From the NCBI RefSeq assembly GCF_964355755.1, contig NC_092677.1:6887001-6951000 (forward strand): DNA of 64,000 nucleotides. Direction: 5' to 3'. This document shows positions 1-64,000 of the stretch, one piece after another. The DNA comes from Antedon mediterranea. Taxonomy: Eukaryota > Echinodermata > Crinoidea > Comatulida > Antedonidae. The position numbers and the translations under genes were made by a program. Below the pieces are notes generated by a model, which was not told the origin of the DNA, did no database searches, and worked only from the letters and a program-made list of their open reading frames with translations. Numbering within the stretch: position 1 is the stretch's first letter; each line of letters begins with the position of its first letter.

Positions 1-476
1 ATTTAAAACTAAAGGATATGTAGATGCTTCAAACTAAATGTTTATCAGTGGCAGTTCAATTTGTGGGGGAGGGGTGGTTTTGGCATGACCGTAAACATTA
101 TTACATGAATATTCCCTCCGAAACATCTTATGCGCTCTGAGAAAAATAACATTTTGTCACAAGAAAGCGAGTTTTCTAAAAACGGTCCTTCATGAAACTC
201 AAGAAGAAACATTTTGGCACACATTTTCTAAAAATAAAGTAGGCCACAAACACAAATTACTACTATCCTCACAAATATTGTAAGTAATCTCTGATAATCT
301 ATCCTCTATATTTTCATTAAACAGAGTTTTGTTAAAAACTCTGGAAACACAAGTTTCAAAAACATGATAAAACGCTATGTACAGGTATTTAGATTTTATT
401 CCTTGAAAATGAATTAATTTTCTTGTCTGACATTACTCATTATCTCTATAACAATATTTCCTGTTTTTGCCCAAAG

Positions 477-3400
477 GTGGTGACTTCGTCAATGAAGATG
501 GTAGCGGAAGTACGAGTATTTATGGGAAATTCTTCAAAGACGAAAACTTTGACTTGAAGCATTACGGACCAGGATGGGTTGCTATGGCAAACGCCGGTAA
601 GTATATACTATGGGATTTCGACTAGACTATAAAGCTTTCCTATGGGAATTTATTGTATCAAAAGGCAACCTACTATAATTGAACGTGTCTTAAAATGAGG
701 TTATAAATATGATAAACTAATAAAAACCAGCCGAGTCCGGTGTGCCAAGCGAGTGCGTTATCAGCTACAATACATTTATCATAAAACAAAAAAGTGGTAG
801 AACTAGGCCTTCAATTACCGTAGTTTTTGAATTGAAAATTTGCAACAACAAACCACGTATACATTAGGCCTATGCATCAGCTTCTACGGCTAGCAATGTG
901 CAAATGAATTCGTTTGTAATTGACAGTTAAATAATCGCATAGGAATATTTAGGGGAAATAATGTACAGTTTGCAACTCTATAATTGCAATATTATTTCTA
1001 TTCTACAAACTTTCTCCAGGCCCAAACACAAACGGAAACCAGTTCTATATAACCTGTGATCGGATGCCTTCATTAGACGATCAAAACGTCGTTTTCGGAG
1101 TAATCACAGAGGGTCTTGATGTCCTACGAACGATTCAAGAAGTCGAAGTAGATGAAAATGACGCTCCCAAAGAAGACGTGATAATTGATGCTTCTAGGGT
1201 GAACACTGTAATGGTAAAACTGATTTATGTAAGTGAATCATATCCTCATGGAAATCAATTCCAGTCACTGCACAGATGCCAAATATACACCCTGTATAGT
1301 GTACAAATAGGCGTAATTAATTCAAGCTCTATCTACACTATCATACTTTATGTGATGTGCCCATATATTGACATGATGATGTCATATCTTACCATATTTA
1401 AGCATACCAGTACCATATTTGGGCACATCACACTCCTTTTGCCGAACTAGTTTGATTAGACAGAGCTTTAATTTGACTGGGAAAAATACTATCAACCACC
1501 GACAACAGCGCAATACTGAGTACAGTTTGTTGGACATTTCTGTAAGTAGAGGCAGAAAGGCCTCAGTAAATATGCAAGCTCCGACGCATTCATTCAGTGT
1601 TTTCAAACTACATTTTTCTGGCGATAGTAACGATTAAAATTACTACATACTAAGTTCAACCTATCTACTTTATGCTGTACATTTGGCCCTACGATAATGT
1701 ATTTATGATATCTTATAGGCCTAATGGTCAACTTATTGTATTAATAATAATTCTCGCTTTCCTCTTCTCATCATCATGTTTGCATAACTGCTAAGTGTTA
1801 TTCTGTATAAAACGTGTAATTCTCCTTTTCGACAGGATGATCGTGAGTATGCAGCTATGGTGACAAAGAAAGTGTTTTTGGACATCACTATAGATGGCGA
1901 ACTGGAAGGCCGGATCGTAATAGGTTTGTTTGGCGATGTTGCACCAAAGACGGTTGCCAACTTCGTGGCGCTCGCGGCTGAGAAAAGAGAAAAGGAAGGA
2001 TATAGGACCAGTATCTTTCATCGAATAATAAAAGGATTCATGATGCAAGGTGAATATAAGGGTTGCTGTCAAAGTCATCTCATACATTATATCGAATTTG
2101 ATTTCATAGATGGTCTTTTTTATCATTTTATGAGTGTGGGAAGAACGCAAGCCAGCCGGGACGGACCAGTAAACAGCAATCGAGTGGGATATTTCCCCAG
2201 GCCCGTATCCAGGGGGGGTGCGTTGGGTGCAGACGCACCCCCCCAAGTCCCAAAAGGTCCACTATTTCCTCGGTTGGTATTTTTTCTTGTCTTGTTTAAC
2301 TAAAGACAATATCATTATATATATACAAAATTTACATTATCAATGGTATACAAACAAAAATATGCTAATATAAAATGAAAAAATACCGGTAATTAAATTA
2401 CGGAATCTGAACTGACTACAAACTCGATGTAAAACATGCGCAGTCGATCATGTGACGACAAGCAATAGCTTAGCGCTTCATGTACGCGGTACGCGGTAAA
2501 GTGTTTGCTGGAGAAATACAGACAACTTAACCGGCGGTAAAGACGTGTCTGGAAATACAGACACTATCGAATACGGCGCCTAAACAAGGGAAGGCCAACT
2601 CAGACAGCGTCGTCGGGGAGCCTAGCCCCGTTCGCGTTCACTTCATATAGCTTCAGCGCCTAGAAAACCACGACGTTCCATTGACCGTGAGAGTACGTCA
2701 GAGGGCTAATATGCACTTTTATGCATTCATTATTGCCAGCGATCTAACTTACTACTAAACATTAGCTAGGTACGCACTTGTCTGGCGGTATCCCTTTGTA
2801 CGAATCGTTCAACGTTGGGTCGAGACGCGTGATATCAAGTTTCATCCAGGGACCAAAATGTGTAATGTAGTTATTTTCCAGACGAAGTTTACCGACGGTT
2901 ACCGAAGGGAACACGTGTACTTTTTGTCGGGGAATATAATATACAGTAAAAAGCGTTCGCGTTCACTTCGTAGCTAGCTTCAGCGCCTAGAAAACCGCGA
3001 CGTTTCATTGACCGTGAGAGTACGTCAGAGTGATATTATGCACTTTATATGCATTCATTATTGCCAGCGATCTAACTTACTACTAAACAATAGCTAGGTA
3101 CGCACTTGTCTGGCGGTATCCCTTTGTACGAATCGTTCAACGTTGGGTCGAGACGCGTGATATCAAGTTTCATCCAGGGACCAAAATGTGTAATGTGTTA
3201 TTTTCCAGGCGAAGTTTACCGACGGTTACGTCGTGTACTGCGTCGACGTACGCTACACTACAGCAAAAACGAATTATGTTAATTGTTCGTTTGTTCACCA
3301 ATTTTTTAATTTACAAGTAACCTTCTGTACCGTGAGGCATCTAAAATAAATTTTTCATCCATTACTAAACAAAAAAACATGCCATTTTCGCTTAGCCAAC

Positions 3401-4878
3401 ATTATAGCTATAGTTATTACATTTTCAATATCCTGTATGTCATGAATTTCTCACCACTCGGAAGTCCAGATGGTACGCATGCATACACCTGGGAGGAATA
3501 AACTTTTTTCCCCGACTGAAAAAGGTCTACGCTTGCGTTTTTTAAGCCTCTAGGCCTGATGTTTCCAAAGTATAAAATGCAATTTTTTGAAGACCTGCAG
3601 CTCTAGTTTTAAACATTTTCTTAGCTCAGCCCCAACAATAAAGCTGGTCATATTTCGAAGAACAAGAAGTACATTTTCCGGGACCTAACATCTCTATTTT
3701 TCAAACATTTATTAGCTCAGTCACAACCCATGATAGGGACTTTTTCATGTTTTGAAGTATAATAAGTCCAATTTCCGGGACCTCCAACTCTATTTTTCTA
3801 AATTTTCTTTGAACTTTTATTTTTTAAATTGAAAAATATGGATTGAAACAGTCATCGCGCATCGTTATTTTGCACGCAGTATTTTATTTATGCATTATAA
3901 AAAATGGAAAAAATGGCTACCCTAAATCTGATTAAAAAGACCTCAAATGACGCTAGAACGCGTTGCTTCCCCTGGACCCCCACCGGGGCCCTTGGCCCTC
4001 AGCCTAGTGATGCTCGCTTCGCTCGCATAGCCCCCTCGTCGGGGAATGTAGCCCCCGCGTCGGGAAGGTCCTGGCGCCACCCCTGCTGAGTTGGCCTCAT
4101 CATGAGAGCCTTAAGTTCTGGTGTCCATCTTTCAACTAGCCCGAGCCACAACAGAGAGTCTTACATCAGTCTTTAGAACGTCAAATAACGCAAATTTTTC
4201 CAGGGACTTCGGCCCCTGGACCCTGACCGGGGGCCCTTGGCGGCCCCCTGGCCCCCAGCCATTGTTGCTCGCTTCGCTCGCACCCCCCCATTATAAATGC
4301 TGCATACGGGCCTGTTTCCCCTAATTATTTATCTACCTATTAATTAACATCAACAATTAACAGCTTTACATTGTGTCTGTATATTTTAGGAGGTGATTTT
4401 ACAGATGGAAATGGTTATGGCGGCAGAAGTATATACGGCGAATCATTTCCAGATGAAAATTTCATATTAGATCATTATGGACCCGGATGGGTTGCTATGG
4501 CAAATGCAGGTTTGTAACATCACATGACCAAATAATATAAAACAGTTTTAATAGTGAAAATGTTGAGAAAGAATAATAGAATCAAATACATTATATATTT
4601 AGTTATGAAATCTACATATTAGTACTGTATAAATTCGTTGTGTTAATTTATCGACAGGCCCAGACACAAATGGTTCTCAGTTTTACATCATAACAGTACC
4701 GACACACTGGCTGGACGGAACGCATACTGTGTTTGGTAAGGTGCTCGAAGGTATGGATGTGGTAGAGGCAATGGAAAACGTAGAAACAGATGCTAACGAT
4801 CGACCAATCAAAGACGTTGGTATATTTGACTGTGGAGTGATTGAAGTGGACGAACCATTTGAAGTTGAGAAATTATGA
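477..4878 (+). CDS. Two-domain secreted cyclophilin (PPIase), gene 1, 5'-truncated by the window edge
   Basis: Cyclophilins catalyse cis-trans isomerisation of Xaa-Pro bonds; this type resembles the secretory-pathway cyclophilin B. Exons: 477-596, 1020-1213, 1836-2049, 4390-4509, 4658-4878 (stop TGA), giving 288 visible codons. All junctions are GT-AG with continuous frame. The first two exons hold the back two thirds of a first PPIase domain; the last three hold a whole second domain ([15 protein letters not shown], then a WLDG loop). The end [10 protein letters not shown] resembles the cyclophilin B tail. Domain 1 is unusual: the active-site loop reads [12 protein letters not shown], so the Trp equivalent to CypA W121 is Ser and H126 is Asn. 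Domain 2 keeps Trp and His. The signal peptide and first exon(s) lie upstream of the window. Positions 1-476 are intron. By analogy with gene 2 the whole protein should be about 385 residues (inferred). Confidence 0.9.
1325..1475. mobile_element. Palindromic MITE copy (GTCTACACTATC family)
   Basis: Inverted ends related to TACACTATCA...and the reverse of it surround two ...CCATATTT... units and a GGGCACATCACAC motif, ending in AGACAGAGCTTTA. The same family occurs at 17.3-17.5, 17.84-18.13 and 49.06-49.21 kb. It lies in the intron between the two cyclophilin domains of gene 1 (before 1836). Confidence 0.6.
2629..3229. repeat. Two-copy tandem duplication (~325 bp period) inside the 2.1 kb element
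   Basis: Copy 1 (2629-2902) and copy 2 (2954-3229) share nearly identical sequence from CGTTCGCGTTCACTTC through GAAGTTTACCGACGGTTAC. They differ by scattered substitutions and small indels. Both lie inside the element bounded at 2198 and 4314. Confidence 0.85.
3955..4290. repeat. Duplicated GC-rich subterminal block
   Basis: Two related stretches (about 3957-4035 and 4175-4290) each contain a run like CCCCTGGACCC, GGGGCCCTTGG and CTCGCTTCGCTCGCA. They stand out from the AT-rich surroundings and form the right part of the 2.1 kb element. Short open frames over them encode only low-complexity Pro/Arg sequence and are not genes. Confidence 0.6.
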
Positions 4879-6060
4879 CATGATCCAGAAAGCGGTTTTT
4901 TTAATCAAGAATTGACAACATGGAGTGACACAACGCGCGCGTTTCGATATTGATAAAAATGTATGACTTTTACGCGCGCGAACTTATTGTCTCAATGATA
5001 TTATATAAGCATACAATACCTTGATTAATAGTCGAATTAAAATGTTCGTGTACATTTGTATTAGGCATACCATGATTTATCATAGAATAGATAGGGTACA
5101 GACGTATCTTCTTGACTCGTAATCTATTTGGCTTTCTGAGCACAAATTATCTCACAAGATATGATCGGCTCTGGTTCACTAGAGTTAACACCGACAGACG
5201 ACAAAAAGGTGGTAAAACAAGTTTCAAAACTGACCTCCGGAAATAGAACTAACGATGGCTGTATTTTTAATTAACTGAATCCTCTCACGTGTCTTTGAAA
5301 TAAGGTATAGCTCGATCACTTATCAAGACGCTCATGTGTTCATCTTGTTTCGGTAAATATGTATATGAATTGATGTAAGAATATGAGTAGACCGATTATA
5401 TAAAAATAGCACAATATTAACTACTACTTTTCCAGACATATCGTAAAGTACGTTGACATACATTGTAATATTATCCATTCGCTCACTCAGTGGTATGCCC
5501 TACATATGTTTTTAATTAAATACCGATCACTGACCTATTAATAGTACCTCTTTTGTACAAACATTTTGTTGATGTTTATTTTGATATAATCGAGAATATT
5601 AAATTGTAATAACTTAAGATGGCTACACTGTATAAATCCTTTCTTTTCTGTTTATTGTAATTTGTTTAATTTAATTTGAAATTTGCATAGGCCTAATTCT
5701 GTCGGATAATGATATCTATAATTTACATTCCTTCTTACTCTGAAAACTTAGATAATTTTATAATAATCTAAAATATATTGTGAACTGTTATCATATCTAT
5801 GACCTAAATTGTAAATATTAATTCCAACACAATTTTATTTATATCGTCTTCAACATTTTCAGTCAAAACTACCCTCGATCTTAAGTGTTACGTTCCAGAC
5901 GTTCTATGACCTCGCTGAATTAGTAAACGGAAATAATTGTAGAGAAAATTTGACACCGACTTAGCAGCAACGACGCGACTTGCCACGTTGTACCCAAGCA
6001 AACCTCCTAGGGTTGAATTAAGTCCCACATCACTCCACCATCCGTCTTAGACCAACCAAG
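4879..6060. other. Intergenic: 3' flank of cyclophilin gene 1 and promoter/5'UTR of gene 2
   Basis: No gene-like frame or repeat recognised. AT-rich. The gene 1 poly(A) site and the gene 2 start site are presumably here but I cannot place them. Confidence 0.5.
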
Positions 6061-9000
6061 ATGTACTCAACAATGTCGGCTTCACTGCTTGTCTGTTTGC
6101 TTTCAATTCTCAATGTTATTAACGTAAGTAGTTATATAATTTGTCAGTTATCATTTCCTTTACTAATGTTTATTAACCAGAATTAAATGTATATATAGGC
6201 CTACATAATAGAGAATATGCTATTATATTATGATCAACAAGGTCGACTTCCTTCGTAATTAGGCAATCTACCATTTTAACCTATTATATTCCTATTCATA
6301 CAAATTAAATGTGCAGGTTAATACTTAATGTAAAACCACTGTTAATAAAAATATTTTTAACTGTCAGAAGTTTATTCTAAGCGTCTTTATAAAGTATTAC
6401 TGTAGGCTTGTTTCTATTGGTCTAATGTGTAACAAAAGACAGCTACGTGGCAAGGTCAACAACATTCTTTGGAGTTGTTGTTTTTTATAAATTAGAAACA
6501 GGCCCTTTAACTTTTAATAATGTTTGTGAACATTATTAATATATTTTATTAAAACAATTCACTGATATTACTAGCCAACTTGGTGCGATACGTTTGGTTT
6601 TAACAACAACCTCCCTGAGTATTGATAGTAAAGTCATACCGGGTTTCATAACACGATAGCCCCTGTTCTATCGAACAGGTGTAATAAATACTGAACTTTT
6701 TACAGAGGTCATTTGACTACTGTGAAATTACTGGAATACAGAAGAACTGTAATTACAGTAGTTTTTAGTATTACTCATCCATTATAAAACCAATTCCTAC
6801 TTTCATTCCTGAATATCATTGAGATTCCTTATTCTATCGACTTCAAATTAATAAAGCAGATGTATAAAACGGGAAAAACTCAAAACCTCATTTGAACACT
6901 AATAAAAACTAAAATGTAGGCCCCTATAGGACTGACAGGCAAGCCGGTGGTAGACCAACAGGTTTCTTATAGAACGATTTATCTTTCGAAAATGTTCTTC
7001 TTCAAACACTTTTGAATGATGTCCACCCATTCATCCTAAAAAGGAAAGCTGAATTAGCAACGTGGAAGTTTCAATTCCCGTTGGATTTCCCTCGGAATTC
7101 TAGCTTCTCTGAGGTGAAGACAAAACGTGTATGATTTATGGAAGTAGCAGTTGAACCCATTAAAAGTATAGGGTTTAAAAATAATTTAAGTTTTAATATG
7201 GTTGCCTTTCAAATACCGGGTGTTACAGTTGTATTCTTGAAGCTTCCTGGCGGCGGCAAGATGAAATCATTATCAGCATACCGTGATGATTGATACCAAT
7301 ACGAATACGAATACGAATAGAACTTTATTGCAATCAAACGAAAGATTGAAGTTTAACAAAAGCGTTTCACTCAGAAAAATAAAATGCAATATAAAAATAT
7401 AAAAGACATTTAGAAAGGTAGAACATACAATCAAAATATTAAAACAAAATTAAAATTAAATATCACTTATTATAAAAACAATAAATATATATTCAAAATG
7501 TTAAAAACAAGTTTAACTGAAAACATCAGAATATTGATATATATAATATAATCACAAAATGCACAGAACATGAATTCTAAATCGCCCGGTGATATACTGA
7601 CATTTAATTAATTAATTTAAACGATAAAGATGAGGAAATCTATGAGAATGAGAAAAGTATTCATATACAGACAAAATGAATATAGTTAAACTGTTTGTTT
7701 ATTTGTTTGACAGGCAAGGGAACAAGTTGTAACTGCAACTCAGGCCGTCACTATGAACATAGACATCGGAGGCAAGAAGGCAGGACCTATCAAAATTGCC
7801 TTATTTGGGAATGAGGTACCAAAAACGGTGAAGAACTTTGTCTCGCTGGCGGAGAAAGGTGGAAAGGAGGGCTACAAGGGTTCCCAGTTTCATAGAGTAG
7901 TCAAGGATTTTATGATCCAAGGTAAGCTAGCCTAACCGTACACTTTCAATACACATATTATTAACATTTAAATTACAGTATTTCATTGAGAACGTATCCA
8001 TCTTTTTTCCGAAGATCAATTTTCAAACTAGTCCTGAACACTAGACCTGGATTATGACAAATGTATGACTAATCCTACCTAAGCAACAAAGCAAATATAT
8101 AAAATAATATTGTTGATGTTTAATGCCGCCATGTAGCAATTCTGGCTACGCGCTTGTCATCTTCAAAATCTTTTTCATCATCACAAACATTATTGTATCC
8201 TATCGTCAGCATGGTACTGTCAATTATGAACTTGTAATACTATAGTATTTGGTTTGAATTTAGGTGGAGACTTTTTAACAGATGATGGAACAGGAAGTAC
8301 GAGCATTTACGGCAAATACTTCGATGACGAAAACTTCAACTTGAAACATTATGAAGCCGGCTGGATTGCAATGGCAAATATAGGTTCGTTGTTGTAATCT
8401 ACTTATAACTTTATAAGAGTATTTTTTCAGTTTGATAGTCAAACAGACAGATACTGACTGACAGAGATTGAGACCGACATGTTTCCTATCTTCATTTGGT
8501 TCGTTAGTACAAACAAGGTTTATCATCGTCTTGTGTATGAACTATTGATCGACTAACTAACCAACAGGGACCGATTGACACAGACTGACTGGCTAACAGT
8601 GACTGACTGACCAAACTAAGACTGATCCGACATTTTGAATTGTGGCTGGTATACGATGTATACACTCATTCTCGTTTTACAAACATTTCGGGTTTTCTAA
8701 AACCATGTATATGTTAAATTAAGTTCAAATAAAAACAGTACAAAGTATATTGTATTACCTTAATTTTCGGCTGCAACCTCAACAAGGCTTGAACGTGTCA
8801 ATGGTTACGTTGTCGAGTGATCTTAATTTGCATTCAAATGCTTTCACGTGTCTGAGTTTTACTTACTTGTTTGGATTACATTCATACATTTAATTATTAT
8901 ACACATTTTCATATTACCAGACACTATTTGGAGCCAGTAAAAACTACTATACTATACTTTCTATTAAATGATTCAAATAGCATACTTTCCTTTTTAATGC

Positions 9001-10337
9001 GGTATAGGTCCGGATACGAACGGTCACCAGTTCTACATCATCACCAAGCCCACTGATTGGCTGAATGGCCGTAACGTTGTCTTCGGAAAAGTTATTGAAG
9101 GCTTGGATGTCGTCAATGAAATTTCGTCACTGAAGACCAACGACAAAGGCAAACCTTTGGAAAAGGTCACCATCGCAGACTCTAAAGTCTCCAAGAGCAA
9201 CATGGAAGTCACTTACGTAAATAATTCTTGCATTTGTTCTATAGGCCTAATGTGAAAGCTAAATAAATCTGTTTATTTAAAATAATTTCTGTCCAAAACT
9301 GTTTACATTTAAACTCTGACCTATTATATATATTTCAGGATGATGGAGAGGTCGATGCATTAGTTACCAAAAAGGCGTTCATGGATATTAGCATAGGAGG
9401 AGAACCAAAAGGCAAAATCGTGATCGGTCTTTGTGAAAAAGTAGCACCGAAAACTATTAAAAACTTCGAAGCTTTCTTAACAAATCCCACAATCAAAGAA
9501 GGTTACAAGGGTAGTATATTCCATCGTGTTATTGCAGACTTCATGATTCAAGGTAAGATGTCCATCAAAGAGAAGTTCCACGTTTAGTTGAGTTATCGAC
9601 ATTCATTTCACTCAAAGATATTTAGCTGTGATGTGACATCATCTAGAAAACAATAACTCTTTGCTAACAAGCCTATGGCCCCTTATCTGAAATGAAGGTG
9701 AAACGTTTGGTCCGTTAAAAGTGCACGACGTTGAGTTTTGTGTATCTGATTATACTGTACATCACAAAAGTGTTTTTTCCACGTAGACAAATTGCTTATT
9801 TCTATGTTTTCTGTTGTTTCTCAGGTGGAGACTTTTTACAAGGTAATGGTTACGGCTTCACCAGTATTTACGGAGAAGTATTCGATGATGAAAACTTTAA
9901 GCTGAAGAACTATGGCGCTGGATGGGTCGGCATGGCTAACAAAGGTAATGTGTTTACATTATAAAATGGATTCAGAATGAATAATTGTCTTCAACAATGA
10001 TCAAAAAAGTTATGCTTGAATCCCTGGAATCGATATGAACTTCGGAATTCAATAGAATACACTAATGATAACAAATATTATATTTACTTAATTTAACATT
10101 TGTTTTGTCGATACAGGTGTCAATACAAACGGTTCTCAGTTTTACATAACCACAGTCAAGACGCCATGGTTGGATGGCAAACACGTTGTATTTGGTAAAA
10201 TACTCGACGGTATGGATGTAGTAAGAGCGATCGAATCTAACCCAACAGACGAGAAGGATCGACCAATCAAAGAAGTTGTTATTGAGAAATGCGGAATAAT
10301 TGAAATTGATGAACCGTTTACCGTTGAGAAAGCTTAA
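6061..10337 (+). CDS. Two-domain secreted cyclophilin (PPIase), gene 2, complete
   Basis: Exons 6061-6123, 7714-7921, 8264-8383, 9008-9216, 9339-9552, 9825-9944, 10117-10337 (stop TAA) give 384 residues; all introns are GT-AG and in frame. Exon 1 encodes a hydrophobic 21-residue leader (ATG at 6061 in a good context), a signal peptide, so the protein should enter the ER. Domain 1 begins near residue 35 and domain 2 near residue 210; each has FHRV..DFMIQGGDF (CypA R55, F60, M61, Q63 equivalents). Domain 1 has [11 protein letters not shown] (Trp kept, His126 to Asn). Domain 2 has [11 protein letters not shown], the full classical site. CypA F113 is Tyr in both. The linker ([12 protein letters not shown]) matches that of gene 1 ([12 protein letters not shown]), so the two genes are duplicates of one fused ancestor. 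The C terminus [11 protein letters not shown] resembles cyclophilin B; no KDEL signal is present. Substrates are unknown. Confidence 0.93.
7298..7345. repeat. (ATACGA)n-type short tandem repeat at a retroelement-like end
   Basis: Four near-perfect 6-bp units AATACG/AATACGA followed by AGAACTTTATTGCAATC, a layout typical of microsatellite-tailed retroelement 3' ends. Lies in intron 1 of cyclophilin gene 2 (6124-7713), which otherwise shows no recognisable content. Confidence 0.45.
8430..8630. repeat. Degenerate GACT-rich simple repeat
   Basis: Repeated GACTGACTGA, GACCGA and GACTAAC tetramers interrupt this intron of cyclophilin gene 2. No coding content seen. Confidence 0.5.
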
Positions 10338-12488
10338 CAATGCAACATACCTGTTACCCTACATTTCGGTTTGTTCTTTTTTAAAGCGGTTCACATATAC
10401 ATCTTCAATAAGCAAAGTTTCAAGCAAATTCAAGCAGAACTATTTGTAAAACATAAACAACTCAGTTTCATTTTAAGTACTTGTCTTCAGATAGCGAATT
10501 CCACTTTCTGGACATTAATACTAAAATGTGAACCATGATAACAAAATCATGGACAAAATTACTTTCTTGCAATAGTTGCATGCAGTAACTTACCATTTTT
10601 ACCGTCCAGTTCACTGGGTATAGTCTTTGACGGCAAGATGATTAAATTATATATGATGTATGTAAATGAGACACATTCATTCAGCTGGGGTTATGCCCAG
10701 GAGTGTAGAGCTCTCTCATCTTCATATACCATATTTCAAAGTGCAAATAATATCAAGATAATAAGCTTTATCATGCAAAACAAGTGTAGATTTTTTAGAC
10801 GATTTTAATTACCGATACTTTTCTACAAAAACAAATAATGTTCGTATTTTTACAATGATCTTAAATTGTCGTTTTCTTTTCATATCTTTTATAACAATTT
10901 TAATTATCAAATGCAACAAAGGTGTTTTATCTTGTTTTTGTTTTTTTCTACGTATGTAAGGATAGAGATAATAAATTGATTGTCAAAGATATAATTGTTT
11001 TTCGATTTTTATGTCCATCCATCCATCAATGAAAATGAGTTGTTAACGTACCGTCTAAATATAAATCTGTATCGAACAGAACATTCCACATTGATGAAAC
11101 ATTCTTGATCAAAATCATGGGGATAATGATACATTATTATGATGATGACGGTAGTGATAATTAATCCTGGGATGTAGTGATGAAGAAAATGATGCTATGG
11201 CGAAAATGTTCGTTATCACAATAATGACAGAATAAAGTAGGGCCTATGCGTAGTACGAACTACAAAGATCTAGATACTGTATTATATAAATTGAGCGAGT
11301 CATATGGTCGAGCGGTTAAGGCAGGGGCGCCGTTTACCGTACCTAAAGAGCCAACAACAACATCGGCAAGGGTTCGAGGCCGACTCGCTCCTAGTTCTGG
11401 TGGTGGAACAAGTCTTCTCGGATAAGGACTATAAACCGTAGGTCCAGTGTACACAGTTATAACCTGTGTGTACTTTAAAGAACCCAGTTCATTATTCGAA
11501 AAAGAGTAGCGGGTTACCCCGGTGAACTGGTTCACACAATAGCCCCTGTATCAGGGGGATTACCACCTATCTGATAGGACAGTGATTAATTCACTATTGG
11601 TAATCCTTGGCCACATTGCCTAAAGACATAAAATAAAAAAAATAAATAAAAATATTACTGTAATTAGGCCCTACTGTAATGCTAACGAGGGTCATAATGG
11701 TAAAACTAACAGTTTAAAGTAGGCAATACAGTACAACATATTAAATAGGCCTACCATGGAGTAAAGAATCCATGACTATACTAAATCGCCCATCGATACG
11801 ATCGGTTTAATAAGATGAGAAAATCTCAGAAAATACAATTGGCTGCCAGCATGGCAAATTATTGAGGGAAAAATTCAAATGGGCTACTAACTACCGACAA
11901 AACTATGGATGAATCTAAAAAAATACATAAAAATGTAATATAATCTGCGAGATAGAAATACTGTACATCTAACAAAACGGAGAAACTGCCAGAGAAAATG
12001 TCATCTGTAACATTACAAGAAAATTCATTCTCCAGTTTATTCTCCTTTTTAATTCGCACCGTAAACATGGTTTTATTTATGTTCGAATATAAAAGACCAG
12101 TTCACCTCCAGGGCCAATTATATCGTGTATTGCAATATTTTTTTAAAGTTTTGTTTTCTCAGCTTACAAAAAGTGAAAATGATATTACGTAACGTGGTTG
12201 ATTAGAACGAGGTCAAGATATTCGACTATAAATCAAAGGTGTTTCATTACTGTATCCGCTGTGGGGTACCGACTGCTACTGTTCACTCAATAGCTTAACT
12301 TTAGTTTCCTGCTTGCTCGGCAACCCAAGGCTGTCTTCATGCCACGTCGCATCGTCTTGGGGTCATCTCATTCATCGGCAATATTTTGAACCAGGGCATT
12401 ATTGATAATAGCCTAAACGTCTGTAGTGGTCGTCTACATGCATGGATTGGTCTGTATAACGACCAGCTAGGACTTGTGAATTTGTCCC
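10338..12488. other. Intergenic between cyclophilin genes 2 and 3
   Basis: Holds the gene 2 3' flank (candidate poly(A) signal AATAAA at 10970), a tRNA-derived SINE (11293-11650) and the presumed promoter of gene 3. Short open frames here have no family resemblance. Confidence 0.5.
11293..11650 (+). mobile_element. tRNA-derived SINE, family 1, near-full copy
   Basis: The head resembles a Leu/Ser-type tRNA: an A-box-like TGGTCGAGCGGTT (11305-11317) and a B-box GGTTCGAGGCC (11371-11381). A body follows with CTTCTCGGATAAGGACTATA and GTGTACTTTAAAGAACCCAG, then a tail of AAATAAA units. Diverged copies occur reversed at 22.6 and 39.4 kb, confirming a dispersed element rather than a tRNA gene. Confidence 0.8.
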
Positions 12489-14522
12489 ATGATGATGGGC
12501 AACATGCTCCATACGCTGCTTTTAATTTTAATCGTCACCATTTCAGTCATTCTCGTAAGTTGGTAAATGTAAGCTAGTTAAGTTTGTTCTTAATTTATAA
12601 CAGTGCTTCATACGGCATAGTTAACTGTACTATAATATAAACTATATGTATGTGAAACGTGATCTCATCAGGGCAGTGCTATAACATTAACCTTGTTTCA
12701 TTATGCTTTTAGGACCGTTAGTATGACTACAGATAGGACTATAGTTATATATAGCCCTATTTTACATAAAATCTAATTTACAGGAACTGCCTTTTTTTAG
12801 TCAAGTAGCCTACCCATTGACAACCATCTACCACATCAACACAATAAAAATAGACACACGTTTGTAAAACCATTGAGAAGAATTGATGGAATAAAAAAAA
12901 ATATTCAGCTTGTCAAAACGATTAACATCCAATATCAATATCTCAAAATGTAGACAATTAAAAACATGAACAATACAGTACATATAAATATAGGCCACTT
13001 TACCACAGGCAGTATATTCTTCAATGTAATTGAAAATCCTATGGTGACATTTTATTTTCTTAATTATTTCCTTAGTTTCATTCTATATTTCCTGAATAAT
13101 GTTGTATGACGCCAACACACAAATTATAAAATAAACTTTTTGTTATTCCTAGGCATCACCTGACGCCATAGTAACACATGAAGTGACCTTTGACATAAGT
13201 ATTAACGGTAAGTCAGCGGGGATACTTATAATTGGACTGTTTGGAACGATTGTACCAAGAACGGTAAAGAATTTTGTGACTCTAGCTAAACGAAGCGGAC
13301 GAAATGGTTACATTGGAACAAAATTTCATAGAGTTATTGAAGATTTTATAATACAGGGTAAGTAGGGTTGGCTCTCATCCGTGTGTTCTCACCAGTTGAA
13401 TCGATTTTAAAACCACGCGTCTATCGCGTGGGTATTCAAAAGTAGTCATTTTGGCACATATGGCGTGTAATACTTGAGCTGGGTTTAAAATGACTGGAAT
13501 ACGAATACAAAAAAAAGGCAATATATAACTAGTATTTTAAAGTAAAATGTTTTTATCCTTTCGCATATATTTTTGACCGAATGAAAAAAAAGTTCAACGA
13601 AGGCTCCACGTGCCTCAATCACCTTTTAAATCCGCGCGAATTTAAAGACGATTTGAGGACACGATATCAAATCAACTGTGTCATACAAATTACGAATACA
13701 TGACCTACGTTGTCATTACCAAAACGTGAAAAATGTCATACGTAGGTTACACAAATCTTACAAAATTGAAGTGTTACCTTTCTTTATGAACCTGGTAACG
13801 CATTTGTGTTACATCGATGTAACATCTCAGAACAAGCCTACAGAGGCGAGCATGTGTAAAGACTACATCAATGTACAGTGGTATTTGCACGTATCTGAAG
13901 TGTTTACGTGCATGTGAAAGCGGTGTAACTCGGCAATATTAACCTGTGTGAAACGTTTACAATATAAGATAACTATACCGTATGTATACGGCATAGTAAA
14001 CATTTTTATCTCTAATTTTAAGGGGGTGATTTTGACCAAAGGGATGGCTCAGGAACTGAAAGTATTTATGGAGATTATTTCGACGACGAAAACTTTGATA
14101 TGAAGCATTATGGACCTGGTTGGGTCGGCATGGCAAATAACGGTAAGTGGTTAATACTTGCGTATTGTACCTATGGTGGTGGTATAGGAAACTGTGTGGA
14201 AACTATATCTCAAGAAATAAGTGTAAAGTGTTTGCTGTGCTAATTAATACACATTAAAATTGAAACAATTTAATAATATTTTGTTATTTTTTAACTCATA
14301 GGTCCTAACACAAATGGAAACCAATTTTATATAGTCTCAAAACGAACACCTTGGTTAGACGGATCGAACGTCGTATTTGGCAAAGTTATAGAGGGGATGG
14401 ACCTAGTGAAAAGCATACAAGAACTAGACACAGACAGCCGTGATTGGCCATTAGTAGATGTGCTGATTGACGACAGTATGGTGGATTATATTAGTCCTCC
14501 GTATGTTATTGAGAAATCATAG
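12489..14522 (+). CDS. Single-domain secreted cyclophilin (PPIase), gene 3
   Basis: Exons 12489-12554, 13153-13357, 14023-14142, 14302-14522 (stop TAG) give 203 residues, close to the usual cyclophilin B length. The start is the first of three consecutive ATG codons; exon 1 encodes a 22-residue hydrophobic signal peptide ending exactly at the phase-0 splice site, as in gene 2. The PPIase core shows [15 protein letters not shown] (M61 equivalent is Ile), [11 protein letters not shown] and [12 protein letters not shown] (Trp121 kept, His126 replaced by Asn). The two substitutions suggest altered, perhaps reduced, catalytic activity (inference). Intron positions match each domain of genes 1 and 2, including the 120-nt middle exon, so this is a single-domain member of the same tandem family. 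A poly(A) signal AATAAA lies at 14573. Confidence 0.92.
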
Positions 14523-16285
14523 ATTAAGCACACATGTATATAACAGACAATGTCAGTACAGTAATAATATAAAATAAAGTTCACATTTACGAACTTCTAT
14601 TTTACGAACATAATGTAGATTCTGTTTTATTACCCCTTTTAGGGTTATTAAAGGCGTATTAAATAGTATGCGTATAGTATGCTCCACAACCATAAACAAG
14701 GCCATATACATGGCTGCAGTCGCGTGCTAAAGTTAGTGTTTACCGACCGACATAGTGAGCTGTAGAGACTAAAAATGATTGTGTGGATGATTAGGCTTAC
14801 AGGACTCAATGATCTACAAGGAACACGATTCCTTCACTAGTTTTGAGTATTGAGTTTTATGTATGATTGCATCAAAGGCTAAACATCTCATCCAAAGGAC
14901 GATGAAAGCATCTTGCTAAACAACTTAGACAAAGCGTCGATGGTAAGAAAAAAAAATCCTTAACTGACAGAGGTAGATTTAAAACCCATGTATACACGCA
15001 CAAGTCTGATTTATGATCACTACACCGTGTATCGCTATTGCCCGATTACAATATTATTACAATAAATACAAAGTGTATTATTGTAATGCAAGGTAACTGA
15101 AGATTTAGCATTCAAGTACCAAAATACCAAAACTGAACAAAATCCGAAAATGTTGAACTTCAACCTGCAAAATACACAAGTGTATTATTGTAATGTAAGG
15201 TCATGGAGCTATTTATAGCTCCATGGTAAGGTAATTGAAGGTTTTGCGATCAAATCATGCATTTAAATAATAGTCACTAAACCGACAAGGACTCGCTTTA
15301 TTTTGGTGTACTGTTTTGTGTTGTAAGTGTGAATGAACATTTAAAAATTCAACTTATAGTAAGTACAAAAATACAAAAACCCAAACTAAACAAAATCCGA
15401 AAATGCGAAAAACTAAAATACACTTGAAACTATCAGTATTATACAGTGTTTTGTGTATATTATAAGCGCCAATGAAGGATCCTTCAAGTAACCATACCAG
15501 AATGTGAAGCTAAACTGATAGCATGCATTTCAGTGAACAAAATCTGAATCTCAACCTGTGAAAAACAAAAATGTATGTCAACATTACATTTGAGTATATA
15601 GTTTTTATTCATTGTATCTTAATTATAGTTTTGTTGAAATGCACTGAATTGAGTATAAACAAAAGAACTAAAATACTGTTATACAGTTTTTAGCATCAAT
15701 AATAATTCATTTACTATAATTTAACAATATTATAAACTTCCATTTCTGATTAAAAAATAAAAATGAAAATTTGAATTCATTAGTCATAATTATAACGTTA
15801 ACTTTCAGTGCAATAAAATAAAAATAAATAAAACATTAATTACATATTTCTTAATTAAAATAATTGAACAATGGAATATAATTAATATAAGGTTTATTGT
15901 TGATAAATCGCAAGAAAGTGCCATTGCATAATGTATGGTGGAAAGGAATTGACGGCAACAGCAAATCAATATGTTTCTCCTATTACCTTACAATCATGTG
16001 TGACACAACCTTTTCAACGCTATCATGATAAACCTTGAAAAACAAAATTAACATTTAAATTTGTATTAAATTGACAGATACCATTACATAGTCTCTGACC
16101 ATCAATTTGATTAAAAAAAATGATTAAGATAAAACAATAACAGTAGGTCACAAGGAAAACGAGGTAAAAGTTCAAGTGCAAAGAATGCGTCCATGGGAAA
16201 TACAAGTCACTTAAATAGGATGATGTATTACCATACACAGATGATAGAGTCTTGGCCTTTAATTTAAGGTGGTTTATGTCCTTGT
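14523..16285. other. Intergenic between cyclophilin gene 3 and CNOT10 (convergent 3' ends)
   Basis: Contains the foldback repeat at 14.7 kb and a degenerate internally repeated stretch (about 15060-15600) where GTGTATTATTGTAATG and AACAAAATCCGAAAATG recur two to three times. A perfect 10-bp palindrome with a 4-nt loop lies at 15202-15225 (CATGGAGCTA arms). No gene seen. Confidence 0.5.
14691..14776. mobile_element. Short foldback repeat (CAGTCGCGTGC family), copy 1
   Basis: Shares CCATAAACAAGGCCATATAC through GCAGTCGCGTGC and AGTGAGCTGTAGAG with the copy at 36.85 kb, but has lost the second arm GCACGCGACT. Located just after cyclophilin gene 3. Confidence 0.6.
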
Positions 16286-19200
16286 TTATTTCCAGGTGGT
16301 GTTATTCCAGGTGGATTGTGTACTACCCACTGGGCTGAATACACCTCTTCCATGACCAGGTGCTAACAGATTTCCCTGTGATGCATTTCCAAGAAGTCCG
16401 CCGGACACTGGCACTGACCCCATCAGTGGACTTGACTGCCCCAAATTTGGCCCAAATCCATGATTGGGAGACTGACTAATAGCTGACCCAAATGACTGCC
16501 CAATGGCTTGACTCATAGGTGGACCGATTGGTTGAGCAACTGGTGGAGCTATCGATTGACCACTGGGTAGTGGTATTGCTTGTCCAACTGGTAGAGGTAT
16601 TGGTTGACCAACTGGTAGAGGTATCGGTTGACCAATCGGTGGAGCTATTGGGCGGAAGCCTCCTTGACCAGGGGTTCCTATTGGTCGTTGTGACTGACTA
16701 AATGCTGGCATACCAACTGGCTTTTGGTTTGGATTGACTGGTGGTAGGATTGGTGCTGGTTCATGGTAGGTAATCTCCGTTGCTTTATAATAAGGTATCA
16801 ACTGTTGTTTCTTAACCATCTGTAATGCTAATTGTGTACTACCTGTAAACGAAAAAATTTGTTTTTACAAAATATGCAACTGCTTCTAATAATGACTAGG
16901 AAGCGTTTGATTTGCGATCACTGATGACCGACAACCAACCTCAGTAAATCAATCAATCAATGTGCCGTACCTGGACCTAGAAATCATCAAACCTGTGTTG
17001 AGATTAGGAGTGAGGACACGCGTCCTAATATTCCAGCATGCACACAGCAAACTAACATGACATCCCTAACATTGGTAAGAGTAGACATTATACAGTACTA
17101 AGTGACAAGAAAAATGTTTAACTATGAATACTCACCACATTGCAACTCAATAATTATTCCAAGCAGCAATGCTTGTGGAGGAACTTCTGATTGAGGGATC
17201 AACGAACATGCCTAAGTTGAGGAAAATTCCAGTTATTATTATACAGTATAATATCTCCTTTGTGTCATTGTATGGACACATCACAACTTGTTGTCACATA
17301 AAGTTTGATAGTGTGGACAGAGCTTTATTCAGATGAGCTTTTGACTAATAATCCCTTCATTAGAAAAGTTCCAATTTCTGTAGTGGTATTTACTTTATTC
17401 TTGCCGAAAATAGAGTCACTTTAGTCGTAAGTTCTTGTATTTAGGGCACATCACACTTTTTTGTCAAACTAGTTTGATAGTGTAGACAGAGCTTTAAACA
17501 AACATGCATATAAAATCTTAAAATTCTCTATGTGTTCTACAATAATCCTCAATAACATGATTAGCCTCATACCTGCATAATGCATCTCTTAGCCTTATTC
17601 ATTTCACCGCGCATACAGAATGCCGTAGCCAGGTTGAATGCCATTGTGGCTTTTGCAGTCTGCAGTGTCTCAGGGTACGTCTGGGCTGACGCTCCTCCTT
17701 CTGGCAATTCCCCATCTGTGTGATTTTCTGTTTTTTCCTTGTTTCCTAGTAATTTTAAACCCCAAAATATTGATTGAATACCTTTTGTAAAAAAATTATA
17801 CATACTCATTGCCTGCTCTGTAAACTAAAGACAAAAAATGTGTGATGTGCCCAAATATGGTAGTGATATGACCAAATATGGTAGTGATATGACCAAATAT
17901 GGTAGTGATATGACATCATTATACCAATATTGGGCACATAACATTTGTTACATTGTCACATAGTTTGATAGTGTAGAGAGAGCTTTAAGTTTTGTCTACA
18001 CTATCAAACTAGTTTGACAAAAAAGTATGATGCGCCCATATATGATAGTAATATGACATCATCGTGTCCATATATGGCATATCACATGTTTTGGTCACAT
18101 ACAGTTTCATAGTGTAGACAAAGCTTTAGAAGTAGTAGCACTTCACTGTCTAGTTGAATGTCTAGTGGTGGAAACTTACCTTGATCACCTTGGTATAGAA
18201 TGCTCACATCACTGACATCAACAGATAAGTGCTTGATCGCTTCTGAAATTCTGTCAAGATATATTAATGCCTCAGCGCAGTACATGTGTCCAAGATACCT
18301 ACATACAAATGTAAAAAAATGTTGTTAAAACAAAATATAGTATATAACATTGCAAAGGCAGGTTGTAATGTTAAAGGTTGATAAAATGTAACCGTTCTGA
18401 AGGTCGAGACATATCTCAAGAACAATCCATAAGAACATATTATGCATTAACAGAGTTATATCCAGAGTTGAAAAAGTGCAGAGGCAAGCCCAACTGTTTC
18501 TTAGTAATCTAAAAAATATTTTTTTTAAAGATAGTTTTGAACTTCAGACAAGGGAAATGGCTTGCCTGCCACATGCTGGATACGGCCCTGATTAATATAT
18601 AATCATTTATTAATAACAAAGATACAAATGTGCTAACTTTAGAGATCCAGAGACTTGAGGTTGACTGATCAGTTTTTCTGCATTCTCCAGAGCACAAGTG
18701 AAATCTCTAAGACCCAGCTTCACATAAGCACTACATGCAAGTATGGAACAGCGGAGACTAATCACTTCACTGCTCTTTAGAGGTTGTGATGGTGGCGCTG
18801 GTTTTAGATGGAAGTATCCTTGCTGTTTGGAACTAATTAAAAAGCATTCATTATTATTATTATTATAAACAAGAGTGATCAAAAAGCTTTGACTTCTGCC
18901 ATGAAAACAGAATCAATAATTCTTTAAATAGCCTTTGAAACAATAAATTTAAACAAGCTATTCAGTTTGAAATCTAAAGGTCAACTCAGACAGTATCATA
19001 CGAGACAAAAAAAAAAAAATTATGCCCGACGTTATCGCAGAAGGACTCGCCTTGTCGGAATTTCAACACCGACAGGTCAAGACATTTCAACAGGCCTCGT
19101 CGTATGACGTACCCTCCTGAACAATAAACGCGAGGCAAATAAATACTGTATGTTGAAAATTTGTTAAGTACACATTTTATAACCTCTTTGGCAGTGGTAA

Positions 19201-22200
19201 GACTTATGTCCCTAGGGTGATCTATATGAAAAACCTTACCTCGGTAAATCTGTGCTGTCTGTCTCAGCACTACTGGCTGATTTGGTAAGAAGTGTAGTTG
19301 AGTTTTGCCATTCACACTCCAGAAGGTTGAATGCGTTACATAGACATAAATTAGCAAAGTCGAGAGTTGCCTCTGGCATAGCAGCAGACTGGCCATTACT
19401 AGAACTGGAACAAATATAATTTACAAATCCATTGGACAGGGTATGATTATCGCAATGCATGTTACAACTACAGCACCGTAGGTCTAGGCTCAAAGCCTAC
19501 TACAAAAATAGGAAGAGCATGCTGGAAATAACCATGTCATCTACTTCCCGTGGACCAAGAAAATGGTTTTATTTTTTTTATTTCTCCCTATTGATACTTT
19601 GTTCTACTTGTTGTTCTTTATATAAGGGAATGAGAGTTTAATTTAAAACATCATTGTACTGTACTAGGCCTACTATAAAAGTACTGCAACATCTAGCACA
19701 TTGTTCTACTTCATACCTGGCATTAGTTGATGTTCCCGACACTAATACAACTTTCCTGTATATGCCTGTTCCTACAACACTCTTCACAATGCCTCGATTC
19801 TCATCGCCATTTGTAGCAACATTACGTTTAACCTGACAAAACACAAGAATTTCAAATGTAATGATGGTGGAAAATATGTTATTGATACAAGCTAAACCTT
19901 TTCTTGATGAAAACATGTGCTATTACCTCAGCTTGTTTGTCTGCTAAAATACAACACTCAGCTATCCTTAGCCAAAGCTTAGCATTACAAGGGAAGATCT
20001 GTACAGCCTCTACTAGACAATCAAATGCCGATAATGGATGGCCAGAATGCAACAGCTGTATCCCAATGTTAAACAGCAGTTCAGAGTGGCAATTAAGACC
20101 TAGAGTTTTCATTGGTCTTCCTGAGAGTTCACAACCTACAAGAACAAGAATTAATAATATTAATATGATGCCGATGTAGCGAACACAAAATGTATGTTTA
20201 GGCCTAAAGTGTCTTTGTATACCAGAGATGGGCTTATTCCTGGATAATATGCTTATATCTCAGGGATGGGTTATACTGTACCATACCTTTTTGGGTGACT
20301 TTGTACCGACTCCACCACCCATGGGCTTAATCGTGTATATTGGGTTTTTTATCTTAGGGTTATATTTTGAATGGACCTAATACCAGATCACTTGCTAATA
20401 CATCAGGGTTACCTTGTATATATACTTGGGGGTTGCTCTATGTGTGGAGATGGGCTTACCCCCTCAGGGTGGGCTTATCTATTTGGGATATAATTAAACC
20501 TAAGGTGGGCTTATTACATTATACATTAATATAACATTGGGTAAATAAAAGGAAGAAATTTACTCACCATGTTTCTTCGGTATTTCTTGCACAGCATTTA
20601 TGTTTTCCTGAATCGCTCTACGTGCGTAGAACACCGCGAGGTTGTATTTGTGCATGTGGAAATGTATACAAGCGATATTATTATAGTACATTGATGAAAA
20701 GCATTCACCCGTGAAGCGGGAATTTGATGACTGAGGGGCGCTGTTGAGGAACTTTATAGCCTTGCGATAGTTTTGTCGCAAGTACTCAAAATTGCTCTTC
20801 ATGAAAAGGGTAGTGGTAGTCTGAGGAGTAAAAAAATATAACTCAATATACATCCAACCAAAGTTACTTGCCAAGTACAGGAGTCATTTAAAGCTTAATT
20901 TGGTATTGTGTACCTACAATTAATGTTTGATAAAAATAATGCATACTTACTGAGCCTGCCGAATTCATCATGTGTTTCAATTCCCTTTTGCATGCCTTCA
21001 TTGAGCGAAGACCTAAGAAACATCTTGTTTTACACTGCAAAGAAAAAACAGACAGATATATATTATAATTCCGTCACAGTGACTTTGTGTTACAACAACA
21101 TTCTGTATGTTACTAAAGCTTGGTTCCCACTAGGACAAAACACCAACACACGTAATTTGACAAATCACAAGAGATGTATTGTAATTGGTAAAATTGTTGG
21201 CTTTAGAGATATTCCTTGCCCTGCATCTTAGTAAGTACTAAGATTTAAATGACAGTTTAAGGTAATTAAATATAATTGGTAATGCAAAATAGTATTCCAC
21301 AGGTAAAACTGAAACCTCAGCTTTATTTATAATAATATAATATTTATTGGTTACTCTCCTTTAAAACGGAGGAACACTCTCGTAACAAGAGGTTCGACCC
21401 ATACAAAATGTTTACAAAATAAATTTATACAGTTATTACAATATATATATACAGGTACAAAAAGTTAATATTGGTTCACAATTACATAATTATTAACTCA
21501 ATATATAAGGCAAGAATAAATAAAGGTGCCTTTATTATTATAAGACTGGTTGATTGGTTTTTATATATTTAAGTATTTTTAGTACATCATAGAGCAATTA
21601 CCTTATTTAATATCGGTTTCTGCATTTCATACTTCTCACTAGTAGTGTTCTCATTCTCTTTTCCAGACTGTACATCAGAACCTTGATTTTTCTTAGGGGT
21701 AGGGTCGTTGCCTAAAAGTACTTTCTCCAGGTAGTTTAAATAGAACAGTGCTCTATCTGGTTGCTGGCTACGAAGATAGGTTTCGATCAACAACAGAAGA
21801 ACACTATGGGCTAGCGTTTCAGCTGCAAAAAATAGTTACATATAGTTACATCAGAAGTAACTCAACAGAAAATGATTATTTGAGTGTAATGCATGTATTT
21901 AATTCAAAAAATAAATTGGCTCTTCTTTTACTTTTACAAGCTATGCTCCTACAATTAAGGAAAGCTATGGCCAGTTGAAATACATTATCTATGCTTGTCA
22001 GTACCTCTACAAAATATCTATTAATTCCAGAGCATTTGACAGCTTAAAACTACTCCTGTTAGGCCTACATTTTTACATTAACAATATAGAAAGTCAAATG
22101 ATGAAATATATAAATTACAACACTCAGCTCACCACCAACAATTTCATTTAAACTTAAAACATGGAAGTCTGGAGAACAATAGTCATCAACATTAACAATC

Positions 22201-24506
22201 AGACATGATACCAGAAGAACAAGAAATGTTCGTTTTACCAAGTGGTTCTATAATTTGAAACAGCTTCTCCAAAATGCGCGTAGCATCGTTATATTGACGA
22301 AGATGAAACAAGATAACGGCATGGTTGAAGAAGAACACTCCTTGCACTGCATCCTCTAATGAGTCAAGTTCATTTAAAGATAGCTGGGCCTAGAAACATA
22401 ACATGTTTAATCAATTTACTGACACACAGGGATCGGAATATCCCACAAAATTTAATTGTAGCATTGAAATTATCTATAGATTCCACTGTGCTTGTTACAG
22501 TATATATTTCAATTCTTTAAGGCACATGGCCAACGATTACCAATAGTAAATTAATCAGTGTCCTATAAAAAGAGCTTTTTTTGTGAACCAGTTCACCGGA
22601 GCAACCCTTTACTCATCTTGTATGATAAACTGCGTTCTTTAAAGTACACACACTTTAAAATGTAAACTGGAACTATGGCATGTCGATATTGTTGGCTCAT
22701 TAGGTACTTTAACTGCTCGGCCATTTGACCCATTTTACAACTGACCATGACAGTTTCAGAAATTTACATTTATACATAATAATATGACACTGTTTTTTTA
22801 CTTATTTTCTTGAGATTTATAAATAATTGGTTGTCCGCTCTTGGCGGATAACCTCTTGTTATTGTCAGGATCTTTTTTTTTTTTTTCTATGTTATTCTTC
22901 TTTCTTTCCCAAAATTTTGTGTCACGTGTATCTCAAATTCTGATCAACATTACATCGTATAACTTTGTCAGAAGATTTACCTCTATGTGTAGAAGTGCAG
23001 GACAGCTCGTTTTTTTACTTTAGAGTCGCGCAGCGTAAGCTACGCGCGATTTTATGAATTTCGCGTATTTAACATAGACTAAAAAGCAAAAGTCATTTTG
23101 TAATGACACTTGGTGAACATTTAAGTCATATCAAGGGCAAACTTTCTATGGATTAAAAATGGCATGTTTGACATAAAGTTACGCGCGCACGCGCGTTTAA
23201 AATTTCAAATTGCGAAAAATTCATTTCTAATCAACTTTCTACGCGTTTCAGGTCATTTTGAGCATTTCAAAAATTCCCACGCGTGCGCATATTTTTTACG
23301 CGCGCGTGCGCACGTAGCGCAAAAACATCTTTTTTTTGCTTGATTTTTGTTTTTTCAGCCTTTTCTAGTACATTTACCAATTTTCAATCAATTTCGACTT
23401 AAAATCACGTCATACGAGCACGTAGAATTGAACAATTTGCGCGCGTTTTTGATGAAAAAGTTCAAAAATTTGTGAAAATTATGCCTTTTTTTAAAAAGTC
23501 ATAGATTCTAAACTCCGAGGTGAAAATATTTAAAATTTCAGATTCTGGAAGTAGATGAGTTGTTTTTCTCGAATCATGCATTGATATGGCTAACCAGACA
23601 TTGTGACGTCATCGTATGGCCACCCGAATATAAAATATAGGATTTTTTTCTCTTTCGTCATAGCTCGTCAATTTAATAGAGCGCATCTCTACTTATCCTT
23701 ATTCCATTTCACTCAATTTTTTTATATTGTCTAGATCAATCAATTACCTTTCGCATGATCCACCATTTTAAAAATTGTGATGACGTCATCATGTTCAAAT
23801 GCGTCAATAACTTTGGTCACTTATTTTCACCTATTCTGCACTGTATGTAGTACGTATACAGTATATAGTGTTATACCGTATATACTTAGACGCGACGCAA
23901 CATAGAGAGCGCACTAACGTTTTTCAATGCCATAATCGTTTTATTTTTTTGCGCGCACTATTCTAACGTATGACGTGCACGTGGCTTTTGCACTGCGGAT
24001 AACCTAACTCGTCCGTAGTGACGAGTTCAAATCTAGTTACCAAATGTATCTGTATTCATTTGCTTCATGTGGGTGACATGGATCATTTCTTGTTTATTAT
24101 TATTTATGGCAATAATTAATGATCCAACCTAACTTTTTTAATATTATTAGTATTTAAACTGGATTTCTTTAGAAGGTTGTAAAAAAATCACCCACATCAT
24201 ACCAAGTTTCATACAATCACAACACGTCTTACTCACAAGTTTTGAAGCCTGAGTTAAGTTGTTACGAAACTCATCAGTGTTTTTACATCCAGACTGATAG
24301 AACTGAGCAACAGCCAAGTTATGGTCAACTTTTGGATCACGCTTTCCATTGCTAGCCAGCTTCTTTAACTGCTCTACACACGCTGTATAATTACCAGCTT
24401 TGAAGCTCTCGCTAGCAGCAGTTGCTAGGCCTTTCTCTTCATTAGTAATCATCGTAAGAGTAGGCCCAGGTGAGGAAGTTATTTCACGTGCTGATGCTCC
24501 ATCCAT
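16286..24506 (-). CDS. CNOT10: CCR4-NOT transcription complex subunit 10
   Basis: CNOT10 is a TPR-repeat scaffold protein of the CCR4-NOT mRNA deadenylase complex, where it binds CNOT11 and the CNOT1 N terminus. Exons from 5' to 3' on the minus strand: 24506-24237, 22389-22239, 21822-21602, 21034-20951, 20820-20568, 20135-19927, 19832-19717, 19404-19240, 18832-18638, 18298-18180, 17817-17573, 17211-17136, 16842-16286; together 2661 nt, 886 residues (human 744, from memory). Recognisable segments include [74 protein letters not shown]-like ([15 protein letters not shown]) and [17 protein letters not shown]. The last exon departs from vertebrate CNOT10: after [16 protein letters not shown] it continues for about 160 residues rich in Pro, Gly, Gln and Ser with tandem GQPIPLPV-like octapeptides. 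The donor after exon 9 (GTTAGC) is weak but keeps the frame. Start chosen at the first in-frame ATG before the conserved TPR region. Confidence 0.95.
16500..16665 (-). repeat. 24-bp coding minisatellite in the CNOT10 last exon
   Basis: Imperfect tandem 24-bp units encode GQPIPLPV / GQAIPLPS / GQSIAPPV-type octapeptides. The two central units are nearly identical in DNA as well as protein, which indicates recent slippage or unequal exchange. The reading frame stays open. The translated opposite strand also looks repetitive but is only its shadow. Confidence 0.8.
17270..17498. mobile_element. MITE remnants (GTCTACACTATC family) in a CNOT10 intron
   Basis: Two right-end-like pieces, 17270-17327 and 17444-17498, each carry CACATCACA, a TTTGATAGTGT core and GACAGAGCTTTA. 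They sit between CNOT10 exons 11 and 12. Confidence 0.55.
17838..18130. mobile_element. Two adjacent palindromic MITEs with 21-bp internal tandem repeats
   Basis: Copy a (17838-17977) contains three head-to-tail 21-bp units CCAAATATGGTAGTGATATGA. Copy b (about 17985-18128) is complete, with ends AAGTTTTGTCTACACTATC and its approximate reverse complement. They abut tail to tail in the CNOT10 intron between exons 10 and 11, overlapping the region next to the exon 10 donor at 18180. Confidence 0.7.
20215..20515. repeat. Degenerate GGGCTTA-rich minisatellite in a CNOT10 intron
   Basis: Loose repetitions of ATGGGCTTA / GGGTTA / GTGGGCTTAT occur between CNOT10 exons 5 and 6. No clean period could be fixed by eye. 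Confidence 0.4.
22583..22733 (-). mobile_element. tRNA-derived SINE, family 1, partial copy in CNOT10 intron 1
   Basis: The minus strand reads GGCCGAGCAGTTAA (A-box region), then a deletion across the B-box, then the family body with GTGTACTTTAAAGAACGCAG and CCGGTGAACTGGTTCAC, matching the 11.3 kb copy. Confidence 0.7.
22844..24005. mobile_element. Probable ~1.15 kb repeat block bounded by 11-bp direct repeats, CNOT10 intron 1
   Basis: The identical 11-mer GCGGATAACCT occurs at 22844-22854 and 23995-24005. Between them the composition changes: many ACGCGCG/GCGCACGCG runs, a near-palindrome around 23027-23050 and two TGACGTCAT motifs, all unlike the surrounding intron. No transposase frame or inverted ends recognised, so the class is unknown. 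Confidence 0.4.
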
Positions 24507-26404
24507 TTTGAACTTTCTGAAATTTATTACAAATCAATATTATTTGTATAACTATAAGCCTACTGTAGGCATGATTAAACAAGGATATATAATTAGACCA
24601 TAGGCTAGCTTAAAATGTATAGGCTCTAGGTATTACCGTACTATTAATTATAATTATTGTATTTACATAATATCATATATACTATGGGTCTAGCTAGGCC
24701 TGGCCCTTTTTTAATTATCTATTTAGCCTGTCCTAAGTAAGGCTAAAGGTGAGCTAAACTTAGGCTAGCTAGCTAGGCTAGATTATAGAATAAGACAGAA
24801 GAGTAGTTTAGTGGCCTAGGCCTAGTAATAGAATAGCTAGGCTACGGTGTGAAGCAGCAGTAGCGCCCTACGACCTGTTAAACCTAGCCTAAAGATGGAT
24901 CATCATATGGCGTAGGTAGGCCTAGCCTCTAGCCTAGAAAAGCCAGCAGAGATGGCCCTCTGCTGGCTGCTCTGATCCTCCACTAGCTAGCCTATCTAGG
25001 CTAGGCCTACACAAAATACCTTAATAGCACACTTATTGTTAATATTACTAGGCTAGAGATGAATATTTTGGGAGGCAATGAGTTTAATTAAAATACAAGT
25101 ATACTAAATAATAACATTAAAAGTGAAATAAAGTACTCTTTTAAGTTTCACACAGCACAAATTTGAAGAACGAGAGAGAAAAACGTGACGCTGCTTCTCG
25201 TTCTATTTATTTGCTGCCCTCATCAATGTGTCCAGCATCCGTATGAGGCGCATTTAGTGTCATTACGTTCAGTCTAAATAATGAATGTACAATAGAGATA
25301 CGTACTGTACTAATATTATTATCAGGGATTGACAGTCTGTTAGTACCATAATACCCCTTTCACACCAAAACTCTGCAGTATCTCCAGAGACACCCCAAGA
25401 TTTGTGCCTATTCAAAACGTTGAAAAACTCCGGAGATACCCCATCACACTTATAAGCAACACACGTGGTTTTTTACGCTTGTCTCTTGTATGTTTCAGAC
25501 TGTTTAAATATGTTTAACACATTTCAATTTACATCATGATGCTACAGCTGAGAAACCAACATTACAGCAGGGATCATCTCCCTGCTGGTTGGATACGAAG
25601 GATCATGAACCGTTATTTATTATTTTTATTCTGCGACTTCTCTATTACAGTATAAAGAAAGTTGTGTTTATATAGTTATGAACTTAGAGGTTTCACATAC
25701 TCAAAAGTCTGGGACCATGTATTGTTGTTGCTAATTTAATCAAAACACCAATTGGCTGCCCATATACGCAACGTCACAAATTTTTGTTTTGTTTTTATTT
25801 TTGGTGATCGCGTGTCACACACGTCAGTCAGTCAGCCAGCTTGAGTGTAGGCCTAGGCTAGGTCTAATGTAAAGCATTTTTTACTTATATTTGTATTATT
25901 AATAGTAAAATAAGGACATTTCAGGGGAAAAAAATAGACCACTGACAAACGTTGGTGAAGATGAGACGCTATGATATGGTTTTCTTTTATAAATGAATGC
26001 ATTATAACCTCCCGCTAGTCTAGCTAGCTAAGCTAGGCCTCTGGGAGGACTGGCCTCTGCCCTCCTGCCTGGGAGCGATTCGCGCGTGGTATAATAAAAA
26101 GGCAAGTAGCTAGTAGTAGTTGAGGGCAGGCCTCTTTCTAGGACTAGGTCTAAATAGTAGTACTGATCTATAGACAGTGTCCGTAGTCTCTATAGGCGAC
26201 AAGATGATCCGGCCCATGAGCTAGATATAGGGTTGACACGCCGACTTATTCAGGGAAGGGCGATGATGTTTTGATTATGTGTATTCTGACCATCATGTTT
26301 GTTTTGTTATTTAATTTTTATGTTTAAAAAAAATGTAGGACAGGTTGCTGTGTTAGTAATGATACAAACAGAGATATATAATTTATATCGTGCAAGTATT
26401 CAAG
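24507..26404. promoter_or_regulatory. Divergent promoter region shared by CNOT10 (-) and TRIQK (+)
   Basis: The two start codons are 1.9 kb apart on opposite strands, with no gene between. The DNA is dense in TAGGCCTA and GCTAGC words (about 24.6-25.0 and 25.99-26.16 kb). No TATA box stands out; start sites cannot be placed. Confidence 0.45.
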
Positions 26405-26952
26405 ATGGGAAAGAAGGACGTTCATGGGATAGCTCCTGTTGAGAACTACCGTAAAAGTATTGGAAAGCAAGATTACAAACGCAGCAAGAAAGACATAAAA
26501 GCAGCCAAGAAAGCCGCACAACAAAGACAAAGTGGAGCGTCTAAAAGCCGAATATATGTGTGTACCATCTGCAACAAAATTAATTTTATAATTAGTGAAT
26601 AGTTTGTAAATGAGCGGGAATAGTCATGAAATTATCAAGTAAAAAATCAATTAAAAAAATCAAAGCTAATAACATATTATAATAATGCTTTCTTTGTTTT
26701 TCAACTTTTTACAAAAACAAACAAATTATTCACAGTTTTTCTACGGTACAAGACACGTTTTTTAACTATAAGTTTTACTTTCAGGAAGGAATTCTTGTTT
26801 TAGCAGCATTGTGTGCCGTACTATGTTTCGTTTATTTTATATTTGCGATGAATATACGTCCAGTAGAAGATTCTACAAATAAATGGTTGGTTAAAAAAAA
26901 CTTCGTTTTCATTATGTTTTTGTATGCGAAAAAGTATATAAAAATCGTGTAA
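26405..26952 (+). CDS. TRIQK: Triple QxxK/R motif-containing protein (small single-pass ER membrane protein)
   Basis: Exons 26405-26557 and 26785-26952 (stop TAA), predicted 106 residues (vertebrate TRIQK about 86). The N-terminal half has the family pattern VENYRKSIGKQDYKRSKKD followed by a Lys/Ala/Gln-rich stretch, matching TRIQK as I recall it (VDQYRKQIGKQDYKKTK). Exon 2 encodes a hydrophobic membrane segment (GILVLAALCAVLCFVYFIF) preceded by Glu, as in the vertebrate protein. TRIQK localises to the ER membrane; its molecular role is poorly known. The donor (TAT then GTGTGT) was chosen for frame continuity. The basic C-terminal tail after MNIRPVEDSTNKW differs from the acidic vertebrate tail; a further exon replacing it cannot be excluded, so the 3' end is less certain than the rest. 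Confidence 0.82.
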
Positions 26953-29182
26953 AAACAATATAAAAATTTATATCAGTTAGAGAATGTTTTTACAATCCTA
27001 ATTTAATATTGGCAAATCTGAAGATATTTATATGAATTTGTTTACTGTAAACCTAATGTTATTACTGTAAATATAATGTTTATCTATCAAAGCATCAAAT
27101 TTGAACCTAACCGAGTACACCAACTTTCCTTTGCTTTACATTACCTCCTAGTGGAGTAAATTTGTGAAGATTTAATTGCGTTTAAAATTGTAAATATAAT
27201 ACATGAGAAATTATTAGCTATACAATTGGCACTGAGAAAAAAACCTGTGTATAAGCATAGGATAATTAGTGCCCCAATGGTTTATTATGATTTTATACCT
27301 AATAAATTCATCGATGTCATTTTCCTCTACTGCTATTATTTAGAAACTAGTATTTTTGTTAATTTTTATTATCTTTACAGATATTTGTTTATGGTTTTCT
27401 CCAGTTTATTACAACTGAATAATAATAATTCAGACCTTGGAACTATAGTTCCATGTTCAGACGTGCCTTAATTCATGCAATAAACCTCAATTTCAACATC
27501 AACCTTCTAAGGAAAAGAGAAGATGAAGAGAAACTATTTTTTTGAGATTGCACTAAATTCTGCAATACCTTTTTAATTGAGTATTGCAATAAATGTGTGA
27601 ATGTTTTTTAACCTAATTTTTCATGAATATTTTTACTTTTGGGAAACAAAGTGCCTTATATGTACATACAACACATAAGTAACACAAGTTACACCCAAAG
27701 ACCAATAAAACCTACACAGGATGATGCTGTTGTTCCCAACAAAATCATCTTTGATTCTGCTTTGAGTCCGTTTTCAAAATAACCCAAGAAAATATTTGTG
27801 TAGACATATTTTTATTATTAAATTGTGAATGACAACGTCCATATTCTAAAAAGAACTAGTCTGATAAATCATGGATAAATAAAGCTGTAGTTGTTTACTT
27901 CCAAGCAAGAATACTACTACTACAGGTAATGCTATCATGATCAAATCTCCAATGTGAACAACTTCTGAACGTTAACGTGTTTACATCTTATTATTAGCAA
28001 AAGTCTTGAAACTTTGGGATATCATATTTTATGACCAATGTACAGTATAGTGTGATATTTGATAATATAAATTTTCATTCAGTACTAAAATGTTTGTAGT
28101 GAGTAGTAATAAATAAAACAATACTAACAGATATGTATAAATGTGTTATTCTTATAGTCGTATACATACAGCGAAAATTATATTGAACTTGCGAAAAGAA
28201 ACGTAGTGTATAATATTGGATTACCTTGTCTCAAGGGGTGTCCTCTAAATAGAGGTTGGTTGTTAAAACAAATACCCCCACCCCGGTCGTTTCACAGAAA
28301 AGTGTCCCCAAGGGGAGAGGAGTTTTAGGTTCTAGTACTGCATTTTGATATATTATAAACCTGGAACTGCCCCCAATGACTGTCAATAGTCGGTCACAAT
28401 CTACCTCGTAACAGATACTGCTGCAGAATTAGGTGTAAATTGCTGACCTAGGTATATATTTTTAGTTGATAATTCGATGTCGCTCTTTTTATCAAAACGA
28501 ACAGACGACGTATCAACTAACGATGTTTGTATTTTGATAATCGTATCTTTCAAAAGGTGAAATTTTCGATCAAAAAGTGTACATAGCAGCAGGCCTATGG
28601 TCTGAAATGGTAGAACAATTTCGTGGCGCTTCTCATCCGTACGCGTGCGCATCGTCTAAGCCAATCACAAGTGATCGGTTTTTTAGAGGAAATATGTTTT
28701 ACTGTACAGTACTACTGTAATAATATAATTTTTGACTTCTACTTTAAATATTACACAATACAGGTAATATATTTTTATCGTAGATAAGAAGTACTTAAGT
28801 AGACCAAAGTAATACTGTTAGTATTTGCATTGTACCATACATTCACAGTGTTCATTTCAAAGTCCTCAAACACCTCTCGTGGTAGAAGCACCGTCATTAA
28901 AGAGAGCTTTTTATTAGTGACGAAATTCAGACAGACGTCAACTCATTTTACGCATTTTGTAGACGGAGTTCTTTGAGTTGCTTCACGTTTTTAGCTGATT
29001 TAGTATATGTTCAGACAGGTGACAACCAATGAAACAATATGCGTAGTTATTAGGTCCCCTGTCGTCGCAAATTGAAATCTCCTATTGTATTGATCAATAC
29101 CACCACACCCACCACACCCTCTGAAATTATCCTTAAAATTTCCTTTAAAATCAATCTATTATATGTTTTTTTTTAAAGTTAA
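26953..29182. other. Intergenic between TRIQK and the ML-domain gene (convergent)
   Basis: Mostly TRIQK 3' flank; candidate poly(A) signals AATAAA at 27479 and near 27585. A fragment at about 28215-28325 (GGGGTGTCCTCTAAATAGAG and related) resembles sequences at 47.16 and 48.4-48.6 kb and is probably a MITE. No gene seen. Confidence 0.4.
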
Positions 29183-32100
29183 TTATTTGATATTGAGGTC
29201 ACAGTTTGCACAAACCACCGTCTTCTGTTTGTGGTCTATTAACTTCGCTTCTGTGTAGTAGTTACCCTGATAGACAAAAGAAAATGATATCAGTAAAAAA
29301 AGTCTACCCAAGAAACACTGATGGGATAGATAATTGAAACACTATTAATCTGATTTCGAAAAGAAAGTGAAAACTTACGGCTGGCAAAAGTCCTGGCACG
29401 TGATCTTCTCGCATATAATATTGGTCGCCTATTGAGAAAAGATTACAATAACTTCATTTGCCCAAATTCTGGTTAGAAGGTTTAAGATGGCAATGTTAAA
29501 TTTGTTTTAGAATAATGATGTCAAAAGAATGATGACGTTTCACATGGTTCTTGATAACTGCCTTGATATTTCTTGCCAAAAACTGTCAAACAGTTCCTCG
29601 TTCTTTAAACGTACAGCTGTTTTATATGTAGTATGCAATAGTTAAAGTATGTTATTTAAAATTTATTTAAAGATGTGTGTCCTAAAAAAACATAAACACT
29701 TATTCTCTTTTGGAGAAAACATACTATTTAAAAAATTTTTAAATTTAAAGAATTGATTAAAATTGAATTCAGGCAAATTTAATTTTTGGGTAAAATGAAG
29801 CAAGAGCGCCTACAAAGATTTCAAGAAGAGAAATTATAGCCCTGGACACATTATTCATACCTCCTTTCATAGGACACGTAAAATAAGGGTCTTCCTCCGC
29901 CATATCACACACTGGAAATTCATTCGTATATAACCTAACACCGCCATATTCCACTGTGACAGCGATTGTTCCAAAAAGTATACTGTTTTCTAAAAAAGAC
30001 AGATATTAATAATAATAATAATAATAATATTTATTCGGCAAAAGTTCATAAAGTACATTTTACAATTCATCTTGCCAGGAGCAAGTAATAGGCATGGGCC
30101 CAAACAGAAAACTGCTCTTACTCCATCATTACTTATAAAATACAAAAATAACAAAAAATAACAAAATATTAAACATTTAAATAATAGGGCTACCTTAATA
30201 TTTTATAGCTTTACTTCGTAGCTAAATGAATCTGAACTCTATTTAAAGAGCTTAAAAAATGTACATGGTTTGTGTTTTCTTCGGTAAAATGATTAAATAT
30301 TGTTGAATATAGAGCCATATTTACGATAGGCCTATATATTTTATACTAGTTTATGTTTACGTACCAAATGTAGTATTCATAACCGTAACTATTTTAATTC
30401 CGCCACTTTCATCAGCCATCAAAAGGGCCGCTCCCACTACTGGTGGATCTGGTTCATCTGCAATTTTAAAATTAATTATTATTATATTTTAATTCGATGG
30501 TGCCCGCCAATCGGGAAACGGTAAGCAATAACCTCTCTGTGATTGTGACGTAGGGAAAAAAGGGCAGATAATTGAACTATTATTCCCATCGACTGTTGCA
30601 AAGAATTTGGTCAAAAAACAAAGGTTTGCCGTTCTAACATTAATGGATAAATTATGGTCTCTAGGTTATCTAGAAGATGTTTTTTTTCCTCACCGACCGA
30701 CAAACTGACTGACAAACAATCTATTTGTCAAAGACTCAACGTCATAGCACTTATGTTATGTTTATAAACTCGTCAACTGTATCATAATTTTTATGTCATC
30801 AACCGCAAAATTACCATACAATATCAACAGTACCGCACATACACTCAGCTGCCAGACGGAAAAAATAAATGTTTTATTTTGAAAAAAATATTATATTAAG
30901 CTACAGTTCCTATTACAGAACACGCTTATTTTGTGAAGATTATCGTTCTCAATAATATTAGTGTGTTTATGTTACGTAATTGTTAAAGTAAAATCACGTT
31001 TATCGATAGGTTGACATTTTGTGAGCAGCATGCAGAGCTGATGTGAAAGTTGCGAAACTCTGATTCCCATTGTTCAAGGAAAAGGAAGGTCAATAGGTCA
31101 CAGCAAACAAGAAAACAACAATATTGATAATAAACATAGGCTTTGTATCATTTTGAAAAAACGGCAGTAATTAATTATTTAGAAAGAAAGGAAATTATAT
31201 AAAACATTATGAATATGGAGCTCTTTCTTCTAAAACATGGTTCTCTATGGGTTCCCTATTTAGAATTCATGAACATAACACGTAATTACTAAAATGTCCT
31301 ACAAAGATCTAATCAAAGTGACCTTCTAAAACTTTTCTGGGAAATATCATAAATTTTTATTTAAAAAAAACCGTTTGATTATGGTCCTCAACCGTGGTGG
31401 TGTTGCCCTTGGTATAGGCCTAGATAGATAATTCATGTTTCGCAATGGTACAATTAATGGTATTATTAATCATAAAAACCTATATTCATTTTCAGACTCA
31501 ATAAAAAGCAGTATCCAGCGAGGTAGAACGACAGGAATCTATATTGTAGAAAGAAAACAAAATGTTTTATTCTATATATTCCTTTCAGTGATACATAAAA
31601 TGGGAGACAAGACTGATAGACAAGAGCTAAAAAAAAATCCAGACAAACAGAAAATACAAGCAAAATTAATCAAGATTTTTTTTAATAGATAACAGATCAA
31701 TCTTACCACAAAACGCCCATATTTTTCCAACGGATACGAATCCGTTATCAGATATCCATTTATCCCAGTCGAAAAGTTTGAGGCCATGCCGTCCGGTTCC
31801 TGTATTATGCTGCTCGGCTTTAATGTCTCCTTCTGCCAAAATGTTTACTTTTTCTTTACTTTCTTCTTTAATAATGTTTGGTTTAGCTCCCTCCTCTAAG
31901 TTTCTGCTTATTTTTTTATTTTCTTCTAATACATCGTTCGTATTTGCTGCTACAATTAACTTATTATTTGCATTGCTTTCCATCTGTGCGAGACCAGTGT
32001 CTGCAGCCTGTTGCTGTGGAGCTGCAGGAATGACCGCTTCCTGTACTGGTGCATTTTTCATCCAATCTGGTCGACGTATAGATTCTTGTTTATTCGCCAT

Positions 32101-32214
32101 CAATGTTTCTTCGGCTGGAGGATGGTTAAACAGAGTAAAATATACCGCGGTGAAAAAAGTCATAATAGAAATTAGGATGAACAGTGTTCGCCTGGAAACC
32201 ATTTTGCGTATCAT
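29183..32214 (-). CDS. Membrane-anchored ML-domain lipid-binding protein (GM2 activator/NPC2-like)
   Basis: Exons on the minus strand: 32214-31707, 30457-30365, 29989-29861, 29428-29379, 29266-29183 (stop TAA); 864 nt, 287 residues, all GT-AG and in frame. The C-terminal ~140 residues form an MD-2-related lipid-recognition (ML) domain: FDWDKW, CDEPDPPVV, FGTIAVTVEYGGVRLY, FPVCDM, YFTCPMKGG, HVPGLLPAGNYYTEAKLID and VVCANCDLN, with cysteines at 169, 228, 239, 279 and 282. The start (FDWDKW) and end (GNY..EAKL) recall GM2 ganglioside activator; the Pro-rich entry and YGGVRLY recall NPC2 and fungal PG/PI transfer proteins. Unlike those small soluble proteins, it opens with a basic N terminus and one hydrophobic segment (residues 10-29, type II orientation or uncleaved leader), then a ~120-residue polar low-complexity stalk. 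Expected in the secretory or endolysosomal lumen (inferred). Convergent with TRIQK, divergent from ACSF3. Confidence 0.82.
30006..30135. repeat. (AAT)n microsatellite with adjoining retroelement-like tail
   Basis: Eight AAT units (30006-30029) are followed by ATTTATTCGGCAAAAGTTCA and a conserved-looking stretch. A similar AATAATAT...TTTATTGG arrangement occurs at about 21327-21470. Lies in an ML-gene intron. Confidence 0.4.
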
Positions 32215-33570
32215 TCAGTTTTTAGAATTCGAGAGAGATCAAAGATCCGATGTCATCACAGCACTGCCAACAAGACCTAACTGGTTAAAAGCCAACGCGG
32301 CTGTGTATCCTGCGATGCATTAGGTTGATCAAGCGGTCACCGTCTGTTCCAAACTTGTTTACCAAACTGAACTCAAGATATAAGTTTTCCGTGCGCTACT
32401 AATATACGCTTGTCGTGAGCTCTATTGTATGCTAATCGCTAAGTTCATCGGTGATCGATAACATATATGTTTTTGTAAGTATTTAGTCTTATCACATGCA
32501 TAATGGAAACCGTAGCAATTAGATCTTATTGCATCATCGCAGCCAATGGACCGACAATAAATTTGGTCAAAATAGGCCTACTTTTTTGTATGTATCTAAA
32601 AATAACTTTGTTGGAAACTTGAAGCTAGGCCTTCCACCAGGATATGGTTGAAATTGGCCGTGTTAAAAAGACCCATGAAATATATTATAAAGAATAGTTA
32701 TTAGTAGATATCTTAAAACGAGACACTTTAAATCGGTTTTTATTATAGACCAAGGAGGCAGACCTAAGCTGTACTCTTCATAAACGATTACGTAATATTA
32801 TCGAGGTACTTTGAATTAGAAATGAAAATGCCCAGGTATGCATTAACCTACGACACGACATGACCTCATGCTTCGTTGCACAATCAAGAAAATACATGCT
32901 ACAACATTAGTCTACACCGGGGTGTAGACTTAATTATTAGAGGGGTTTTATTTTAGGAATACACTCAGTAAAATATATTTTATAGAATTATGTGATGCAC
33001 TAATACTGTAGTTGTTACCTTTATTTCGTATTTATTTGGTCTAGGCTAGGCTACCCATAGTCTACTAGACTAGAGAGGCGGAGATCCGTCTGCCTAGAGT
33101 ATTTATATTTATTACTATTATTAGTATTAGGCCTAGGCTAGCCTCTAGTAGACCATGCATGGAGTAAAGAATAATTATGAGTAGACGTTTGCTCTAGCAA
33201 GGCTAGTAGTAGCCTACTACTAGGCCTACTTACACTTTACTAGTATTAGTATTAGGCCTAATCTAGGCAATTAAATTAGTGAAAGAAAGTGGGGATCTTA
33301 CTATAGGCCTAGCCTTGTTAAGTTACTAGCCCTGGCTTAGCTATTATATATATTTTAATACAGTAAATAAACCTGTCCAGAAAAAGGCAACTTTTTTAGA
33401 TACTTTTTATAAAAGATGTTCACTGTTGGTGTTGCTGCTTTAACATATTCTCTTGTAATTTTTAATACATCATGTAGTAATTATGAACAGTAGTTTGCTT
33501 ATTTTATTTAAACTTTCATTAACAGTTTTTATTAATTCTGCAGAATATAATTCTAGCAAGACAACAGAGA
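32215..33570. promoter_or_regulatory. Divergent promoter region shared by the ML-domain gene (-) and ACSF3 (+)
   Basis: Start codons are 1.36 kb apart. The ACSF3-proximal part (33.04-33.33 kb) is again rich in TAGGCCTA and CTAGGC words, as in the CNOT10/TRIQK interval. No gene or clear core promoter element seen. Confidence 0.45.
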
Positions 33571-36370
33571 ATGAATATACAAAGCATTTCCCGGATGTTT
33601 AATAATAGAACAGCAGAATTGATCTTGATATCCTTGAGGCCATGCATGTGTCGTTCTTTTGCATCTGACTCAACAAAACCAGTGTTCTTTCAAACGCTCC
33701 GAGAAAAGTATGGAGACAAAGTAGCCATTGTGGATAACATAGGAGAGCACTCATACAACAAAATCTTATCTTTAAGCACCAGTCTAAGCCAAGGGATTTT
33801 AGCAACAGCTAAAAGAGATCCTACTCTAAAAACATCTACATTCCTTTTGAATGGGGAAAGAGTTGCTTTCTTGTGTCCAAATAATGTGACATACGTTGTT
33901 GCACAATGGGGTACTTGGATGAGTGGGGCAACTGCTGTCCCGCTTTGTAAATCACATCCACCAAGTGAACTTGCATATTTTCTGAATGACTCCGCAGTAT
34001 CCCTAGTTGTCACGACAGCTGACTACGTTGACAAAGTTAGAGAAGTCGTCAGATTGTTAGGAGTTAAACATATTGTTCTTGATGAAGAAAAAATTGCTTC
34101 AAATTATACTGATAATAATTTGATTAATGACTTTGCAACATTAACTGAAGGTAAATTTAATTCCGACTCATTTGCTGAAAAAAGGTTAATAACAGAAAAA
34201 TGGCGACAAACCAAATGGAAAAACCGTGCTGCACAGTTGATATACACTAGTGGAACAACAGGACGACCAAAAGGTGTGTTATCTACATTTGGTAACATCC
34301 AATCACAAGTGTCAATGCTGTTGGACTCATGGGAATGGTCTAATAAGGATGTTGTACTGCACGTTCTTCCATTACATCACGTTCATGGTATCATTAATCT
34401 GTTAGTATGTCCTTTATGGTGTGGAGCAACATGTGTCATGCTGTCTGAATTTAATGCAGATAAGGTTAGAATTTCTTGTACACAATTAAATGTTCACCAT
34501 TAAATATTCACCTTTATGTTTTAAGTACTTTACTTAAAGTAATAAGGATAACAAGATATCACTTTGCAATGTTAAATTTTTTTTTTTTTTAAATTAACTA
34601 ATTGTCTTTTGTCTTTGTATATGTATAGTATATATGTACTGTATGTCTTTTATTAGTAATACGGTAAACAAAGAATACTTTCTGTGCCTTTTTCCCTTCA
34701 AGGTTTGGAGCTATCTTCTTGGGGAAACTGAATCAAAAATAAATGTCTTTATGGCAGTTCCAACAATTTACGCAAAATTATTACAAGCGTACAACTCTAA
34801 ATTTGGAAGTGTGGTAGGTGGAAGAACTACAGAATTCATCAAGGCAACTTTACAAAACAATATTAGGTATGAAACAATGAATAGATTGAAAGGAAATAAG
34901 AGTCAGAAAGAGAGATTTGATTGTCGCAAAGATTTTTAAGTTGTTCAGTTGTGAAACAAAGCAACAGAAAAATTTACTTATATTCGGAATGATCTTGGTT
35001 ACTAGATTGATGGTATCAGGCTCGGCTGCATTACCGCAGCCAATCATGGAACAGTGGGAGAAGGTCACAGGTCATCGATTGTTAGAACGATACGGAATGA
35101 CAGAGTTTGGTATGGCACTTTCTAACCCACTAAATGGTCTCCGCGTTCCAGGTAAATTTTATGTTTGCTTCACACGATATTCATCAAATTAGCGGGACAG
35201 AAAATATTTTACAAAATGGACTATCTCCATGAAAGATTACAAATGGATACGAAGTGTCAGTTCTTTATCACTTTTTATTTTCAGGATCTGTTGGAACTCC
35301 ACTACCATCCGTCCAGGTAAGATTAGTGACCTCCGAAGGCAAGATTACTGCAGAAGGTAACTCTGTGAGAACTACAGTGACACCAGGAATGGAAGGTGTA
35401 GCTGGTGAACTACAGGTTAAAGGCCCAAATGTGTTTAAGCTGTACTGGCAGAGACCGGATGCAACTGAAGACTCTTTTACTGAAGACGGATGGTTTAAAA
35501 CGGGTTAGTAGCCAAATACTCATCATCATCACCTACCTGTTTACTAGTACAAACCCATCATATACTGTATACAAATCGGTCCTTGAAAGAGTTTGTATGT
35601 GGAAAATCATTTTCTAAGTTAAATATGTGTAGTGGAGCTGTAGCTTGGTGGTTAACATGCTTCCCTACCAATCTAGCCAGGGTTCAATCATGACCTAATG
35701 CCAGGGTTGTAACTCATGACTCTTTCAGCTCCACTCTCCCAAGTCTCAAATGAGCACGATACATTATAAAATAGTTTATCCATCTTGTAATTGATTGATT
35801 GGCTGTTTATTTATAAAAAAAAACAAATTTGCTAAACATAACCATCTACTTGAAAAACTGTCAATGTTTCAATGGATTCATACCTAGGCATGAATTTAGT
35901 CCCTCCCTACATCATCACAATTTTTTTTTAATGCCTCTAGGTTTAATACTAGTTCACCACTAGGTTCATAATCCATGACTTGTCTTTTAACAGGTGACAC
36001 TGTGATGTATGAAAATGACATGTACCATATATTGGGTCGTACATCTGTCGACATCATCAAAAGTGGTGGTTACAAAATAAGCAGTCTGGATGTGGAGCGA
36101 CGTCTTCTGTCGCACCCCAGCATTGAAGAATGTGCAGTGGTTGGTTTGCCAGATATGACATGGGGTGAACGTGTGGCAGCCATCATCAGTCTAAAGGAAG
36201 ACTGTCAGATGACCCTCAGAGTTCTACGAGATTGGTGCCATAATAAGATGCCGTCGTATGTCATCCCAACGGAGTTAAAGATACTGCCAAGTCTTCCTAG
36301 AAATGTGATGGGAAAAGTGAACAAAAAGGAATTAGTTGTGAAAGTATTTGGAGAAGAATCTTTGCCATAA
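33571..36370 (+). CDS. ACSF3: Malonyl-CoA/methylmalonyl-CoA synthetase, mitochondrial
   Basis: Acyl-CoA synthetase family member 3 activates malonate (and methylmalonate) to the CoA thioester, feeding mitochondrial fatty-acid synthesis and clearing malonate. Exons 33571-34464, 34703-34866, 35006-35151, 35285-35503, 35994-36370 (stop TAA); 599 residues, human 576 from memory. Seen: AMP-binding P-loop [11 protein letters not shown] at residues 225-235, [88 protein letters not shown] and the C-terminal MGKVNKKEL with the expected catalytic lysine region. These match ACSF3 rather than generic acyl-CoA ligases. The N-terminal ~30 residues are rich in Arg, Ser and hydrophobics without acids before position 14, consistent with a mitochondrial presequence. 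An acceptor-like AG just upstream suggests a 5'UTR intron. Confidence 0.96.
35631..35820 (+). mobile_element. tRNA-derived SINE, family 2, in the last ACSF3 intron
   Basis: An A-box-like TAGCTTGGTGGTTAACATG is followed by a B-box-like GGGTTCAATCATG. An unrelated body and an A-rich tail ending near 35820 follow. A second diverged copy is at 46.8 kb in reverse orientation. Confidence 0.6.
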
Positions 36371-36842
36371 AATTTAAATATAATCTAGGGGGCGTTTAGT
36401 GTATGAGCGCCCACTGGATAAACCCAGGGCCTCCAGAGCTTACAGCTGAAAAAAAAAGACACTAAATTATGTCGAAAAGAGCTATAAACACCCAAGAGAG
36501 TCCCTAAACTAGGGACCTCCGGCTTCTGTTTGTGTTCTGATGGTGTTAATAACATCAGTATAACATAGAAAGGAAGACCTTGTCAAAATGGGAAAAAAGG
36601 CTAAAGGAATCATAACTTACAGTGAATGATGATCTTTTTGGTTTATGATCATATGACCATATGATCACATGAAATTATTCTAGACGGCCATTTTGCTTAT
36701 TATTTCTAAAAAGTGTCATACAGTAACTATGCTTGAGCTGGAATCTAGGTTACGGTCAAAAATCAAAATGGATGCTGTAAAAGAAACAAAGTTTTAGAGT
36801 CTCCACGTGTGGCAAGTCTATTGTGAAATCTACCTTTCAGCA

Positions 36843-36950
36843 CCATAAACAAGGCCATATACATGGCTGCAGTCGCGTGCTCAAGTTAGTGTTTACGACC
36901 GACCGACCAACACAGTGAGCTGTAGAGTCGAGTTGCACGCGACTAAAAAT
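36843..36950. mobile_element. Short foldback repeat (CAGTCGCGTGC family), copy 2
   Basis: About 108 bp with both arms: AGTCGCGTGC near 36870 and GCACGCGACT near 36937. Located 0.5 kb beyond the ACSF3 stop. Confidence 0.62.
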
Positions 36951-38240
36951 ACATTATTTAAAAAACAAGATATTACTTTCTACAAATAATTTTTATTCCA
37001 TGAAAATAGCAATACATATACAAAGATCAAATAAATAATAAAATAATGACTATTATGTAGAAATATTAATGTTTGTATAATTGTGTAAAAAAACTAATTT
37101 TTCAATTTTTGTTGACAAATAAATAATACTAATAGCAAATAGCAATTACAACATAATTTTGTACAAATAATATTTATATTTCACTAAACTGATAATTGCA
37201 TATAGCTATCCATTTAAAAAAAATTGTTTCATCTACTGTATCAAAGAAAAAAATCTAATTATACACAATTACAATACAAGTTTCTTCAAGTAACTTTTAA
37301 TCCATAAAAATAATTATTACATTTATTATACCTACTTTTCACTTTCTCGCATATTCACACCCAAGTACAAAGTGTATGTACTAACTTCAGAATTTTCATC
37401 TTCAAGTGTATTGTCCCTTGAAACCCAAAAAAATGAAGGTCAAAATATTCTAAATTTAAAGTGGCCATTTCAAAGTAATATTAAAATTATTCACTTTAAG
37501 TCGAAAATTTGAGCCAAAACCAACAAATTTACGTAATTAACAGGTAAATTAGTTTGATTACATTTCATCTGGAAAATCGTCACGAGCGAAAGTAAACAAA
37601 GATTTCAAACCATGAGTATGCATTATGCATATGCTAAATTAGGATTGTTTACAACTCGTCACGGTTAAGAAGGTATTTTCACACAGATCATGAGGAACTT
37701 AGGAAGTTTTATGATTATGCATACAGAGTATCCAAACAAGCGCGTTTCATTATGGGATATGTTTTGATTGAAAACTTTGACTGGAAAAACGTCTGTATTT
37801 CAGTTAAATTTTTTTTTTTTTCGAACAATTTTTGGTGATAGTTAATAACTATTATGATACTTCAAAATGACCCATCTTTTTTCGAAATCTTTTATTTTTA
37901 ATTTTTTTGGAATTAGTCAAAGGGACAATACATCTTTAAATTAAAATAACCATTGAAATTACTAGTTACAAAACAACATCCACATATTTTGTACTATGAC
38001 TTGTCAATGTGTGCTTAATATTTTGTCTATGCCATATCATATACTAATATTATGCAAAGAAAGATATTGGGAAACAGACTCAAATTCCAAAACAGACTTT
38101 CGGTAATGATCATGTCAAAATTATTCTACTGCAGCAGTTAATTCTTTATACTGCAGTAATGTATGATCTTAATTTGTTTCAACATGGACCTATATGATTT
38201 CAATGTAGACGTTTATTGGACAGTCAATGCAAGAAAACAA

Positions 38241-38280
38241 ATTGTTCAGTAACTGCAGTAAAATGCAGTTACTGAACAAT
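38241..38280. other. Perfect 17-bp inverted repeat with 6-nt loop
   Basis: Left arm ATTGTTCAGTAACTGCA (38241-38257), loop GTAAAA, right arm its exact reverse complement (38264-38280). It lies in the presumed ZNRF 3' region. No coding context. Confidence 0.85.
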
Positions 38281-39366
38281 GTTAATGATGGACAGACATC
38301 AGTGTCATTTGGTACATGCTGAAAGACAGAAAAAAAAGGACCGATAGGAAATGAAAGTGGTCTGTGTTGTCTTTGGGCATTTTCAGCCAGTAGCTGGAGT
38401 CACAAGTTGTTTTATTTACCAGTACTAAAACCTGTAGAAAGGTGGTTGTCAAAATAAAAAGTAATTGATTTTAACAACTTTTGCTTTTCCCTAATAAAAA
38501 ATATTATACTGTACACATTGTTTGATTTTATATAAAAACAAGCGGATAAAGATAATTATGACCTTTCTGCGATAATATGACCTTTCTGCGAGGCTAAAAA
38601 CATTTCCTATACAATGCCAGTGAAAATACAAAAATGTGGTGAACCAGTGTAAATTATCTAAAATATGATACGTATTGCTGAGAATACGGTTAAGTGATGC
38701 AGAATGCGGTTAACTTCAAGCTGGAACATAAACATGTTCCTAATGTAAACCGCATCGGTTAAACAATAATATACAAGTAATCAAAAATATTGTTCTGTTT
38801 GCTATTATATATGGACATATATAATAAATATTGCGATCGTTATTTCATTTCTATAAGTAGTAATAGTATTTAGATTTTCTTAGTAGCAAGTAAATGAGTG
38901 GTACTATTTGAGAACATTGTAGTTTTGGTATTTTAAATCACAATTGATAATATAAAACAATTAAATACAAAATATGACTGATAACAATAATAGCAACAAT
39001 GATTAATAATATGACTGATCACAATTACGATATCTGTAATACATTTTTTTTTTCTAATACAGCAAAAACCAAAAGGAAAGTATTTTATAGTATTTTTTTT
39101 GAAAAAATAGTGTGTAAACTTTCTTTACGAATTAAAATTAGTTTGGTCGTGTTTTTTTATTTTTGGTTAGAAAAACAAAAATACTGCCACCTTGGATTAG
39201 ATACAAAATAATGTCAAATATGTTAATAATATTAAGTGTTTTACAACCAGGCCTAATACTGTACCACAATATTTTAGTGAATTATTTTGTATTCATTCAT
39301 TAAGAGGCATACACAATGATTTGATTCATATAACATTATGATTGAAATTGAAAATTATATTTATAC

Positions 39367-39614
39367 TGGGTAACCTCTTCAGTCAAAGACTGGTCTCCCA
39401 GAGGGCCCAGTTGGTGATCAGTGGCTGTGATGTACTAATACACCGGGGTAACCCCCTACTTGTCTCGAAAGATGTACTAGGTTCTTTAAAGTGCACACGA
39501 GCTAGATGTGTACACTGGACCTACGGTTTATAGTCCTTATCCGAGAAGACCATGGAGTGAGTGAGCCTCGAACCCCTGCCGATGTTATGGCTACGTAATT
39601 ACGACAACCAGCCC
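39367..39614 (-). mobile_element. tRNA-derived SINE, family 1, partial copy
   Basis: The minus strand shows CATCGGCAGGGGTTCGAGG (B-box region), CTTCTCGGATAAGGACTATAA, CACTTTAAAGAACCTAG and GGTTACCCCGGTG in the same order as the 11.3 kb copy. The A-box part is diverged. Confidence 0.72.
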
Positions 39615-42600
39615 AAATTATCAAAATACTAATTATTTATTTTCAGGATATTTTAAGCGAGTCTGGTTCTCGCCGAGAATTATATCACATGGTTGGGAAA
39701 AATGTTTTAATAATAAAACAAAACACCTTGAATTGCCCCCTCACATTTAGTACTTTAGTACTGTTTCATCCAAACCAATTTTTTCATATCAATCTAAGAG
39801 TTAATCAGATATTTTTCATAACTGAATGTTTATTAATAAAGTAGACCACAGACTTTACTATTCATTAGCAGACAAAATAATTACACAACAGACAGACAGA
39901 CATCAATAAATTATCAATAACTAATCGGCAGTTAAATCTGGAAATGTATGAACTTTCATGTTTTAGTTAATGAAGCGAATCATTGTTTTTAAAGCCGGCC
40001 GAGTCATACGCAAACAAGATGCAAGCACCATCACATCAAATCGTCGTCCTGCAGTAAAACCATGGCCTTATTTTGTTTTTTTCTAGAAAACAGGTTTACA
40101 ACACTTTGATGTTAATGGTGTAAAAAATATATGGTTTAAACAAATTTGTATATTTTATTTATGTACTATAAATTATGTAGGTTTTCCTCCTGTAAACACC
40201 AAAAGGACAAACTCTAGTGTCTGTGTAAAAACAAAAATCATAATTTCATTTTAGGCCAAAAAGTAACCGAAAACTTCCTGTGGAAACAGTGTTTAAACTA
40301 TTCTGCTGAAGAAAAATTATTCGATAGTCATCTCATTAAAATCATATAATTATCTGATAAATGCGATAATTTTAACCTTTGACCTGAAGGACAAATTGTG
40401 GTGTTCTCGATAAAAGCCTTCATTAACAACTCGAAGGTCTGCTTATTTTGAATCGGCATTTATTTATTATATGCCATCTAGAACACTCCATCAGAGTTAC
40501 AGATTAAAGATATTTATTTTATTTATTTATATTATCCCTAAAATATAATGGAACAATCCTCTCTGGTTTATTTAGTTCTTAAAACAGAATCTCACCATAT
40601 CCTAGGCATCTACAATTACCGTTTCAATGTGCCATATTGACTTTCTTCAGATTGTATTTCAATATTGAGAGCAGTAAGATGAACCTAACATCGCTAACAT
40701 AACACTAATCTGAAATCAATAGCTTACACATAGATTATAAAATAGTAAACATGTTTCTTAAAATATTATTTTTCATCTTATAAAAATCACAAATTTATTT
40801 AAACGCTGCCATGTGTATTTATTACAGTGCAATGGTTTTATATTCTGGAGATTTGTTGAAAAATTAATGATGGGGTTAAATAATTTCCAAATTCTTTCGA
40901 CTAGTTGATACTGGATGTGCTTACTTTCTACTCTTAAATTTGAGTACAGTAATTTTAACCCTCGGTGGAGGGGAACCTTCAGAGTCTAACATAATTTGTC
41001 CCTTGGTATCAATGGATAGTGGTTGACTGTAGTGTGTTAAAGTATTGTCAAGTATCTCCCAAGGATCAAAGAAGGGATTCTACTGAAATTTAAAAGTCAT
41101 ATTGTAAATGAACCTAAACGTCTACAATAAAACCTGGATAAAAAACCAAATTACAGATATATTAAAATCCAAATTTGTAACTTGCTGGTAGCAACTTTAA
41201 ACTGATAAATCAAATGGTATCTTTTACAACTAATTTGAATTGGAAACATTTTTTTGTTTTCATTAAAAGTTGCTAACATTTCTATTTTTTAAAATTGATT
41301 ATTAAGCTAAATAAGTTGTGCATGATTAAATTAAAATTAATAAAATATTAACAACAAAACCAACACTATATGTAGTCTTGCATTTACAATGAACGACATA
41401 GTGATATATTGCAAGCTAAATTATGTTGACAAATTAATACTTGGTTTTATTAATTAGTGAAAATAACACTCACAACGTTATTTGCTATTTTTAATTGAAA
41501 TGTTGTGATCATATCATATATTTCAAAAATCGGAATAAAATTGCATTAATACCTGTCAATTGCATTAAAAATTAAATAAAGTTTGTGCTATGCAAACTAC
41601 CTTATATACTTATCTGAAGCAATGAAAAATTATTAAAACAATATTTCTGAAAATCCACACCTCATTAATATACATATGAATATTCAACATACTGAACTTA
41701 TAAATTATTTTGATTAATGTTATGATTTGAATGTTGTCTGAGAATGTTGATGTATGTATGTTATTTAGTTAAACTTTGACCTCTGTCAGTATGCTGTAAC
41801 AGCGCCCTCATACACTGTTGCCTGTTCATTTATATGTTGTAGAGTTTCAAGAACGAGATGATGTAAAGTTATGTACATTAAAGTAAGAATGATTTTTTTA
41901 TTTTATCAATGCATTGATGTGCTTGGTGAACAATGGATAAGGTTAATACAAGTGTCATGTCAAAGTAAAAGAGATATTATTGATACAACTAGAGGGCTAA
42001 CTAGCAAAGTAATGTGATCACAGAAGGAGCCTCAAAGTAGCCACTGCATCTGTTCGAAAATATTGATAGTAAAGTAATTAAAAATATTAGGAGAACCAAA
42101 TTAAAATCAGTACAATTTTTTTTTAGAGTACAGTACTGTATTGTTTTTTTGGTGTGATTGTGTTGGAGTTGATTCTCTAGTTGTACCTCTAAAGTAAATA
42201 CCTCTATAGCATACAGTGCCTTCTGTTGTACTTTTATTGTATGATTTGTGGGGTTTCTTCCTCATTAGCAATACATTGTTTCAATCTTTCCCAGGATTCC
42301 ACAGTTATTTAAAAATAGATCAGATGTAAAATGCAAATTAATTGATAGACGCTTTTTATATTTATATAAATGTCTCCATAATTTAACTGGTGCATGATGA
42401 CTGGATAATTACCATAAACATGAATATGTATCTGCCACCTTATCATACTCCATGACAAACCTAGTATAATATAATACAGTACAATGATTAATATTAAAAT
42501 AAAATTACATACAGAGAATTGCAAGATTCTTATCAATACTTCTAAATTTACAATACATAGGTCTACAAGTGTAAGTAACTTCATCTAGCAGTCTTTTTCC

Positions 42601-43609
42601 ATGTTTTCATTTGTCATTAATTCATGACTCGGTTGCTGTGATACCCAAAGCTTTTAAAGTCAACAGTGATAACTCAGCCTTTTTTCAACTACGCAAATTT
42701 ATTCACAAAAATCATAAGCATCATTATGGGCATGCATGTTTATCTTCGAAATCCCTTTCTGTGTTGAATTTTAGTTCGTGTTTTTCGCTTCAGTGAAAAT
42801 AGTTTGAATAGTTTCAAAATTAAAACTTACAAACCAATTACAGTTCAGGAAATTCTCTTCTGTTGAGCGCTCATGAAAATCAAATAGCTAAGCCCAAACC
42901 TGATCAAACTGATAATCGCAGCTATTCACCCTTGTAGTAGTGGAAAAACAATAAAAGGGTAGCACAAATCTGCAAAAATGTCGGATATGCGCAAATAAAT
43001 TCACATAGTGGACATCCGGTTATACACTATTAATAAAGCGATATTCTGATGTATCGTAACTACTGTATCTTTGACCAACAGACTGTTACTACAGTTTTTA
43101 GATAATATTTGATTTTCATACATAAATTCATCTGGTAAAAGATGACACAATCTTCTAAAAATCTGAAATTAAAAAATATATATATAAATATTGATTTTTT
43201 GAGTAAAAACTTACACAACCTACAATCTACTAAAATTGTATGAAGGGATGAAGATGGTGTAAATAGTTCATGAGTTGATTGAAAGCTCAATATTGTTACT
43301 GTATACAGTACACTCAACATTGTTTATACACACACTGGAACGCACTATTGTACAAGTTTACACTGTAAAACTTATCTTTCTTTTGGAACAAATTCACTCA
43401 CTTTTGATTCAATTAATTTAGAAACTAATTAAGCCTTTGATAACTTTTTTTAGGGAATTAGCGCCAAATATATAGTTTAACTGACTACTGTATTGATATA
43501 AATTCTAAATGGATTAGGTGAAGATCACATCTAATATATAGAACAGTAAACATTTATTAATCAATTGTTTAAAAAACCAAACCAACCTTTTTATGCAGTG
43601 TAGACATCA

Positions 43610-46600
43610 TTAATCTGTAGGATGTTCTGGGCAGGACCGGTTCACCTCAAACCATGAGTCTATACATCTGTTAAAATAAACAAAATAATAAGTTAGTAAG
43701 TGTTCTCACGAAACAGGATTTACCGCAGACTGAATTGGCTCCAAACGGTATTAAAAATGGTCTAAGAAAACTATACATAAAATAAACACTTATCTACCCT
43801 GTAGATAGGTTTGGCCTAGCCAGAACAAGAGCAATCAAAGGCTATATTTTATTAATTGGATAAACAAAGTACAATATTATTTGATTTTTTTTTTGTATTA
43901 GATTAGTTACATTTTATCGTATATCATCAATAATTTGGTACTTAGCTAGATTTCTATATTGGGAGAACTTTGTTTCTGTCTGTACGTCATTAGGGCTATT
44001 CATTCATTAAATCTTTTATTTTGGAATCTCTGGTCCATAGAAAGTATAAATATGCATTAATTTGTTTTAATATTTATATTATGTTACTCATTCTATTCTT
44101 CGAGCTGATACCATTTCATCACATATACTGTACATGACATTGAATGTAATTTGAAAGAGAAAATATGACAGGATGACGGATTAAAAAAAATGAATTTATT
44201 TTATAATGTAAACATGTTTATGCAGGAACTTAAGATGATTTATAAGTGGATAAATAGCGATTTGAACTCTTTGGTTAAAAACAAGATGAAGAGCAGCTGG
44301 TCCCTAAACCACAGGAAACACTGTAGACCATAATACTATACTGTACTATGTGGAGAAGAAGATGATAAACAGTTCCTCCATTTTGCTGCGTAAGCTAATT
44401 TAACTTAATGTTATCGAAAAGATACTGAAAAGCTCTGGTAATACAGTAAAATAACTGGTACAGTACTATATGGACATTCTATAAAACTGGTAGATAAAAT
44501 GTATGTGTCAGTACCTGTGATCCTCTATGGTATTGGTACCCTCACAGGTTCTAATCTAAATGTTTTTCTTTTTTCAATTGAAATGTACACGATTTAAATT
44601 GTGCTAATTTGTTCTCTTTTATTTGATATTAACTGCTTAAATCCACAAATGTATTTAATTTATAACAGTCGCCTATCTTTTCCTATGCCATGAGTCTTGA
44701 CAGTGATGTTTTAAAATATTTAGGGTTGCAACTAACTTTGTAAATATGAAACAGAGTTGTAAATTTCCAGATACAACTCCTAAATATTTTTTGTATATTA
44801 ATTTTCGTTATTCATCAAGGTCTCAGACTAGAGAAAAGTTGTATGTACCAAAATATAGAACAAACATAGGACAACATTCCATCAAGTATTCTGGTGCAAA
44901 GCTCTGGAATGAAATCCCAGATGATTTAAGGTTTCTAACAAAAAGCAAATTCAAAAAAGAAATGAAAACATACTATTTGTTTGTATAGTGATATTTATTT
45001 ATTTTATAAGAGAATTATATTGTATATATTTGAGAGAAAGTGTATTTAAAAAAAAAAAAATGTTTATGTATATTAATTTTATTTTAGACAAGTAGCCCTA
45101 ATTTATTTATATAACTATTTATACTTCAATGTTTAGGGGCTGAACTTGATTAGTTTTAACTATTTTTTAGCCCTTCCCTTGATATAATTATTATTATTTG
45201 TATATTATTACAATGTTTATAATTTATATTTATGGGTAAATAAAGAAAGAAGAAAGAAAGAAAGAAATAAACCCTAAAATACCCAATTTGCAAGAAAATA
45301 TGATATGATGACCTTTGAATAAAAAGTTTTACGGAAGACTCCTACAAAACTTACTGTAAAAATGTATCATGTACCAAATTTAAATGTAAAAATATAGCAC
45401 CAGTACATTTTATTTACAGGACAATTAATAAGGTAATAATGGTCATTAAATAAGCATCCTTGCCATTGAAAGTGACTGAATGCAATAAAGGTCAATAAAG
45501 ATTGTTTCGGAAAGGTCATTATTTGATCAATAATTATCTCTGTCCAGGAAGTAAAAAATAATCAATACTAAGACTATCTCTGTTTTATGAGCCAGGTTCT
45601 GACTACATTTACTGTGGCACTTGGCATAATGCTTAGATAGAAAAAATGTTGCCAAGCAATGTACAGTACGGTACTGTTTTTTCTACAGTACTTCTTTATG
45701 ATCTTTTTTATAGCATATTTATAATTATTATAATGTATGTATAATGTTTGAAATGGGGGTTAGCCTTTAAGTTCTTTAACTTTGACCTCCATCCACACTC
45801 ATGTTTCTTTTAATCTAATTTATAATTAATGTATGTTTTATAAGAATGTACAATATGATGTGTTTCTATTTTTTTAAATGGGTTGCTTTTGGTAGGATGT
45901 TTCAGGAAATGTTTCTTACGGTTTGTGGTAAATACAAAGACATGGTAGACGAGCTATAGTGTTTCCTTCCAACATATCGTCTAGACAAATAGAACATTCT
46001 CCTTGGTCACTTGTTAACACATCATCTATAAAATACAATAAATAACAACATTGTAAATGTTGGTCTTAGGATTACTGGAAATTTTACCTGCCTGCCGAGA
46101 TTAGCAAAAGCACTCATCCTCATATTCACAAGTAGGGAGAGCGATATTTTGCATAGATTGACGTTTTCAATGTACAGTATTTGACTTGTTTTAAACTCAT
46201 CAAAAATTATCTCACTGAATCGGCATTTCAATGTTTACCAGAGGTGCCTCGCACATTCTAGGCACTAATCAGATGTAATTATGTATTAAATACAGAAATA
46301 ATCTTCTAAAAACACAATTCATTAAACATGGGTTTGAAAAACATTTTAATCTAAAATCAAAAATAAATCCTTTTCTTTTTATTAATATTTGGGAGATTGG
46401 ATGAAAATTCGGGAGGCCCCGAAGAAATCGGGAGGGTTGGAATGTCTGAAATTGTCCCCTTAATAGTGAATCTACTGTATTTGTAACAGTGTGTCTTTCA
46501 TGATCTAATTGGTATCATGTGACCTAAGAAGCTGGGCACTACAAACTTATTCAGTTTTTGATAAGATTGTTGCTATGGTAATACATTAATTGGCTCTGGA

Positions 46601-49600
46601 AATGTTTAGGTAAAAGCACTATTAAAATGCAGTAATTGATCAATTTGCAGCAAGGCCATTGGTTAATCTTGTGACCTTTTAATATTGAAGGTCACAAGCA
46701 CTTTATTAATATTTTAATAATTCGTCAATGTATTGCTTTTATTAATATTTTTAGTAATTCTGATTATGGATAAACTCTGGTCGTAAGTGTAAGTGTCACT
46801 TAGTTGAGAAAAAAAATCTGACCTGGGAGTTGTGGTCTGAGCTATGAGATTAACCATGTTAACCACCAAGCTACAGTTCCACTGCCTCATTTAAAATTAC
46901 TGACTGCCTTAAAAAATGCATATTGTTAATAACTGACTATTGATTTTATTGTTACTATTTTTAGTGATAAAATATGGAAAATGTTAACAATAATAATTTT
47001 GTTACAATATTATTCCATTGGTCTTTGCTATTCACTAATTCATTAAATGTCATAGTGACTTTTCAGACATACTGTAATAATAATAATAATAACAGGATTT
47101 TTATAGCGCACATACCACTCAAGAGTGCTCAAGGCAGATTTGAAATCCGGAAAACCTACAGTATTAAGGGGACACTCAATAGGGGTGTCTTCTGAATAGG
47201 GGTTGGCCAAGTGTTAACAAATAAATATTGCCCCTAAAAAGTGTCATCTTAACAGAGTATGCTCACAAACCATTTACCATGACAATTTAAGAATATAATT
47301 TTTTCTTCCTTGTACTAACAGCTTGTTTACATACAAACTCTTCAAAGGTTTCCTGTCAAAAGTTGGATTAAATTCAAGATCATCACGATTAATAGTTATA
47401 ATGCCTGAAAGCCCAAAAATACTTGACTGAAAACTATAGTAAGGTCTTGCGTTGTCGTGCTTTAGTTAACCAATGAAGGTTAACCAAAAATTTATTTTTT
47501 TGTGGCACATAGCACAACAGGTATATCAAATAAAATTAGCAAACATTACTCAACTTTAACTCAGATCAGACATAAGCCTACTGTACTTGAGTCGTATGGT
47601 TTGGTAACTTACCAACCAAATATTAAGTTTTGCCATAATGCATGCTTCATTACCATTTTCACCAGTCAAGTCAAGCAATTTGGCTAAGACAGTGGGCGCT
47701 GCAAACCGGAGCAATACAATTTGCACAGATTCCTGGCTCTCCTCAACTATATTCTAGGTGGAAGTCTTCATGGATAAGGTCAGGACTTAGAAATTGAGGT
47801 CCACTGTGCAGTTTAAATAGATAATACAAACTCCAGTGTACTGGTCCATCACAGCCCCTGTTGTTTGGTAGGCACTGCACTGTAACTTCTGTGGGACTGT
47901 AGAGGACTTAATCTAAATTTCCTCAATTTGAGGATGAAAATCATCAAATATTATATAAGTACATACCATTATATACAATTCTAGGTTTGGTAAGACACAT
48001 CACAAGGTGACATTCCACATCATCTGACGGAATCATCTTTGAACAGACAGGACATTTAAAACCTGAAACAAAACAAAAATGAATTCAGAATTATAATTAT
48101 TGTTTCACAAAATAAATTACAGTTACACAAACCAAAAGTGGTGTAGCTTTACCTGGATAAACCGAAATTAGCCTATTCTCTCAGAAAGAAAAGCTACAAC
48201 TCGAATATATATAAAATGTTATCCCTATGGAGATAATGGTACATTCCGTGAATCCTGCCTTCAAGTGGGAGCATTCTAACACAAAATCATCATCATTGAA
48301 TGAGACGCTTGTCTTTGCGGGGATGGTGTGGTGTTTTAAATTGAATAATATGCTTGCAAACCATGTTCTCCAGAATACTGTAGAGCCTCCTCATATGGGA
48401 CACTCCAATCCAGGGGACACTTTTCAGGTTAAAATAAGAGGAAAAGATGCAGTAGAAAGAGCTCCTCCCTTTTGGAGACCCTATTCAAAGGACATCCCAT
48501 AAAAGGCCAATACATGTTTTTTAACAATATGGCCAATCCTTAGTATTAACAGAACACTTTGGAGGGTCTTAATCAAAGGTGTCCCCTTTTAGGAGTTCCC
48601 TAATAAGGGAAGCTTTGGAGGATCTCAATAGTTTTCCTGTATTCTAAAACTACAAAAGCAACCACTATCCATAAATTATTGCAAAAAAAGTGCCCCAATT
48701 TGAAATCAATAAGGCTCAATATAGTTAGGATGTTGTTATGGCCTTGAAATGTGTCACATTGCATCAAATATAGTGCAATAAATGCCATAATTTGATGTCC
48801 ATGTAAAATCTTATTATCCACAAAAAGTTTTCATGGATTAATTAAGGGATTCGTGATAAGACATTTAAAACAGTACTGTAGGTTGAGGAGGTTAAAGCTA
48901 CGTTCACCCTGAGACCGTCGGATTCGGTTCAGTGATCAGAGAAAACTTAAGAGGTGTGTTTTACATTTTTTTATGGAAATGAAATGTTTCTCAGTGCGAA
49001 CAGTTCTATTCTATTATAACTATTTTTAGTTAGAGTAGGAGCATTCCACTAAAAATTCTTCATAATCAAACTTTATACTATATATTGACATGATGATGTC
49101 ATATCACTACAATATTTGGGCATATCACTACAATATTTGGGCATATCACTAGAATATTTGGGCATATCACTACCATAATTAGGCACATCACATTTTTTTT
49201 GTCAAACTAGTTAAGTACAGAACTGCACTTTTATGCCAAAAATATTTCCTGCCACCAAAAATAACCAAATCCTCACAAAACTTTCCAAACAACCCAATCC
49301 TCACAAACCATCACTATTAATTTGCCTGTATTAATATCAACCAACATAAAGAATACAGAGTCCTGCAGACAAACATATGTTCAAATAAAACAAAGATTAA
49401 CATATTTATAATGTAGATTGATTATGGAGACCGCAAGGAATTGGTGTTCCCAATGGAACATTTTAATCATTAATATTAATATCTATACAGTTACTATATT
49501 TTACTATACAGCAATTTGTCCCCAATACATTTACATCATACCTTAAAAAATTCCAAAATAAATAGTAATCTTAATAATGTAGATTGATTATGGAGACCGC

Positions 49601-52600
49601 AAGGAATTGGTGTTCTCAATGGAACATTTTAATCATTAATATTAATATCTATACAGTTATATATTTTACTATACAGCAATTTGTCCCCAATACATTTACA
49701 TCATGCCTTAAAATTCCAAAATAAATACATGCATGAAAAATGATCATGCATGACCGAGCACAACACTATGGTAACAGTAATCACGCAAATGTTTGACAGT
49801 TACAGTATGTTCATGCATAATTCATAAGGTTGAACTTTGATTAACCTAGATACTTGTGTTTATTTACGTAAAATGACCTTCAATATTTGCTAATGGAAAT
49901 AGATTAACTCATTTAATCAACTGGTAAATGACAACGTTATTATATTCATAAATTATGGATTCACTCATACACCAAATATGAATATGGCTGTCGAGTGGTT
50001 TTTTAAAATCCAAAACATGAGATGGCTGATGCCATGGTGTAAAATAGCAACAAAAAAAGCTGTAACTACTCCAGGACAAATTTGTTCAACGGGTCAGGCA
50101 TTTCTGCCGGAGTCGGTTAGCCCGAATGCCTGAGTTTTTCTGAATTCTTCCTAATTCTACTGTAGGCACAAAGCATGATAATATGCAAAGGCATACAGTA
50201 TTTATATTGGGCTACTGTACTATCAAGAAACGGTATCTATATTCACTCCCTCCACCCAGGTGTACAAATGACACAACTTTGCGCTGATTACTACTATAGT
50301 TGCATTAAGGGAGAATGTTTCCATTCATGTTTGTTGATACAAAAATGACCGCTTATTATTTAACTTAAGCAGTGTTTAATATAGTACTGTATGTTTCTAG
50401 CAAATTAGCCAGTAAATCCACACATTAACGGACTTGCTTTGCTTTACTGGTAGGCCAATTATAAATAATCCCAAACCCGGTTAAAGCAGAAACATGGAAA
50501 AGATTTTTTTTTAAAATAAAATTGGAAACTGGGTTTAGTACAGAACATTCATAGTTTTACAGAGTTATACTGTAGGTTGATGACATCATCACAACACCTA
50601 GGTAACGCCCTTTGTAGTTCACCACCATCTCAAAGCACTCTTTCCATTTGAGTGGTTTTATTTATTCTACAGCTTAGTAATTGTCCTTATTTACATGAAT
50701 CAGGTACTGTAAAACTATATACTGTAGGTAAAATTTGCTACTAATAAACAGCTCAATACCATGAGTACAGTAGTACTTTCATTCAGTTATTACTGTTGTA
50801 AAGGTTTTACCATGATTTACCAGTGGCAATAGCATTGAACCTTAAACACTGGGCAGGGAGGCAGTGGTTACTGGGTTAGTAAAAATTAACAGTTGGCTCT
50901 AGTAATTCACCCCTGTGGGTACTGTACCTCTGCCAGCATTCGGATTGGACACGATTTGACCAAAAGTACAATGCGATCATGGTTTATTTTTAAAATGGTA
51001 TTCGATTTCAGAGAGGAGTGTCATTGTACTACAGTAGGACCACAGTAGGATCAAAGCTGATCTATTGCATGCACTCTTCCTGAACATGCAACTTATAGTA
51101 CTTACATGCATAGGAAGGTCATGTATATAACATTAAGATAGTACTATCAGTAGAGCATTTTGCTCATTTAAGACAGAAACTACATTAGTTACAATTCTTC
51201 TCTCTTACATATTTATTTATAAAGAAATGAAAAATGAAAATTAAATTAAATCTATTTAATGAAATAAACATTAAAATGCATACACTGCAGTATTCATATT
51301 GAATCAGAACAGTTTAAAATGATTAGGCTTTCTAGACAACATTCATTTTAATTAATATTTTTTTGTATTTTAATACTTTTAGTTTTTGACATCACTTAGT
51401 CACATTCCATGGTGGCCATGAAAACTTGCTTGATTCAATATTTAAGTTTTTAGTTTAATTAAATAATCAAATATTGATTAGTAAAAGCATCTGTAGTTTT
51501 TGTTTTAACTATAGAATTTTATTTGGTATATTATTATTACAGTACAGACTATTACAAATTAAAGTAATGTTTATGTCTTAATGAAAATCGTAGTTTAAAG
51601 CTTTTACTAATTGAAACATAAATTCATGATAAAGATTTTCTCTATGACTCAAGATGACTCCACAAAGCAACAAGACAAATTCATGAATAAATTTCTTTTA
51701 GGCATGACCATTCTTAAAAGGTTCAAACTTCTTTCCTGCTATGTGATGTGTATGCTAAAAACTTTGCTACTATAGACCAGTCAAAATGTATACTGTACAA
51801 AGCTTAAATTACAGTACACAATCAATAGCGGAACGTTCCCACACGAGGGCATGGTTTTTTATTACGAAAAAAACAATTATTAATATTAATTAAATATTAT
51901 TATTATTAATAATAATTAAAAGGGATGAATGCTCTTTCTTTTGAGGAGAATGGCCTGTCAGTTTATCCATGTAAACCTACTGTAGGCACGACGGTTGAAA
52001 TACAACATCAAAACGCCTACATTCACTGCCATACAAATCACTGTCAATTTGAGATGAGAATGACATGAAACAAATCTATTGCTAATAGAATCCGAGTATA
52101 ATCCACAAACTAAGTAATATTTACTTAATTTTGTAGTCAGGTCCAGGGGATTAAAGATTTGTAGGTCAAATACAGTACTACTTATTACAGTCTACAATTA
52201 ATGATATAAATATTTCATTTATGCATGGTCATCTCCGTTGACAGTTGACTGTGTATTCAGTTGCAATGAAACGTTTGTATTGGTTCAACTACTGTATGTG
52301 TATATACTATAATAAACCTTTGCTATGTATATAAGTGGACATAAAAACTCTACATTTTCATTAGAAGGAAGCAGACAGGGTCAACTAAAGAAGGAAATGG
52401 GCCATGATTATGTCACAAATAAGATTAAGCACCATTTTTAAAACTGACTATCATTTTTCGGAACCAAAAGAAAATTATTTTTCTTCATCATTCAGTATCC
52501 TGACACCACCTTTTTCAATACATTTCCAATTTAACAAGACAACACAAACTAGTGTTGGGATATGCCCACAGAAACAGGAGATTATTCTATTATAAATACT

Positions 52601-55600
52601 CAATGATTGTATCATGGCTACAGTATCTTCGGGTTACATTCTATTCTTTTTTTCAATTCAATTCTTTAAATTAACTTTAACTTTAAATTTGCTGAGAATT
52701 AAAGTTATTCTGGTAAATTTTTTATCACTCTAAAAAAAAACTGAAAATATTTATGTACAGTATTTGTAAGCCAACAATTTCTAAATTTGAACTAATCACA
52801 AAATCAACAAAACACATTGAAATATCTTTCTAGTTTATATAAAGCAGCAAGTTATTAAAAAAAATGGAATATATATTCACTTCCGTTTACCAGGATGTTA
52901 CTAAATACTGTACATAAACAGGATATTATTACAGCAGAAACGTTTCATATTAATGTAAATACTTGGAAGAGGGTCATAATGACATGATGTGGGTGTTAGT
53001 ACATATTAATAACTAAACTAATTTAAATGTTAATTGTCCTCATATTCCATGAATGAAGGAACAAGTCTGTGATGCAGGCATTGTGAAATAATGTATTAAC
53101 AACATTTTTGCTACTACTACTGTACAGTATGTTGCTGCACTGCGAAGACACAATTACAGTTGTTATATTACAAGGATATAAATTCTGAGAATGTGAGACG
53201 ATGATTCAGTTAACTGTACAAATTGATTCTGTTTATAAAGTAACAATCTACCTGAGCAGAATTTCTAAACTTATAATTTCGTTCCAATTCTCTTATTGTA
53301 AAATACATAATGAGATTGTGTTTATTCTCTTTTTCTGCCTTTGAGAGAGAGAGAATGTACTGTAAACTCTGTTCCAGATGACGAAGATCTACAGTACTAT
53401 AAACAAGATTAATAATTTGACACAGATTAGAAATCTAAGGATAAAAGTTAAAGCCTTGTTCGCACTGGACTGGAAAAACTCCAAGGTAACTTAACCCATG
53501 GCCATCCATAAATTTTACCATTGTTTGCAATTAGTTTTTAATAAGCATTATTTTACAAATATTTTGGGATATCTTGTACTGTACATGGACAGACAGACAA
53601 ATCAACTTTCTTGTTATTGTTTTGCGCGAACGGATATTTTTTCTATTTGTTGAACTCATAAAAATATTCCTACAATACATTCTCATTGTGCGTATACTGT
53701 AGTAAAATGAATACCAAAAAATAATGGAAAAATATCAATAAGAATTGGTTGTTATTATTAGTATTATGTAACCATGGTGACATAATCAATTAATCCTCAA
53801 GTGTAATGTTTTTCATTCTTTTGATGTATCCAATATCCAATGTAACTATTCATTACAAATAATAAGCTCATCATAGCCACAATCCACATGGTAGAAAGTA
53901 GAAGAAGGAAGGGGAATACAAATCAAATGAAGTACTTAATTACAAATAAATGAATTATACAGTAACCCCTAGCTCATCAATAAATGAACAAAATGAAGTT
54001 GGGTATGTACACTACTTTAGATGGTATTAGTACTGTACATGACTGGAGTAGTGGGCACAACTCCAACTGGCAATCCAATTGGCAGATCATTATTAATGTA
54101 GCTATATTGCCAATAGCCATGGGGGGGGGGGGGGGAGAAGGTCCTGCTCCACGGTGGTGCTGGGGCGGATCAAGACATTTTTGAGAGGGGGGGTCCGCCG
54201 ATAAAAAGGGCACATCAGATATTGAGTATTTGAGCCACAGCCCCCCCATGGTGGGGGTTGTGGCGAAGCGAATTTTGTTACAGAACACACTTAGATGGCC
54301 GGAAATGGCACTCTCGCATGCAAAATCCATGATAAATGGCACCTTTCTAGTTCGCCGGAAATGACACTTTATTAGCAGGGATAACGATGCAAAATTAAAA
54401 GTTGTTATTTTTCAACCAATTTAAACATTATCTGTTGGTATTTTGTTTCAATATTCCAATAAAGAAAGAATTACGAAAATCTGACTTGTTGTAGTTTTCG
54501 AAATATAGGGTCTAAAACATTGCCGAAAATGATCGTTTTTAGCCACGAACGTTGTAAACAAATTGCGCCATTTTTCGCTAAAATAATTACATATAATTAC
54601 GTTTTATAGTAATTTCTTTTATATATCAACATTGGAAATATCAATAAAATATGTTATTAAATGTTTATAAAATATATAGAGTTGTTTATTTAACGGAATT
54701 CGTACAAATTCATTGCTCTAAATTTGTGTCGTACCGTTCAGTACAGAGAGATCACGTGACTTCTTGGTACACGCGAGAGAGAGAAAACATTCCGCTGTGG
54801 GTGATTCGCGTCCACCAATCAAATAGCCAGAATCCAAAATCATTCAAACGTGAGTTCTGCCGAACGCGGGAAGCGTTCGCGGGAAAGCTCAGCTTTGATT
54901 GGCTTACGATGACATTATATCACAAAATGGTGGTTTTGTAGTTGAGCCTCACGTAATTTTCACAAATATTGTTTAAAAAATGAAACCTTCTTTATGGTAT
55001 GTGTGATTTTTCTTTAAAAGATTTGAATAATAAAGGCTTCATATCGATTTTTTTGGCACTTATAATAGGTATCCCAATGAAAAAATTCAGATTAATTTTT
55101 TTACATTTTCTTTCAGTTAACCACAAAGAACTTAATGTAATTAGCATTTTGCGATTTAAATGATTGAAATCCGATTACCCGTTCTAAAGTTATGGTTATT
55201 TAAAGTGGTAAAAAAATATACGATTTTTTGCCTAAAAATGGTGTTTTTTGCAGTTGAAATTGGAAGCATTTTTAAAAGGTTATAACTTTTACAATAATTA
55301 GTTAAAAGTTTTGAATTTTGTTAAACCTATAGATATCACAGAGTTGTACAACTCTATTTTTTTTGGAGCCTCAACGAAACTTATTTTTTAAATTATTGGT
55401 CCGCAAAGTGGTAGGAAAGCATTTAACGCCCATTTTTGCTGGAATTCCCTAAAAAATGAAAAAACTGCTATTTTTCAATGATCTGTAACTTTTGAACTAC
55501 TGTACTAATTCATTTAATTTTTTTTGTACTTGTTAGAATGTAGTGTATATTTCATTAATAAATATATTTTAGATGTGTATATGAAAAAAAAAAATTTTTT

Positions 55601-58600
55601 TAATGGTGAAATTTAAAATTATAAAAATAAAAAATGAAAAAGTATGTTAAAAACGGTGTGTACTGTTTCCTTTCTTTTACACTAATTTTCGGTAAGTATA
55701 ATTATTAGAATATTTTAATATACTTTATATTTATAATTTCAATCATAAATACTATTATATATAACTTTTGAATACGTAAAACAAGATTTTAGGCCCATAT
55801 GATTATGACACCAAATCTAAGCCGGGCTGCTAAGTAAGATATGCTCTTTTAAGGCAAACGCACAATATGGGTCAAAATAAACTCATTTAAAATAATCAAT
55901 GTTAATTAAAACAATTAATTGTTTACCTGAATAGTATATATAACATTATAAAAATTGTTTTCTTTTCGTATTATTACGTTATTAAATTGAAATACGGAGC
56001 TAAAGTTTAGGCCAAGTCACGGCTTACTCGCGATCAGTAGTCGCTCCGTTAAAGTATTTCGGTCGCAGTTAATGACTTTCGGCCGCCGTCTACAGAGTCA
56101 AATGTAACGTTGGTAAATTAGCTTAATAAATTTCCTCGGTACATTTTAACCTAACGCATTTGCATTGTATACTTGCATAATAAATCTTCCGCACATTACA
56201 TCAATTTTAAGTTGTTAAATTAATGTGTAAAACCAGATATTCTACGACGGAAAAGGACATGTCAATCTCCGACATCGCTGCTGTCACACATCTCGCGTCG
56301 AGCCGGTCGAACTCGAGCGAGGAAAACTAAACAACGTGTTCAAAATATGGAACGTACCATTCGCTGATAGGGTGCATTAATGTATTTAACGGAAAACGCC
56401 ACAACAAACACGCGCGTATTTTAGAGTACAATATTTTACTCACTACAATATTCACCGGATTATAATGGTTGGATCTTTAAAATTTTGAACGGGATTTACG
56501 CCTCATGCACCATTTTAAAATGTAGTTCGCTCAATTACCATGCACAATACGTTTGTAAACTATGTTTTATCGATTTCAATGTAGATTTAGCTATAATTTA
56601 ATACCAAAATCCATAATATTTTTCCATAAACGGTGAATCAAAATTGGATTTTTGTCACAAAAATTGACTTTTCGTTACGAAAAACCTATTTATAGAAGAC
56701 GATTTTCGTATCAAATTAAAGCTTATTTAAAGCCTGATAACATACAACAAAAATTAATCCGCTAGCTCCAATGGTAATCGTGCGATCGTGTTTTGAAAAC
56801 TGATGGGGATTTTCCGATGAGGTTTTCAACGCGCGGAAATCGGCTCGACGGGATTTTAGAACCGTTTTAAAATCGCATTTTCTCGGCAACTAATTCATTA
56901 ATTTTAATTATAAACACACTTATACATAGATTAAAACAAGTACTTTCAAACAATATAAATTTTGTAAGTATTAATTAAGATTGAATACGATTTATTTAAC
57001 ATCAAAGTCATACTACTTTTTCGAATTTCGTCAATATTTCAAAAGTGATACCCCTCTGTGCGCTTTCATTGGGATACCTACTTATAATAAATATTTCTCA
57101 GAGAAAAAAGCACATGGCTTGTAGAACTATATTATCTTGGCGTAGGAAGACAAACAAATCCCAGGTCATGAGAGGCTCAACTACAAAAACAAGGTTGAAT
57201 AGTGCAGGGAGTTGATTTTACAACTCCCTGAATAGTGTAAGGACCGTTCGATGATTTTTGAGTAAACAATCTACCGCGTATGGTCGTACGCGCTAGATAG
57301 TACGATATTTTAACTACATTTTTTACATGTTTGGTTGGATGTAATGGAAATAAAAAATAGTTGATCTGATGGAATGATATGTAAATAAACAAATACTCAA
57401 AAGAATTATGTTTACAGTTCAATTATTTTCAGAATAATAATACATAAAAATGTGTTTACCAATGGACAAATAATCGCGTCAATGACATAGCGCGCATGGT
57501 AACGTACGCGGAGTTGAATCGTAACAAGTTTACATGCGCCCTCTGTAGTATGTGAAACGATCTATTTTTAGAAGTTTAAGTAGAGATCATCACGCGTCAC
57601 CACCTCTCACGATGCTCTTTGATCGGCCGCCGTAACTTTAACATCGCGCTCATTGTGATAAATTTCTGTTTTTATTTTTGGGGTTAGTGTAGCCTACTCT
57701 GTGCATACTAATATACACACAAATATGTCACACGAATACAATATTGAACCTCTAAAAAAAGGGCACCCTTAAAATTTAGGGGGGGTTCCGGACCCCATGG
57801 ACCCCCCCTCTGGATCCGCCCCAGGTGGTGGTAGCTGTGTGTGATTGTGTCAAGAAGTCTAAAACGCTTGTATAACCTCTGGAATATACTGTATGCATAC
57901 AATGTTCAACCGTATACAATTTAGTTTTGAAAATACATTATAAATTATAAATTGTTCATTGCACATACAAAGCACAAATATGGCTCATGATGAAACCAAA
58001 ACCGTAAAAATAATACAGAAATAATAAAGTGATTCTACAGTATAGTTTACAAAATGTAACTTCCTGGTCCTAATATTTATCCTCTTTAATCAGTTTCAAA
58101 CAATAAGTATTTCCCCTAAAAATCACAAAAAAACAGGAAAGAAGAATAAAAAAAAAACCATACGGTTCAATAATAGTATGTAAAAGTGAGGAAACATACT
58201 GTAATGTCAAGGAAATAGTTTGATTTAGTAAAGCTTAAAAAAGCTTGATACTGAAAATTGTATATCTTGTGCTGGTTTTGTTATCGTTTACATCAAACAA
58301 ATGTGTGTCTGCTAATCTATGCTAATGTAATATCTTATCCACAAACCTCCCAACTCTCATAACAACCTCAAGAGCTTCCAAATATTTCATGTCATCTCCC
58401 ACCAGGGAAAAATTTTGTTTAGCAATATTGCTAATCAAACTGATTTTTAAGTGGAGAAACATAGTTTTGTATTGTATTTTTTGCTACACAATTTTAGAAA
58501 TGTTTAGCAATAAGGTTGTTTTGTATAGCTTTTTGCTATGCTACACTGGCGAAAATGTTCCCTGCCCAATCTCTTTGTACATTTACTTCATGCATCAAAA

Positions 58601-61600
58601 ACAAACGCTTTTAAACATACTTAAAGTACAAAAAAATATTTGTAATTTTAAGCAAACAGCGTCCTCACAATGTATTTAAATCAATGGGACATTACCTGCT
58701 GACGACAATTTATTACGACCATTATAGAATACAGTATTAACAAAACCCCTTGCTTGTGGAGTTGCCTAAAGACAGCAATGTTGCTATGGGGACTAAAAGT
58801 CACTTAGCATATTAAATGGAGACATTCTAAGTAAAGTAAAGGTCAAACAATATAAAGGTTCTCTGTTTAGTTCGTATCACAATACTATTCTTTAATTGTT
58901 TAAATGTCTAGCAATATTAAGACAGTACCAATAACAACAATTATTCATATCTAAATTAAATGTATTCTAATTTTCAATGGATTGATTGTTTGTTTTTATT
59001 GTGAATTGAACCGTAAGAAAACAAATAAAAAATTAAAGAACTGAACTTGGTGCAATAAATCACATTTTATTATAAATCTGATGATTGCAGAAGGAGCAAT
59101 TGATTGTTTTGTTGTACAGTGAGATGATACATTGCTTTTCACTGCGTTTTGTTTCTTTTGTTTCCTTCCGTGCCAGAGCTTAAAATAAAATCCTTTTCCA
59201 AATTGTTTCTCTTTGATAATAAATGATGATAAAACAATAGTATGCTTACAGTATAATGATAATAACAATGGTAGGACTTAATAAAATGTTTCTAAGCGCC
59301 TTACACACAAAAATGGGAAACCAACAAACTGATTAGAGTGTCTGACGGAGTATCTGATACTGATAGGTTAACAAAATACTGTACTGTAGTCAGAGTGAGT
59401 CTGTGTCTTGAAACAATTTTTTTTTTAGAAACTAAAAAAAAAAGTATAGCCTAAAGACCTAAGTTTGACCTTCCTGTATTAATAAGGCTCAATAATAAGG
59501 ATATAATAATATGTGCTGATTCATCAACATACACAACAACAGTGCAATCATGCTTGGATCTGCTATGCAAATAACTATAAACAGAATCCTGTTCACGTGA
59601 AAGAACTAAGTGCTTGTTCTAGGTACTGTACAGTAACCCAAGAATCACAGATTTTATATGTGATTCAGCTTTTGGAGAAAACAACATCCTGAATGAGCTT
59701 TTTGACAAAAGTAAATAATTTATGGAACCTGAAGAGACCCACGCATGTTATTTGAATGTATCCGAAGTATAACCAAAATGTATGATAAAAATGGATTTAT
59801 TTGTATAATTCTTATATTGCCTTAGAAAGATCACTTGTGTAACTTATCGGCCTAGGCAGATTTTTTTTTTTTTTTTAGAGAGTGTGGGCCTACAGTACTT
59901 GATTTTATTGAGAGACAATCGGGGCCAAACGATCATAATCTTATTCCAAGACAGTTGGGTAAAAACGCGCGTTCGGGCCCATTACACAAATAAAGGAAAG
60001 ACAATCGGATCCACAAAAATGAATTGGATTTATAATCGTTCACTATAAAATAAATTGTGTTCTTTCCACGAATTTGTGATACAAATTTGATAAACCATGT
60101 AAAAGAATTATAAAATATTTTTAGAATAGTTTTATCAACATAACTCGTCAAAAAAATGACAAGTTCAAAGTTAATCTTGCTTGTAGTTGTACTAAAAACC
60201 ATTCATAAAAAAAACAGTTTCTGCTAGACGGTATATTATTGGTAGCATAAAAGAACATATGAAAAAAATAAAAGCACATCAATCAAGCTTACGACTGCTG
60301 CTACACAGAATGACCAGTCAGTGGGTCCCACGTATTATCATCAATAATTTGTTGTTACACAAATATTTCACTTCATTCACTCAAAACTCAATTATAAACT
60401 ATAACGGAACTGATCTTACAAACAATACACTTGACTATTGGAACCAATGATTTAAAGACTATCGGGATGAACGCCTAAGTCTAAGGGCGCGTTTATACAA
60501 CACGCTATTACACGCATATTCTACACGTCTACGAAAAGTGTGTTGTATAACAACAAAGAGATTCCGTGTAATGAGATTTTAATTGCAAAAAAGGCTACTT
60601 GGCTGAATCCTAAAATTTGGTGGATTCCCGGTCGCCGTTACCGTGTTGGAAGTGTCCTCAGGGTATATTTTGACCTCTCGTTAAATTAGGTCGTAATATC
60701 AATCATGTCATGCGACATTGCTAACAAGATTGGGCCCATTTATTGCTGCTTCGCTGCCAGCAATCATCCTCCTACCACGTCTTTTACGCCTAGCCTAGTG
60801 GGGCCAACTCGTAGTGGTAGGCCTAGTAGGCCTCTATCGTTTCCCACTCCAAACAGAATAAAAAATAACATCGCAAAAATGGCATCTTCTTCCATAGTGT
60901 ATAGATGAAACAATGAAACCCTTAAAATAACTTTTATTAATTTAAATGAACCGAGAACAAAATAAACAACAATGCAAACGTGAACAAATACAACAATAAA
61001 AATGGTAAAAACCGCGCGAATACATCGGACAGCGAGGAGGCGACGATGATTGTTGACAACTCAGCCAATTCAAGCGCGATCAACGATTTGACCTTTTATC
61101 CTAGCATGCACTGCGTGTTGATGAAACTTCCGGTATTACACGGTATCGTGATTTCTAGTATAACAGCAAACGTTAAGGTGGGTTGACCTCGGTCCGAACA
61201 ACACGCTAAAAATTAAAGCCGTGTTCAAATTTAGGGTGTTGTATAAACACGACCTAAGATGATCAGGCCAAACGTATAAGACATTCTTTATGGCCCCGAT
61301 CGTCTGTTTACCCTTTTTTTGTATATAATAATTGTGTTGGTAATATTTTAAATCATTAATCAAATAAAACAAAACTAGTTTTGTTACAAACAGTAACAAA
61401 CAAGTGTACACATTATGAACACACATTTAAAAAAGAATAAAATGTTACCATTTCGACTAGCTTGCAGGATAATTGATTGTCCTAAAAGATGTGCTGGTAA
61501 AGATCGTGCTTGCTGTAATCTGGAGCTGCCAGGAGCAAAAATATTGTCTGTATCTAGTGATCTAACTCCTCTTGTTGCTGCTATAGTCAATGGGCTACCG

Positions 61601-61800
61601 CTTGGCGGGCCAGTACCTAGAGACCTAGTCCTGGATCTTTGCTGGCTAGGCCCAGGCGGAGGAGGTCCGGGGTAGGCGGGAAGTGCACTACCGCCACCGT
61701 TTTGGTGTCCATTTCCAACCAGCACAATGCTATTTCCCGCAGGCGAGTTTGGTGACGAATATGTCCGTGCACGAGGGCTAGAACTCACCTTCTGCCCCAT
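43610..61800 (-). CDS. ZNRF1/ZNRF2-type zinc and RING finger E3 ubiquitin ligase
   Basis: Exons on the minus strand: 61800-61449, 48062-47967, 46025-45920, 43667-43610 (stop TAA); 612 nt, 203 residues (human ZNRF1 227, ZNRF2 242 from memory). Residue 2 is Gly followed by QKVSS, an N-myristoylation context, as in ZNRF proteins, which act at endosomal/lysosomal and plasma membranes. A Pro/Ser/Gly-rich disordered region and SLPAHL follow. The zinc finger is C121-x2-C124-x11-H136-x3-C140; the RING runs from C160-x2-C163 through CLCIYH to C186 and CPEH at 197-200. The family signatures GFKCPVCSK, HLVMCLTKPRI and FEVNRSCPEHP identify it with confidence. Exon 3 ends in phase 2, giving HKPCIDSW where vertebrates have HKGCIDEW. 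Intron 1 is 13.4 kb, intron 2 about 1.9 kb and intron 3 about 2.25 kb, all repeat-filled. I cannot assign ZNRF1 versus ZNRF2. Confidence 0.93.
43990..44050 (-). mobile_element. LINE 3'-end fragment (ATTGAATGA-tailed)
   Basis: The minus strand reads ACTTTCTATGGACCAGAG, ATTCCAAAATAAAAG and ATTTAATGAATGAAT, matching the plus-strand fragment at 62.83-62.88 kb. Two such tails with the same terminal repeat indicate 5'-truncated non-LTR retroposons. Confidence 0.55.
44707..45275 (+). mobile_element. 5'-truncated non-LTR retrotransposon: reverse-transcriptase ORF C-terminus plus 3'UTR and tail
   Basis: An open frame from 44707 to the stop at 44986-44988 encodes the typical C terminus of a LINE polyprotein: LYVPKYRTNIGQHSIKYSGA, KLWNEIPDDLR and FKKEMKTYYL. 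This recalls the end of jockey/CR1/RTE-type ORF2 proteins (P-R-T-N-G-S-I-Y-G-LWN-LP...F-K). A 3'UTR of about 250 bp and an AAAGAAAG-type tail ending near 45275 follow. The frame has no catalytic RT domain; a dead fragment in ZNRF intron 3 (43668-45919). Confidence 0.75.
46818..46886 (-). mobile_element. tRNA-derived SINE, family 2, fragment in ZNRF intron 2
   Basis: The minus strand reads GTGGAACTGTAGCTTGGTGG and TTAACATGGTTAATCTCATAG, matching the head of the 35.6 kb copy. Only about 70 bp is recognisable. Confidence 0.55.
47074..47150. repeat. (AAT)n microsatellite plus conserved retroposon-like tail
   Basis: TAATAATAATAATAA is followed by CAGGATTTTTATAGCGCACA and AAGAGTGCTCAAGGC, a pattern I associate with dispersed repeats in marine invertebrates. 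In ZNRF intron 2. Confidence 0.4.
48370..48640. mobile_element. Probable MITE (GGGGACAC family)
   Basis: Internally repetitive: GTAGAGCCTCCTCATATGGG, GGGGACACTTTT, GGTGTCCCCTTTTAGGAG and CTTTGGAGGATCTCAATAG form rough inverted halves. Related words recur at 47160-47260 and 28215-28325. In ZNRF intron 1. Confidence 0.4.
49060..49212. mobile_element. MITE copy with four 21-bp internal repeats, ZNRF intron 1
   Basis: Contains about four tandem units of CTACAATATTTGGGCATATCA (reverse complement of the 17.8 kb unit with changes), preceded by TGACATGATGATGTCATATCA and ending in CACATCACA...GTCAAACTAG. One end is missing or diverged. Confidence 0.65.
49411..49735. repeat. Recent two-copy tandem duplication, 166-bp unit
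   Basis: ATGTAGATTGATTATGGAGA starts at 49411 and again at 49577. The copies are almost identical through CCAAAATAAATA, with only a few single-base and short indel differences. In ZNRF intron 1; non-coding. Confidence 0.9.
54121..54135. repeat. 15-bp G homopolymer
   Basis: An uninterrupted run of 15 G 25 bp before the left end of the 3.7 kb element. A second 15-G run is at 63151-63165. Both are prone to assembly error and slippage. Confidence 0.85.
54933..57190. mobile_element. Inner inverted-repeat-bounded unit nested in the 3.7 kb element
   Basis: GTTTTGTAGTTGAGCCTC (54933-54950) faces its reverse complement at 57172-57190. A second inverted pair, TAGGTATCCCAATGAAA (about 55066-55082) and its complement (about 57066-57082), lies further in. 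About 2.2 kb of AT-rich sequence between has no usable reading frame. An internally deleted relative is at 62.37-62.56 kb. Confidence 0.5.
57205..57230. other. 26-bp perfect palindromic insertion with 8-bp flanking repeat
   Basis: CAGGGAGTTG, loop ATTTTA, CAACTCCCTG. The octamer GAATAGTG occurs immediately before (57197-57204) and again starting at the final G (57230-57237). This has the form of a hAT-type footprint: two terminal repeats almost joined, plus an 8-bp target duplication. Confidence 0.6.
60481..61257. mobile_element. 0.78 kb MITE/DNA element with 27-bp terminal inverted repeats
   Basis: The left end CTAAGGGCGCGTTTATACAA (60481) and the minus-strand right end CTTAGGTCGTGTTTATACAA (61257) match at 23 of 27 positions. 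A further ACAACACGCTA motif lies inside each end. Short frames within (near 60705-60908 and 60980-61186) look unlike any family. Sits just downstream of ZNRF exon 1. Confidence 0.6.
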
Positions 61801-62121
61801 AATTACAAAAAAATATCATTCAACGATACAACTATATAATCCCTACGTTAGATCCAATGTTATTGGTAGAATTTTAACTCAACATATAACACTATTCCAT
61901 TTAAATTCGTCTTCCATTTTCAGTGCTCAGCAGCCATGTTTTACTTTGTTTTCTTAATTCCGACGAAACCAATATAATGACGTAGGCAAGAGATGAGAGT
62001 TTGCTTTTCATTCAAATGTCAAAAGCGGGTCGATAGGCACGTACGTCATTGAAGCTATTAAAAAAATACAATTGTTAACATTATTATATAATATTATTTA
62101 TTAGACCTATAACTCAAATAT

Positions 62122-62560
62122 CAGGCGCGGATTTAGAGGGGCCGGTCGTCTCTCCTTTTGTAAAATTCAAAAAATAAATTACACGTGCCATACGTTTACG
62201 TATTCATGTAGAGCAATTTTTTTTTAAATAAGTAATAAATCAACTTAAAACTTGCTTCTATCAATTTTCATCAGATCAATTTTTGTTTTCATTAAAATAT
62301 ACATCCAACCATGGAGGTAGACTATGATAAGTTTATACCTCATCCATGATCCAACCATGAAGCGGCCGGTAATCTTCTTACGCCAAGATAGTGCTTTTTC
62401 GTCTGAGAAATAGGCCTATGCTAAAGTGCTAAAAACGTTTTTTTCGATATACCTTTATTATTCAAATTTTTTAGAAAAAAAAAGCACCATAAAGAAGTTT
62501 CATTTTTTTAATTTTGTGAATATTCCGTGATACTAGAAAACCACGTTTTGTGGTATATGA
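62122..62560. mobile_element. Internally deleted relative of the 3.7 kb / inner element
   Basis: 62365-62430 matches (reversed) the right part of the inner element (CTTGGCGTA, AAGCAC, TTTCTCAG at 57095-57147), and 62440-62550 matches its left part (CTTCTTTATGGT, TTTGAATAATAAAGG at 54925-55045). About 2 kb between is missing. CAGGCGCGGATTTAGAGGGG at 62123 resembles the outer 3.7 kb terminus. Confidence 0.5.
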
Positions 62561-62826
62561 TACCATCGTACGTACATTAAGAGCTGAGATTTTTTTCCCG
62601 TGATTACTTTTGCAAACGATTTTTGACAATGAGCCTTATTGTTTAAGTATGCGTAGGCCTACTCAACCAATCCAAGTCTTAAAATCTCAGAAATTATTGT
62701 AAGAAATATAATAACGTCTTAGTTAAGTCGAAGATGCTCTCCGGGTGGAATGTCATCCTGAGATGAGTAGTAGTAATTAGTCTTTATTTATTATTACTTT
62801 ATTTTATTTCATTTATATGTAATTTT

Positions 62827-62880
62827 TTACTTTCTATGGACCAGAGTTTCCGAAATAAAAGATTGAATGAATGAATAAAA
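62827..62880 (+). mobile_element. LINE 3'-end fragment (ATTGAATGA-tailed)
   Basis: ACTTTCTATGGACCAGAG, TTTCCGAAATAAAAG and ATTGAATGAATGAATAA; partner of the 44.0 kb copy. Confidence 0.55.
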
Positions 62881-62942
62881 TAATAACACTTTCTAAAAAA
62901 CTTTAAAAAATATGTATTTATTATACATTAATGCATATAATA

Positions 62943-63145
62943 CCAGGCCTAGACATCGGCATCTTTATACATTTCTATGTATTTGTTCCTAATTTTCTGA
63001 CATAACTTAGATCGAAAGGAAACGGGAAGCAACAGAAAACAAATATGGTGTGCTCCCTTGCCTCTACCACGGTAAGGCTCTCTCACAGCCTTGGGTGGGG
63101 GGAGGGGGCGGAGTAACACACATCAGATGCTTTGATGATGTGGTG
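62943..63145. repeat. Direct repeat copy 1 (828-bp spacing)
   Basis: Shares CCAGGC..CATCGG.ATCTTTA, TTCTGACATAACTTAG and an ~80-bp core (63045-63140) with copy 2. The core contains GTGTGCTCCCTTGCCTCTA and GGTAAGGCTCTCTCACAGCC. Confidence 0.8.
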
Positions 63146-63770
63146 GAAAAGGGGGGGGGGGGGGGCGTTTAAGTCTGTGAACACAGAAGCTCGCATAGAT
63201 TTAACTTTATTCCACCGTGTTATCTCCTTCATTTTTTTTTGGGTGGGCTTCTTTTCCAGATGAACTTCTTTTCGAGATTACTTTCAAACTAAATGAGGGG
63301 ATCTGCTAGGTTCCCGCCCGGAGAAACTGTTTTTTTTTTACATCATTTGAATAATCTTCTAATGTAAAGATTAACAACATCAAAATTCCACAGTGTGGCG
63401 TGTTGACCGCAATGACTAACAATACTATCTTCCCCACTACACCTGCACCAACTCATTTGCATAATAACGCACAGCATACCAACTGTTCAATATTTGTATA
63501 GGGGTCGCAATCAATGGGTTGGTTGAATGGCCAGGCTGTTCACGTTGCTGTTTTTCATCATTTAATTCATTGTATCAGTTGTTTTGATTTCTCATTATCA
63601 ATTATTCACTTAATTCATTTCATTTATTCATGCTCAAACACAGTAAAATTTAGTACATGGTGTGAAATCATTTTCGTTTGTTCAAAGTTAAAAATTCACA
63701 CACAAATTGTGAAATTATTTATTATAATAATGCATATGTATTTAAATAAATAATAGAGAGAATACACTAG

Positions 63771-64000
63771 CCAGGCTAGGCATCGGTATCTTTACACATT
63801 TCTATTTATTTGTTCTTACTTTTCTGACATAACTTAGGTGTTCTTAAAATTGAGGGCGCCAAACATAAAATGTACGGGATCGGAAAAAGGCGGGAAGCCA
63901 AAAAAAAAATAAAAAATGATGGTGTGCTCCCTTGCCTCTAGCACGGTAAGGCTCTCTCACAGCCTTGGGGGTACCACACATCAGATGCTTTGATGTTATT
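63771..64000. repeat. Direct repeat copy 2, running off the window
   Basis: Begins CCAGGCTAGGCATCGGTATC. The core from 63919 is almost identical to copy 1; the spacer before it is about 38 bp longer and diverged. Confidence 0.8.

Follow-up and report, generated by a model that had tools for sequence, protein, structure and literature searches.

Two neighboring genes on the plus strand of contig C8, termed B and C here, each encode two complete cyclophilin domains within one open reading frame, and these domains belong to two lineages, class 1 and class 2, that differ in their active sites. From the gene models and the domain phylogeny we consider it probable that both products enter the ER and are likely secreted, that the genes arose by the joining of a class-1 gene to a class-2 gene followed by duplication of the joined gene, and that domain 2 is catalytic and domain 1 mainly a binding domain. 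The window analyzed is a stretch of 64,000 nucleotides (C8:6887001-6951000), to which all coordinates given without a contig refer, and the models of the gene cluster were read from the window together with 10 kb of upstream sequence. A profile search with PF00160 covered the whole genome (354 Mb in 18 contigs) and gave 40 exon-level matches, a run of which lies on the plus strand of C8 (6880695-6901471). The run corresponds to four complete cyclophilin genes in tandem, in the order A, B, C, D, with splice models in which all introns are GT-AG. Gene A (212 aa, one domain) lies immediately before the window (C8:6879419-6882271); gene B encodes 382 aa with two domains, starting upstream of the window at C8:6884240 and ending at position 4878; gene C, also with two domains (384 aa), is wholly inside the window (6061-10337); and gene D has one domain (203 aa; 12489-14522). 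A first-pass annotation of this DNA had described B and C (its genes 1 and 2) as tandemly duplicated, secreted two-domain cyclophilins, and this description is borne out by their open frames, their hydrophobic first exons, the two PF00160 stretches in each and their place in a four-gene tandem cluster, to which the single-domain genes A (upstream) and D (12489-14522) are added here.

In all four genes a separate hydrophobic exon stands first and is spliced to the next at phase 0, and the maximum Kyte-Doolittle 11-mer of this N-terminal exon (2.5-3.3 in all four) points, as judged by hydropathy, to a signal peptide. The exon-level repetition seen in the first pass, with a 120-nt middle exon and constant phases, holds for every cassette of the cluster: each domain is encoded by three exons, the first of about 205-226 nt, the second of exactly 120 nt and the third of 209-221 nt, with phases 0/1/1/0. 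Specifically, in gene B the signal-peptide exon (C8:6884240-6884296) and the exon after it (C8:6885447-6885654) both lie upstream of the window; these and all the exons that follow are on the plus strand and are given as splice models. Domain 1 of gene B continues with the 120-nt middle exon (477-596; GGDF...MANAG, also matched by Pfam) and a last exon (1020-1228) that ends in ...VKLIY at the linker donor. Beyond a linker intron of 607 nt (1229-1835), domain 2 is encoded by a first exon that opens with the linker (1836-2049), a 120-nt middle exon (4390-4509) and a last exon that ends at the stop codon (4658-4878). Gene C has the same arrangement, with a signal-peptide exon (6061-6123, assigned from hydropathy), the three exons of domain 1 (7714-7921, the 120-nt exon at 8264-8383, and 9008-9216, ending in NMEVTY at the linker donor), a linker intron of 122 nt (9217-9338) and the three exons of domain 2 (9339-9552, opening with the linker, the 120-nt exon at 9825-9944, and 10117-10337, ending at the stop codon). 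Gene D consists of a signal-peptide exon (12489-12554), a first mature exon (13153-13357, also matched by Pfam), a 120-nt middle exon (14023-14142) and a last exon (14302-14522) that keeps the ancestral tail PPYVIEKS and stop. A full-length PF00160 match above the cut-off occurs twice in each of the proteins B and C, which score 313.6 and 318 bits, and once in each of A and D. Intron 5 of gene B carries an element with terminal inverted repeats (2198-4314; CAGGCCCGTATCCAG / CTGCATACGGGCCTG), flanked on both sides by TTTCCCC and containing an internal direct repeat of about 270 nt; it has many genomic copies, the best of which is 100% identical over 803 nt, and this identity indicates that the element moved recently.

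Comparison of the paralogous domains gives 68-82% identity at second codon positions vs 32-43% at third positions, and dS between the compared pairs is undefined or above 2, so that synonymous divergence is saturated. The much higher identity at second positions indicates that both domains of both genes have long been kept by selection, and such long-lasting constraint argues against pseudogenes or an artefact of assembly; an artefact was also rejected on the ground of the 36-50% residue differences between paralogous domains. B and C are confirmed as a real, well-formed two-domain variant of the known cyclophilin family.

The junction between the domains is alike in the two genes, with exons of 209 nt and 214 nt meeting at phase 0 and a Tyr followed by two Asp residues (Y, then DD). 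The first pass had placed this junction at 9216/9339 in gene C, in agreement with our splice model, and had correctly regarded the linkers of B and C as homologous. In gene B it had chosen 1213/1836; splicing at 1213 preserves the frame, but a donor at 1228 (TAT/GTAAGT, the slash marking the exon end) fits the consensus better and gives a 209-nt exon as in gene C. Single-domain tails follow the pattern ...P-[Y/F]-V-[V/I]-E-K-x-stop, and the donor of the fused genes falls exactly between the tail Y and V, which in gene D are followed by I-E-K-S and stop. The aligned codons are CCG TAT GTT ATT GAG AAA TCA TAG in D, ATT TAT/GTAAGT in B and ACT TAC/GTAAAT in C. On the downstream side, the sequence that follows the junction is homologous to the N-terminus of the mature gene A product (SDENVETLVTKK in A). 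With a donor in the tail codons and resumption at a mature N-terminus, fusion would need only that donor plus the loss or skipping of one exon. No convincing signal-peptide first exon, or remnant of one, was found in the linker introns of B (607 nt) and C (122 nt), and comparison of the linker introns with first introns found no homology. Similarity between introns is almost nil, and deletion and read-through splicing are therefore indistinguishable as the route of joining.

The linker introns also contain potential polyadenylation-type motifs, AATAAA at 9262, 46 nt past the linker donor of gene C, where it may yield a transcript with domain 1 only, and ATTAAA at 1633 in gene B. Together with the finding that a retained intron would terminate domain 1 of gene C after 12 extra residues, they could be taken to mean that domains 1 and 2 reside on separate transcripts and that no fused protein is made. 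We regard this as improbable, since domain 2 lacks both a separate start and a separate signal peptide, the normal tail and stop are missing from domain 1, and an in-frame phase-0 junction is common to B and C.

A maximum-likelihood tree of the six cluster domains with PPIB, PPIC, the secreted cyclophilin genes on contig C6 and CypA places B1, C1 and D in class 1 (support 100/98) and A, B2 and C2 in class 2, the latter with support (76/87) under the usual threshold. Read by class, the chromosomal order of the four genes is 2, 1-2, 1-2, 1. The six domains may or may not form a single clade apart from PPIB (AU p 0.16). The first-pass annotation had attributed the two-domain architecture to a three-exon cassette that was duplicated in frame within a gene, before the gene itself was duplicated. 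The cassette is symmetric, with phase 0 at both ends, and could have been copied in frame, but such an origin predicts that B1 and B2, or C1 and C2, are sisters, and the AU test rejects both pairings (p 1.5e-6 and 6.3e-4, respectively) and also a tree that unites the four fused domains in one clade (p 0.0016). The resemblance of the linker to the mature N-terminus of gene A likewise speaks against it, and we now hold this origin to be highly improbable.

Given two domain lineages and the rejection of sister domains within a gene, the fused genes were most likely formed by the joining of a class-1 gene to a class-2 neighbor. We propose that a D-like class-1 gene was joined to an A-like class-2 gene downstream of it. 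The upstream tail codons for [Y/F]-V would have become a phase-0 splice donor, bypassing the stop codon, the signal-peptide exon of the downstream partner would have been lost and its mature exon would have supplied the linker; duplication of the fused gene would then have given B and C. The simplest history we can write starts from a tandem pair 2,1 that became 2,1,2,1; its two inner members, 1 and 2, would then have fused, and the fused gene would have been duplicated. That fusion preceded gene duplication, as the first pass had it, is favored by the shared junction and by the groups B1+C1 (81/73) and B2+C2 (79/77), although these are of moderate to weak support and the alternative pairings B1+D, C1+D, A+B2 and A+C2 are not rejected (AU p 0.16-0.29); we take the single-fusion order to be moderately supported. 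The surviving pairings would fit a history in which the same fusion happened twice, independently in B and in C, from adjacent class-1/class-2 pairs, and the tail codons TAT GTT of gene D suggest that a donor site is easily reached. Such a double event seems to us unlikely yet conceivable, as the exons of 209 and 214 nt and the flanking residues of the junction are identical in B and C and both weak sister groups favor a single fusion.

The alternating order could also stem from unequal crossing-over in an array of fused genes, in which case the two-domain gene would be ancestral and A and D would be products of later fission, not unfused relics. We judge this unlikely, as fission would have had to restore two things: in D the PPYVIEKS tail and stop, a homologue of the ordinary single-domain tail, and in A a signal-peptide exon. 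If the joining of neighbors is the right account, both presumed unfused partners adjoin the fused genes, and gene order and splice junctions record the steps of the fusion.

The two classes differ at the reference set of active-site residues (R55, F60, M61, Q63, A101, F113, W121, L122 and H126). The class-2 domains keep Arg55, Phe60, Met61, Gln63, Trp121, Leu122 and His126, and their set is complete save for F113Y in B2 and C2. All three class-1 domains (B1, C1 and D) have H126N and F113Y, to which B1 adds W121S, M61I and a Ser at 57, and D adds M61I. In human PPIA the substitution W121Y abolishes activity, loss of cyclosporin binding goes together with natural residues at position 121 that are neither Trp nor His, and H126 varies slightly among human cyclophilins (PMC2911226); because of that variation, H126N alone need not abolish activity. 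Our prediction is that B1 lacks isomerase activity, C1 is a weak enzyme and B2 and C2 are active ones. Most likely the product is an ER or secreted cyclophilin that is bivalent, pairing a catalytic domain with one that mainly binds. Domain 2 would be the catalytic isomerase; domain 1 would bind proline-containing segments and isomerize them poorly (H126N, F113Y) or, in B1 with W121S, not at all, such that a secretory or matrix client might be held at two sites while one domain catalyzes. Proline-rich clients would presumably be acted on in the ER or outside the cell. As a tentative extension, to which we give only limited credence, an old class-1 lineage with a modified site may have come to serve as the client-binding head of a fusion whose other half is an active class-2 isomerase, yielding a secreted, bivalent and dedicated foldase or matrix protein of a kind not described in animals. 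A fusion of this type, in which the two active sites are unequal, offers a direct test of whether a tethered weak or dead PPIase domain alters client choice in the secretory pathway.

Among known proteins, the best solved-structure matches of gene B are PPIB and PPIC, and B and C are an unusual variant of a common enzyme and not a new kind of thing. The cluster shares with PPIB and PPIC the signal peptide, domains 52-66% identical to PPIB, a PF.VEK-type tail and, in class 2, the active site, and it differs from them in the two domains of B and C, in the altered class-1 active site and in intron positions that depart from those of the PPIB gene of this genome. Several PPIase domains in one secretory-pathway protein are also found in the ER FKBPs FKBP9 and FKBP10, which are of a different fold, whereas the only family matched by the B and C proteins is that of the cyclophilins, PF00160. 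In human, PPIB and PPIC each combine a signal sequence with a single PPIase domain, and the human proteins PPIL2, PPIL6 and SDCCAG10 contain inactive cyclophilin domains in which Trp121 is substituted (PMC2911226), as it is in B1; unlike B and C, these three are not described in that paper as secreted two-domain PPIases. In the open-access literature we found no secreted animal cyclophilin with two PPIase domains, which is weak evidence of absence. Sea urchin cyclophilin-1 (cyp1, Glean3:07484) is specific to skeletogenic cells and a major matrix protein of spicule and tooth (PMC2909932, PMC2614417). If the host is an echinoderm, the cluster might be related to it. Papers on the skeletal proteomes of sea star and brittle star make no mention of isomerases in their main text.

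Elsewhere in the genome, the PF00160 matches revealed no further fused pair. An ordinary PPIB orthologue lies on contig C11 near 15.226 Mb, with introns that cut between AQR and GKEGY, between GTGG and KSIYG and between KGM and DIV; those of the cluster cut between MIQG and GDF and between MANAG and P, and these different positions mark the C8 genes as an additional group with a distinct exon-intron structure. Two further tandem secreted cyclophilins, 92% identical to each other, lie on the minus strand of C6 near 2.57 Mb (C6:2568001-2585000), and their active-site loop reads QMGD at the place of QGGD. Outside the cyclophilin genes, the window contains exons of an acyl-CoA synthetase-like gene on the plus strand (33523-36370; AMP-binding and AMP-binding_C by Pfam) and, on the minus strand (16286-19900), exons that by eye resemble CNOT10, a single one of which was tested and had no Pfam match. 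Intron 2 of gene A contains a tandem repeat of the type GATGATGATG(C/A)TCGGAC (L031 4230-4430).
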